Positions 1-64,000 of a DNA stretch of 64,000 nt are shown here, one piece after another. The position numbers and the translations under genes were made by a program. The DNA lies in NCBI RefSeq assembly GCF_963675165.1, contig NC_087383.1, positions 6,719,139 through 6,783,138 on the forward strand, given 5' to 3'. Origin of the DNA: Halichondria panicea. Lineage: Eukaryota > Porifera > Demospongiae > Suberitida > Halichondriidae. Each line of letters begins with the position of its first letter. Positions within the stretch are counted from its first letter, which is position 1. The notes under the pieces are model-generated. The model was not told the DNA's origin, made no database searches, and saw only the letters and a list, made by a program, of their open reading frames with translations.

Positions 1-573
1 AGGAGGCCGAATACACCAGCCTTGGTTCATGCACTGCAGTGCTTCACCCCACTACCCATAGAGACTACTGGTGTTCTAGGGCCTAAGTCTAAGACATTTG
101 TTAAGGAATTAGGTGCATGGGCGCGTTGCACGTGTCACGGGAGATCAGAAGTCCTCCCATTACTTACTGCAAAGGCTGTCGGTCGCAGTACAGGGAAATG
201 CGGCCTCAGTGATGGGCACAATGGACTCGCAGACCCTCTCCCTCGAAACATTGAAACTTTGAATTACTACATTATTTGTTGTTGTACGAATTACACCTGG
301 TCTGTACACCTGGTCTGTACATGTATACGTATACTATTTCTAATAGTATAAAAAAACTAATTATTATTATTATTATCCCACATATAAAAGCGACTAACTA
401 ATTAAACGAGCAGGAAACATAATTATTCATGAACATTTCTAGCAATATTGAGTGTTTTGACATAAGCACATGTACATGCATGTGTCTAGTCCTAACCACT
501 ATGTACGTTAATTCAGCTATGAATTGGAGATAATACGGCCTTAAAGTGTTACATGACACACACACTGACTTAC
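1..573. other. No supported gene at window start
   Basis: The first 570 bases hold short open frames on both strands but no domain, splice pattern or repeat end that I recognise. Position 574 is the 3' splice boundary of the ankyrin exon that follows. Confidence 0.4.
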
Positions 574-866
574 CTAGGTCACACTGTCCAGTTGCCATCA
601 GTAACTGGACACACTTCAAGTGTCCCCTGTAGCAGGCCCAGTGCAGGGGAGTGTCCTTACGAGTAGTCCGTACATTGACATCGATGCCATCTTGCTGTGT
701 GAGTATCTTCACTACATCAGGGTGGTTGTTGATGCATGCTACATGGAGAGTGGTCCATCCATAACTGTTCCTCCAGTTGACAGGAGCTCCTCTAGCCAGC
801 AGCCTCTCCACCTCGTCCACACGACCACCACTGGAAGCATAATAGACTTGCTGACCCAGATCATGA
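574..866 (-). CDS. Ankyrin-repeat exon (partial gene)
   Basis: This 293-bp internal exon encodes about two and a half ankyrin repeats, which are protein-binding helical repeats. The diagnostic strings GWTTLHVACINNHPDVVKIL and DTPLHWACYRGHLKCVQLL are clear, and a degenerate repeat (VYYASSGGRVDEVERLLARG) precedes them. It is bounded by a 3' acceptor (TGTAG at 867-871, read on the minus strand) and a GTAAGT donor just below 574. No initiator or stop lies inside, so it is part of a larger minus-strand gene. A kinase catalytic-loop exon lies upstream on the same strand at 3547-3968 and could belong to the same gene; this is inference. Ankyrin-Roc-COR-death exons at 49-60 kb suggest a related family. 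The rest of the protein was not found here. Confidence 0.8.
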
Positions 867-3546
867 CTACAGTGTATTGTGGGAGGAGGTAAACAATGAA
901 GGGAAGAAATTATCATTATTATGTACCTACAAATGACAATGAGTAATCTCAGTCTCCAATTAGTGGACTCTTAGGTGGTGAGGAGTGAGTAGGTGTATTA
1001 TAGAGGATGTGACTGTATTGACCACAATCTTAGGAGCTAGCCTTCACTTGCTAGCTATACCCACATCTAGACACCAGAGGAGCCTGCAACTAATTAACCA
1101 TCACTCATTTAGGTCACTCATTAGTTTCTGAGGTTGTCATCTAAATAAGTAATACAGTCATCTTTGCTTCTATAGCTAGTAAGCACGAGTTATACTATTA
1201 TACAGTATAAACAATACATGTAGTGTTAGGAGTACATTATGGTCACAGTCATTATTGGACAATAGGGTGTCTGGATTCATAGATAAGGAGTACTGTATTC
1301 ATTGTGGCCTCTGAGATAAGGTCACCTCAATGTACACAGCCATTCCACCAAATGTTCACCACTTAGTAAACCACGAATTGGAAACAGAAGTCCCTCAAAA
1401 TAATGTTCACCACTTAGTAAACAATAGATTATAGAGTTAGAGAAGTTACATTGAATCTGCAATGGATCCTCGAAACTATTCGCGTTACTTATGAACGAGG
1501 CTGTTAAGCAATTAATTTTTGTCGGGTAACTCCCTTAAAATATGAAAGTTGTGTTTCCTTGAGACATCATCTGTAACAGTTTATAACACGCCTAGTCCGT
1601 CAGCCACATGTAGTACTTATAATGACTGACAACGTACACCCAGTAAAAAAGATAAATTAGCTAGTAAAGTCATAAGTTAGTTCCCAAGGCTGTTTTAGAG
1701 CGTGCTAGTTATAACTACTACAATAGGTATAGACCTTGAATATAAGTAAGTTGCACGGACTAAGCAGCTATTTGTAGTTTATTATGCACTGTGTGTAGAA
1801 ATAGGTATTGTTGTGGCTCCATTAAACCACAGCGTAGCGCGGATGATACTCGAGGGTACCTTCGTTTCTAACCCCTTTAACCCCTCAATCTATGGTACAA
1901 CACAACAACTCATGATCAGAGTGTTCCAGGGTTCAATGAACTATTTGTTGTGTGGGTTCTAATGAATAAGAATGGTATGCAGAAACATTAATTTTCTTAC
2001 AGAGCAATTCTAATGCACCTATCAATGTGTCGCCCCACTACCTCCTAGGGAGGGGTCAGGCTAACATGGAGGATTTGACCATAACTATATATACCACAGG
2101 TCAAATTCCCCACATGCATGGGGGAGGATGCTTTGTTCAAATACCCTAATTCCCCAGTCACCACCAGTCACAGCCTCAAGCAGTTGTACAGTCTTTACTA
2201 CGCAAGGCCAGGTCAAATCATATCAGTATGGGGTCAACATTTCAAGTCAAATTCCCCCGTATGTCCGGGGGAGCACATTAGGTGCATAATTGCAATCTAT
2301 TATTATTTCCCTAATCAGCAATCTCATGGTGTAGTGTGTGATTGAAGCTGTACATGTATACTGATGTATCTTTGTCAACCCTGAATACATACACAGACAG
2401 ACCACCAGATATTATGTACACCTTGTAGCTGTACAAGCTCACCTTCTTCTTGCCATTGTCCTGACCTTCCTGACCTGCCCTGGCCTGGGGCGGCCAGGGA
2501 CTCTAGCTGCAAGATAAGTGTATAGCCCTGATCCGCAGAGTTACTTCAGCTCAATCACAGTCTAGTCTAGCTAGTATCTATTTTGTCAGCTCAAAAAGTA
2601 TTTTGTCAAAGAGCTGACACCTGTACCCAGAAGCTTTGTTTACTTGAGTTTACAAGATACGCCCTTTTTTAGCTTGATCTGATGTTATTTTTTTTATTAA
2701 TGATCTTTACCTACACACCCAATATTTGCATAAAATGCATGAATATAATTATAGCAGTAAATTTGTTGAGGTGGTCTCACCAAGAGAGTGTTATACATAT
2801 TTACGGTATAATTATAGTGACCAAAATAGTCACCATTAGTCATCATGATTATAATTATCAAGAAATGCAATGAACAAACATGCATGAAAGAAACGGAAAT
2901 AATGGTTGTGGTATATACGTAGGTCACTAGAAAGCTAATAAATTAAAGTTAGTACACTCTTGATCGAAGTCAAGCAGATTGTGTTCTTGTGTGTACATCT
3001 CATACAGTTGAAGGTGTAGCTTCACCAGGAGGACACTAGTCTGCCTTGTGCCTGTGGGTGTGGTATGTGTGGGTGGTGTGTGGGTGTGTGTGTGTGTGTG
3101 TGGGTGGGTGGGGTGGGGTGGGGTGTGTGGGTGTGATAAGGATTTTAGCTGTATATAATAGTACAATGTGGGTATAGCTACGTATACTAAATCAATCATT
3201 GATTCCTCCATCAAAAGGCACACACATTCTTTAGCATGAAATTAGACGATTACCGTACGTATAATTATAGTGGGAAATGATTGTTGAAATGTAACTAGCT
3301 AAAAAAAAAGGTCAACTGTTCCTTCAATACCCTATAGCTGTTAGTATGTAAAATTGCCAGCTATGGACCCCAACTAGTACCTGCATGAATGCAGGGGGGA
3401 TATCCCCCCTGTATGACACTCTCTATATCCTTGCTCTTTCTTCAAAAAAATATAAAATTTAGGCCCAAAAGCAATAAACATACTCATGACCTCTGACCTC
3501 AGTATTTCAGATTACAGAGGTTATGCCCATGTAACTATGTACTGAC
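867..3546. other. Mostly unassigned intron or intergenic DNA
   Basis: No convincing gene. Two weak exon candidates on the minus strand are worth noting: about 2442-2507 (acceptor TTGCAG, donor GTGAGC, Gly/Gln/Lys-rich) and about 3005-3050 beside a GT-rich microsatellite at 3056-3136. A short direct repeat built on GGTCAAATTCCCC occurs near 2098 and 2250. The segment near 3370-3415 (CTGCATGAATGCAGGGGGG, then CCCCCCTGTATGACAC) recurs in altered form near 37340-37390 and 23700-23750, so it is part of a dispersed repeat. Confidence 0.4.
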
Positions 3547-3968
3547 CTCTTAATGATGCCATGACCCGGCAGTCTCAGGTCATTGTGAACAATCCCCTGA
3601 CAGTGCAGGTAACAGAGTAGACTGGCGGCGACAGCCGCCCGAGCGTGTAGCGCGAGCGACTGGCAAACTGCCTATCAGTCACTCGTCTCAGCGGAAGTGT
3701 AATAGATCGTATGACACTACTAAACATGAATATCGTTATAGATAATGTGGTTAAATTTTGCTATGAGATTCAGCTACTATGGAATGCACTGAATCCCCTG
3801 AAGTGTAAGTGCGGTTACAATTACAGGGCTAATATGACGTTGAGCAATCTGATAGGCTGCAATGCTCGCTGCAGCTGAGACGAGTGACTGATAGACAGTT
3901 TGCCAGTCCCTCGCGGTACACGAGGGGCTGTCGCCGCCAGTCTAGTAACAGAGAGCCTGCTGCAGTGA
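3547..3968 (-). pseudogene. Protein-kinase catalytic-loop exon split by a MITE
   Basis: With the 327-bp insert and one copy of its 9-bp target duplication ignored, this is an 86-bp exon. It encodes the end of the kinase alphaE helix and the catalytic loop: QQALCYLHCQGIVHNDLR and then GHGIIKR. The HND-L-R string corresponds to the HRDLK motif, so the catalytic Asp is present. The acceptor is CTCACAG and the donor GTCAGT. The insertion falls inside the codons for CYL and adds stops, so the exon can no longer be read through unless the element is spliced out. No N-lobe or DFG exon was found within 3 kb on either side. It may be a recently broken allele of a functional gene or part of an older pseudogene. 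Confidence 0.7.
3618..3944. mobile_element. 327-bp MITE with 9-bp target duplication
   Basis: The ends are inverted copies starting TAGACTGGCGGCGACAGCC, extending about 80 bp with one gap. The 9-bp direct repeat GTAACAGAG flanks both sides (3609-3617 and 3945-3953). There is no coding capacity. A 9-bp duplication and long inverted repeats resemble non-autonomous Mutator-like elements; the superfamily is inference. It interrupts a kinase exon. Confidence 0.88.
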
Positions 3969-4548
3969 CTGTGAGTCCGTGCTATGAGGTGTGTGGGGGT
4001 GTGTGTGGAGTGGGGTGTGTGGAGTGGGTGGGGTGAAGTGTGTTGGTTGTGTGGAGTGGGTGTATTGTGTGTGGGTGTGTGGGTGTAGTGTGTGGAGGGG
4101 ACACATGCATGCACACATGAAGCTAAGAGGTCAGCAGGTCCACTGCTCACACCAACAAACACATTGCAGCCACCACACACACTATCACCTACACCAGGGA
4201 ATACTATATAATTATATACAGTGGAGCATCAGAACCAAATTCTTGATTAACTGATTAACCAGATGACTTAAATTTGCGTAATTATGGGTTGCTGCTATGA
4301 TGCAATATTGGGGCAGCTGCATGTTACACTACTATTAGCATAGCTGTGGTAAGCCAGAATCTTCCAAGTCTCCACAACCTCGTAAGGATTCACTCCAAGG
4401 TCACCTGAAGCCATAGGGACACGGATCACTACAGGTTAGCTATCAAAAATATGCTTGTATTTTTAAGTGAAAATTGCATTCAATATTAAAATTCAAAGTG
4501 AAGATACAACACAACAAACACAATAAAAATTAATTCTACAGGACAACA
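3969..4548. other. GT-rich and unassigned DNA
   Basis: A GT-rich simple-sequence stretch covers roughly 3988-4095. No gene is supported in the remainder. The minus-strand frame around 4110-4190 is open but has no recognisable domain. Confidence 0.4.
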
Positions 4549-5485
4549 ATGACTAAGAGGCTTTCGTATACTAGAGAGGAGGTACTGCAGGATCTCCTGG
4601 ATAGCAGTGACCATGATTCTGAGTCAACAAGCTATCATTGGGAACTGTACAAAGAAGTGCCTCTTATGCACACACACAGAGAAAGCTAAAAGCCAAACAG
4701 AATTGAATTGTAACAGGTGCATAGTGCATAAAGGAATTGTAGCCTTGGGAGTGCCTAAACATTAGCATTGGGAACAGATAATAACACTACAAAAAGTGTC
4801 TGTTATGCACACACAGAAAACCAAACAGAATTTAAATTGCAACAGGGAACAAAATAAATAATGTGTGGCCTCTGAGAATTCTAAATACATTATCACTGCA
4901 TGGGAATACATTGGGAACAAAAAAGCATAAAGATTGGAGGGTGCCTACAGACAGGTGCCTACTACAGACATTACATTGCAAGTAAAAACAATTATCTCAC
5001 AGAAGCCTAAAACTACAACCACAATTGAAGTGACCTTTGGCATGCCTAAAACATGACCCTACAAAAAGGTTATAGTTGCACCATAATAACACACAACCAA
5101 TGTCCTATGCCAGTGGCACAACACATGACAATAATAGAGAGAATCTGTACAGACTTTCCCCAGGTTATCAACAATCATTGAGAATAATACAAAAGCATGG
5201 ATTGCAGGCCTAATACATTGGCATTGGGAACAGACAATGTAAAAATAATTATCTCACAGAAGCCAAAAAGTACAACCACAATTGAAGTGACCTTTGGAAT
5301 GCCTAAAACATGACAATTATAACTTTACACAAGTAAGAGGTAATAATGAGTTGCACACCATTATAATAACACAATGTCCTATAGGCCAGTGGCACAACAC
5401 AGTACAGACAAGTTATAATTGGTTACTACACAACAATTGTAAATTTGCCTAAGCCACGCACACACACACACCCACACACACACAC

Positions 5486-5543
<58 letters not shown>

Positions 5544-6981
5544 GAAACCTGCCCTTGGACTCCACCATTCTCGAGAGGCCTTTATCCAATCTGTAGGCCC
5601 AGCTGTATCCATCTCAAGTTCTCCCTTAGACATATTCCAGCATTTCTTTACCACTGAAATAATGGATAACATAGTAGCTGAGACAAATTGATACGCTACG
5701 CAAATGATGACCCCACTACAACATGATAAATGGACCCCACTCACGACTGCTGAGCTAAAGGGCTTACATGGGATTCTGCATTTTCATGGGGATCGTGAAA
5801 CTCCCATCGATTGAAAATGATTGGAGGAGAGACGTGCAATTCCACTACTCACCAATTGCATCGAAGATCTCACGCGACAACACCACTCTCCCAACTCCAG
5901 GCACCCCAGGTAGCGATCGTTTGGCCAAAGTACGCCCCCTCTTCAATAAGATCAACGAGCGCTGTTCTGCTGCATACAACTTAGGCCGTGAAGTTGCAGT
6001 AGACGAGGCAATGATAAAGTTTCAGGGTAGATCTGCACTGAACAGTACCTCCCAAATAAACCTGTGAAGAGAGGAATCAAGGTTTGGGTCCTAGCAAACA
6101 GCTCCAATGGGTACTTCCACATGCTACAAGTGTATACAGGGAGAGAAGCCACACCAGAGAAGCAACTGGGAGCATGAGTTGTGAAAGACCTCACAGCCTC
6201 GTTGAAGCACAAGCACCACCACGTCTATTTTGACAACTTTTTCACATCTGTCAAACTGTTAGAAGACTTGGAGAAGGATGGCATTTATACTTGTGGTACA
6301 GCTCGCGCTGACCGCAGAGGCTTCCCCAAGGCTCTCAAGCAGCCAAAGCTGACAGAAAGTAATAAGCATAATTATTATTTACCTTTTCAGGGGGGAATAC
6401 ATGACTCTCCAGAAAGAAAAAGGTGACGGTCTCAGCGACAATAAGGTTGTCCGTGTGATCTCCACAGCCTCTGACGCCACTTCGGTCATCTCTGTACAAC
6501 GTACAGTCAAAACAGGCGAAAAAATCTCCGTCCCGTCCCACAGAGCATCGAGGACTATAATCGCTTAATGGGGGGTGTCGACAGAGGGGATCAGCTCAGA
6601 GGGTACTACAGATGCCCTACAAAAGTCCATAAGTTTTATATGTACATTCACTTCTTCCTAAAGGATATTTGCATTACGAACAGCTACATATTATATCGAC
6701 AGTATTCACCCACCAACGCACTGAAAACCCTCCTCTCATTTCGTCACGAGTTGGCCAAGGAGATAATTGGCGACTACTGCTCCAAAAAGAGCAAGACACC
6801 CTTGAAATCGCTAGGAATAGCTCACTTCCCTCTTCACCACCAGGATGTACGCAGAGGTCGTTGCCATCTGTGTTATCAGAAAAACAAAAGGAAGGACACA
6901 GCATGGTTTTGCCTACAGTGCGAGAAGTGGTTTTGCCACACTGGCAACCCCTGTTTTATGCTATGGCATAAGAACATGTAA
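4549..6981 (+). pseudogene. piggyBac-type transposase, decayed
   Basis: This is a relic of a piggyBac transposase (DDE_Tnp_1_7 family), which cuts and pastes DNA at TTAA sites. A possible acidic N-terminal exon starts at 4549 (MTKRLSYTREEV). The core resumes near 5560 and runs in shifting frames: the region around LDIFQHFFTTEIMDNIVAET, then AELKGLHGI, then DRLAKVRPLF. The catalytic aspartates are recognisable in VDEAMIKFQGR, YFDNFFTSVKLL and MGGVDRGDQLRGYY. The C-terminal cysteine-rich finger is intact (CHLC, WFCLQCEKWFCH). Damage includes a TGA replacing a residue in the ETN-YA string near 5688, loss of frame near 5795 and 6050, and stops around 6450-6560. A long CA repeat lies in the 5' part. 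No TTAA-bounded ends were identified. Confidence 0.85.
5457..5541. repeat. (CA)n microsatellite
   Basis: An 85-bp CA repeat with a few interruptions lies in the 5' region of the piggyBac relic. The histidine/threonine and cysteine/valine frames across it are simple-sequence artefacts. Confidence 0.95.
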
Positions 6982-7151
6982 CTAGTTGTATAAAGCGTCA
7001 ACTCCTATGAGTGTTTATCCTGCCTGTTGAACATGAGTAGAAATACTTAGTACTGACTGTAACACGTAACCAGTGTACATTTACTACTTTACAAGCTATC
7101 TATATGTAGAGTAAGCGTACTAGCAGTTTAATACACAGCCACAAAGCTTAC

Positions 7152-7499
7152 CTATGAAGTGCTGTGGCCTTGGCTGGTCCGTTCCAAACCAGGAGATCCC
7201 AACAGAGAATGCTAGGCAGTTGCCTAAAATAATTGAATATCTAACCGTGTAGACTACACTCTAAAACCAGGATGTAACCTTACTTAGCTACTATTAAAGC
7301 ATACTCTCCACACTCTGAGGCATCTAAGTAGGTATATAAGCGTAGTATATCAGCTAAGAAGGCTTATAAACGCTGCACAAGCTACAAGTACGATCGTTAT
7401 ACGCACAAAATCTTACCTCTGAATTAATCCTTCGCTGTGGCATTGGCTGGTTGACAATTCCGTTGTAGTCCAGGAGATCCTGATCCGCGGTGGGCGGTA
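7152..7499 (-). other. Two related exon-like segments
   Basis: Segments 7417-7499 and about 7152-7210 are similar to each other on the minus strand (GATCTCCTGG, then AACGGA, then AGCCA.TGCCACAGC) and both end in a good donor (GTAAGA, GTAAGC). The first encodes a short frame containing DQDLLDYNGIVNQPMPQRR. I do not recognise the family. They could be a tandemly duplicated exon of an unidentified minus-strand gene or a repeat containing a splice site. Confidence 0.3.
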
Positions 7500-7751
7500 C
7501 TACGTATGAAATCATAACCGCGGCTATTCGGTTAAAGCCTCCATACACACAACAAGTTATTAGTTTTAAGAGTGACAGACTTTTAATGCTAAAATTAATT
7601 TTCAAAATCCTGTATGACACCCTGGATAGATATACTGTGAGACTTTTTATACAAATTCATGACTTGAAAAAAGTTGTTCTAGGAAGCAGTGTACTGATGA
7701 TTGTGTGTCACCATAGCAACAGAGAGAGGGTTATATAGTGACAGGGCTTAC

Positions 7752-7872
7752 CAAGGAGACAGGTTTGACAGACGTTCTTGAGTTGGGCACATGATTGGCA
7801 GACCTCTGTTCTCTTGTAGCGCATCTTAGCACCAGGACACCATCGGAACACAGTGTAGGGCCGGGCACAGAT
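7752..7872 (-). pseudogene. RBM22: RBM22-like zinc-finger exon, copy 1 (isolated)
   Basis: This 121-bp exon encodes [20 protein letters not shown] and then [19 protein letters not shown], a close match to the N-terminal zinc-binding segment of RBM22 (yeast Cwc2/Slt11 family), a spliceosome protein that contacts U6 snRNA. The exon is open and has an acceptor (CCTCAG) and a GTAAGC donor. It keeps CPG and NVCQ, which match the conserved protein better than copy 2. No other RBM22 exon is near it, so it appears to be an orphan exon carried by the duplication. It could still be spliced into something else. Confidence 0.75.
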
Positions 7873-8221
7873 CTGAGGGGACACTCTGGGTAACAATGAC
7901 CTCATTACAATGACACTTCATTATAATATTTCGGGCACTTCTAAAAAATGTTTAGCTGAGAGGGGGAAGCGTTTAATTCAGGGGTCAGGGGTCGTTCCCC
8001 AGAACAATTAAATGATTATCTGAGGTGCAATGTGTTTTTCCATGATAAATTTAAGCCACGTATACGATGACTACGTAACGATAATACACAAGGGATCTAG
8101 TACACTTATTTTAATTCTTGTACATCATGACATCATTAATCGGGGGAATCCCCTCCCCTCTCTATGAAACCCTGCCCAATAGTTACACCTAACAAAGTCA
8201 ATTCTCATCAGAGTACATCTA

Positions 8222-8446
<225 letters not shown>

Positions 8447-8448
8447 CT

Positions 8449-8534
8449 GTGTGTGTGTGTGTGTGTGTGTGTACGAGGGTCGGGTGTGTGTGTATGTGTG
8501 TAGGAGGGCCGTGTGTGTGTGTGTGTGTACGGCC
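8449..8534. repeat. GT-rich microsatellite
   Basis: An imperfect GT repeat follows the S6 exon in its upstream intron. Copy 2 has a shorter tract at the same place (about 43469-43488). Confidence 0.9.
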
Positions 8535-8633
8535 GGGTGTGCTGTGTACGATCTTACAGAACTGGAATATCTACAAATAACATGCCCAAAGGTAGGGAGA
8601 TTAGATCCTACCTACCGTATAAGCTCTATTTAA

Positions 8634-8810
8634 GGCGCCACATAAAAATATTTACGCTGGTATAGGTGGTTGTATTCAGAGGTGGAAAATTACTTTTGAG
8701 GCTGGATGGTGTGTCTTTAGAGGGCGGCCTTCTAATTGGAGATAAAAAAACAGCTTTTCCAACCTCTAATACAGCTACCTTTACCAGCATAAATATTTTT
8801 ATGTGGCGCC
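8634..8810. mobile_element. 177-bp MITE flanked by TTAA
   Basis: The ends are GGCGCCACATAAAAATATTT and its inverse, with TTAA on each side (8630-8633, 8811-8814). It is non-coding. TTAA target choice is used by piggyBac and some Kolobok-type elements. It is absent from the duplicate block at 43 kb, so it inserted after the duplication or was lost there. Confidence 0.8.
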
Positions 8811-8874
8811 TTAAATACAGCTGATACTGGTAGGGTTTGACAAGTGCATTCAGTATGTACTACTGAGACAATTG

Positions 8875-8972
8875 TTTACCTCTCCACTGTTGTATGAAGT
8901 CCACACGACGACCTTTAAACCTCTTAGTATTTGCGACAACCACATTGCCCGAGCCTTTGTCCTCCAGCCAGT
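8875..8972 (-). other. Exon-like open segment shared by both duplicates
   Basis: The minus strand encodes EDKGSGNVVVANTKRFKGRR and then VDFIQQWRGK, followed by a GTAAAC donor-like site. The duplicate near 43697-43790 keeps the frame (EDEGSGNVVVANSRRFKGRP), with mostly conservative changes. That suggests real coding ancestry, but I do not recognise the protein. Confidence 0.4.
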
Positions 8973-9130
8973 TGTCATCACTTCGAAGGCGTTTCTTCAT
9001 TTTTAGCTTGTTTAGTCTGGGCATTTGAAATGCTGAGCTGGGTTCTGCTCCATAGTGTGTTCCTCAGTACGGCTAGACCAACACCACCTCACTCTTGCCC
9101 CGCTATACTCTACCCTCACTGGGTCTTCAC

Positions 9131-10607
9131 CAGTTTCTTCCCCAGTCAAACGGCAATGGTTCCAGCGCATGCTCCTACGTGGAGTTTTATTTTCTCATGA
9201 ATAAAATAATGAGCTATTCGCAATTGCTTGCACAAAAGTAGCATTTTTTTATAACTCTCTTCCCTTTGCAGTTTGTTTCCTGCTTCCTGCACCAATCTAT
9301 TATATACACATGGCAGGAACTAAATATAGCCACAAAGCCGCCATGTGGCTTTGCTTAGAAACTTCAACACTACGTATACATGCCACAGCAAACTGAACTG
9401 ACAAATTGTTGCAAAAATATGAGATGAATTTGAACATGTTCAGTGCTATCTTATAGGATTGATGAACATCTATACGTAATTGTTTAACTTTTTCGTGTCG
9501 ATCCATTGAGAGTCGAGAAATGCATCGTTGAAAATGCTATATAAAAAACCACAAAATAGTACTAGTTGGAGAGATGTGAGCACACAATAAGTTTTGTGTA
9601 TTACATCCAACAGATGTCCTCCTCAATACATTCCAAGTATCGTCCAAATCAGTCGTACTTGTATTCTGTGTGGTACGAAAAATATGCTAATATTACAGGT
9701 CAAAAATTTTTTTAATCAGGAATTGCCTGAACAGACCACTGTATATGCTTACCCCACTGTAGAGAAGCTCAGCTAACCTACCCAGCTTATTTAGTATACC
9801 TAGCAAGTGGAATAAACCTGTAATGTTACTCATAAATTATTCCTGAACATCCAACATTAACGAGCAACAGGTTAATTAATCTGACCGTTATTTGCCACAT
9901 AATAGCGAGTTTTTAAGCATTTCTAAATGTTAGCAGCAGTGGGATACAGCCATTATTACTGTGGCTGTGGACCAGGGTGTACTTCTGGTCCATTTGCAGA
10001 GAGATTGCTGAAACGAAAGAGCCGGAAATTGAATTGGACTCAGACAGCGAAGACCAGTGACAGTGACAAGGAGAATATAGAAACAAAAGTCATCACTGGC
10101 CTGGAGTAAAAGACGAATTGATAGATATGCAAACATGACTGAACATTTAACCATACATAATGTTTTAACTATGCTCTTTGTATTGTTTACACACTATTTA
10201 TGATATATTCACAATGTAGTGCCATCTACAAAACTCAACTGACAAATTGTTGCAAAGAGAATACACTTACAAAACTCTGCATACACTTAGCTTAATAACA
10301 TTGGAACAGACTAGAATTTGTGTCCCACCCGTAACAGACTAGCAACTCCATGTAAAAGCCCTAAATCATGTTACATTACTCAACAAAACTTGCTTCAACT
10401 TGAAGTATACGCCTAATTTCAAACATATACTACAAAACCAACTTCTGAGCTTTGAACAGCTTCTAACAGTGGTCTGGGTCTATGCTACACAGCTCTAACT
10501 ACAGGCAGCTACTCACACAATGGCACCAGCTATTTGCTTCCGGACACGCCCACTTCCTGGAAAATAAACTTCTCGCATTTATTCCAGTTGCTGTTCGACT
10601 GTCCCGT
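9131..10607. other. No gene recognised
   Basis: The stretch is AT-rich with a few short open frames. The plus-strand frame 9927-10109 encodes a short Cys/Gly and then Lys-rich peptide, but no family, splice context or repeat supports it. Confidence 0.35.
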
Positions 10608-10615
10608 GTTCCATC

Positions 10616-11379
10616 AGAGATACAAAAGAAAGGGGATTGGAAACGAAATTTTTACGAAATTTTTGCGTGAAGCATTCCGCGTTATAGGGCGTGGCTAAAA
10701 CTACAAAGGATTATATTTATAGTCAGCATGCTCATTACCAGTCTTGACTGCTCCACAATGTGCTGTACATAGAAACAGTGAAATTGATCATTTTTAATGT
10801 TGATTTTTCTAAAAAGTAAAGAGAATTTAGCTCTAAAAAGTCGACTAAGCCATGCAGCCACTATTACTAGACAAATAAATGCTATGCAAGAAGAAATAGC
10901 CTTTACTATGAAATCGTAGGAGGGACAGGCCCGTGGCGTGTCTAAAAGTATACTAAAGCAGTTTGAAGGACTATACTGCAAACGTTTATGAACAGTACAG
11001 CTTATCTATAGCATGAAGCCATTCTATGTAGCACTTAGATACATAATAACCAAGTCAAGCAATGTCCTTTGCTGTTTTGACTTCACAGGAGGGACAGAGA
11101 AAAGTTGACATAGAGTAATTCAAGCTAAACTCAAAAAAATTGGAAACAGAGTAAAGACAACGGACTTAGAGCTTGTCAGTGGTATAAGCTTACTTCTCTC
11201 AAGTATCTCCCAGGCCCTGAGTGATCTCTAGTGGATAGGAGAGCTAGAAACCAGGGATATAAAACTTTTCCATGTAATTATTTGCGAGCGCAATAATTAC
11301 ACGGAGTGCTTCACCGGATGTCAGTCCTTTTACATAGGGCGTGGGCGGTCGTTTCCAATCCCCTTTCTTTTGTATCTCT
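10616..11379. mobile_element. MULE-like non-autonomous element A
   Basis: This 764-bp element has inverted ends AGAGATACAAAAGAAAGGGG and continues into GATTGGAAACGA. It is flanked by GTTCCATC (10608-10615) and GGTTCCATC (11380-11388). There is no transposase. Its interior is clearly similar to element B immediately downstream. Duplications of 8-9 bp and long inverted repeats fit Mutator-like elements; the superfamily is inference. Confidence 0.85.
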
Positions 11380-11388
11380 GGTTCCATC

Positions 11389-12151
11389 ATAGATTGAAAA
11401 GGAAGGGGATTGGAAACGAAAATTTTTGCGTGAAACACTCCGCGTTATAGGGCGTGGCTAAAACTACAAAGGGATTATTTTATAGTCAGCATGCTCATTA
11501 CCTGTCTTTGCTGCCATACAATGTGCTGTACATAGAAATTGTGAAATTGATCACTTTTAATGTTGAATATTCTAAAAAGTAAAGAGAATATAGCTCTAAA
11601 AGATCGACTAAGCAACGCAACCACTATCACTAAACAAATAAATGCTATAAAAGAAGGAATAGCCCTTACTATGAAGTCGTGAGAGGTCAAGGCCCGTGGT
11701 GTGTCTAAAAGTATACTAAAGCAGTTTGAAGGACTATACTGCAAACGTTTATGAACAGTAAAGCTTATCTATGGCATGAAACCATTCTATATAGCACTTA
11801 GATACATAATAACCAAGTCAAGCAATGTCTTTTGCTGTTTAGGCTTCGCAGCAGGGAAAGAGAAAAGTTGACATGGAGTAATTCAAGCTATACTCAACAA
11901 AAACTAAAAACAGAGTAAAAACAGCGGACTTAGACAAGTTAGAGCTTGTCAGTGGTGTAAACTTACTTCTCTAGAGTAACCTCCCAGCCTCTGAGTGATC
12001 GCTAGTGGATAGGAGACCTAGAAACAGTTGAAATACAACCAGAGTACGGTCAAAACAAAAATAATCGCGAGCGCGAAATCAAACGCGGAGTGTTTCAACC
12101 ATTTACACAGGGAGGCCTGGTCGTTTCCAATCCCCTTCCTTTTCAATCTAT
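11389..12151. mobile_element. MULE-like non-autonomous element B
   Basis: This 763-bp element has inverted ends ATAGATTGAAAAGGAAGGGG and perfect 9-bp flanks GGTTCCATC (11380-11388 and 12152-12160). It is a diverged relative of element A and directly abuts its right-hand target duplication. A similar internal end sequence (GGGATTGGAAACGGATCC) is seen near 20997, indicating further family members. Confidence 0.88.
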
Positions 12152-12260
12152 GGTTCCATCAATGTCCCTGATGGCAAGACTCCTCGCGACACTTAGCCTC
12201 GAGACCACGCCGATTGAAATCGGCAATCATAGTCCAATCATAGATACAGGGATTTGAGTA

Positions 12261-13344
12261 GCCTCGATCCCAGGCCGAGTTTTCGCTTTTATAACGGTTA
12301 GGCGAACAACTGGGCCTGGTACTAGTTGTCTGCGCATGCGTCAGTCGTTCGTCAGATTCTGACGAATGGATATTCTCGTTCACTTTCGTGACATTTATAT
12401 TCGTGTACTATCGTGTACTAGAAGTCAGTTCCCGTTTTATCATTATTGGAATCGATTGGAATGGCTCTTAGCTGAAGCTTCTCTCTTCTCTGAAGCTTAT
12501 TCTGAAGACTGAACAACAAGGGAAGAGGTATAAAGCTTTGTCAAGCTTGTTAAGGTCAGATATTTTTGTGTGGGCCCTATGGCCGGCTGTGCTATCAAGT
12601 CTTGTTCATGTTTGGCAAGAATGTAGGTAGACTATAGTTTCATCATTAATATGGTGGATCAAATGAAGAGTGTGAGCTAGAGAACTTGGTGCTGCCATCA
12701 TCAGCTCGTCGACAATGACACTATAACCGAGAAATTTAATATGTATAGATCTACACGTATTTAAAATGTCTACTTCTCTGTACAGGAGCAATGGCTAATA
12801 TCCAGCTATCCCAACAGTGCTCCTCTTGGCTATACTAACGGACGAGACTGGACAGTTTGAGGTAAGGGTTTAACCGTCTTTGGTTTCTTTTAATATTGTC
12901 CTATACTCACAGACACAGGATTGGAGTATGACCTGCTCATTCGAGCGTTGCTGGGTAGCTCAGAGACATCAAGAGAATCTACGTTTTCTCAAGCAATGAG
13001 TTACGAGTTGGGGCCTAGAATCAGAGAAGTCCAGCAGCCTGCTAAATCTTTTTGAAACGTAATTTGAAGGCATTCAATCATCCTGAAGTTGCCCTGGGTC
13101 ACTGTAATTGTGCTGCAGCACAACTGGCAACTCCCCAGGCCTTTGTGAAGCAGCTCCCTATGTGCATCTTTTGTGTACTCACCCTGTGCATTTTCTGTGT
13201 ACAAATTTCAATTATTGATTTATTAAATATTTTTGCCGACCACAAATATACAATGAAAATTTGACGCATGCGCAGACAACTAGTACCAGGCCCAGTTGTT
13301 CGCCTAACCGTTATAAAAGCGAAAACTCGGCCTGGGATCGAGGC
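12261..13344. mobile_element. TAGCCTCG-ended element, copy 1
   Basis: This 1,084-bp element has about 90-bp inverted ends GCCTCGATCCCAGGCCGAG, flanked by TA on both sides. The TA duplication suggests a Tc1/mariner-type non-autonomous element (inference). It has no transposase, and the 61-codon minus-strand frame at 12606-12791 is not recognised. Related copies or single ends occur at 13358, 34500-35740, 35825, 37790-37850, 45895, 48145, 56510 and 56935. Confidence 0.82.
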
Positions 13345-13346
13345 TA

Positions 13347-14012
13347 GGATTTGAGTAGCCTCGATCCCAGGCCGAGTTTTCGCTTTTATAACGGTTAGGC
13401 GAACAACTGGGCCTGGTACTAGTTGTCTGCGCATGTGTCAGTCGTTCGTCAGATTCTGACCAATGGATATTCTCGTTCACTTTTGTGACATTTATATTCG
13501 TGTACTATCGTGTACTAGAAGTCAGTTCCCGTTTTATCATTATTGGAATCGATTGGAATGGCTCTTAGCTGAAGCTTCTCTCTTCTCTGAAGCTTATTCT
13601 GAAGACTAAACAACAAGGGAAGAGGTATAAAGCTTTATCAAGCTTGTTAAGGTCAGATATTTTTGTGTGGGCCCTATGGCCGGCTATGCTATCAAGTCTT
13701 GTTCATGTTTGGCAAGAATGTAGGTAGACTATAGTTTCATCATTAATATGGTGGATCAAGTGAAGAGTGTGAGCTAGAGAACTTGGTGCTGCCATCATCA
13801 GCTCGTCGACAATGACACTATAACCGAGAAATTTAATATGTATAGATCTACACGTATTTAAAATGTCTACTTCTCTGTACAGGAGCAATGGCTAATATCC
13901 AGCTGTCCCAACAGTGCTCCTCTTGGCTATACTAACGGACGAGACTGGACAGTTTGAGGTAAGGGTTTAACCGTCTTTGGTTTCTTTTAATATTGTCCTA
14001 TACTCACAGACA
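13347..14012. repeat. Partial tandem duplicate of the TAGCCTCG element
   Basis: This segment repeats 12249-12913 almost base for base, including the pre-element bases GGATTTGAG and the 61-codon frame. It stops abruptly after ACTCACAGACACA, without the right inverted end. Including flanking bases points to a tandem duplication of the locus and not a second insertion. Confidence 0.85.
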
Positions 14013-14275
14013 CATTGCCAGCAATTGCCATTGTATTTTGGACACTATTGTTCTAGCATCCTGTCTAAATATTTGTTCTATTTATATGAAAATTCAAATA
14101 TTACTCAATCATTTTAACTACTGCGGAAATAAATGCTACTATAGACTATTGTAGTGCGTGCGCAAGATCTTCGCTGAACTAGCTACGTTCACTGCACTGG
14201 TGCTGGTGAGTAATATTATTGTTTACCTGTTGGTTGAGCTCATGTAGACTTCTGTGGTAGATTCTATCCTGTGGC

Positions 14276-14398
14276 AGATCTCTCTAGTCACTGTTACAGG
14301 CCGGTACAAGTAATAACAAAATACTGAGCATGCAGTACTGCCAGCTCAGTATTTTGTTATTACTTTTACCGGCCTGTAACAGTGACTAGAGAGATCTA
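14276..14398. repeat. Fold-back inverted repeat
   Basis: Two arms of about 52 bp (AGTCACTGTTACAGGCCGGT and its inverse, continuing through AATAACAAAATACTGAGC) face each other across a loop of about 14 bp. An outer CTGTGGTAGA/TCTACCACAG pair extends the pairing to about 14252-14405. It lies just left of the gene cluster starting at 14475. Whether it is a MITE or a boundary of that cluster is unknown. Confidence 0.85.
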
Positions 14399-14474
14399 CC
14401 ACAGTAAATAATTATATAGAACAGTACAGTATAGTAGTCAGTTCTCAGTCATATTCTTCTCAGTCCTGTTCTAG

Positions 14475-14852
14475 TTACAACACTTTTACTAAATTAAATT
14501 TAACTTTCTTTCTTGGCTCTTTGTTGTCCGCTTCTTTTGTGCTTTCTTCTTTTGTTTTTTTGGCTCTAAATCCTAGCAACGTGTAGTCTGGATTTAAAAC
14601 TTCTGACACCTGGACATCGTATGTTTGGCTGAGCCTCACAACTTTCTTTAAATAGTTCTGGGCCTTTTTCTGAGACCCCATCGGAAAATAATGTGTTCCA
14701 GTATCATCTGCTGTTGTAAAATAAAATTGTTTTCCCTCAGTTCCCATCTTTACTAGCGACCCAATAGGAAAGGAGTTCCTGTGGTGCCTGATCTCTCGTA
14801 AGTCGGAGTCGATGTAGTACGGGTACGGGTGGAAGTGGCAGCAATTTCCCAT
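14475..14852 (-). CDS. Small MGNCC protein of unknown function
   Basis: I do not recognise this gene. The chosen start at 14852 gives about 125 residues beginning MGNCCHFHPYPYY. A Gly-2 followed by cysteines is the classic signal for N-myristoylation and palmitoylation, so membrane anchoring is plausible. An upstream in-frame ATG at 15002 would add 50 residues and bury that motif. The middle is mixed alpha/beta in character, and the C-terminus is lysine-rich (ESTKEADNKEPRKKVKFNLV). It ends in TAA at 14475-14477. It is divergent from the chromodomain gene, whose ATG is at 15018, so the two would share a very short promoter region. It is open with no damage. Confidence 0.55.
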   Translation of the reverse strand: MGNCCHFHPYPYYIDSDLREIRHHRNSFPIGSLVKMGTEGKQFYFTTADDTGTHYFPMGSQKKAQNYLKKVVRLSQTYDVQVSEVLNPDYTLLGFRAKKTKEESTKEADNKEPRKKVKFNLVKVL

Positions 14853-15017
14853 CTCAATTCTTTCTCTGTTCTTTTTTGTATAGTAATTTACTGATTCACA
14901 TGACAGTAATAGCATGCAATCAATGGTAGTAAAGTGTGTCAAATGAATAGAGATAAAATCTTTATGGTCACTAATTATTAATCTTCCAGCAGACCTGTTC
15001 ATGCAGATCGACCTGTT

Positions 15018-15842
15018 ATGGACTCGTCAAAGAGGCAACGACCTGAGAAAGGATACTATTCCTACCTCCATAATATAAGCTCGGCTGACATGGACTTATC
15101 TAGCATGCGGGAAGCACGAGATGTGAGAACCACTCTGAGCTGTAAGTCTGATGACAGTCTGCCAGAAGGGGTCTTCCTTGTTGAGAGGATAATTCATCAT
15201 CGACTAACTAAGGTACGTAACATTTTATGATATATAGCCCTATACGATTGATTCTATTTCTAGGGGAAAACGGAGTATTTGGTAAAGTGGGCTGGTTACT
15301 CATTGGAACAGTCTTCATGGGTCGCTAAGGAAGATGTGACTATCTCTACTATCCAGTAAGATTATTAAGTATGGCATGGCAGTGCACTGTGTATTACTAT
15401 AATTATATCTGCACATTTCCCCCCTTTCAGATCATACAATACACCACAAGCACCACATACCGAGCTTATAAGCGACGCAACCAGAAGATTTGTTCTGTCC
15501 ATTCAATGTAGTTTAAATTTAGGTACTGTAAAATCCTGTAATTTAACTATAGATTTCCGGCTAGATGTATTTCGTTACCTATTTAAAGATCGAGGAACCC
15601 AAATGACCCGCGGAAAGCTCCAACTTCAACAAACTGATTTTAACGATGAATATTTTATAGGTAGTTGGTATATTTTGTATGATAGATATGGCAATGGCTG
15701 CACAGTAGATTTTCCTATTGTAGTATGTCCTAGAATTAAGTATGGACCGAAAACATATAGAAATAGCAATGGTGAAATGTTAGAGTCACCTAGACTACTA
15801 TCTGAAATTGTATGTGTAAATCTGGTGAAAAAACGTTGTTGA
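15018..15842 (+). CDS. Chromodomain protein, four exons
   Basis: Exons 15018-15212, 15264-15355, 15431-15522 and 15553-15842 join in phase to give 222 residues with no stop. Residues about 51-95 form a chromodomain: VFLVERIIHHRLTK, EYLVKWAGYS and SSWVAKEDV. The aromatic positions F53, W74 and Y77 and the later W84 fit the HP1/Polycomb fold, which binds methylated lysine on histone H3 tails; which mark is bound cannot be told. The C-terminal 120 residues (RFVLSIQCSLNL, FRLDVFRYLFKDRG, GNGCTVDFPIVVCP) are not a chromoshadow domain that I recognise. It lies between the MGNCC gene (divergent) and a convergent kinase gene, and 1.6 kb upstream of the RAG1-like transposase. Chromodomains are often carried by transposons, so it may be part of that element or a host gene. 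All splice sites are GT/AG. Confidence 0.85.
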
Positions 15843-16130
15843 TCATTGTTAATTGTTAATTGTTAATGCATGCATGGCCCAACCTGAGCAGCCAATACGC
15901 ACTATGTGACTCATAACTAACTGCTTCAGGCCAATTCTCTACCATAATGCTTTTAATGACTCTCAAACAAATGGCTGGGTCAACACGCATCCCGACTTAC
16001 AGCTAACCTTGTCAGCCTTCCATTAGAGAGCACGGATTTGCCTACAATTATACATAGACTATGTCATAGTTAAAGCTAGCACCAGATTTAAACATGAACG
16101 AATGAATGTAAGACATAATTAGTCACATAG
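15843..16130. other. Short gap between convergent genes
   Basis: This is 288 bp between the stop of the chromodomain gene and the stop of the kinase gene, containing a TTGTTAATTG repeat near 15846-15865. No other feature is visible. Confidence 0.4.
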
Positions 16131-17257
16131 TCATTCAACATTAAGAGAAATGGTTTCTAAGCTAGGACGGTCATGAGCATGATAAGAAAGACATTCCTTA
16201 ATTACATGGGCAAGTTCAGTTGACTTAATTACAATGGAGTTCATCTTCTTCATTATTCTACCTAATGAGTATATATCGCTCTGTGTGCTCTGTAAAACAA
16301 GCCCATCGCGGAGGTCTGGAGCTACTTGAGTGTGTTCTTTTATGTAAATAACTTTCTGTTCCTCGGTCAGGCAGTACTTCTTAGCATGCTTTTCTTTACA
16401 TGCCTTTCCAAAATCCACAATACATGGCCGGATACATTCTAACAAAGTAGTCCCTAATACTACGTTGTCTACTTTAAGATCATTGTGAAGAATACTCAGC
16501 TTGTGCATGTATGATAGACCATCACAAATTTGGATCAGTATTTGCATCCATGTCTTAGGGCTTAATTTAATTTCGTTAGTCGAATACAAGGCAGAATATA
16601 ATGAAACTTGTTGCTGCTTCACGCTTACATTAGACATTACTAAAGCTCTCCTGGTGGAACAAATACCAAAACAGTGTGGTATATAAGGGCTGGAATTTAA
16701 TGTAAGTAATATACTGGCTTCATGCCTAATCGATTCGATTGAGGAGTCGGAAGTAAATGTTTTGACACAGACGTCAAAACACTCTTTAAAAATCATACGA
16801 GAGCATGTTCCAAACCGACCATTTCCTATATGAACATCACCACCCCCATCTGCTAAACATTTCTCACTTATCTCTGGAACTACAGTAACTCCTCGCATAA
16901 TATCAGCATTCGTACACATTCTTGGAGTTGCCTTGGGTAGACTGATTGCACTCGTCTTCATGGCTGCTGTTAGTAACTTTAGTGGTCGTTGGTGACTGCA
17001 GGATGTTCCCAGAGTTCCTGTCCGTAATTGCTTAGCTCGATACACGTTGAGTTCCCTGTATGAACAATATTATTTACTGGCTGTTAATCAGCAACTTACA
17101 GTTTATAATCTATTGCCTTCTTCTTCCAATTCTGAACATTTTTCTCGGCACATTCAAGGCTCTTCTTCTCCATACACAGCTGCTTGCCAATTTTGTCAAC
17201 TCTAGCTTTTCGATTGAGCCTCTTGAGCTTGGATCTTGAGAATGTCTGGTCAGCCAT
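16131..17257 (-). CDS. Protein kinase, two exons
   Basis: Exon 1 (17257-17100) encodes a basic, probably coiled-coil N-terminus (MADQTFSRSKLKRLNRKAR) and ends at a GTAAGT donor. Exon 2 (17055-16131) encodes the kinase domain. The total is about 360 residues, in phase and without stops. Visible kinase motifs are the glycine loop IGNGRFGTC, the lysine strand VCVKTF, a C-helix glutamate in RHEASIL, the catalytic loop HNDLKVDNVVL, the metal loop VDFGKA, and APDLRDG in place of APE. HND instead of HRD suggests a non-RD kinase that would not need activation-loop phosphorylation. Substrates are unknown. The gene is head-to-head with the RAG1-like transposase (ATGs at 17257 and 17472), suggesting a shared 215-bp promoter. 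It may be host-derived or element-borne. Confidence 0.85.
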
Positions 17258-17471
17258 TTTGTAATAAGTCTAAGAGAACCAGAGGTCGCAAAATACCCGC
17301 CATAATGCATCTGAGAAGTGTTATCATGCTATTGAATGAGTACTGTGGTTAATTTAGTGGGTGATAACACCGCAGCCTATTCACCCGCCCACTCATATTG
17401 ACATGGCTAATTAATTTTGTTACATAACAGCTCAAGGGACCTTTTGTTCCATTATCCCGGGCCTCCTAGCT
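17258..17471. promoter_or_regulatory. Candidate bidirectional promoter
   Basis: This is 214 bp between the divergent start codons of the kinase and the RAG1-like transposase. No TATA box or known factor site stands out; the call rests only on geometry. Confidence 0.35.
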
Positions 17472-20051
17472 ATGGCAGTAAACAAGCAGTCCAGAAGAGC
17501 AGAGAGCCTGTCCATCACCATCTCAAATTCAGCAAAGAAGTACTCTGACTTCAGCCACACAGAACCACAAGTACAGCCAAACTTCTCTCTCTCTATTCCT
17601 ATCGAGTTGCTGCATCATTGGTACATGAACAAGAAGGCAGAAGAGACATTCATTAGCTTAGTTAATAGCATGGTAACAATAGTTAAACTAGCACAAAGCG
17701 ATCGTCTGGAGAAAAGGCTTGCAGAACAAGCTAGCAAGGTAGCAAGAAGGATACGGGGGCTAAAAGGAAGAAGGAGGTATGCCGTACTTGCTGGAGAATA
17801 CAACCTCTTCGTGCTTGATGGAGAAGCAGAATCGTATTCTGAAATTGAGCAGCAACTATCCACTGAATCTCCACAGCCAACAACAATCCCCGAAACAAGT
17901 AGACCTACCACAGCACACATCAACAAAGGCAAAAAAGTTCACGAGGTATCACCACGACAGGTAAAACGAAAGCTAGCACACTGTAAGAGCTCTGCAGAGC
18001 AAGCGCTTTGGTTTTGTGAATCATTCGGTCTTCAGCCAGAATCTTTAGAGCTACGCAAACAGACAGGATCTCCCATCAAATTCAATTTTTTATCTAGCCC
18101 ATCTCACAAGCCACAACATCAAACGCCAGCTCTTTCACCAAACGATTCTGCGAGGGTACAGCAAGCTCTTTATGTACTTGACAGGTTTGCTGTGAGTGAC
18201 GAAGCTTATCATGAATTGAGCGTCGCATCTGATTTACCACCACTGTACCGAATCAAGGATGCTCGCCTCTCAATTAACAACTCTCTCGACATCCGACATC
18301 TCGAAGGTCCTTATCCTGGTGCTTATAGACCACCGAAAGCTGCAATCCAGGAAGAGCTAGCTAAGATCGTAAGTAAAGAAGAAATTATACATTATTATTA
18401 TGGATTATTATTTTAGGTTCATTCAGGGAAAGCTATCACCCAACCAGTAAAAGTAAAACTCAGTGGTGACGGAGCCAGATTCACAAGATCATCCAATATC
18501 ATACTTCTCTCATTTGCATTTCCAGAAATTCAAGACAATGTTTTATCAGGCATGGGTAAGCTTAACAATAAAAATATTAAACGAGAAAGTGGTGAAAATA
18601 TTTTTATATTGACATTCATACAGGCAATCATACTTTTGCTGGCCTAAAAGCCGAAGAGTCGTATGAAACAATTAGTTCAGGACTATCTGAGGTATTGAAG
18701 GAGTTGAACGACATCATTTCACACCCACTACTCACTGTTGATGAAACAGAGTACCGCCTTGAGTTTTTCCTGGGTAGTGATTACAAGGTGAGAATGTATA
18801 GTTAATTACTGACTATAAAAATTGCATTATTAGTTTCTTTTACTGAGTATGGGCCTCAACAAAGCAACCTCTATGTACGCTTGTGTCTGGTGTACCATCA
18901 AGAAGGATGAAAGGTATATCTATAATTATTATATGCTTAAACCTAGCTTCCCCATTTGCCGCTATAGGTGGGATATGTCAAAGGATAGGGCTGACTACAC
19001 CGTAACAAATGCAAGAACATTGAGTTCCCTACAAGCAAAAGGCGCACTTCCCAGCAGTAAACCAGCAAGTGTACGACTAGGATCAATTACAACACCACTA
19101 CTGAACATAGAGCCAGACCATATAATACCCGATGAGCTACACCTACTCCTACGTATAGCTGACGTTTTAACAAGAAATCTCATTCTAGAGATAGTGGCAT
19201 CTGCTAAACAAGACAGACAAGGAAACGCACATATACTCACTCACCTACAAACACTACAGACGATCGTTAAAGACTGTGGTATCACGTTCAGGGTATGGGA
19301 AGCAAGGGGTCCAGATGGCAAAGCTTCTGGACATTACGAATGGACATCACTGCAGGGGAACGACACCAAGAAGTTTCTGGAACGTCTCCCAGTGAGGTTT
19401 GCTGACCTACTGAAGGAAGAAATTCAAGCTAAAATGGCCCAACTTTGGACAGTGAGTACTAATTAAATTTCCCTTCGCATTTTACAAACATAATTATTTA
19501 TATGGTCTGGCTCTATAGGAATTTCTCTCTTTGTATAAGATGGTTTCTAGCTGGACTCCACCTCCCAGTGAAGTGGTTGAGCAAAAGGTATAGTGTTAGT
19601 TTACTAGTAGGGAGAACCATTGTATCTAATTTACTATAATCTATCATGATAGGCGAAAGACTGGATAAGGCTTTTCTTGAGCTTGAAGCACAAGTGTCAA
19701 GGGTTTCAGGAAAAGAATATTACGCCCTATATGCACACACTGGTCTTTCACTTCCCTTACTTTATTTCAAAATACGGAAATGTCAAGATGTTTAGTGGAC
19801 AAGGTGAGTTCGAGTGTAAAGAGATAACATTTTAATCACCTTTTTCTCTAGGGGTGGAGAAAAATAATGATGACGCCAAGAGACACTACTTCTCCAGTAA
19901 TCTGCATGACCCAGTGGGGGAGGTTCTGAAAGCTGAAGCGAGAATAGACGAGACATCACAATTTAAGCGAAAGAAACGAAAGTACATACGAAAAACTCCA
20001 TTAGATTTAGTAGACATGAACAAACAGCCACGACTTGACTCTGAATCATGA
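17472..20051 (+). CDS. RAG1/Transib-like DDE transposase, eight exons, intact
   Basis: Exons 17472-18368, 18417-18555, 18624-18787, 18834-18913, 18968-19451, 19519-19587, 19653-19803 and 19852-20051 join in phase to about 727 residues with no stop. The C-terminal half carries the RNase-H-fold transposase signature of RAG1 and Transib. D317 lies in KLSGDGARF, D398 in FFLGSDYK, C417-x2-C420 in YACVWC, D-x-LH in IPDELHLLL, H639-x4-H644 in MHTLVFHFP, and E664 in QGVEKNND. The spacings D398 to C417 (19) and H644 to E664 (20) equal those of RAG1 D708-C727 and H942-E962 as I recall them. AEESYETISSGLSEVL also resembles RAG1 near ADESDHETLTAIL. The 300-residue N-terminus has no RING finger and is unrecognised. 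I could not find CACWRTG-type ends or a 5-bp duplication around the gene, so it may be an element with unlocated ends or a host gene. Confidence 0.8.
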
Positions 20052-22409
20052 TTAATTCTACCCAACATAATAATATAGTATACTATATATCCTGATAGAT
20101 TGTACACATTTACTATCTTCAAGTAAATGACTGCTAGCCTATACTTACTTGCAGCCATATACACTCACTTTACATTGCTGGTACATTGCGATTAATGGGG
20201 AATTCCCCAAATTAGTGGCTCTACGCAGCTCTTGGGTATGTGTAGATAATGCGATACGTCATTGATAATTGTGGATTTTTTGACAAAACTGGACACATTT
20301 TGGAACCGCTTAGTCCACTTTATATCGAGCAGCAGCCGCTTTAAGCAGCAGAGTAGGCCGTATATTTTTGCTGGCAATCGGCAAAAATGAAAATATATGT
20401 GTAAGAATGCCGCAAATCAAACACAAAAATACAAAATAATCAAATTTTACAATACAATACACGAGACAAGCGCTGAAACATTGATCAACAAAAGCAGTTA
20501 GGGAACTTATACAAGCTGGCTGGCTAGCTTCTTGTGGGATTCCAAGGTTAGCTAAGGTGTATTTCTTCTTCTTTGTATCGGCAAATCAACTGAAAGTAGC
20601 TCCCTACAAGGGAAAAAGGGAAGCATAGCCTTTGGTCTCATAAGAACACATATAAAATCATACCGTAATATACAGAAAATTACTAACTGATTTACTGACA
20701 TATTTTAATTGGTGTCCAGTCATTGCTGGCAATGACACAGTTTGTATGACAGACTAATAGTAGTAGCTCACGATTGGGCTCAAGGATAGCTTTAGCTGTG
20801 GTGCAAAGGCTTGCATATGCAGAGCAAAGCCTCCTATAGGTCGATTTTTCCCCAAAATAAACAGGCCTAAAGGATTTATTGGACAAAAATTGGTTTGTAA
20901 TGAGCCATAATTACGTAACTGTTCACGTGACAAGTACTTCCGCTCTCGACATTACAGTTGCAAGAACTCCTCAAATCCCTGTAGTGTAGAAAGAGGGATT
21001 GGAAACGGATCCAGGCTGCGCAGGAAGTTAATTCACTGCACCGGAAGCTAATAATAGTTTCTTCACATCACCTTGGGATATATGGGATGGCAGCACAGAT
21101 TACAGAGCAGACAGACAGCATATGAGACTTGAGAAGAGCTAGAGCTAAAGAGCAGTGATGAGGTATAAGTCCAAAATACCAGTCTACATTAATTTGTGAA
21201 GACGAAGGATTCAAGATATTTAGCAGTGCCAGCATCATGTAATTGCACTGACTTTAGCAACAAAGTTGTAGCTATGAATGTATGATTTACGAGGGAAATA
21301 CAATTTAATAGCTTGATCACTTTAGCGTATTGTGTATTCACACTCTTTAGTATTATAGTTCATTCGATTCATAATTATAATTATGGTTGTTTGATCACAC
21401 GTAAAAAAATAATTATGCATCAAATAGAAATGTAGTTAAACGCTTCGAGAGGGTTCTAGCCGATTCGCTCACTCAGAAAGGCACTTGCGCAAGGGAGGAT
21501 GAACAGGTCCCCTACCGCATGTCAATGAATGATTTGACTGCAAAGGGACGAGGGGAGTTTTAGGTTTACAATACACATTGTATATATACGTACCTGACTG
21601 TAAACTTCAGTCCTTGTGGCATCACTACAGCATCTTAAGCTCCTTACGGCTAGAAACAGATTTTTCCCCCTATCCCAGTCGTCCAGGTATTCATTATCCA
21701 ACCCTATAGTATAATTATATCACCCATGGGTAAGTAAACAAGACGGTAGTAACATAATAACGTATGACCAGTATATACATGTACGTACGTTAATTTGTAA
21801 ATATACATGTAGACTAAACATCACAGCTACTGCCAAAATAAGGCTTTGTTCAGTCAAATAAGGGTGCCCAATATACAGTACTCATATAAAAGCATAGGAA
21901 TACCCAAGACAAATTATAAGCCAAAGAGAGGTACGGAAAAGTGAACATAAATTCCGGTAAATTTTGCCATTTTATCACATGTTGTGAACTTTCCTTAGTA
22001 CTTAGCAGTCAACACCATTCCATACCTCACCTAATTCTCTATTCAACAAAGTCAAAATGGTAAATATTGCTTGTATTAACAACGAAGATATAGGTACAGA
22101 AAGTCATTCCCAGTTGATATAATATAATATTATAATATATAATATAGGCCTGGAAATCCAGTAACATAAAGAAATGATGGCGTTATGACGTTTGAATGTT
22201 ATAACATGACATACGTGACCTTATTGGAGTTATAGCATGACGTACGTGACCTTATAACGTGGCGTACGTAACCTTATAACGTGGCGTATGTAGTGTAGCC
22301 AAGGGAGACTTTGAACCTTGACCTTGCCTTCCTTATCACCTTGCCTTTTCATATGCGCATGCGCATAAGCAACCTTGCATGCCTTCAATAACAAGCTAGC
22401 TAGCTAGAG
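20052..22409. other. No gene; dispersed repeats
   Basis: About 20560-20990 is a dispersed repeat that recurs inverted at about 47700-48060, and in part at 48250-48325 (shared string GTGACAAGTACTTCCGCTCT). A MULE-like end (GGGATTGGAAACG) follows near 20997. Near 22187-22290 a short motif around GACGTACGTGACCTTATAACGTGG is repeated about four times, possibly subterminal repeats of the broken transposon whose coding exon begins at 22410. Confidence 0.55.
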
Positions 22410-23191
22410 ATGACTGAGCAGGATGAATTGTTTGGAGCATAGAATCAATACTTTATTGATGTCAGCAGATTCCTAGAGAACACAGAACATCATCGTGGAA
22501 TAGCGTATCGAGAATTTTGTGACTATGTTTTGCCAAGACTAGAAGTTTGTCTGAGTACTTGCATGCAACTATCTGATCAAATGCTGCAAGGGGGTTCTGA
22601 AGTTGGAGAAGAAGATGAGCTAGTAATTAATGAGTTTCAATCGAATTTGGCTCATCTACTAGAGTGCCTGAGAAGTGTACACAGACAGTGGGTGCAATAT
22701 GAAGAGATAATAGAAACCAGCAAATTCCAGTATCAAGCTGCTAGAAGAATCTTTGGAAGAGGAAGATCTAAGTTTGAAATTGAAAAGGAACAACTAGTGT
22801 ACCTATCATCACTAAATTTTAGCTGGACTGAAATTGCGGCCCTGCTTGGTGTATCTTGTATGACCATATATAGGTAAGTTTTTGACTGATAAACATAAGT
22901 AATCTTGTGTATACAGAAGACGAGTTGAGTTTGAATTGCTGGATGACTCTGCAACAACTTTATCAGATCATGAGCTCAACAGGATTGTGAAGGAAATCCA
23001 TTCAGAATCCCCGACGTTAGGAGTCATTATGGTATGTGGAAGGCTGAGAAGAATGGGATATAGTGTGTCAAGGGATAGAGTCCGATGTTCTCTAAGGTCA
23101 TCTGACCCATTAAGTGCAGCTTCAAGATTGATGGGTGGTCTTAGTCGACGACAGCCTTACTCAGTTGCTGGCCCAAACCTCTGGCATATTG

Positions 23192-24925
23192 GTGGGTATA
23201 ATTATTATTTGTACAAGTTTTTGTAAATGCATATTGATAACTGGAACCATACATGTAGATATAATTATAGGAAAGAGGGATTGATCTTGTCCCCTGCAAT
23301 AACTTTAAGGCTTTACAGGCCTTCTTTAAGTTCCCAAAAGCTTGATTTCCGTGCCCCACGTATATATCGTGTGGAAATAATCAAAAAATATTCTTGATTG
23401 TTGGAAAATAGCTAAAGGTATCCATGTAAAGCAACCCTCCAAATATGCGACACCCTCTATAATATGCAATTTTAATTGTAACCTCTAAAAGTACGTGTTA
23501 TTTAGTCAACAGGGTGTCATTTACAGGACTTTGAAGTAGAGAGTGGAAATAAGGGGGGGTCTAAAAGTCACCATTATTTCAACACCCTGTTTAATAATTA
23601 ATAACATCGCCGGCCATGCAGAGACATGACTGGTGTTCATTCGAAGGTCTATAGGGTGAATTCTAGTGGGTTTTGAGATTGCCTTTGCATATACTCAGTC
23701 ATACAACTATAGTACCTGAATGCAGATGTTTAGGGGGGGAGGGGGAGGAAGTCCATTCATGGATCTTATTTTCATAGTTTCTGCTTGCATGCACTGCAGG
23801 TAAAGGTAGTCAAGGTCGCTGGGTAAAATATTCGTGGTCCGGCTATATACTGTAGCAACTGCTGTGTTGACAATATTTTTGTATGTCACGTTCTAAATAG
23901 AGGTCAAACTATAGCCTCTAGAGAAACAATGATCAAATATGCAACACCAGCAAGACTTCAACATAATTTTTCAACCTCCAAAATTAGGCTTTAAAAGTGT
24001 CACCTTAGATCGAATAAATATATACGGTATCATCCTTTTGATATTCGTCAAAATATTAATTATGCTTGATCAGAGGCCGCTCTTGTATAAAGCCCACACT
24101 CAAATAGTAGCCTCTAAAATTAATCCCCATCTTCAGTGCGATAAAAGCTGCTCTCAAATAGTAGCCTCAATAAACTTTAACCGTAATCACCTCTGAGTCA
24201 TATTGATACTGCAGTGGTATCTACAGTAGCAGCTTGTTAGTGCAGACTTTCACATGGCAGACTTTGAGTTTGTGCAGGTGAAAAGAACTTACCTGCTAAA
24301 CCACTTCCTGTTTGCCTTCAGAAAGGAACTGGTATGCTACTTATCAAAGAGTTGTCCCAGCGTAGAACTATAACCACAAATTACATTATGCGTGGATGGA
24401 TGCCAAACATTTGGTCACGACAAGCAGCCATAGATGTGTTTGTAATTGAGTCTGCATGGTAACATTAATAAATAAGCGCGAGTATTAATTTGTGACTTGT
24501 GCATTCTTATCAAAGAAGAGTTATTCCGTGCGTGAGATTCTTTACGCACGGTTAAAAGTAGCCCTTTCTAAAGGCAAAAAAGGAAGCGGTCTCGTTTTAC
24601 TGGAGCGTTAGTAGACGTAATGAACACCTTTCTGGTCTCTCGAATTCTAATTGCTAGCAAAATATCGTATAATAGCTGCAGCCTCTGATCAAGTAGTACG
24701 AGTAACAAGCAATGGCAAGGCTTCTAATTGGCCCTTGCCTGTGTTTGTTATGAGTGTTCTTAATCCCTTATACGAGTAACCTAATCGTTTATGATGCCGT
24801 TCTCAGCAATTTTAATAATATTTTTAGCCGCAGCTGTTGTTTGAACCCTGTGCAAATACTGATCCGTATGTGATACGCTTTTAATTACCCCGGGCGGCCC
24901 CGTAAACCCAAACCAGTTAGACCAT
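23192..24925. other. Intron DNA with no gene
   Basis: This is part of the swollen intron of the broken transposase. It contains AT-rich sequence with loosely repeated phrases (AATAGTAGCCTC near 24105 and 24157). A degenerate repeat at about 24700-24790 (AGTAACAAGCAATGGCA) recurs near 45085-45190. No coding signal was seen. Confidence 0.4.
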
Positions 24926-24929
24926 TATT

Positions 24930-25175
24930 ATGCCTCGGTGCGCATGCATGCGCAAGCGAGGTATATACGTTTGTGTGTCTATGTGTGTGTAGACTGCAAT
25001 CAAGTGCAAGTAAGAGTTTCTATAGGCTTCTATAGTCATGTTTACTTGGATTTTAATTCGTGGATTTGCAAAATAATGCTTCGTTCTCGAGTTACGCCTA
25101 GTTTTGCTTACTTGGAATGCCATTGCAGTCTTTTCAGAAGCCGGGCACGTATAGCCAAACTTATTTACCAAGTGT
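24930..25175 (+). repeat. GCCTCGGTGCGC dispersed repeat, left half
   Basis: This is the left part of a roughly 550-bp non-coding dispersed repeat that starts GCCTCGGTGCGCATGC and contains AAGTGCAAGTAAGAGTTTCT. It is interrupted by the transposon at 25176 and resumes at 30463 (TGCTACTCTACTTAGTAGTT). Other copies lie at 57714-59190, 60625-61160 and 61180-62165, with a diverged copy at 53844-54160. Confidence 0.85.
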
Positions 25176-25199
25176 TATGAGGTGCCGTTTGTGTCAAAA

Positions 25200-26022
25200 C
25201 TATGTAAAAGTGAGACATATATATATGTCCATGGGTATTTATAAATGTCCATGGGTATTTATATATATCCACGGGTATTTATAAATACCCGTAGACATTT
25301 ATAAATGTCCACAGGTATTTATAAATACCCGTAGACATTTATATATGTCCATGGGTATTTATAAATGTCCATGGGTATATATAAATGTCCATGGGTATAT
25401 ATAAATGTCCATGGGTATATATAAATGTCCATGGGTATTTATAAATGTCCATGGGTATTTATTATATGTCCATGGGTAATTTATAAATGTCCATGTGTAT
25501 TTATAAATGTCAATGGGTATTTATGGGTATATATAAATGTCCATGGGTATTTATTATATGTCCATGGGTATTTATAAATGTCCATAGGTATTTATTATAT
25601 GTCCATGGGTATTTATAAATGTCCATGGGTATATATAAATGTCCATGGGTATTTATAAATGTCCATGGGTATTTATTATATGTCCATGGGTAATTTATAA
25701 ATGTCCATGTGTATTTATAAATGTCAATGGGTATTTATGGGTATATATAAATGTCCATGGGTATTTATTATATGTCCATGGGTATTTATAAATGTCCATA
25801 GGTATTTATTATATGTCCATGGGTATTTATAAATGTCCATGGGTATATATAAATGTCCATGGGTATTTATTATATGTCCATGGGTATTTATAAATGTCCA
25901 TGTGTATTTATAAATGTCAATGGGTATTTATAAATGTCCATGTGTATTTATAAATGTCCATGGGTATTTATAAATGTCCATGGGTATATATAAATGTCCA
26001 TGGGTATTTATAAATGTCAGTG
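25200..26022. repeat. Left-arm array of a 20-bp palindromic unit
   Basis: About 40 tandem units of TGTCCATGGGTATTTATAAA, with variants (TATATAAA, TTATTA). The unit contains the palindromes CCATGG and TTTATAAA. Larger blocks are themselves duplicated: about 25480-25640 resembles 25680-25830. The right arm holds the same unit in opposite orientation. Confidence 0.95.
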
Positions 26023-26110
26023 GAGGATGTGTGCTTTTCAGGGTGTGGTTTTGTTACATTACAAGTGATAGTCACATGACTGTTACATAACCTGCCACAT
26101 GGTCACAACA
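26023..26110 (+). promoter_or_regulatory. Candidate left-arm promoter and leader
   Basis: This sequence (GGAGGATGTGTGCTTTTCAG onward) is nearly identical, in inverted orientation, to 29516-29602 upstream of the integrase gene. It sits directly 5' of the start codon in both arms. Conservation beyond the terminal bases and position before both genes suggest a promoter and leader, but no core element is recognisable. Confidence 0.5.
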
Positions 26111-27900
26111 ATGGCTGAAGGCTCAATAAGTGTGAATGTTGGAGTGTTGTCTAGTGCCCTGGCTGTTGCAATTCAGCAAGCAGCTAGCAGTGGACAGTCA
26201 CAGTCACCTCAAGTCCCTGCCAATCAAAGTCAGCACACTTCCAGTCAAAGGTACAAATGTAGTGTACAGACCCATGAAAGTTTCAGATATAGGCAGCATT
26301 AATTTGATCATGCATCAGCCCACAATAATTTAGCATTACTAAGGAAGAAAGTGCACACAGGTATTACTTTATGTTGTGCATGCTGCATGCATGATAACAC
26401 TTATTTTTCTGTCTAGGTCTTACGATGTTTACAGAAGCCTTATCGATTTGACACAAGAGTCTTCCGACGATATGTCAGGTAGCGGCACTGACGATGAGCT
26501 TCCCAAAGTGGAGTTTTCTCTTGCACCTCAACGTGATTTGGAAGAAAGGTATTGACTAAATTTGAAACATGACCGTGTTTCATTTATTATCTTCTAGGGG
26601 GGTTCGCAAAACAAATCCAATTGTATCCAAGCACGTAGTTCTCCAACATCAGTTGAGAGTACTAACTGGTGCAGCTGATGAGGAAGATTGACAACGGATA
26701 TGTGTACGCCGTAGTCACATTGTACAAGATGCATTGTGTGCTTTCGCCAAACCTTCCTTTCACACCTCAAAGATGTTGAAGGTGACCTTCATTGGGGAGA
26801 TTTCAGTGGATGATGGAGGTCCCAGGCGAGAGCTGTTCAGTGTACTCATGAGGGAGCTCTTTGACAAGAGTGGCCTTTTCACAGGCTGGCCTGAGAATGC
26901 TGTACCAGTGCACAATGTTCATGCCTTAGCTGAAAATAAGTTCTACATCACTGGAAAGATCGTTGCAACCAGCTTAGTACAAGGTGGGCCACCCCCAGTG
27001 TGCTTCAGCCGTGCTGTTGCAGACTATATTGTGTTTGACGAAGTGAGGAGTTCTCCAGACCTTCAAGATATACCTGACTTCGAAGTTCGGCAGAATCTTG
27101 AGAAGGTTGGGTGTGTACGTGTGTGTGCCTGTGCCTGTTTTTACTACATTTCTACAGATGCTAACTATTGTGAATGTTGAGGAACTCAGGTCATTCACTG
27201 ATGAGCACCTTGAGCTTCGCTTTGAGTGTGGCTACCAGAAACCAACCAGCTCGCTGCAGATCTCAGATAAGGAGGAGATCCTGAAGACAGTGTGGCTCCA
27301 TTTTGTGTATTTCCACCCTCTTGCTGAGCTGCAACAGCTAAGGAAGGGATTGAGGGAGACCCTCCAGCTGGAAATTTTGATGGTCCAATACCCTGATGAC
27401 ATGCATTCGTTCCTTGCCACCTCAATTGCGTTTGATGTTGATGGTGGTGACCTCTTAGACTGGTTTGTGGCTAGCTACTCGGAAAGAGGAAGCAACAAAA
27501 GAAAGTCAGAGGAGGCTGTTTACCTCATGTGGAGCAACTATGTCATGGATTGCTCTGGTCAGTTACACACATTTATACAGCACTGTATATGTACATACTA
27601 AGCATTTATCGTTTGTCAGTTACACATTACAGCATTTATCCCAACACAGATGGTGATGAATCAGGTGTGTCGATTGGTGACATTCTACAATTTATCTCTG
27701 GCTCTAGGAGGCTTCCAGCAGCTGGGTTTCCTTGTATCCCTAGTGTCCACTTCACAAATGAAAAGATTCTCCCTAAGACTTCAACATGTGACGTAAGCAT
27801 CACCTTTCCAAGATCTTTTAACGAGCTGCCATATGAGATGTTTAAGAAAAAAATGGATATGAGCGTTTTGGATTCTGCTGGTTTTGGTGGTGGTCCGTAG
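26111..27900 (+). pseudogene. Transposon-borne HECT-type ubiquitin ligase, one TGA
   Basis: Exons 26111-26250, 26417-26548, 26598-27105, 27158-27557 and 27650-27900 join in phase to about 476 codons. The C-terminal 350 residues form a HECT domain, the catalytic fold of E3 ubiquitin ligases: DDGGPRRELFSVLMREL, then FYITGKIVATSLVQGGPPP, then ISGSRRLPAAGF. The active-site cysteine region is LPKTSTCDVSITFP, so the catalytic Cys is kept. The domain resembles the G2E3-type HECTs seen beside integrase genes in invertebrate and fish transposons. Codon 122 is TGA (26689-26691) between EED and QRICVRR, where TGG would be expected; this would remove the HECT domain unless read through. No other lesion is visible, so the inactivation looks recent, or it is a sequencing error. 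The N-terminal exon is shared with the integrase gene. Confidence 0.82.
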
Positions 27901-28049
27901 TTAGTATATAACAGTTTCAACTTTGACATTTTAGCTGCTGTATTACTTCATTGTGTTCATTCATTCATTCATCATCACATTATTCATTCCTTTTTCATTT
28001 ATTTATTCATTCTTTCATTCATTCTTATCATAATTATAATAATTGAATA

Positions 28050-29515
28050 TTACATCCAAATACATTGTGAGCAAGTAGCATTAAGATGCTGTCCTGTAGT
28101 ATGAAGTACGTCGACAAAGAGTCCTCTACCATTATCTTCTGCTTCTTCAAGGGGATTTATAGTTTGGAAACTTTGTTTTAAAATTGAGCATGGTATAAAC
28201 TTAATTCTTGGCACTGATACACGTTCTCCTTCAACATCAGAAGTGTCCACATTAGCTGTAGTACCAAGTTCTTGCTCGCTTGTTTGCAGCATACCTTCAA
28301 AAAAAAGTTGGTATGGAGTTCGATTGCCTTCAGTAGATAAAGGATGATGATTCCAACTATCTACGAAACCTGAAATACATTTGTTTATTCTTGGCAGGAA
28401 TATCAGATGCAAACAGTAAAGATCCACTTCATTTAAGGGGTCAAGAAGTCCATCACTTTCCAAAGATCGGAAGATTTGGGAAAACACGGAACCAACACAT
28501 CTATGAACGTCACGCCAGAGTCTCTCAATTCTTTCATTGTGCACAGAACTCCCGGTGATTACACAACTGTAATCATTATTGTGTGCAGCAATCATGTACC
28601 GCCATACCTCCACATTTTCTCCACCGTGATCTGATCTCACATGGTTAGGGACACCATAGTGCCTGATACTGTCAGTGAAGAGCTGGAGAACAGTTTCTGA
28701 ACGATTGTTGTCGGTGCATGCCACATAAATGATAGTGCGGGAGAAGCCGTCAATTGAACCATGGATCACAAAACGCCACCTTATAAGTTTATGATGGCCA
28801 TCAATGTGCCACACATAATTTGGGTGAGGGGCACTGTACACACGGCGTCTAACAACAGTACAGCGACGCGCAATGACATTTTCGTGATCCGTTCGATGAA
28901 TGGAATCCCTGACAGCTTGCCGAGGAACTTTTAATCCCCTTGCTCTTAAGTGGCCGCAGACAAGTCGTTCCCCATCATTCGGGTGATCTCTTTTTATACC
29001 ACTGATCACATCATCTAGCTCATTATCATCCAACATCGACCCATCCTGTGAGGATCTTCCATTTTCTTCTAATCGTCTGTACAAAGTTGCTCTTGATATT
29101 CCCAAGATAGACGCAATTTTATTCCATTTGTAATGAAGTGATCGTATTTCCAGTATTTCGTCAATGGTAACAGTGGACCTCGGCCTTCCTGGACGATCAG
29201 ACCTGTATATACACATAGACAGTTATGTATCAGAATTATTGTTTATACAGATATAGCACAGTGGAACCTCGTCTTATGTGACAAGGGACTTGCCCGTGTA
29301 TAATTATGGAAACTGAAGTACGTGGTGTTTACCATAGGGTAATGGTAATACCGCCGGTATGGTAAACTTTCTGCTAGAGTCTGTCACTGACCTGTCACTA
29401 ATGGGACTCTGGTTGGCACCACTTGAGGTAACTGTAACTGACCACTGCTAACTGCTTGCTGAATTGAAACAGCCAGGGCACTAGACAACACTCCAACATT
29501 CACACCTTCAGCCAT
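28050..29515 (-). CDS. Transposon integrase/transposase (rve-type DDE)
   Basis: Exon 1 starts at 29515 (MAEGVNVGVLSSALAV) and ends near 29410 at a donor I could not fix. Exon 2 runs 29202-28050 and is open throughout. It has a DNA-binding helix-turn-helix (YKWNKIASILGISRATLYRR) followed by an integrase core. The catalytic acids lie in YVWHIDGHHK, VRSDHGGEN and HNERIERLW, the last two 35 residues apart, giving a D,D35E-like pattern. After it come a conserved FVDSWNHHPLSTEGNRTPYQ region and an acidic tail. It would cut and join the transposon ends in the nucleus. The core is undamaged, so it could be active. It is convergent with the HECT gene, and the 3' ends are 149 bp apart. Confidence 0.88.
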
Positions 29516-29605
29516 TCTTGTGGACCATGTGGCAGGTTATCATGTGACTACCACTTGTAATGTAACAAAACCACACCCTGAAAAGCACACATCCTCCACT
29601 GACAT

Positions 29606-30190
29606 TTATAAATACCCATTGACATTTATAAATACCCATTGACATTTATAAATACCCATTGACATATATAAATACCCATGGACATATATAAATGTCTATG
29701 GGTATTTATAAATACCTGTGGACATTTATAAATGTCTACGGGTATTTATAAATACCCATGGACATTTATAAATACCCATTGACATTTATAAATACACATG
29801 GACATATATAAATACCCATGGACATATAATAAATACCCATGGACATTTATAAATACCCATGGACATTTATAAATACCCATGGACATTTATATATACCCAT
29901 GGACATTTATAAATACCCATGGACATATATAAATACCCATGGACATTTATACATACCCATGGACATTTATAAATACCCATGGACATATATAAATACCCAT
30001 GGACATTTATATATACCCATGGACATTTATAAATACCCATGGACATATATAAATACCCATGGACATATATAAATGTTTATGGGTATTTATAAATACCTGT
30101 GGACATTTATAAATGTCTACGGGTATTTATAAATACCTGTGGATATATATAAATATCCATGGACATTTATAAATACCCATGGACATATAT
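29606..30190. repeat. Right-arm array of the 20-bp palindromic unit
   Basis: About 29 units of ACCCATGGACATTTATAAAT, the inverse of the left-arm unit. Inverted clusters around 29690-29755 and 30070-30150 read as GTCTATGGGTATTTATAAAT. The 77-residue open frame across it is an artefact of a unit length that avoids stops. Confidence 0.95.
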
Positions 30191-30195
30191 ATATG

Positions 30196-30417
30196 CATAG
30201 GCGTAGGAACCAGGGGGGCAAGGGGGGCAGTTGCCCCCCTCAGCCTAATATTTTGCTTTTTCGCCCCCCTTAGCCAGCACTGCTCTCTAATTGAAAAAAT
30301 ATTGTGAGCATGTGGCAAAAATAACAATGTATCAGGCCAAGAATAAATTGTGTCTCAGTGATATTGGTATAACATATTGTTTGCCCCCCTTAGGTAAAAC
30401 ATCTTCCTACCCCTATG
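30196..30417. mobile_element. 222-bp hAT-like MITE in the right arm
   Basis: The ends are CATAGGCGTAGGAACC and TTCCTACCCCTATG. The apparent target duplication is ATATG (30191-30195, 30418-30422). It has G-runs and C-runs (GGGGGGCAAGGGGGGCAG) that pair internally. It separates the terminal 45 bp of the right inverted end from its minisatellite array. TIR sequence of the CAnnGGCGTAG type is typical of hAT elements; a 5-bp duplication would fit a hAT5-like group (inference). Confidence 0.75.
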
Positions 30418-30462
30418 ATATGTCTCACTTTTACATAGTTTTGACACAAACGGCACCTCATA

Positions 30463-30790
30463 AAGTGTTGCTACTCTACTTAGTAGTTAGCTCTGCACTA
30501 GAATGCTAGCTATTGGTAGCTGCATTACAAGAGTGAGAAGATAGCTGCAAGGCTCTGCTGATGCAGCCATTAATTTTAGACTTGAACTTTTGGCATCAAT
30601 TGTTTTATTGTTTAACAATAATCATGGTCAATCATTACCCACTCTAAGTTTGCATGCAGCAAAATCAAAAATGTTCATCATGTGTATAAAAGCTATTAGT
30701 AGCTTTATGTTATGTAGCTTTGGCATCTCCATCGAGGTATCAGCACCTGCGGTGCTTTCATTATAGTATTGACTAATTTCATTACATTAA
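30463..30790 (+). repeat. GCCTCGGTGCGC dispersed repeat, right half
   Basis: Continuation of the repeat starting at 24930, with the phrases TAGTTAGCTCTGCACTAGAA, TTTGGCATCAATTGTT and the 3' end ATCAGCACCTGCGGTGCTTT. The GCACC/GGTGC pair near the end forms a short hairpin. Confidence 0.8.
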
Positions 30791-31552
30791 AATTAATTAT
30801 GGTTGAATTATCTTAATTGTTTCAGATTCACATCATAAGCTTATTAGATGGAGAATCGTCACTCATGGCTGCATTGACAGCTACAGTAGGCTGGTGACTT
30901 TCTTGAAGTGTTGTGGCAATAATAAATCGCCAACAGTGTACGAATTATTTTTGTGTGCAGTTCAAAAGCATCAGCTGCCATCTCGTATATAAGAATGGAC
31001 CAAGGTGGGGAAAATGTATTGGTCGCACGTCACATGTTAGAAAAAAGAGGACATGATAAGAGAGGTGTGATTGTAGGAGCCTCGGTCCATAATCAACGCA
31101 TAGAGCGACTATATGGAGGGACATGCACCGCTGTGACTATTCTCTTTTACAAGCTGTTTTACTTTATGGAACAAGTGGATCTATTAGACTGTTTGAATGA
31201 GACGCATCTGTATTCCCTTCATTATAATGTGTTCATTCCACGTATTAATCAGGCACTTGCACTGTTCATTGGTGGATGGAACCATCACTCAATCCGAACT
31301 GCACACCGTAAGTCTCCACACCAGTTGTTTACAACAGAGGCACTACTTTTGCAGCACTCCGGACTCGCAGCTTTGGATTTTTTTGAGAATGTGGAGGAAG
31401 AATATGGAATTGATATGGAAGGCCCCATCCCGTCTCAGGGACGTTCTATAGTTGTGCCTGAGGTGCCAATAAGGCTAAATTCAGAGAATTTTGCTCTCCT
31501 ACAGCAAGCTGTTAATCCGTTAGCACCTTCTGATGAGTTTGGCATTAATTGA

Positions 31553-32978
31553 TTTGTATGAACAAGTTTTGCAGTTTATGTCAACAATTACGGTATAAAA
31601 CATGACCATGATGACTCTCATAATTTGATGTTATTCTTACATAATTATTATTTTGATGCATGCCATTGTGATGCTCAGTAAACAAAGCTCATAATTATCA
31701 ACACAAAAAATGATTAATGAGAGTATGCATGCAGTACAATAGCTATAAGCCAAAACAATACTACCTATAATTATAATTAAAGGGAGTTATTGTTAGAATT
31801 GACGATAATCATATAATTATTATGAACATCTATGAAGGTGATTGATTGAAATGAAGGATGACACTGAGAGTAAGCTAAGTATAGCACAGCAAAAACACAA
31901 TTATGTTATATGGGATGCATCATCGTATTTTAGTGTTAAAATGACAGAAATTTATGTCATTTCTACATTAAAATAATTTCAAATGATGCATTTTATTTGA
32001 GATGTTTTATGTTATTATAACATAATTATCTGTTTTTACTGTGTATATAGCCAAAACAATTATGACGTGATCAGCACAAATAATTAAACTTAAGAAGTTC
32101 AAGGTCCATTCAGGGAATAGTAACATAATGATAATGACGATACTTAATTAAGAAGTTCATGGTCCATTCAGAAAGAAGTTACAAACAGTTCATTACCCAA
32201 CAAAGGTCATTGTCGTTGAGGATTGCCATCCACTTTCCGTGAAATTCACTATAATTGGCATACGAGATTGGTAGCTTTAGCAAAGCATCACATGTGTTGT
32301 GCACACAGGGCCTCCTGGCCCACTCAGACAATTGAATTGTACGATGATACTGCTGACAGACAATACACTGCTCCCAGTTGTGAAGTGAAGAAATCGCTGA
32401 AGCAGATTAGTCGACATATTGCCAATCAATATCTACAAGATAGCCACCAACACGCTCCTCAGCAGGATTCACCAACACGGGCAGTTTGATAATGCCTAAA
32501 ACTTTCTTTGGTGAGACTGTATAAGCATCCTATAAATGGAGGACATGCATGCACACCTTCAACAGATTGCACTGATAATAGGCACTTTTATAACATTATT
32601 AATTTTTATGAGCTAGAATAATAGGAGGTTTTGAAATACAGGTCAATATACGAGTCATAATTATAGTATAAACATATTTTGTAGGCCCGGAAGTACTGCA
32701 TGGTGGGTAATTATCTCCTATATATTGTAGAATTAATAGATAGAGGTCATATGCATAAATTATGGCCATTATTAGTTTGTGTTACTTGTGCAACGACATG
32801 GGGCTTATATGCCGTGTTTTGGAGGCAATTAATATAGGCTGTTAACTTGAGCATAAAAGAATAGCTAGCATGCATATAAATATATACTATAAGTACAGTT
32901 CAATATACATGTACCAAAAATGAATTTTTTACGAGCATCGTATATAGTGGGTATACATAAACTTCGCAGGATGACTGT
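31553..32978. other. Post-transposase DNA with a fold-back
   Basis: A fold-back at about 31905-32000 (GATGCATCAT, inner AATGACAGAAAT and ATTTATGTCATTTCT, outer ATGATGCAT) is MITE-like. A direct repeat AGTTCAAGGTCCATTCAG/AGTTCATGGTCCATTCAG lies at 32096 and 32155. The plus-strand open frame 32223-32489 has no recognisable domain. The right end of the older transposon may lie here, but I could not identify it. Confidence 0.4.
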
Positions 32979-32982
32979 TTAA

Positions 32983-33883
32983 CCCTTTCCCTGCTTTAAT
33001 TAAAAGTGAATATTCGCATATTTTGTTTAAAAAATTTATAACTCATGAACCGTATATTAAAAACACTTGTAACAAAGTTCCACAGGTAGAACCGGACCTG
33101 TCGCATTCATGGAATCATCATTGTTGCCTAGCAACCAACCACCACCCCACAAATAACAATTGTTAACAAAAATTCACAATTATGTACACAAACAATATTG
33201 TATGATGTTACGAAGTGACTAAACACATGATATAAGTGTTCAGAATGTTCTCACGGTGACATGGCTCACTCAGGACTCAATCAGGATCTGCAGAAACTTG
33301 TATTTGAGGTTCTATCGGCAGACGCCCTTTTCCCGGGAAATATTTTCTTCACCTACACACAGGTTTACAAATTTAATGGTGTCTCATGATGTCCACTGTT
33401 GTACTAACTAGCCTAAACAAACCTATAGTGAAGCTATCAAGACTACAAATGCTACTCTATAGTGACTTACCAGGTTCAGGAAGATGGTCCACCTCAAGTG
33501 CGTCTTCCTCAGGATTCTCAGGCTCTTTCTTTTTAGCTTGACCTCTGAAAGGAAGCTTCCTACCTAGCTATGATCCCAGTCACTGTCCTCTCACTCTACA
33601 AGGCCATAGGCATAGATATTCTCACTCTGTAGCTTCCCTAGAACCTCCCTGACGTTGTACTACAAAGATCTTGTAGCAATTATAAAACGGTCACTTTTCT
33701 TTCGACAATTCTGATCGAACTGTACCTCGAAGCAAAATATTAAAAATACCACGAGGAAGAGCAGCTCAATGCACATGTGCTGGTACCTGCAGTGTGTGCA
33801 TAGCTCCAACACAGTGTGCACAATGATTTTTTGAAATTTATCAGTAGCCATGCCAACTATAGTCGGCTAAAGCGGGGAAAGGG
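32983..33883 (-). mobile_element. piggyBac-type non-autonomous element, copy 1
   Basis: This 901-bp element has ends CCCTTTCCC(T/C)GC and their inverse, flanked by TTAA on both sides (32979-32982, 33884-33887). That is the classic piggyBac target and terminus. No transposase. On the minus strand it carries a 63-codon frame (33851-33660) starting MATDKFQKIIVHTVLELC, also found in the copies at 54784 and 58195. Confidence 0.9.
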
Positions 33884-33887
33884 TTAA

Positions 33888-34497
33888 TAGAAAGGTTTTC
33901 GCAGATTTAATTTTCGCGGAATAGAGCAGCCTTTCTGCAGCATACATGCATGCATGCGTTAATCTTGCATATAAATGTTCGCGGTACATGCTTATATAAT
34001 CAGCGAATTTAATCAGTTTATTAAATAATCAATTCTCAATAATAACGCAAAACCTATAGTACTGGTAAGTGTACCCGATATCCTTGCATACTGCATGCTA
34101 GACGGGGAAAATATCTTTCAATGAAGTAAAACATGTAGTAATATCATGCATGTTACAACAATTAATAACAATTAACACACCACCAGGGATAGGTGTACAA
34201 GTGTATAAATTATTACAAGTATAATAGTGTAAAGATAAAAATTAATAGTTTAGTATTCGTGAGGAATAGTAAGTCCAACTTATAGTCAATGGCAGCAGAT
34301 AGAGTTAATGATCATTGATGTGTCTTCCTGCGTGTTAAATGAGATGCGGCCAATACAATCGTGTGCATGTATAGATTATAGACTCATGCATAAAAAAACT
34401 GTTTTGCATGCAATGTATGCGTGTGCATGTTCAAGACATGGCAAGGTACATTCCAGATTTAATCTACATCTAAATTGTCGTAGCTTTATATTATAGC
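33888..34497. other. AT-rich DNA, no gene
   Basis: No coding or repeat signal beyond short TGCATGCATG runs. Confidence 0.4.
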
Positions 34498-34499
34498 TA

Positions 34500-35740
34500 G
34501 CCTCGATCCCAGGCCGAGTTTTCGCTTTTATAACGTTTAGGTGAACAACTATAGGCCTGCACGTTGTCTGCGCATGCATGCGCCAGTCATTCAAGTAGAC
34601 TAAAAATTAGACTAATGGATATTTTTGTTCACATTTATATTCGTGTACTATCGTACTAGCAGTCAGTATCCCGTTTATCATTAATCGATTGGAATGGCTC
34701 TTAATTATTTAGAAAACATTATTCTGAAGACAGAAGAACAAGTGAAGAGGCTACAAATCTTGACAATTAAAGCTCGTCAAGGTCAGATTTGTTGTGTGGT
34801 TCTATCATATCAAGTCATTTTTGTTTGGAAAGATCTAGATCCATCATTGGTATAATTATCTTATGGTGGATGAAGTGAAGAGTGCATGTGAGCTAGAGGA
34901 CTTGGTGGTGCCATCATCAGAGGGATTGACAATGACCTGTTTAATACGACACATTTAATTTACGTCGCATGTACACATATATTAATAGAAGGTCTATACT
35001 TCTCTGCACAAGAGCAATGGTAATATCCAGCTATCCCAACAGTGCTCCTCTTTTCTACTAAGGGAGGAGACTAGACAGTGTGAGGTAAGGTTGAAACCCT
35101 CTTTTTGTCTTTGGTAATCTTTCCTATACTCACAGGACTGGAGTGTATATGTATACCTGTTCATTCGAGTGTTGTTTCTGGCAGCTCAGAGCCATGAAGA
35201 GAATCTACCTTTCTCAAACATAAATTATGAGTTACAAATAGAGGTCTAGAATATCAGAGAGGTCCAGCAGCCTGCTAAACCTTCATAATTTGAGGCATTC
35301 AATCATCATCCATGAAGTTACATGCCCTAGCTGGGTCACTATAATCATGCTGCAGCACAACTGGCAACTCTCCTTGTGAAGCAGCTCCCTATAATGTGTA
35401 TACTATACGTACCATACGGGTGGAAAATTTTCAATATTTAGAACATTTCGCGGGTAGTAGGGTGTTGTGGCACCTATCTTGCATGCGCATATGAAGCCTT
35501 CCACGGGTTCTAATTTTCGTGTTCTGCATGCAGCCACCCACAAAAAACGCGAAATTAAAAAACACCTCGAAATTTTCCACCGGCATACGGTATCTGTGAA
35601 TTTTCTATACAATGTATTATTGGTTAATTAGCCGACACAAAAACAATGAAAATTTTAAGCATGCGCTGACAACTATATAGGACCAGGCCTATAGTTGTTC
35701 GCCTAACCGTTATAGTGAAAACTCGGCCTGGGATCGAGGC
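34500..35740. mobile_element. TAGCCTCG-ended element, copy 3
   Basis: This 1,241-bp relative of 12261-13344 is flanked by TA on both sides, with ends CTCGATCCCAGGCCGAG. The internal sequence matches copy 1 (for example CTATCCCAACAGTGCTCCTC). It contains a further nested MITE near 35408-35596 with ends like ATACGGGTGGAAAATTTTC. Confidence 0.8.
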
Positions 35741-36836
35741 TAAGCTTTAGCTAGCTATATATAGTTAGTTCTGAGACACCAGTGACAAATTAAATCTTAT
35801 TTCAGAAAACACATGCATGGCATTAGCCTTGATCCCAGGCCGAGTTTTCGCTTTTATAACAGTTAGGCGAACAACGAGGCTAGCATGGCATAAACACAAA
35901 AATCACGTGAGGATAAAATATACATAATAATAATTTATAAGTAAAATAATAGGTTCAACGAGTTTAGAGTTCAGTTACTATACAGTTTATTATTCCAGAG
36001 TGAACATTAATTTTATGAGCTAAAAATATAGCATAACATTGCAGTCTTACCAGGATTTCTATATAGCTTTAGTAGTTGCCAATAATTATTATCCTTGTAT
36101 ATAATTATATATAATTGCATTAAACGACAGATTATCGTTTCTTGTTGATAGTGTCCTATACACCAATTTCAACAGTATCATAATATCTGACAAACCACTT
36201 TAAAGAAACTCAGGTACTCAGATTTGCTTTGCTTTCTTTCTCTATCTTTATTACCTGGAGTATTCTTAAGAACCGTTAGTTCTAACACTTCCATTCATAT
36301 TGGATACAATAAGTCTTAAAAAGGAGTGAAGGCTATTGAGGGTGCATATGCATGGTATTGTAGCAGCTATAAGGTGAATCAACAAATCTTAGACCTGGTA
36401 TACATAATTGCTGATGGATCAGTGGACCAAAGTGGCCAACTTCAATTTAGAATCTGGTGCGTATATGAAATTAGGTTCTGCTGCCATGGCTATGAGCTTT
36501 TACACAGTGCATGCGCAGTGGACCAAAGTGGCCAATTAGGACTGCCATCACAGAATATCTGGTGCTATCAGCTCGTGTATGTATAGCTATCACTGGACCA
36601 TGCAAAGTGAAGTGAGCTCTGACAGTCTGTGCATGAGGTTAATTCCATTCAGCAGGGGTGATCATGCAGTTATACCAGGAACAGCTAATATAATTCTAGC
36701 TTCCTGTAAAAGGTATAAATAAATTATAGCAGATTAAATATATTGTATTTATAGACCAATCGTTACTGCATGAGCTGGACTTGATCGAAGCGTAATTATA
36801 ATTTTATATAAACGTATTAAAATTATTAATAATTAA
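35741..36836. other. Fragments of the TAGCCTCG family and unassigned DNA
   Basis: An isolated end (GATCCCAGGCCGAGTTTTCG, then GAACAACGAGGCTAGC) lies at 35824-35885. A direct repeat GTGGACCAAAGTGGCCAA occurs at 36422 and 36518. No gene is recognised. Confidence 0.45.
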
Positions 36837-36885
36837 TTATAAAACAAGGAAGAAAGCTGTTCCATAGTTTTGATGATCCTTACCA

Positions 36886-37062
36886 TACACACACCCACAC
36901 AGAAAAAATAGTGGATGGCTGGTGAGGGAAAGCGATCGTTTGGCGATCCCTATAGGAGCTTCCGCAAGGTTCGGGAATTGTGGGATACTCCAGTAAATAG
37001 CTAGTGGCAGTAGATAATGTGACAATGAGCATCGCAGCGAGTACAAGTGAGTGGTTAGTCAT
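36886..37062 (-). CDS. Possible signal-peptide exon
   Basis: The minus strand encodes MTNHSLVLAAMLIVTLSTAT and then SYLLEYPTIPEPCG, a good signal-peptide shape, and reaches a GTAAGG donor at about 36883. It may be the first exon of a secreted protein whose other exons I could not find. A damaged relative is at 48480-48570 and more of the surrounding sequence is at 44080-44210, so the unit is at least partly a dispersed repeat. That lowers confidence that it is a gene. Confidence 0.35.
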
Positions 37063-37131
37063 GATCGACAAGGAACTATTCAGTGGAGCTAGTGTATAGG
37101 ATGCATGCTTTTGATGTGTGGCAATCAACAT

Positions 37132-38336
37132 AATTATGGTATAATCAGAGAAGCTTCTGTGATAAAGATACTCGTCACTAAAAAAATGTTTTTAACGTGC
37201 AGTTAGACCTACTTCATTGCGTACTAGAATTTGCAGATGATGGACGAGTTACTGCGTACAATACAAGGTGACACCGTGGAGGATGCTTGAGGACGACTCA
37301 TTAGCTTCCCTCAGTCATACAACTATAGCTATAGTACCTGCATGAATGCAACTTTAGGAGGGAATTGAATATCCTCCCCCTGTATGACACCCTAGCGTGC
37401 ACTGGCATGCATGGTCATCACTTTTTTGCGTACCATAACTTTGATCTGATTATACCAAGTGATAGGGCCTTTTGACGTTTGTCACACTTTATTCGGAGGT
37501 GTTGTTTGTTGAAAGAATGTTACATCATCCTTAATTGTCTTTTCTAGCACTAGCATCCATTCTCAAACTGTAGCTAAGAAGCCCGCGATCGCTTTTGCAG
37601 GCTACGCAATTCTACTTAACCTCACGCAATTTTTAGATCACGTGGAAAAATCAATGAATAATCTCTACCCAAATTCTGGTAGAGACAGAAGCTATAGCCC
37701 AGAGTCACCAGTCCCTTTTCTCCCGTCCCCGTCCAATCAGAAAAGGTAGTGGCTTGCGAGTCTACCACACAACACAATGAAAATTTGACGCATGCGCAAG
37801 CGCGCCTAACCGTTATAAAAGCAAAAACTCAGCCTGGGATCGAGGCTAAAGCACGCCATGCAGAATTGCATAGGAGTGAGGACATCAAATTACTAAGTAC
37901 GGCCACTCGCTATTCCGTTTACCAGGGCCTGTACTAGTGCTCTGAGTAAGGTATAATAATTATGAGTAAGGTATAATATAATCATATAATTATACGTGTA
38001 TTACGGCCGGATATGACGTTTTTTGGGTGTGGTTTAGCAAATAAACATTATCCTTCATTATCCTCGAGACAAGAACCGCAAAATAATTCATTAGAATCGA
38101 GGTAAGCCGCGGCTATTTCCTGAGATACAGCCACCTCGCTTCCGGCCAAGCTGCATGGTCCCAAGGGTAACCGGATCAACGAGAGTCTACTGTATAATTA
38201 TAATGTCAATAATATAATGTCAATAATAAGTTAATAAAAGAACTACAAAAATATAGTGCATAATTATAGAAACAGAATAAAAAAATTATATTCTTGGATG
38301 GTAAAACTTTAACGTATTATAATTATTACATAATAA
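37132..38336. other. Repeat fragments, no gene
   Basis: About 37300-37395 holds the CTGCATGAATGCA/CCCCCTGTATGACACC repeat also seen at 3370. A single TAGCCTCG-type right end lies at 37780-37850. No coding sequence is supported. Confidence 0.45.
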
Positions 38337-39604
38337 TTGTGACAGGGCCTAGGAAAACACCCCTTAACGCGGGTGTACCCAAGTTTATTTTTATTGTTGA
38401 ATCGGATAAAGCGTTCTCTAAGCTTCAAAATGATACCAAGATCGACCTCCTAGGTATTTTCTATCCGGAGATATGTTCGAGGGAACGCTACAAAGTATTG
38501 CAACGCCCTCTTGAGTAAATGACGCTCAAACGTCATGAATAATGAAGTTCAATTATTGATTTCCGGGCACTTCCGTATACTCATAAAGCTTAGTAAAAGA
38601 TTTTCTGGAGAAGACGAGTTAGTTAGATGAAGGCTAGGCATTCTAGGACTCTCTAGCTAGCTAGTATAGCTATGTAGCTGGATTGCTTGGCATCTAGGAA
38701 GGATCTTCTAAGAAATAAAAAGACAAAGACTCCCGTCGCTCCAATGGTAAGCTTTCATGTCTTGTTATCAGCTTGTACTTACTTTCTGTGTCATGTATCA
38801 GTCTTATAATAGATCGCTCACTTGTATGAAGCCTACAAAAAGTGTCTCTGTTCTTCATAAAGCTTAAAGGAAGCCTGTCTGATCTATTATAGGTGGCCTT
38901 TCACTTAGTATTCGTCTATATGCTAGATCTAACTTATTATTAGCCTTACAAGAAGCTTTTAATTTAGTATTGGTATCACTGCCATTGTGCTTAGTATTAG
39001 CAGGCCTGATGGGATGAGTGATCACATCTTGGAGAGCCCAGGAAACCCTGTGAAATTGTCCTATAACATTTATATGGATGGTTCCCCCAGGTCGTTGCGA
39101 GTGTCGGAGGCCTGAGAAACAATAGTCTATTGGCTAGAATGTAAGTGACATTGATATTGTGTCTATCTTAACTTACTACTTATCTGTAGGTAGTTATGGA
39201 GGGTTTATGAAGACAAGTGGCACGGGATACATACATCTAAAGAAAGCTAGCTAGCTAGATAGCTGCTCTTTCTAATGAATTTCTGTTGCTAAATTATGTT
39301 TGTTAAGAAGTGGAGCTATAATATACCTGGCTCCCTGGGAATTTCCCCTCACGTAGACAGTAAATTTCATTGTAAAAAATGAACGTTCGGTGAGTTTCTT
39401 CAACGTCCGCGCTTGACCTGTTTAAAGCTTTGTAGAGAGCCAAATTTTTACAGGTAGGTAGAGGAAGGGCTGAAGTTAGCACCTGTGAAAAAAAAATTTT
39501 TTTGCCCATGTTTTTCATTTCTACTAAATTGACCTATAGCATAATTATTATAGCCTAATTTAATTAGTGCCGCGTTAAGGGGGGTTTTCCTAGGCCTGTC
39601 ACAA
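38337..39604. mobile_element. 1.27-kb terminal-inverted-repeat element
   Basis: The ends TGTGACAGG(G)CCTAGGAAAACACCCCTTAACGC and their inverse lie at 38337 and 39604, about 38 bp long with small differences. The flanks are AT-rich and the target duplication is unclear. Short open frames inside show no transposase motif. Confidence 0.7.
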
Positions 39605-39897
39605 TTAATTTTATTAATTAATGAAGCTACTAACAAACTAAATTGTGAGTAATAAGGTGAGTAGTAATACTATTGAGCAAGCTAGTGTTAACATTCCTGT
39701 ACACCAATGTCATCTCCACACGACACACAGTGACACCTCCTGTACAATAAGAATAGAGACAATCATCGTTTGATAACAACACCAGTACAATCTAGAATAA
39801 TGACATATACCCAACACAAGACAATAATGCATGTTTGTGGTAAGCATTTACATCACTAAAACTATAATAATAATTATAGTATTGATTCTATACTCAC

Positions 39898-40675
39898 ATT
39901 GAGTCAAGTGCTGACAGATATCATCAGCTATCTTGTCTTTTCTCAGTCTCAGTAACAACTCCAGTACAGCTTTGTAAGTTGCTGCGTAAGGATTGTGTCT
40001 TTTCCAGATAATCAAGCATTCAGTCATGGCTACTTGAGTTCCATTTTTATGGTACAACTCATTCACATCGGCCTGTTCTGCAGGAGTTAGTCCCATTGCA
40101 TTCGCATAGATTTTCGACCCGTCGAAATATTCGGCCACGTAGAGAATATCTGAGTCCCCTATTTCACTATTGAGCTGCTTGTCAGTCAGACTGTATCTGC
40201 TCACTAGATCTTGGAGAGTGGATCGATTAGCAGCTGGTCCTACAATAATGCAGGTGCAATAAAACTAATTTAGTTCCACGAACAAATTTATTTTACTTCC
40301 TCTCTCTGGGAATTCGCGATTTTTACCAGTTTACTTCAACTTAAATTTTAATGCCATAAGCATGCATGCATGCATATATATGCATGTATGTAGAAAGTAC
40401 TTGGGGCGCAGCTTCAGTCCTACATACTGCATGGGCTTAATACATTACTATACAAACCATAAATCTACACACACCAGGCAAAAGTATATAGGATGGTGGG
40501 GGTTGATATGGGCGGTTCAATGGCTACGGTATAATATACGTACATCTACACACACACACCTATAATTATAATTATGGTATATATGGCAGTACCTGTGCTT
40601 GGACAGTTTGGTGTTGGTCTGGGGGCTGGTAGTAGATCATCACTAGTCTCCTTAGCAGCAACACCAGCCAGTTCC
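39898..40675 (-). pseudogene. Tail of an ankyrin-Roc-COR-death paralogue
   Basis: Exon 40675-40593 (ELAGVAAKETSDDLLPAPRP) is the counterpart of 50718-50636, with the same length of 83 bp. Exon 40239-39898 encodes a death-fold domain: STLQDLVSRYSLTDKQLN, GTQVAMTECLIIWKRHNPYA and LLRLRKDKIADDICQHL. The short proline/glycine exon present at 50348-50407 in the other gene was not found here. Upstream, where the Roc-COR exon should be, there is RBM22 sequence. The phases of RBM22 exon 41087-41223 and this linker exon do not match, so they do not make a fusion protein. It is therefore either a truncated duplicate or the 3' part of a rearranged gene. The death-domain frame itself is open. Confidence 0.75.
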
Positions 40676-40704
40676 TGTATAGAGAGACCAAATCAATAAA
40701 TCCA

Positions 40705-41025
40705 GTAACAGTGTGTGTGTGGGGGGGAGGAGGTGTGTGGGTGTGGGTGTGTGTGTGTGGGGGGGGGAGGAGGTGTGTGTGTGTGTGTGGGGGTGGGAGG
40801 AGGTGTGGGTGTGTGGGTGTGTGTGTGTGGGGGGGAAGTGTGTGTGTGTGTGTGTGGGGGGGGAGGTGTGTGTATGTGTGTGGGGGGGAGGTGTGTGTGT
40901 GTAGGGGGGAGGAGGTGTGGGGGTGTGGGTGTGTGTGTGTGTGTGGGGAGGAGGTGTGGGAGTGTGGGTGTGTGTGTGTGTGTGGGGAGGAGGTGTGGGG
41001 GTGTGGGTGTGTGTGTGTGGGGGGG

Positions 41026-41063
<38 letters not shown>
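40705..41063. repeat. (TG)n-(G)n microsatellite
   Basis: About 360 bp of GT and poly-G blocks with internal direct repeats (GGGGAGGAGGTGTG). All long open frames on both strands across it are simple-sequence artefacts. Confidence 0.97.
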
Positions 41064-41064
<1 letters not shown>

Positions 41065-41086
41065 ATAACTGATACACTGTACGCAC

Positions 41087-43030
41087 CTTTAACAATGAGT
41101 TTATTAAATGTTGAGTCAGCAGCTTTCTCTGCGGCTGCTCTAGTGGAGAATGTGACAAAGGCATAACGAGACTTGGTCACCATGTGAATAGACATGATCT
41201 CTCCAAATACATAAAACTGGTCCCTGCAAACAATAATGATAGAACGCTCAAAATGCATCAATGGAATAGAATAATACACAAACTAGCGAAAACACTAAAA
41301 TTATTGGTAGACCAATCACAGAACTGGTGTCTAAGAGGTAATTCTGAGAGCTATCAATTAGTTTTGAAATTGGACAATCTGAACACAAATTGAGCAAGGG
41401 TTTCATCTAGTGGTGGGGGCTGGGGTGAACCCCCCCCCCCCAATGCTCAGCTTCCCTTCCATGTATAATAATGACATCATCACATTAGTACTTGGTGTAC
41501 AATATGTAACTAGATCTACTGTGATGCACTAGCATGTAATAGGGGTGTGGTCAACAAATGTGGGAGGGGCCAACATTGTTGCGTCCTGTGCAAACCTTCC
41601 CTCCCAAACTGTTAATCCAAGATGACACCCGGTACTCTCAAAGATAGCTACTGAACTGCTAAATGCTGTGTATACATTACCTGCTACACAACGTCACTAA
41701 TAATTATAGTTACATACCTGAGATTTGATTGGTTGAATGACTCATCAATTCCTCCTATATAGAGACTGGTGACTGTCTTATCGTCAGGTGGTGACAGAGT
41801 GGGCAGGTCCTGGGCACTGGAGAGAAGCTTCTCAGCCACCGGGTCATTCACGCCGTGGTAACGATCCTTGATCTTCTGATTGGACAGTGGGTCATTAATT
41901 TTGGATCTGTCGGCATCTCGTGCCTGCATGTATATAATAGCAGTTACATAGTCACACATGCTGGTTATATAACTAGTATAGCGGGTAACAATTGTTCCCA
42001 GATTAGCCATTTTCGTGATTTACGCGTATAATAATTATTTTCCGAGGACAGCAAACTTGTATATTGAACAGGCATTATCGAGTACATTACTAGCTAGCTC
42101 ACTGTACAATCATACAGTGTCATGTGGAATAATAAATTGTTTGTCAACACTAGTGGTCTGCTTCACCTGGTTTAACGCTATCCTTTATATGTGCATTTCA
42201 ATGTAAGGGGAGCTTGTTATTGATGTGTAGTGTGGTCACCTGTAGGGACACTCCTCTCCACGACTGCACTCTCCCTTGACCCAGAATGAGCAAATGTGAG
42301 GTCTGTTGCGTTTGTAGTATGGTCCAGTACGCGACATCTTGAGCAGCAGATCATTAGGGGCTTTCCCCCCACCACCCCCTGGCTTCGCCCGCCCACTCTC
42401 AGCAATATGGGGGGTCAGAGGTCATTCTACATGTCACACCTACTGATATCGTATTATTAATTCTCACTATCGATAATGATTATTGACAATTTAAAGGGAG
42501 GTCGGACAAATTTAATTGTAATTACAGCTATTTAAAGGAAATTTCAATATTTCATCCATAAGCACCTAGATGATTAATTAGAGATTTGGTATGAACTCTG
42601 ACCTTTTGTTCCATATTCTGCAGATAATATTCTCTGCCTACGTCACTCTTGGAGAGAGTGTCTGTGACATTGAGAACACTGTCCCTAGCCTGTACAGGGA
42701 GGCCATACTCGAGGTCTGTAGCCATGGAAACACATAGTTATATAGGGACAGGTTGTATAATTATTAGCACAACCGTCACTACTGTCACTACTGTCACACA
42801 ACCGTCACTACTGTCACACTACCGTCACTACTGTCACTACTGTCACACAACCGTCACACAACCGTCACAACCATCACTACCGTCACTACTGTCACACTAC
42901 AGGGCTCACCAAGGAGACAGGTTTGACAGTCGTTCTTGAGTTGGGCACATGATTGGCAGACCTCTGTTCTCTTGTAGCGCATCTTAGCACCAGCACACCA
43001 TCGGAACACAGTGTAGGGCCGGGCACAGAT
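41087..43030 (-). pseudogene. RBM22: RBM22-like gene remnant, five exons, frameshifted
   Basis: Minus-strand exons 43030-42910, 42715-42603, 42397-42240, 41923-41718 and 41223-41087 encode RBM22 in order. They give the zinc-binding segment [12 protein letters not shown], then LEYGLPVQARDSV, the CCCH finger [20 protein letters not shown], then HEMPTDP and QKIKDRYHGVNDPVAEKLL. The RRM follows, with RNP2-like LYIGGI and RNP1-like SRYAFVTFS. RBM22 is a spliceosomal protein bound near the U6 catalytic centre. Exons 1-3 join in phase, but exon 4 shifts frame between HEMPTDPK and NDPLSNQ. The first roughly 45 residues and the proline-rich C-terminus were not found. The exon carrying the end of the RRM is missing beyond a GT microsatellite. 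One cysteine-loop residue also differs from copy 1 (CAG for CPG). Confidence 0.85.
42769..42899. repeat. CCGTCACTACTGTCACAC short tandem repeat
   Basis: Roughly eight degenerate units of 9 and 18 bp built on CCGTCACTACTGTCACA lie in the intron between the first two RBM22 exons, immediately beside the edge of the segmental duplication. Confidence 0.9.
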
Positions 43031-43257
43031 CTAAGGGGACACTCTGGGTAACAATGACCTCATTACAATTTTGTAAAAGTACCCGAAAAAGAAAATAAGA
43101 ACCTACCAATCGGGGGCAAGTTGGTGACGCCCCAACTTGATTGTGTGCTTGACAGCAGTATACTGTGTATATAATTATGAAACCCTGCCCAATAGTTACA
43201 CCTAACAAAATCAATTCTCATCAGAGTACATCTAAATCAGCAGAGTTGTGTACCCAC

Positions 43258-43467
43258 CTTTCTTGATGATGACTAGATTGAGCACACTCAGGTTGCTGTC
43301 CACTATGCAGCCTCTCACTGACTTTAGTTTCCTCTCTCCAGTGCGTCTGGGTCTGTAACAACTGTGCCCCTTCTTGAGGAGGAGCTTAACACGGCCATTA
43401 GTGAGGACACCTTATTTCATGAGGAAGCCCTGCTTGTCATTGCCACCGCTGATGCGAACCACATACC
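43258..43467 (-). pseudogene. RPS6: Ribosomal protein S6 exon, copy 2 (broken)
   Basis: A 210-bp exon encoding the eS6 segment YVVRISGGNDKQGFLMK, stop, then [20 protein letters not shown], then [13 protein letters not shown]. One TAA (43412-43414) replaces the CAA of KQGVLT, and a basic residue is lost in the RKLKSVRG string. The lesion differs from those in copy 1, so the two decayed independently. Splice sites are kept: the acceptor ends in CAG and the donor is GTGGGTA. Confidence 0.9.
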
Positions 43468-43696
43468 CTGTGTGTGTGTGTGTGTGTGTACAATCTTACA
43501 CAGATGGAATATCTATAGGATTAGACCTCATAAAGGTAGGGAGATTAGAGCATGTGATTGGTCTAATCCCCACCTATCCCTGGTAGGGGGCATTAGTTTG
43601 ACAAGTGCTACCCACCTCAGCTTCTAAATCCCAGGGGGGGAGAAATACCCTCCTTAATGCAGCCCTGATTCAGTATGTACTACTGAGATAATTGTT

Positions 43697-43790
43697 TACC
43701 TCTCCACTGTTGTCTGAAGTCCATAGGACGACCTTTGAACCTCCTAGAGTTTGCGACAACCACATTGCCCGATCCTTCGTCCTCCAGCCC
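43697..43790 (-). other. Exon-like segment, second copy
   Basis: Encodes EDEGSGNVVVANSRRFKGRP and then MDFRQQWRGK, matching the segment near 8880-8970. The protein is not recognised. Confidence 0.4.
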
Positions 43791-44079
43791 CTCCCATAAC
43801 ACACCAACAGTTGTTGTTGTCATCACTTCTTTCAAATTCGGCTTGTCATAGTCTTAGCTCTATCAAATGGAATTTTAAATGCTAAGCTGGGTATCTGCTC
43901 CATGGTGTGTTTCTCAGTGCGGCTACACCAACACCACCTCACTCTTGCCCCGCTATACTCCACCCTCAAGAGTGTCTTTTAGCGTGAGTCCCAGCTTTGA
44001 GCTAGCTGACAGTCATTCCTTGTCCACGTGGGTGAGAAGCCTGAGAGGGTTATGGTAGTCGATACAGATTACTAACAAA

Positions 44080-44215
44080 ACATGGAGAAAGGTGTTCCAG
44101 AGTTTTGATGATCTTTACCACACACACTCGCAGAATTGAAGGGGGGATGGACTAAGTTCACCGAAAGTTGATGAGGATCACGTGATACTGATCGACCATT
44201 GTCCTCCTCACAACA
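44080..44215. repeat. Dispersed repeat shared with 36.9 kb and 48.4 kb
   Basis: TTCCAGAGTTTTGATGATCT resembles 36860-36880. The ACTAAGTTCACCGAAAGTTG stretch is the inverse of sequence near 48455-48475. These are scattered fragments of one repeat family. Confidence 0.6.
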
Positions 44216-44423
44216 TTAATATGTGAGGAAACTTCAGTGATTCAACTACACATGCTTACAAGTTATAGCCTATGCAATTATTATTGCATGCTATAGCTAT
44301 ATGGATGCATTACTACAGAGTTGGAGAGTGCAGAGTTGGCCTATACTATGAAGGTTACTTATAATATCAGTCCAAGACTATGTCATCACTAATTAGTGAG
44401 ACAGCAGCACCAAGCATACAAGC

Positions 44424-44467
44424 TAGACTCGCAAGCCGTCCTGCAACAGTGACGGCTTGCGAGTCTA
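44424..44467. repeat. 17-bp-arm hairpin
   Basis: The arms TAGACTCGCAAGCCGTC and GACGGCTTGCGAGTCTA are perfect inverse copies around a 10-bp loop. The phrase GGCTTGCGAGTCTACC recurs near 37750. It is probably a very short fold-back element. Confidence 0.85.
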
Positions 44468-47346
44468 CATACAAGCATGCATGCACAGTATCAACATTTG
44501 GTAGAACGGTTGTACGCAATGAATAATGCCAAAAGTGAAAAACAGGTAATAATACAATAAACTCTGAGACAATAAATAAACAGAGCAGTAATGTACAGTA
44601 ATAAGAGTCTTTCACTCTGCAGGTCCCTACTTGTAGCAGTCAGGCGAAGATTTCTGGGAAAATAAAAATGTGGTCAACTTATATGATACTGCTTTTCTGT
44701 TGACAGACATGCACACAACGCCAATTAAATGTATGGTCAACATTAAAGAAAGAGTGCAAACATGCTCGGCTACAAGGTACAAAAAAACATGAAAACTACG
44801 TACCCAGTACTCCCATCAGGCCCACATAATTATGTTTATACTACTGACTGGACTGATCTGTCATAATTGTTATAAAAGTGCATAAACCAGCATAAATCTC
44901 ACCCCAAAAATGTGCCTATTATATACTGTATATCTTCTAATTTATCGGACACTTCAAGTGCTCTCTATTAGATCTGTTCCAATTATATACCCGGACAATT
45001 TTCAAAATAAATATTTTTTGCTGTCCGAACATTATTTATACGGTAGTATAATTAATAGTATGGCTAAGAGTACAATATGGAACTAATAGCACAAGTATAA
45101 CAAGCAATGGCAGGGCTACTAATTGCACGAGATGTAGCCGAGTACTATTACCCTTGCCAGTGCTTGTTATGAATGCCTTATTGCACGAGTAACCATACTA
45201 ATCGAGTATAATTAAGTTTTGACGTTATTCGAAAACAATACATTGTCATTAACAGCGTGCAATTATTTGACAGGTAAAATGACAACGTGCAATTACTGTA
45301 CTGGATGTGATACGGGATTAATTGCTGTACACTCTCCATGCATGCAGTCGCCTGAAGAGTATACCTGGACATGTGAACAGAATTTCAGCTGGGGTATTTA
45401 TAATGAGATGGCCAAGATTGTGGTGAAAAGTGGGAGAGATAATGTCATGTGTATATACTATAATGTCGCCATGCTTCTGCTTTCCAGCTGTGTTTTGCTA
45501 CCCTTAAGGTTCACTGCAAGAAAATGGAAACTACCAGACAGCCAATGTTACCATTCATTGGATTTGCTATTGACGAAACGAGCGACTCTATCCACAAGAA
45601 AAATATTCAGACCCAGTACTAAATAAGATATTTCCCACCAAAGGGATACTACATATAATACTATAGAGCTCAAATATTTTGGAATGTCACTTTGCCCCTT
45701 CTACAATGTATTTAAACCTCTTGCTTACCTCAATGGACAGTGCTCCTGAGACAGCAACATCAACTGTAGATTCAGCCATTCAACTTAACCAAGAATCAAG
45801 CTTAGTCCTACTTTGTTACTGATGTCATTCCCTGCATTTTGTGCCTATGATAAATAATACTGCACTGCACTGTGATCGTGAACAGAGTAAACTAGCCTCG
45901 ATTCCAGGCCGCTCTCAATTGAGAAAGACGGCCTGGTATACACTGTCTGCGCATGTGTCAATTGCCCCAAGTAGCGATGTCAGACGGATTTTCATTTTTG
46001 CTATTTCTAACTCCTATGTATTACTATCTCTTTTGAACACTCTAGGCAAACCAGAAAAACTTTACTGCACTGGATTTGGTCAAGCGAATGCAGAGATACA
46101 GAGTTTTGAAGAACACTATAGTCAGGGAAAAATTCGTACAAAAATTTACCGCATTTTAATGTACTTGGGCGGGACTTATGAAATTTGTTGTTAATACTGG
46201 AAATGATCTTAAAGTTAGCATATCTGCTGAACCGCTTGGTCTATTCTCTTTTAAAAAAGTATGAAATGGACACTCAGGACTCAGGAGTTAACATTGTAAC
46301 CATTTGATATCTATTATGAAGTTTATAATGTTTCTGTAATGTATATCTTTATGATGTCCCTATAATAGTATGTCTCCTGCTTCAGAGAGTTCTTTTGGAT
46401 TTAAAGTAACTATGCTATCTTTTCTTTCGTACAGTATAATTATTGTATCATGTTTCAGAACTCTCATCAATGTCCACCTTATGCTTGTATCTGTTTCTTG
46501 ATCTTTATAAGCAATTTTTCTGTCAATTTCATTTGGTCTAAATAATTCGTTTTTAGTGTGATGTAGATTTAAGGCCATACAACTATAAATCTATAATACA
46601 ACTCTGTTGACAGCTTCTAATTAATACAGTAGATTACTCTTGTCTTTTTTGTGTGCAAATTGAATCAGTTCTTGCAATTTAATAGTTTTGGTAGATTACA
46701 TTGTTGTCCCTGGAATTCTCTCCAATCTTTCTTGTTTCTTTTCAACAGAGGCTTTCAGATTGCTTCAATAATTACTTTCAGTAACTTCTAAGAACTTCTA
46801 AGAAATAAATACAGCTATTGGTACACTTGGCTTGATTTTACTGCATTTCTATTCTCAGCTCCACCCATCTATCCATGCAATATGTGATTCCGCAAGAAAT
46901 AAAAGCTTATTGTAGCAACTTTTTGCATAATCTGGAGAGAGTTAGAGATGAAAGACATGCTCACTTGTGTTTTTGTTCATTTTCATGTTTGGTTGCCAAA
47001 ATGATGATCACCTTTGAGAAAAAATCACACACAAAACAAGCATCAAATGCTAAAATAATAAAAAAACTGTTATAAAAATCAAATTCTACACTATTTTTTA
47101 CCCCTGGGAACAGCTGTTGTTTGCTAGACTCATCCAGGGCTTGCGGAAAGCCCTTCTTGTTCACTCACTTTCTGGTCCCGTTTTTTACCATTGAATTACT
47201 GTACGAAAATACGCCCACGCACTACTTCCGGTCTGACATCTCTACCCTCTTGGGGATCGAGATATCTTAGTAAATTAGTCAGTATATTGTATATTTTACA
47301 ATGATGTCATTGCACAAATCACAGCAGTTTTAATGAAATAACACAG
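44468..47346. other. No confident gene; weak exon-like frames
   Basis: Open frames at 45280-45626 (+) and 46360-46578 (-) show no known domain. A TAGCCTCG-type fragment lies at 45893-45935, and the 24.7-kb repeat recurs at 45085-45190. The plus strand near 45480-45620 reads CFATLKVHCKKMETTRQPML in one frame, which looks coding but is not recognised. Confidence 0.35.
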
Positions 47347-47353
47347 CTACTTA

Positions 47354-47565
47354 CAACATTTATGACCTAGACTAGTGACTAGTTTTGTTGTGATGGCTTC
47401 TACTTCTGTTCTGCTCTGCTCTTGCTCAAGCTCTCTCCAGTGTTGGAAAGTCAGGTTTTGTCTTCCTTTGTACTGTGGTAGAGTAGTGGGCGTTTTTCTG
47501 TCAGTACCTACCGACTCTGGCAAGTCTACTTGCTTCCAGCTGCAGACGCTTGTTTGATATGCCAT
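47354..47565 (-). CDS. Possible first exon of an unknown gene
   Basis: From ATG at 47565 the minus strand encodes about 70 residues (MAYQTSVCSWKQVDLPESVG, later QHWRELEQEQSRTEVEAITT), ending TSLGHKC before a consensus GTAAGT donor. The Glu/Gln-rich part could form a coiled coil. No following exon could be joined with confidence, and I do not recognise the family. Confidence 0.4.
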
Positions 47566-47639
47566 CTCAGTAAGATCAGTGCTCCTTGTATGAGCCTAGA
47601 GTTGTGATGGCGATTTCTCTTTCTTGACACTAATAGTAG

Positions 47640-48600
47640 TTTAATCAACCACGTGGGTGACCATAGTACAAAAGGTTAATTGATAAACTACAAAGACTTT
47701 TACAGGGGTTTTCAGAGTTCTTGCATTTGCAATGTCTAGAGCGGAAGTACTTGTCACGTGAACCATTACGTACAAGATTGAATTTCTACCTCATTCCAAA
47801 CCGATTTTTTTCCAATACATGATTTAGGAGAAAATCAACCTTTGGAAATAGCCTTTGCAAGCCTTTTGCATCACCGCTGAAGCTATCCTTGAGATTGTAA
47901 GCAGTTCAAATAGTTTTGTGAGCTACTATTACTATTAGTAACACAAGACTGGATGTCTAGAGCTAAGAGAGATTCTACTGTCTGTATGACTCATCAGCTT
48001 GCAGCAACACAAAATGAGTAGGCAGGCCGGGGCAAGCCACTTCAACCAGTTCCTTATAATACTGGGAAGCTACACTCTTATTTCAGACTTCTCTGAATAA
48101 CTAGTACATTTAGTAACAAGGAGTAATTTTGTCTATTAAAAACTAGCCTCGATTCCAGGCCGCTGAGAAAGGCACTATTCAAGGGGCTGGAGTCGAGGCT
48201 AATTAAAAACTCAAATGTAAAAAAACTTGTCTGACTCAGCAACATTTGTAGGAATATCACGTGACAAGTGACTTCCGCTCTAGACATTGGAGATGCAAGA
48301 ACTCTGAAAACCGCTGTACTAACAAATTTACTATTGAATCCACCCACGCACAAACGGTAGTTACCAGGCCCTCTAGTGAGAGGGGCTGGGATCGAGGCTA
48401 AGAGTAACCAAGAATCAAGGTGGAGCCCACCCACCCACCACGTGAGGATCCTCATCAACTTCGGTGAACTTAGTCGATCCCTGAGGGAAAGCGATCGTTT
48501 GGCGAATCCTATAAGGCTCCAAAATTTGGTAATACTCCAGTAAATAGCTAGTAGCAGTAGACAATGTGGCTATTCATGCAGTAGAGTGTATAGGACGCCC
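47640..48600. repeat. Cluster of dispersed-repeat fragments
   Basis: Contains an inverted copy of the 20.56-20.99 kb repeat (about 47700-48060), a direct piece of it (48245-48325), a TAGCCTCG fragment pair at 48144-48200 with TA at both ends, and a relative of the signal-peptide-like exon (48480-48570). No gene is supported. Confidence 0.6.
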
Positions 48601-49346
48601 ATAAATAAAAAGGACTCCCTGCATGCACCTTAATTAATATCAGCAGCCTTTGTGGCTCCTGAAGAACGAGGAATGATGTACATCTATAAGCCACCATCAC
48701 CAGTACACTCATAATTCAGTATTATGATATTTGAGTATGCATAATAATTTGCATGCATACATACTGTATATACAAGCATAATTATTATTAATTTTGTGAT
48801 CATAATAATAATTATAATTATGCTTTTGCATGGTATAATTTATGTCTAAGTTTTTGTGGCATTTTTATAGTTTTTGCAACACATCCCTCTTTTCTTGAAT
48901 AGTTGATGGAGTCACGGTAACTGCACATTGTTTTGTTAAGCCATCAAGTGTTTACTTGTTCCATAGCTTGTAATGTTTCGAGGTGCCTTTTCTTACTACT
49001 CAACATCCAGGTATAATCTAATTCAATCAATAATTGTAGAGACTCTAGTATCATGATCTTATTTTTTGTAAGCTCATCATGATCATGAATGGATCGATTC
49101 AGCTATAGCTTTTTGTATTCATTTGGCCAAGAAATCACTTTTTATTACTAAAAATTGAAATTACAATCATAGTGATGTTAATTATTAACTATAAAACTGT
49201 GTGCATAATAATCTGTAAATATAAGACTTAGTGCATGAGTACAAAAACTAGAAGGTGCATGTGAACAGGATTAAAGGATATTGTGTGAGTGTGGTACTAA
49301 ACACACAGCAGAGACTATATACTAGGAAAGTGTTGAGTGTCCATAA
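48601..49346. other. AT-rich DNA downstream of the Roc-COR gene
   Basis: No coding or repeat signal beyond simple ATAATTAT runs. It likely includes the 3' UTR and terminator region of the gene ending at 49347. Confidence 0.4.
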
Positions 49347-52300
49347 TTATTGTGGAACTCTGTCGACAATGTACTGACACACCCTAACAGCCACGTCTCC
49401 TCTCTTGAGATCCAGTAAGATGATCAACAGAGCTCGGAACGTGGCAACAAGAGGGTTGGGGGCACGCCACAGCTTCAAAGCTTCAGCCATGGCTATTTGA
49501 GTAGACTGTCGGAAAGCAAGGTCTTTGATGTCAGTTTGTTGGCCAGAAAGCAGTTCCAGCTTGAGAAGGTAAGTGTCTACATTATCAAAACAGGCAGCCA
49601 AGTTGTACAGATCGTGTTCTATGACCTCAGTGTCCAGCTGTGTGTCACTGACTCCAATCCTTCTCTTTAGAGCAGCCAGTGTTAGACCACTCACCACTGA
49701 TTCACCTGATAAAATTATATAAACAAAGGTCAAATTATAACGCTAACAATGCATACATAAACTCGAAGTATTAAAAATTAGCAACTCAATGACATGCATG
49801 CACTGACAGTACAAACAATGCTACCTATAACCTAGCTATGACGAGTAATTAATACATACATATATACCGTATTTACTTGATTAAACGCCCAGCGTAAAAG
49901 CTCTGTCTTTGTCAATAAACGCCCATCTTATATAATCGCCCATGCATGGGGCGTGGCACTGTGGGTGGAGCTAAAATAGCACGTGGAACCAGTTGCAAGC
50001 GTGGCAGCATAGAATAAATAATTATACTTTTTTATAATGCATTGATGGTAGAGAGAGAGATACCGACACAGAGGGCACTCCTATGACTTAAATTTAAGCT
50101 GAGAAATAGATTTAAGCTGAGACAGCAGCCCAAGAAGAGCACAATAACTGCTGCTGTGCAACAGTTTTGGAGGAGACATAACAATAAACGCCCTCCTCGT
50201 TCAAACGCCCCCTCTAAAGACTTCGATCTGAAATAAACGCCCGGCAAGTAAATGCGGTACATGCATGCACAAGTAATACACATTAATTAGTACAGCACTT
50301 GTGTGATTATTGTCATGATCTGATTCAGCTGTAATTATGAGCAGTACCTTCAGTGTGTGACCAGTCCTCAATGGTTGGAGCTGCTCCAGCCACCACAAGG
50401 AGAGAGGCTGGGCGTATAATTATAGAGAGTGTACATTTTCATAGTGAACACAGTTTTAATACTGTGCAAGGATAATTACAAGCACTTTAATTAGCGTCAC
50501 TCCACAAACCAAGTACATGGACGTATACTAGCTATTAGGAGGTGTTTAATTACTCAATGTAGACTTTAGGTTAAACATCCTATATAATTAATACACCAAT
50601 TAAGTAAAATTGTTCCAACATACATTCAGCAGTACCTGTGCTTGGATAGTATGGTGTTGGTATGAGGGCTGGTAGTAGATCATCACTAATCTCCTTAGCA
50701 GCAACACCAGCCAGTTCCTATATAGAGAGACACAAATAATAATTAGCAAATCGAAACACTATACAGCAGGCGTGTAATAATATTCAATACCTCTGCAGCA
50801 AGAAAAGATAGACGCACACATCAACGTAGCCAAGCAATCATTTCAACTCACGAGAGGGTTTCGTCCAGCAAACACACTAAGTGGATCCAGAATTCTTCTC
50901 AGTGCTTCACCACTGGAATCTCCGGTGCTTTTCCAGACTTTTAGAACACCATCGAGATTATTGCACTCCTGAAATGCAGCACTGGCATTCTCAGTAATAG
51001 CTGTGCGTACGATATCAGCCAGTCGAGGATTCTTGTTCCAACAAGTTGCAAGGGCCGAGATGAATCGATCAGACAGTTCCTTGTGTGCTGGATTGAACAG
51101 GAGCTGTAGAATATTCTCACCGAGATCAGCGTACACTTCAGCTTGGAGCAGACTACTCAATGGGGTGGTGTGTACATTGTTAGTAGATACGACACACATC
51201 TTTTGGTTGATTACGCTTTCAGCGAGAGACTTGAGATCAAAGACATGTGTATCTTCCAGAGGGTAGGTCACACTGTGAGGAGGAAGGAGGGCCTCCTCAA
51301 TGACTACAGTAGAGCATATCTCAGTGGAGGTGTCAACAACTTTCTTCATCACAATAGAGCGCAGCTGGAATACATCCAGTGAGAGATGGTGAGCTTGAAT
51401 CAAAACAACCACTTTCTTCTTGTCAATGACCTCAACCAACACTTCGATACCTTCAACAGTGCCCCAGCAAACACCAGTCTTCCAGATCGAGCATTTGCGT
51501 TGTAGAAAAGGGACGTCAGAATCTATGATTGGAGCAAGCCCAAGGGAGAGAGATATTCGAAGCAGGAGAACGTGAAGAAATCGAGCGTCCAGAAACTGGT
51601 CTTTGTGTGAGCAGGACATAACCCAACCAAAATGATAAGCAAGGTCATCGCGATGCATGAACACTTTTGTGTCAACTTCTAACCGGATGAGGGCGGGACA
51701 GAAGAGATATTTCTCGTCAGGTGATACGGACTCACCAGCGTCTGTTCGATGCTGATTAATAAGACGGAGGACTTCCGCGTCTTCAATGGGCACAGCAAAC
51801 TCGAGATTAATCAAAAATCCAATGAGCATGTCAGTATCCAAGTTAGGGAATTGAGCAGCCAGCTTGGAGCAAGGAACAACACCAGTACTAGTGCTTGTGG
51901 AGAGTTGACAGTGCTGATCAAAATCTTCTGGAGCAAATATGGTGCCATTGACTTTACCCAGGAGCTCTTCTTTCTTAACGACAATGAAGCTCTTCTCTGG
52001 TGAGCTGGTTTTGTGTAGGAAGAGGATGTGACCTTTGTCATTGAGCTGAACACAGATTTCAACAAGACGAGGGATGGTTGTCGGTATGAATGGTACAACT
52101 TCTTTGTGCTTCTTGGAGAGAGCTTGACTGGATTCTTCTTTTATTTGTTGCTGAACTTGCTCCAGTGACAACGCAATCTCATCCTTGCCAACAAGGTAAA
52201 TCAGAAACATGTGTGCATTTAAAGAAACAGCCAACGTTGATCGAATGCTGGCGCAAGCAGGGCCGACAGTGGCTCGCAATATCTTCATGCCACTAGAGTT

Positions 52301-55300
52301 GGAGTAGCGATTATCCATGGGAATGAACTTCAGCAGATCCAGGGTCGGATATCTCGAAACAGCTTGCAAAACAATCTCTTCTTTCTTGGCAATCTTCCGT
52401 TTATCGGTTAAGCAATCAGCATAGCTACCTACCACAATGAGTGGAGCTTTGCCCTCCATATTGGCACACTGGTTGGCAATGATGCCCAACCAATAGGAGG
52501 CAGAGTGAGTGGTGAAGGTGTTATCTTTATGGAGCCCTAGGACTAGGACAATAATGGGCCGACATGCATCAACTGCTGACTTGATAATGGCAGCGTGACT
52601 GCTGTAGTAGACCTCTTGACCAGCAAAGTCATAGACCAACACATCTCCAAAGACACGGCTCTTGAATAATCGAGGGATGATTCCGGCTGTTTTCTGACTG
52701 ACTCCATCGACTTCTTTAGGAGAGACGAAGATGTTGACTAGAGATGTGAGTGCAGTTGGCTCGTGTTCCATTGCTTCAATGAGAGTGCTCTTTCCTTCTC
52801 CACCGTGACCGATAACAAGTATCTTCACTGGATTTTTCAGAGGATCCTTTGAAAACACTTTACCAAGAGCTTTGCGATGCTGGGAATATGCATTTTCAGC
52901 AGTAGCTCCGTGTTGCAGCAAGAGTAGAATAACGTCCTTGTTCCCTGCAAGAAAGAGTGGTGTGTGTCCATCGTCATCTTTGATATTGGGATCACAGCCA
53001 ACAACGTCATTCAAAAGATATTCCACGATTTTGGTAACCCCATACCGGCAGGCAAGTAGAAGAACATCTGCAATGGATATGTGTCAATAATCATTGAGCA
53101 CTTAGCTGAAAGTGCATGTATATGCAGTGCTCTATAATAATATTAACCTGATCATGATTCGTTCATACAAGTTTTGGTTGTTCGAAGATATCTCATCATA
53201 ATTATATCATTCACGTGTTGTGTAATGCATGATTATAGTTAATTGTATTGTGATTTACTTATTATTGCCTTGCGTCATCTCTACGACGTACATAGCGAGT
53301 ACTACAAAATAATGACAGAACTCACTGAGCCGTGACCACAAAGGCAATAACGAATGCGTAAAGCCAAGCGTCGTGTTACAATACGCCTACGCCCATGTTT
53401 TAAGATTTAATTACAGTAACGTTAACCATAGAAATCACACATTGACAAGTTATAATGTCATGAAATTCAATAATTATATACATGTACAGTGCATCCAGCT
53501 TAGAGAGTAGATTACCACATTTGTGTGAGTGGCTGTATACTTAAATGTTGATATCTTTTGATTAGAAATGGTGCTGATACAGGTGAATGAATAAGCTATA
53601 TAATTATACAACATATCCCAAAAAATTAGAATGACGCTATAATCAACCACAAACTTAATTAAGAGTGGACGTACAGTTATTGTAGCCCACTTATGTGGTT
53701 GAAGCGTGATTGGTTTGTGGTTAGCAGCTGCTGATGTCATCAAAACAGTAGAAAATAGTAAAATTTGTAGTTTTTCAGTGTTATTACAGCAATGGAATAA
53801 GCATAGAGGATGTTCTTGGTATCAAAACGTAGCCCATTAATTATGCCTCGAGGCGTAGCCGCACGAGGGATACGGTAAAGCTGACTGTGTGTGTGTCTGT
53901 CTGTCTGTGTGTGTATTCCAGCTATAACTGCTCAACGGTTGCAATGTAACGAAAACTAACAGCTTCTATAGGCTTCTAGCCACGTTCTCTTGGATTTTGA
54001 TTCGTGGATTAGCAAACTAAAGCTTCTTTCTCGAGTTATGGCTAGTTTGACTCACATTAAAGGCTGTTGCAGTCTCTTCAGAATCTTTCATAGCATCATC
54101 TGTCCGCACAAACTTTCTATTCAACATATGAGTTAGCCTTGCACTAAAGCGCTAGCTTTTTGTTAGCTACAATACTCAGATAATATAATTATGTTAAAAC
54201 AGCTAGCTAGCAGTAGCCATTATTTTGTGAAATTGATATCTTTGGACACACCCTTTAATTATTCCTGTGGATGTAATGCGCATGCGCGCTCATCCCCCAT
54301 GTGTGAGAAAATAATATCCAAGATCCAGATCCCGATCCTCCTGGCAGAATCATCTTTGTCTTGAGGGCCTGGTAAGCCACAAAACACTACCATATAACAA
54401 TATAGATAACAATAATTATGCATGTACACAGGTCTTTTCTTCTTAGTCTTAGATATTATATACACTGAACTACAGATCCTGGAAGAATCAATTTTCTTCT
54501 TTCTTGAGGTCCTGGTAAGCCACATAATACAACAATAGATGCATTGAAAGCTATAAGCTATTAATTTTTCAGAAGTTATTACTCTAACCAAAAGTATACC
54601 TAAAAATCAGTAAAATTTAATCATGAATTATATACACTGTGAACATATATAAGACCCATGAAGAATAGCCAGGATACCTAAACCATTCAACATGCAACTA
54701 TCTTATGAAGTCCGAGACCTTAGCTGTTTAAGGTTAGTGTTTACCGATTACCGACTATAACAATTTGCTGTTGTTCTTATTAACCCTTTCCCCGCTTTAG
54801 CCGACTATAGTCGGCATGGCTACTGATAAATTTAAAAAAATCATTGTGCACACTGTGTTGGAGCTATGCACACACTGCAGATACCAGCACATGCGCATTG
54901 AGCTGCTCTTCCACATGGTATTTTTAATATTTTGCTTGGAGGTACGGTTCGATCAGAATTGTCGAAAGAAAAGTGACCGTTTTATAATTGCTACAACATC
55001 TTCGTAGTACAACCTCAGGGAGGTTCTAGGGAAGCTAGAGAGTGAGAATATCGATGCCTATGGCCTTGTAGAGTGAGAGGACAGTGACTGGGATCATAGC
55101 TAGGTAGGAAGCTTCCTTTCAGAGGTCAAGCTAAAAAGAAAGAGCCTGAGAATCCTGAGGAAGACGCACTTGAGGTGGACCATCTTCCTGAACCTGGTAA
55201 GTCACTATAGAGTAGCATTTGTAGTCTTGATAGCTTCACTATAGGTTTGTTTAGGCTAGTTAGTACAACAGTGGACATCATGAGCCACCATTAAACTTGT

Positions 55301-58300
55301 AAACCTGTGTGTAGGTGAAGAAAATATTTCCCGGGAAAAGGGCGTCTGCCGATAGAACCTCAAATACAAGTTTCTGCAGATCCTGATTGAGCCCTGAGTG
55401 AGCCATGTCACCGTGAGAACATTCTGAACACTTATATCATTTGTTCAGTCACTTCGTAACATCATACAATATTGTTTGTGTACATAATTGTGAATTTTTG
55501 TTAACAATTGTTATTTGTGGGGTGGTGGTTGGTTGCTAGGCAACAATGATGATCCCATGGATGCGACAGGTCCGGTTCTACCTGTGGAACTTTGTTACAA
55601 GTGTTTTTAATATACGGTTCATGAGTTATAAATTTTTTAAACAAAATAAGCGAATATTCACTTTTAATTAAAGCAGGGAAAGGGTTAATCCCCAAACCCA
55701 CCACCTCATGTTTTCATGGAAAGTTTTTGGGATATGTTGTAGCTTATTCATTCACCTACACAATAGTATCAGCACCATTTCTTAGAAAGGTTCCAATCAA
55801 AAGATATCAACATTTAAGTACAGCCACTCACACAAATGTGGTAATCTACTCTCTATAAGCTGGATGCAATAACAATAGAGATAAAATAATTGTTCCTTTT
55901 CGATACTGTATATTGGGAGATGTCTGAAACACATTCACATGAATTGAATAAAGCAGATCCAAGGTTCTAAATCAGTTTTGTTGTAGCTGTTGCTTCTGTG
56001 AGCTGTTTATAGGAAGGAGCTCTGTCTCACAGCATAATTAAACTTTGTAGCCAGTCAGAGAGCCATGCAGAACACACGAGCCATGGAGAGAATCAGAGCA
56101 CAACAATCAGAGAGCCACAAATAGGGCCAGGGGGAGCAGACCTTTCAACATGACAGTTAACATTTCCCAGCTCAAAATACATTTTTTTACACATTTTTCT
56201 TAAAAAATCCATATCTTATGAAATCACTTGTAACTATAGTAACCCAGACCCCAGCTATCTTGACACTATAGAGAGCATCGATGGAACACTAACAGCTGAA
56301 CAGTTTGAGAGAGAACTCAGAACCCACTAATGTTATAGAAGATCGACCAAAGATTCCAACGTTCGGTTACAAAATTATTGACCGGGTAAAATTATCATGT
56401 GGCTTGTGTTCAATAAGATAAAAAAACAGGAAATGTCATGAAAAAACAGATATCACGTGATTGATTGAAATAGCGTGATAAAACCAGTGCATGCATGTAT
56501 CATGCTAAGTCTCGATTCCAGGCCGCACTTCACATCAGGGAAGTGGCTGCAGTGAAGGAGGCTAGCATAATTATCAGTCCAGGACTTGGTCTATAAGCTT
56601 TTTCCTCTGGCTCTCCATGTTATAGCTTGATTCTGAAAAGTATAGATTCCTATACCTATATATAGCTATGTGATCCACATAATTAAGATGTTCTATGATT
56701 ATTACAAGGTCCAGGAGACTTGATCTATAATTATATATGCTCAGGAGCTTCTTCCTCTGGCTCTCCATACATGCTCTTTATTTATAGCTTGATCTCTGAA
56801 AAGTAGATTCCTATGATCCCATGCAGTCACTGTCCTCTCACTCAATAATTATAAGCATAGCTGCCCTATAGAACCTCCCTGAGGTTATACTACGAAGATA
56901 TTGGAGCCATTATCAAACGGTCATTAATCTTAGCCTCGTTCCCAGGCCTTTTTTTCTTGCTGTTGTTCATCCATAAATAAAAAAGAATAGCAAAATAAGG
57001 CAGCATGGAAATTAGGGTACAGTTAAGAAAAAGTAAGGGCCTGGTTTAGGAAATGGCGTGATCCACAAGGATATTTATGAGCGTAGGAGATATGTAGCCC
57101 ACAATCGGGACGTAAGGTATTCTCCCACGCATTCACAGTTAATAATAATTATAAGACTTGTATACTGAGACACTGCCAACAAGCTACTGCATGCAAAGTT
57201 ATGGAACCAGCGTGGCCAGCTCTGGTGATGATGACTAAGCTATTAGTTTAGATCTAAGACACAAGAAAAATATATTAGATATTCAATGGATAGAATCTAA
57301 ACACACAATCTAGACTGGTAGAACATCTCTAGCACTGCATATACCACACTGCATACCCACACTCATTTTCACCCTTCTACCGTCCTTCTACCCTCACACG
57401 ACTTCCTGATATAATTATACATCACGGCTCTCCTTTTTGCTAACTCTATACCTCTATATTCCTCCATTCCTCCCGTATTTTATTGAACAATTACAGCTAT
57501 AGACTAAGTATAGAATGTTTTGCGAGCATCAAAGATAATTATAATCAACCCTCGCAAAGTTCACATATTATGTGAACTTTGCGAGGGTTGATCAATTCGC
57601 AATAATAAAATTGCAAAATCTAAAATTATCACTAGTAAATACACATGATCCTTACCAGAACGCAATAGTTAGATCGCAAAGGGTGAAATTTTCTGCTGCT
57701 TGGGCTCATTGTGCCTCGGTGCGCATGCGCAAGTGAGGTATACGGTAGTGTGTTTGTGTGTGTGTGTGTGTAGACTGCTACAGCTGCTCAAGGATGAATC
57801 AAGTGCAAGTAAGAGTTTCTATATAGGCTTCTAGTCATGTTTACTTGGATTTGCAAAATAATGCTTCGTCCTCGAGTTATGCCTAGTTTTGCTTACTTGG
57901 AATGACATTGCAGTCTTTTCAGAAGAGTGCGTAGGGAAACTTGTCCATGGAGTGTTGCTACTCTATTTAGTAGTTAGCTCTGCACTAGAACGCTAGCTAT
58001 TGGTAGCTGCAACAGTGAGAACAGAGCTGCAAGGCTCTATACAGATGCAACTATTAACCTTGGCTTGAACTTTTGGCATCGATCGTTTTAACAACAATCA
58101 TGGCCGATCATTACCCACTCTTTGAGTTTCTCTGTGATCTTGGATTCTGCCTGCATGCAGCAAATTCAATGCAAGATTGTTCATCAATAATTAACCCTTT
58201 CCCGGCTTTGGACGACATATGTCGTCCAGCGGACCGAGATTTTTCAAAAATTTGCTGTGCAGGCTGTGTTGGAGCTATGCGCACGCTGTAGGTACCAGCA

Positions 58301-60270
58301 CATGCGCATTGAGCTGCTCTTTCACATGGTATTTTCAACATCTTGCTTCGAGGTACCCTTTGTGCAGTACTGTCGAAAGAAAAGTGACCGTTTGATGATG
58401 ACTTCAAGATCTTTGTAGTACAACCTCAGTGGGGCTCTAGAGCGCTAGACAGTGAGAATATCGATGCTTATGGCCTTGTAGAGTGAGAGGACAGTGACTG
58501 GGATCGTAGCTAGGTAGGAAGCTACCTCAAGCTAAAAAATAAAGAGCCTGAGGAGCCTGAAGGAGCTAGACCAAGTTTCTGGATCTGGTAAGTCTAGAGT
58601 AGCATTTGTACAACCTACTGTATTCTGATAGCTTCAGGATAGCTTCAGTATTAGGTTTGCTTAGGCTAGTTAGTACAGCAGTGGATATCATGAGCCACCA
58701 TTGAACTTGTAAACGTGTGTGTAGGTGAAGAACGTTTCCCGGGAAAAGGGCGTCTGCTGATACGACCTCGCAGAGAAGTTTCGGCAGATCCTGATCGAAC
58801 TATGTCACCGTGAGAACATTGAGAACACTTACTTAGTGTCTATAGTCACTTTGTGCCTTCGTATAATATTGTTTGTGTACATAATTGTGAATGTTTGTAA
58901 ACAATCGCTAATTAGTTGGGGGTGGTCAGTTGCTAGGTAACGATGATGATGTCATGGTACCCCCAGGGTCTGGGCTACCTGTAGGAAATAGTTACGAGTG
59001 ATTTCAATGTACGGTTCATAAGATATGGATTTTTAAAGAAAAACATGTATTTATTCTGTATTATTTTGTTTTAATTAAAGCCGGGAAAGGGTTAATGTGT
59101 GTAAAAGCGCTATTAGTAGGAATGTTATGCAGCTTTGGCACTTCCACCGAGGCATCAGCACCCTCGGTGCTTTCATTCCTCCAAGGTTTTTCACCAGCAA
59201 AATATTCTAGTAATATAGATTGATAAAGAACAGAAAAGAAGAGCCTGTGTAGGCTACTTCGACAGTATACTGCGGCAGGATATTAATATTACCATGTGAA
59301 AGAGCCGCTCAATGTGCATGTGCTGGTACCTACAACGTGCAAACAATTATCACTACCGCTGCCGTTATTATTTAAATTTTAAAGCTTAAATAATATTTTT
59401 ATCCTATAGCTCATTTTGGAGCTATGACTTGCAATTGCATATAACTATAATTATATACCATTTTTTCGTATGCATGGTGGTATAATTATTTCGTATTGTA
59501 TAGAGCATCATAAAAATTAAAACTATTAACGCAATACATTCTTCTGAGGTGTAGTGACATTTAATTGGGCAGTACGTTCATACGAAAATTTGCACCAAAG
59601 AAAATTACCCGCTATGATATACACTTCGTAGCAGGGCCAGGGAAAGCAGACTCCTTTTAGCATGAAAGCTGACACACTGTCTTCTTTGTATCATTATATT
59701 ATTATAGTTGTATAGCATTATAACTAACTTTCATCTGCATACTAAAAAGTCACCAAAATACTTTGCTAAAAAGAGGCTATCTGTTTTTTGCTATTCTGCA
59801 GCAAATCACGATAATGTTTCCTGCATGACTCATCAATAATTGTTCATGCACAGTATTAATTAGCTGAGCTATAATTATGCTATCCAGTGCATGCATGCAA
59901 TGATAGCTATAGCTAGCTCTATAAATTCTATCCTTTATAGGCTCGTCATCAAACTGGTGCTCAAGCCCCTAAAGGATCTGCCACTGACGCAAACAGAAGA
60001 AGAATTTACTTTATTCTGTATACATACAAGATTATCATAGCCTGTATACTTCAGCACATTGATATTGTAAAAGATCCCACTTCTAAACTATTAAGTTCTC
60101 ACAATTCAATTCAACAATCTTCACTTCAACAACATAAATTCCACAACATTATTAGCTAACATCTACTAACTTACCATTGACAGCCACATTGCACTCTGAG
60201 ATCAGGTACTTCATAGTGTTCAGCTTCCCCTCTTCGACTGCTAGTCCCAGTGGAGTTAGTCCGTCACCGA
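49347..60270 (-). CDS. Ankyrin-Roc-COR-death domain protein
   Basis: Minus-strand exons 60270-60175, 53067-50852, 50718-50636, 50407-50348 and 49705-49347 join in phase and end in TAA. The first encodes one ankyrin repeat (GLTPLGLAVEEGKLNTMKYL). The large exon adds ankyrin sequence, then a Roc GTPase. Counted from the Met at 53026, this has P-loop GHGGEGKST (73-81), switch DFAGQ (133-137) and GSYAD (200-204) in the base-recognition position. A COR-type region follows (from about VEICVQLNDKGHILFL). The last exon is a death-fold domain (TQIAMAEALKLWRAPNPLVA). Roc-COR proteins with ankyrin and death domains, such as DAPK1, signal in apoptosis, autophagy and stress; this protein lacks a kinase domain in the window. 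More 5' exons probably lie beyond or were missed. The join across the 7-kb intron rests on phase only. Confidence 0.85.
49867..50257. mobile_element. 391-bp MITE in a Roc-COR gene intron
   Basis: Ends CCGTATTTACTTGATTAAAC and the inverse GGCAAGTAAATGCGG, flanked by TA on both sides (49865-49866, 50258-50259). Several AATAAACGCCC motifs repeat inside. Non-coding. Confidence 0.8.
53487..55868. repeat. Inverted pair of 145-bp arms around a piggyBac MITE
   Basis: The arm 53487-53632 (TGCATCCAGCTT, then AGTAGATTACCACATTTGTG) is inverted at 55716-55868. The 2.1 kb between includes a diverged GCCTCGGTGCGC-type repeat (53844-54160) and the TTAA-flanked element at 54784-55684. The arms may be the ends of one composite element or two oppositely inserted copies of a short repeat. 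Confidence 0.75.
54784..55684 (+). mobile_element. piggyBac-type non-autonomous element, copy 2
   Basis: 901 bp, the same length as copy 1, with TTAA on both sides (54780-54783, 55685-55688) and ends CCCTTTCCCCGC. It carries the 63-codon frame at 54816-55007 with CTHCRYQHMRIELLF. A second exon-like segment before a GTAAGT donor (KKKEPENPEEDALEVDHLPE) lies near 55130-55200. It sits in the 7-kb intron of the Roc-COR gene. Confidence 0.9.
55869..57713. other. Intron DNA with repeat scraps
   Basis: No exon recognised. TAGCCTCG-family fragments lie at 56510-56565 and 56932-56950. A phrase AGGAGCTTCTTCCTCTGGCT/AAGCTTTTTCCTCTGGCT is directly repeated near 56595 and 56745. Confidence 0.45.
57545..57591. 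repeat. Near-perfect 47-bp palindrome
   Basis: TCAACCCTCGCAAAGTTCAC is followed almost immediately by its inverse, giving arms of about 22 bp with virtually no loop. As single-stranded DNA or RNA it would form a cruciform or hairpin. Origin unknown. Confidence 0.9.
57714..59190 (+). repeat. GCCTCGGTGCGC dispersed repeat, interrupted copy
   Basis: Left part 57714-58190 and right part 59096-59190 (CCGAGGCATCAGCACC, then TCGGTGCTTTCATT) are one repeat split by the piggyBac-type element at 58195-59091. The uninterrupted copies nearby show the empty sequence. Confidence 0.82.
58195..59091 (+). mobile_element. piggyBac-type non-autonomous element, copy 3
   Basis: 897 bp, TTAA on both sides (58191-58194, 59092-59095), ends CCCTTTCCCGGC. 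It is more diverged than copies 1 and 2, but the short frame is still readable (QAVLELCARCRYQHMRIELL) although its start region is altered. Confidence 0.9.
59191..60174. other. Intron DNA, no exon seen
   Basis: AT-rich sequence between the last repeat and the ankyrin exon at 60175. A fragment near 59270-59330 resembles part of the 901-bp family in inverse orientation (GAGCCGCTCAATGTGCATGT). Confidence 0.4.
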
Positions 60271-60624
60271 CTATAATAGTGGTGAATCAAACAATGTGAC
60301 AAAAAGGACCACCCCACTGATTAATTAGTGGGTGAGACTTTACTATAATAATAATAATGGAAACCATGCATGCATCGATATTGTTTCATTTCATCATAAA
60401 TAAAATTAATATGATACACAGTATTATTATAATTATATACAGCAGCAACCTTTTATAAATTTCTTAATTGGGGGAAGTTGGGTTGTCACCCGGTTTCAAA
60501 TACTTATTGTGATTTGAATAATTTTTAAGTTGGTTTCAGTTAGGCCTGTGCCAAATATTCAAATTTGTTCACCTATTATTCATATTCGCACTTTATCAGC
60601 CTATTATTTACTTCATCCACCTAA
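60271..60624. other. Upstream of the ankyrin exon; nothing recognised
   Basis: Probably intron or 5' region of the Roc-COR gene. No further ankyrin exon is visible up to the window end. Confidence 0.4.
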
Positions 60625-61160
60625 GCGAGGTATACGGTACTGCATGTGTTTGTGTGTCTGTGTGTGTATAGACTGCTACAGCTGCTCAAGGATCAATAAA
60701 GTGCAAGTAAGAGTTTCTATAGGCTTCTAGTCATGTTTTCTTGGATTTTTATTCGTGGATTTACAAAATAATGCTTCGTTCTCGAGTTATGCCTGGTTTT
60801 GCTTACTACTTGGAATGCCATTGCAGCTTTTTGAAGCACGTAGCCAAACTTGTTTACCGAGTATAATTGCTACTCTACTTAGTAGTTAGCTCTGCACTAG
60901 AACGCTAGCTATTCCATGGTAGCTGCAAGAGTGAGAAGAAAGCTGCAAGGCTCTGATGATGGCAGCCATTAATTTTAGACTTGAACTTTGGCATCGATCG
61001 TTTTTAACAACAATCATAGTCGATCATTACCCACTCTTTGAGTTTGCATGCAGCATGCAAATAATTCATCATGTATACCGTACTACGTGTATAAGCTTTA
61101 TGTTATGTAGCTTTGGCATCTCCACCAAGGCATCAGCACCTGCGGTGCTTTCATTCAAAT
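60625..61160 (+). repeat. GCCTCGGTGCGC dispersed repeat, uninterrupted copy
   Basis: Runs from AAGCGAGGTATACGGTA to GCACCTGCGGTGCTTTCATT. It provides an uninterrupted version of the host sequence for the two nested insertions elsewhere in this window. Confidence 0.8.
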
Positions 61161-61223
61161 TAATGACACCTATTATTATGCCTCAGTGCGCATGAGCAAC
61201 CGAGGTATACGGTAGTATGTTTG

Positions 61224-61647
61224 CAGGGGCGTAGCCAGGGGGGGTGCTAGGGGTGCTCGAGCACCCCCAACCAGCCTGAGTCAGTATACAAATCACAGAG
61301 AAATGTATCTGATTATCCAGCTGAGCACCCCTTCTCTTCCAGATCTTGCTGCAGTTAGGCTGTTAGCTAGCTAGTATAGCAAGGAAAACGATTCAGTCTC
61401 TAAACTGTGAGCTATTCTGGCTTGAATCTATGAACTAGTTCTCTTTTGTGATCGTGGCCAGCTTCTCTACGCAAATAAAGGGTCAGCCACGCCCTACTTG
61501 GCAGATAAGTTAATTATGACGTCATTAATAAGAGGTGTGGCTTCCGGTCAACCAAATTTCAGCGCTGCGCAGCTAAAAATCGGGCGCAAAGCACCCTCTT
61601 TCATCTATGATAGCACCCCTTTCTCCAAAATCCTGGCTACGCCCCTG
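61224..61647. mobile_element. 424-bp hAT-like MITE
   Basis: Ends CAGGGGCGTAGCCAGG and CCTGGCTACGCCCCTG. The direct repeat GTTTG on each side is 5 bp. The termini are typical of hAT elements. The terminal sequence resembles the MITE at 30196-30417, which also shows a 5-bp flank. Confidence 0.82.

Positions 61648-61715
<68 letters not shown>
61648..61715. repeat. (GT)n microsatellite
   Basis: A nearly pure GT repeat directly after the hAT-like MITE. It expands a GT run that is normal at this place in the host repeat. Confidence 0.95.
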
Positions 61716-61716
<1 letters not shown>

Positions 61717-62165
61717 TGTGTAGACTGCTACAGCTGCTCAAGGATGAATCAAGTGCAAGTAAGAGTTTCTATAGGCTTCTGGTCATGTTTACTTGGATTT
61801 TAATTTGTGAATTTGCAAAATAATGCTTCGTTTTAGAGTTTTGCTTACTTGGAATGCCATTCCAGCCTTTTCAGAAGAGCACGTAGTTTACCGAGTGTTA
61901 CTACTCTACTTATAGTAGTTAGCTCTGCACTAGAAAGCTATAGCTATTGGTAGCTGCAAGAGTGAGGAGGAGAGCTGCAAGGCTCTGCTGATGGCAGCCA
62001 CTAATTTTAGACTTTAACTTTTGGCATCGATCGTTTTTAACAACAATCATGGTCGATCATTACTCTTTGAGTTTGCATGCAGCAAAATAATTATTGCAAA
62101 AATGTTCATCAGTATAAAAAAAGCTATTAGTAGCTTTATGTTACACCTGCGGTGCTTTCATTCAA

Positions 62166-62975
62166 ATTATTCAACATTCACAGCAATGAAATAAAACACC
62201 TATAATAATTTTATTACAAATTATATATAGCACCATAAATTAATGGGATTTAATTTCAGCAGCTAATAACAAACTTTTATTAGCACACAACATGTGGTTT
62301 CAACATAAATGATTGGAATAACAATTAGATTTACTGATATGTAAAATGTGGGATATATTTTCACAGTGAATTATTATTCACATTGTAAAAAACTGCCTAT
62401 TATTCAAAAATTAATTTTGGTACAGGCCTATAGTCCCAGTCCTGCACCTGAGTATGAGGCGCTTTATATAGGGCCGAGTGAAGCGAGTCTCTATAATAAT
62501 AGTCATCTGTCTGTCTGTGATAGACGTACGGCACGGATTTTATCGTGATCCTACAATATAAAGTACCCGTTCCGTTTACGTAGTACACGTTTCATAACCT
62601 TTCCGTTTTGACACCATCATCTTAAAAGCGTTGCAATTTACTGTACCGTTGTTATTTACCGTTACATGTTGCAAGTACGTTGTAGAAAAGTGGCAAACAA
62701 AGAGACAATCCTAGTCATCTCAATTACTTAGCTATGCTATGGCTTATGTCTAGCTGTAATTAAGCCTATAGCTCTTGATCTATACATAATTATAACGCAC
62801 TATTCACATGCAGGTTCTTCAACTTCTTATTAAAAAGATATTAATGTCTGCAGTCTCTATATAAATATGAGTCCTATCTCTGTTCTACAAGGTTAGAAAA
62901 CGCTAGCTATAGCTAATAGCTATACAGCTAACTACTTCACAATAGCTATATATACGGTGGCCCTGAGCGTTACTA
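62166..62975. other. AT-rich DNA, no gene
   Basis: Short open frames only; no recognisable domain or repeat end. Confidence 0.4.
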
Positions 62976-63495
62976 TTAGTTCACCTTAGCTACTTGATAG
63001 TTCACCTACCTTAGCTACTTGATAGTTCGCCTACCTTAGCTACTGGGTAGTTCACCTACCTTAGCTACTTGATAGTTCACCTACCTTAGCTACTTGATAG
63101 TTCGCCAACCTTAGCTACTTGATAGTTCGCCTACCTTAGCTACTTGATAGTTCGCCTACCTTAGCTACTTGATAGTTCACCTACCTTAGCTACTTGATAG
63201 TTCGCCAACCTTAGCTACTTGATAGTTCGCCAACCTTAGCTACTTGATAGTTCGCCTACCTTAGCTACTTGATAGTTCGCCTACCTTAGCTACTTGATAG
63301 TTCGCCAACCTTAGCTACTTGATAGTTCGCCTACCTTAGCTACTTGATAGTTCGCCTACCTTAGCTACTTGATAGTTCGCCTACCTTAGCTACTTGATAG
63401 TGCGCCTACCTTAGCTACTTGATAGTTCGCCTACCTTAGCTACTTGATAGTTCGCCAACCTTAGCTACTTGATAGTTCACCTACCTTAGCTACTT
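62976..63495. repeat. 25-bp minisatellite, about 20 units
   Basis: Tandem units of TTAGCTACTTGATAGTTCGC followed by CTACC. Variants alternate TTCGC/TTCAC and CTACC/CAACC in clusters, indicating block duplication. The units are contiguous with no spacers, so it is not a CRISPR array. Confidence 0.97.
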
Positions 63496-63550
63496 TGAAG
63501 TTGATCTTTGAACTGTATGTTAATGCTGCTGGAGCCATGCAACTCAATAT

Positions 63551-63940
63551 AAATGAGAGCTCCATGTATATATACAGGTACTGAGGATTATCTGCAGCCG
63601 GTTAGTGCTACCCTATGGGTAACAGCAATGCAAGATGAGAGTATCACACTTGATTCATTTGAAGTTACATGTTATTCACAATACTAGCTAGTCTAGCTTG
63701 GGGCAATAGAGCTAGGATTAAGATACTTTTTTCTTCTCTTCCCCCTCCCCCTCTGAGAAAAGGTCTGGCCCCAGACTAATACAACACATGCAGTTCAAGT
63801 TGTTCACGTTTATATCTCCTAATCCCATCGCAGCACAAGAATTCTGTACTATACAATGGTTTTGGTGTGGTACTCTAGTCTTGCATTGCTGTTAGATAAT
63901 CCTCAGTACCTGTATACGTGCATATGTAGCTCTCATTATT
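63551..63940. mobile_element. 390-bp fold-back MITE
   Basis: The outer arms contain TACAGGTACTGAGGATTATC and the inverse GATAATCCTCAGTACCTGTA (about 43 bp with small differences), bordered by GAGAGCT/AGCTCTC. An inner segment with AACAGCAATGCAAGA/TCTTGCATTGCTGTT extends the pairing. It lies just beyond the minisatellite. Confidence 0.8.
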
Positions 63941-64000
63941 GATCTCTAGTCGCTATGTACAGTACGGCTACAGCAGCATTAAATAGAATTAACATGCAGT

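Follow-up and report, generated by a model that had tools for sequence, protein, structure and literature searches.

Our analysis of a RAG1-like gene in the window, the 64,000-nucleotide stretch of Halichondria panicea DNA studied here, indicates that it is probably the transposase gene of an autonomous cut-and-paste transposon, of RAG1 type and very recently mobile, that inserts into its targets with zero stagger. Support for this as the best explanation comes from the full-length element with its 13-bp ends, from the 19 gene copies and the intact DDE enzyme, and from six clean insertion sites among the eight that could be read. The first-pass annotation had recognised the gene but overlooked that it is one of four within an element of 6,722 bp (Table 1) and that it recurs to a total of 19 copies in the genome.

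Table 1. Positions in the window of the transposon, its ends and its genes
Feature	Position	Strand	Remark
Whole transposon, 6,722 bp	14013..20734	+	Inter-copy homology starts and stops here; other copies have paralogous empty sites
Left terminal inverted repeat, CATTGCCAGCAAT	14013..14025	+	
Right terminal inverted repeat, ATTGCTGGCAATG (+ strand letters)	20722..20734	-	
ORF, 175 aa, start codon uncertain	14475..15002	-	No Pfam match
Chromodomain protein gene, 232 aa, exons 15018-15212, 15264-15355, 15431-15842	15018..15842	+	PF00385
Protein kinase gene, 360 aa, 2 exons (17257-17100, 17055-16131)	16131..17257	-	PF00069
Transposase gene, 8 exons, 727 aa	17472..20051	+	RAG1-type DDE core D317, D398, E664
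Predicted transposase exons 1-4	17472-18368, 18417-18555, 18624-18787, 18834-18913	+	
Predicted transposase exons 5-8	18968-19451, 19519-19587, 19653-19803, 19852-20051	+	
TGGACAC, candidate second binding element, 13 nt inside left repeat	14039..14045	+	Weak
TGGACAC, candidate second binding element, 3 nt inside right repeat	20712..20718	-	Weak

Splicing of the predicted exons across introns of 46-68 nt, all bounded by GT..AG, yields a single frame of 727 codons and a stop, confirming the annotated eight-exon gene of about 727 codons, and the aspartates D317 and D398, the presumed zinc ligands C417, C420, H639 and H644, and the glutamate E664 all lie at the places assigned to them in that frame. 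The spacings between these residues (D-D 81, D-C 19, C-C 3, C-H 219, H-H 5, H-E 20) likewise bear out the earlier values for D-C, H-E and the distance between the two aspartates; by RAG1 residue numbering, the D-C, C-C, H-H and H-E spacings of RAG1 are also 19, 3, 5 and 20. The joined protein aligns with the homologue P0010 over 697 residues at 36.6% identity with all seven key positions paired, and for this reason the predicted exon joins appear to be supported. A 19-nt perfect inverted match connects exon 5 (19107-19125) with the 3' end of intron 5 (19498-19516); an RNA hairpin between the two was considered and rejected, the predicted fold being no better than that of shuffled sequences (z -1.07).

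A protein search with residues 290-690 returned 173 homologues at E<=0.001, of which 120 were listed, at 34-44% identity, and 46 of those aligned. The named proteins among those listed include members from Nematostella (several), Stylophora, Dendronephthya, Saccoglossus, Mercenaria, Tubulanus, Ephydatia and Dysidea; where a descriptive name is given it is uncharacterised or hypothetical, and many are nameless. Both aspartates, both cysteines and both histidines are kept in all 46 aligned homologues and the glutamate in 45, the D-C, C-C, H-H and H-E spacings are identical in 46 of 46, and the D-D spacing is 81 in 31. Given this constancy, the catalytic pattern lies far beyond chance. No relatives were found in prokaryotic genome contigs or viral contigs; one homologue, P0104, carries the label of a bacterial MAG, Candidatus Thiodiazotropha taylori, and is probably animal DNA in that assembly.

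By its predicted fold, the enzyme is a RAG1/Transib-type transposase. The structure modelled was that of the homologue P0010, from Nematostella; its predicted catalytic core matches the RAG1 fold over 444 residues, with agreement in the RNase H core, the DDE residues and the zinc site split between C-x2-C and H-x4-H. RAG1 and Transib are the nearest folds among the families in the structure list, the match to Transib (HzTransib) being lower than that to RAG1. The first aspartate falls inside the span of the RAG1 fold match only, outside the printed profile alignment, and the fold alignment begins at about RAG1 residue 459, leaving the nonamer-binding domain unmatched; the N-terminal part of P0010 has a long predicted helix (126-174).

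The genome search for paralogues that had been suggested, covering 131 Mb on 39 contigs, found the transposase gene 19 times at 99-100% identity on 8 contigs, 18 of the matches being full length and most having common ends. These ends are perfect 13-bp inverted repeats reading CATTGCC from either side, with CA..TG termini, and the full repeat is present at each end of all 16 two-ended copies; the 21-base left end occurs 17 times exactly and once with two mismatches. Nine of the 18 other copies (L011-L013, L015-L020) show 1-3 substitutions against the window copy in about 6.7 kb, and the rest show more, from which it follows that movement was very recent. Of the 19 copies, 15 have an intact transposase. 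Judging by the positions of their ends, L009 and L014 must contain about 10-12 kb of other DNA. Decayed relatives of the element lie on C3 and C13, and a divergent left-type end at C4:1040129, possibly of another subfamily, combines the same 13-bp repeat with other subterminal DNA. Genome-wide, the repeat occurs 43 times, against 21 for a control with the repeat reversed; known copies and the C3 relative provide 35 of these occurrences at their ends, 8 lie elsewhere, and non-autonomous short copies appear, on these sequence counts, to be few if any.

Do the ends have a bipartite, 12/23-like organisation? The word TGGACAC near both ends was retained as a weak candidate only: its shuffle p is 0.01 within 40 nt, 0.046 within 50 and 0.12 within 60, and a longer word turns up within 100 nt. 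It recurs at 16 left-type ends (13 nt) and 16 right-type ends (3 nt) in copies that are not independent, its spacer is 6 nt in the decayed C3 relative, and it is absent from the divergent C4:1040129 end. The arrangement resembles that of AanRAGL from Aureococcus, for which the accessible part of the published account gives 13-bp and 10-bp end elements with 4- and 13-bp spacers (PMC9435367); the two differ in that AanRAGL makes 5-bp duplications and that TGGACAC in the sponge element is statistically weak and variable in the ways just described. Within the element, positions 14261-14412 form a near-perfect 152-bp palindrome of two 76-nt arms, 91% complementary and with no spacer, which is present in the 16 copies whose examined stretch covers it.

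The kinase gene, head to head with the transposase gene, matches Pfam PF00069 at E 8.1e-22 and contains HNDLKVDN and DFG; 39 of its 40 homologues are nameless and one is termed a serine/threonine kinase. The chromodomain protein matches PF00385 at E 2e-12, and a protein search found no homologues of it at E<=0.01. The kinase gene is intact in 10, the chromodomain gene in 15 and the 175-aa ORF in 12 of the 19 copies, counts that are unreliable for L009 and L014, whose left parts lie beyond the examined stretch. Pfam recognised neither a RAG2-like gene (kelch repeats and PHD) nor any recombinase besides the DDE enzyme among the four element genes.

End pairs were compared in the 16 copies with both ends, and for 14 of them (all but L023 and L024) the joined flanks served as search queries. 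Boundary matches of two or more bases occur only at L010 (3 bp) and at L024, which sits in a GT repeat and is the one end pair of the 16 with a 5-bp repeat; single-base identity, in five of the 16, is near chance. Paralogous empty sites could be read in eight cases, six of them clean joins, one with a base more (L018) and one with a base less (L020), and a duplication of 2-5 bp is seen at none of the eight. The CACWRTG-like ends with 5-bp duplications for which a search had been advised do not fit this element: its ends read CATTGCC and no readable site shows 5 bp. The empty sites of L013 (seven, 98.3-99.7% alike) and L017 (one, at 99.6%) align without a gap, that of L015 agrees in 297 of 297 bases (100%), the junction of L016 is exact in 10 of 10 matched loci, and L022 has one empty site with a clean junction; for L016 and L022, one-base length differences fall outside the 34-35 bases read around the junction. 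L021 gives 299 against 299 bases at 98%, a comparison of lengths in which the junction letters were not read.

The extra base of L018 was seen against eight paralogues that are only 90-93% alike. At L020 one A is missing: the joined flanks read GGA+GTAG, and they fall in a repeat with 136 matched loci, of which 100 were listed; most of those listed have GGAAGTAG, and all 100 are one base longer than the join. Junctions therefore vary by one base, as end joining would also give. The single spanning match of L019, with 7 extra bases over 139 at 91%, was left out of the readable sites, and L009, L011, L012 and L014 had no match among the 40 matches listed, which the repeat of L020 filled. The window copy, L010, was not taken as a clean site because its right flank begins ACACAGTTTG, whereas the left flank has three paralogues that run on into CAGGAYTGG; a 3-bp ACA repeat would bring only 6 bases into agreement, and the site appears from these alignments to be rearranged or at the edge of a tandem array. 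Window positions 12250-14012 form a tandem duplicated segment with a unit of about 1.1 kb, ending at the element; other copies of this left-flank segment lie at L017, at L020 and at window 12250-12915. Position -4 is a purine in all 17 left flanks (12 G, 5 A); right flanks show no preference matching it, and the targets have no common core beyond it. The divergent C4:1040129 end, outside the 17, has T at -4.

Concerted strand transfer with a 0-bp stagger is the simplest account of these sites; the analysis shows the products and the make-up of the enzyme, and the chemistry is inferred. We envisage that a transposase dimer would pair the two ends, as the fold and the chemistry of RAG and Transib suggest, and would cut next to the outermost C of CATTGCC, the nick-and-hairpin route of RAG and Transib being the probable one. 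Both 3' ends would then be joined to the target exactly opposite each other, not 5 bp apart, so that no gap would be left to copy and no duplication would arise. The +1 and -1 junctions may be small variations of this zero-stagger transfer, and the purine at -4 would be explained if the half of the complex at the left end touches the target there. We speculate that the kinase is an accessory acting on the transposase or on host factors, and that the chromodomain protein is an accessory reading chromatin, loosely like the PHD finger of RAG2.

The main mechanistic rival is ligation by host end joining of a blunt excised element into a blunt double-strand break, without strand transfer or stagger; RAG signal ends are known to undergo end donation. 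We regard this route as unlikely: it would leave no duplication and would account for the one-base variation, but end joining usually trims more than is seen at six exact junctions of eight and at 16 copies with a full repeat at each end, and the purine at -4 suggests that the enzyme chooses the site. A conservative, integrase-like route, in which for instance an excised circle recombines into the target, would also leave no duplication and would fit both the clean joins and the one-sided target preference; it is rather improbable, since the DDE enzyme is the only recombinase recognised among the element genes and the targets share nothing beyond that purine. There is very little likelihood that we are dealing with an ordinary Transib or RAG-like transposon whose 5-bp duplications were lost or overlooked, for although RAG1 and Transib have the closest folds, a 5-bp repeat is missing from 15 of 16 end pairs, the exception lies in a GT repeat, no empty site of the eight implies 5 bp, and the ends are CATTGCC against CAC. 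The annotation had offered a live element or a domesticated relative of RAG1; the former stands, and the latter, a single-copy host gene, has next to no probability, its intact spliced frame being outweighed by 19 near-identical copies on 8 contigs, most with common ends.

To which lineage, then, does the transposon belong? It may represent a separate RAG1-fold lineage with zero-stagger (blunt) insertion, accompanied here by a kinase and a chromodomain protein, a reading to which we give somewhat less than even confidence and in which the relatives come from cnidarians, sponges, a hemichordate, a nemertean and a mollusc. It is also possible, on a more tentative footing, that it belongs to a catalogued RAG1-related lineage (Chapaev, Chapaev3, EnSpm, Mirage or other CMCT) and that the missing duplication is variation within the group. 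In the accessible part of its description, the CMCT clade has C(2)C and H(3-4)H between the second D and E and, mostly, CA..TG ends (PMC12730594), and our element shares both features with Chapaev, EnSpm, Mirage, Plavaka, ESTA and Lanisha. As far as the available text of Kapitonov and Koonin goes, Chapaev and Chapaev3 fall inside a wide Transib superfamily, and Chapaev is known from lancelet and the starlet sea anemone (PMC4411706); several relatives found here are from Nematostella. Against such a placement, the duplications quoted for CMCT elements are 2-5 bp (PMC12730594) and here 0, a comparison by published descriptions only. A possible further point against it is that Chapaev and Chapaev3 are said to carry a zinc-finger Chapa domain (PMC4411706); the sponge transposase has two cysteines in residues 1-290, homologues have 0-11 before the first aspartate, and no zinc finger or RING stands among the Pfam matches listed, one listing giving 25 of 155 families.

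The element shares with RAG1, RAGL, ProtoRAG and TransibSU the predicted core fold over 444 residues and the D-C, C-C, H-H and H-E spacings known from RAG1, and with RAGL the plan of an inverted-repeat transposon with an accessory gene for a chromatin-reader domain. RAGL and Transib elements have 5-bp duplications and CAC ends, and Transib a single gene, in the part of the account available (PMC7204232). Despite its RAG1 fold, our element lacks such duplications at its readable sites and such ends, carries four genes, and differs from RAGL in having no recognised kelch/PHD gene and no matched nonamer-binding domain. The annotated RAG1/Transib type thus holds for the predicted fold, the DDE residues and the zinc site and fails for duplication and ends. 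Spy (PHIS) is likewise described as a cut-and-paste DDE transposon without target-site duplication (PMC4482050), which the element resembles at six of eight readable sites (exceptions L018, +1, and L020, -1). According to the same partial source, Spy belongs to another transposase superfamily and has a strong AAATTT target (PMC4482050); the flanks here lack AAATTT. No account of this element appeared among the papers listed by literature searches, though one may exist.

What would such an enzyme mean? RAG and Transib serve as the model cases of transposition with a 5-bp stagger. If our reading is true, RAG1-type active sites working as a pair are not bound to that stagger, and a cleanly inserting structural relative would make strand-transfer geometry comparable within one fold. 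Clean insertion could also serve gene delivery, and 15 copies with an intact transposase render the proposal directly testable. The family is large, with 173 homologues in one search, and may bear on the origin of RAG1.
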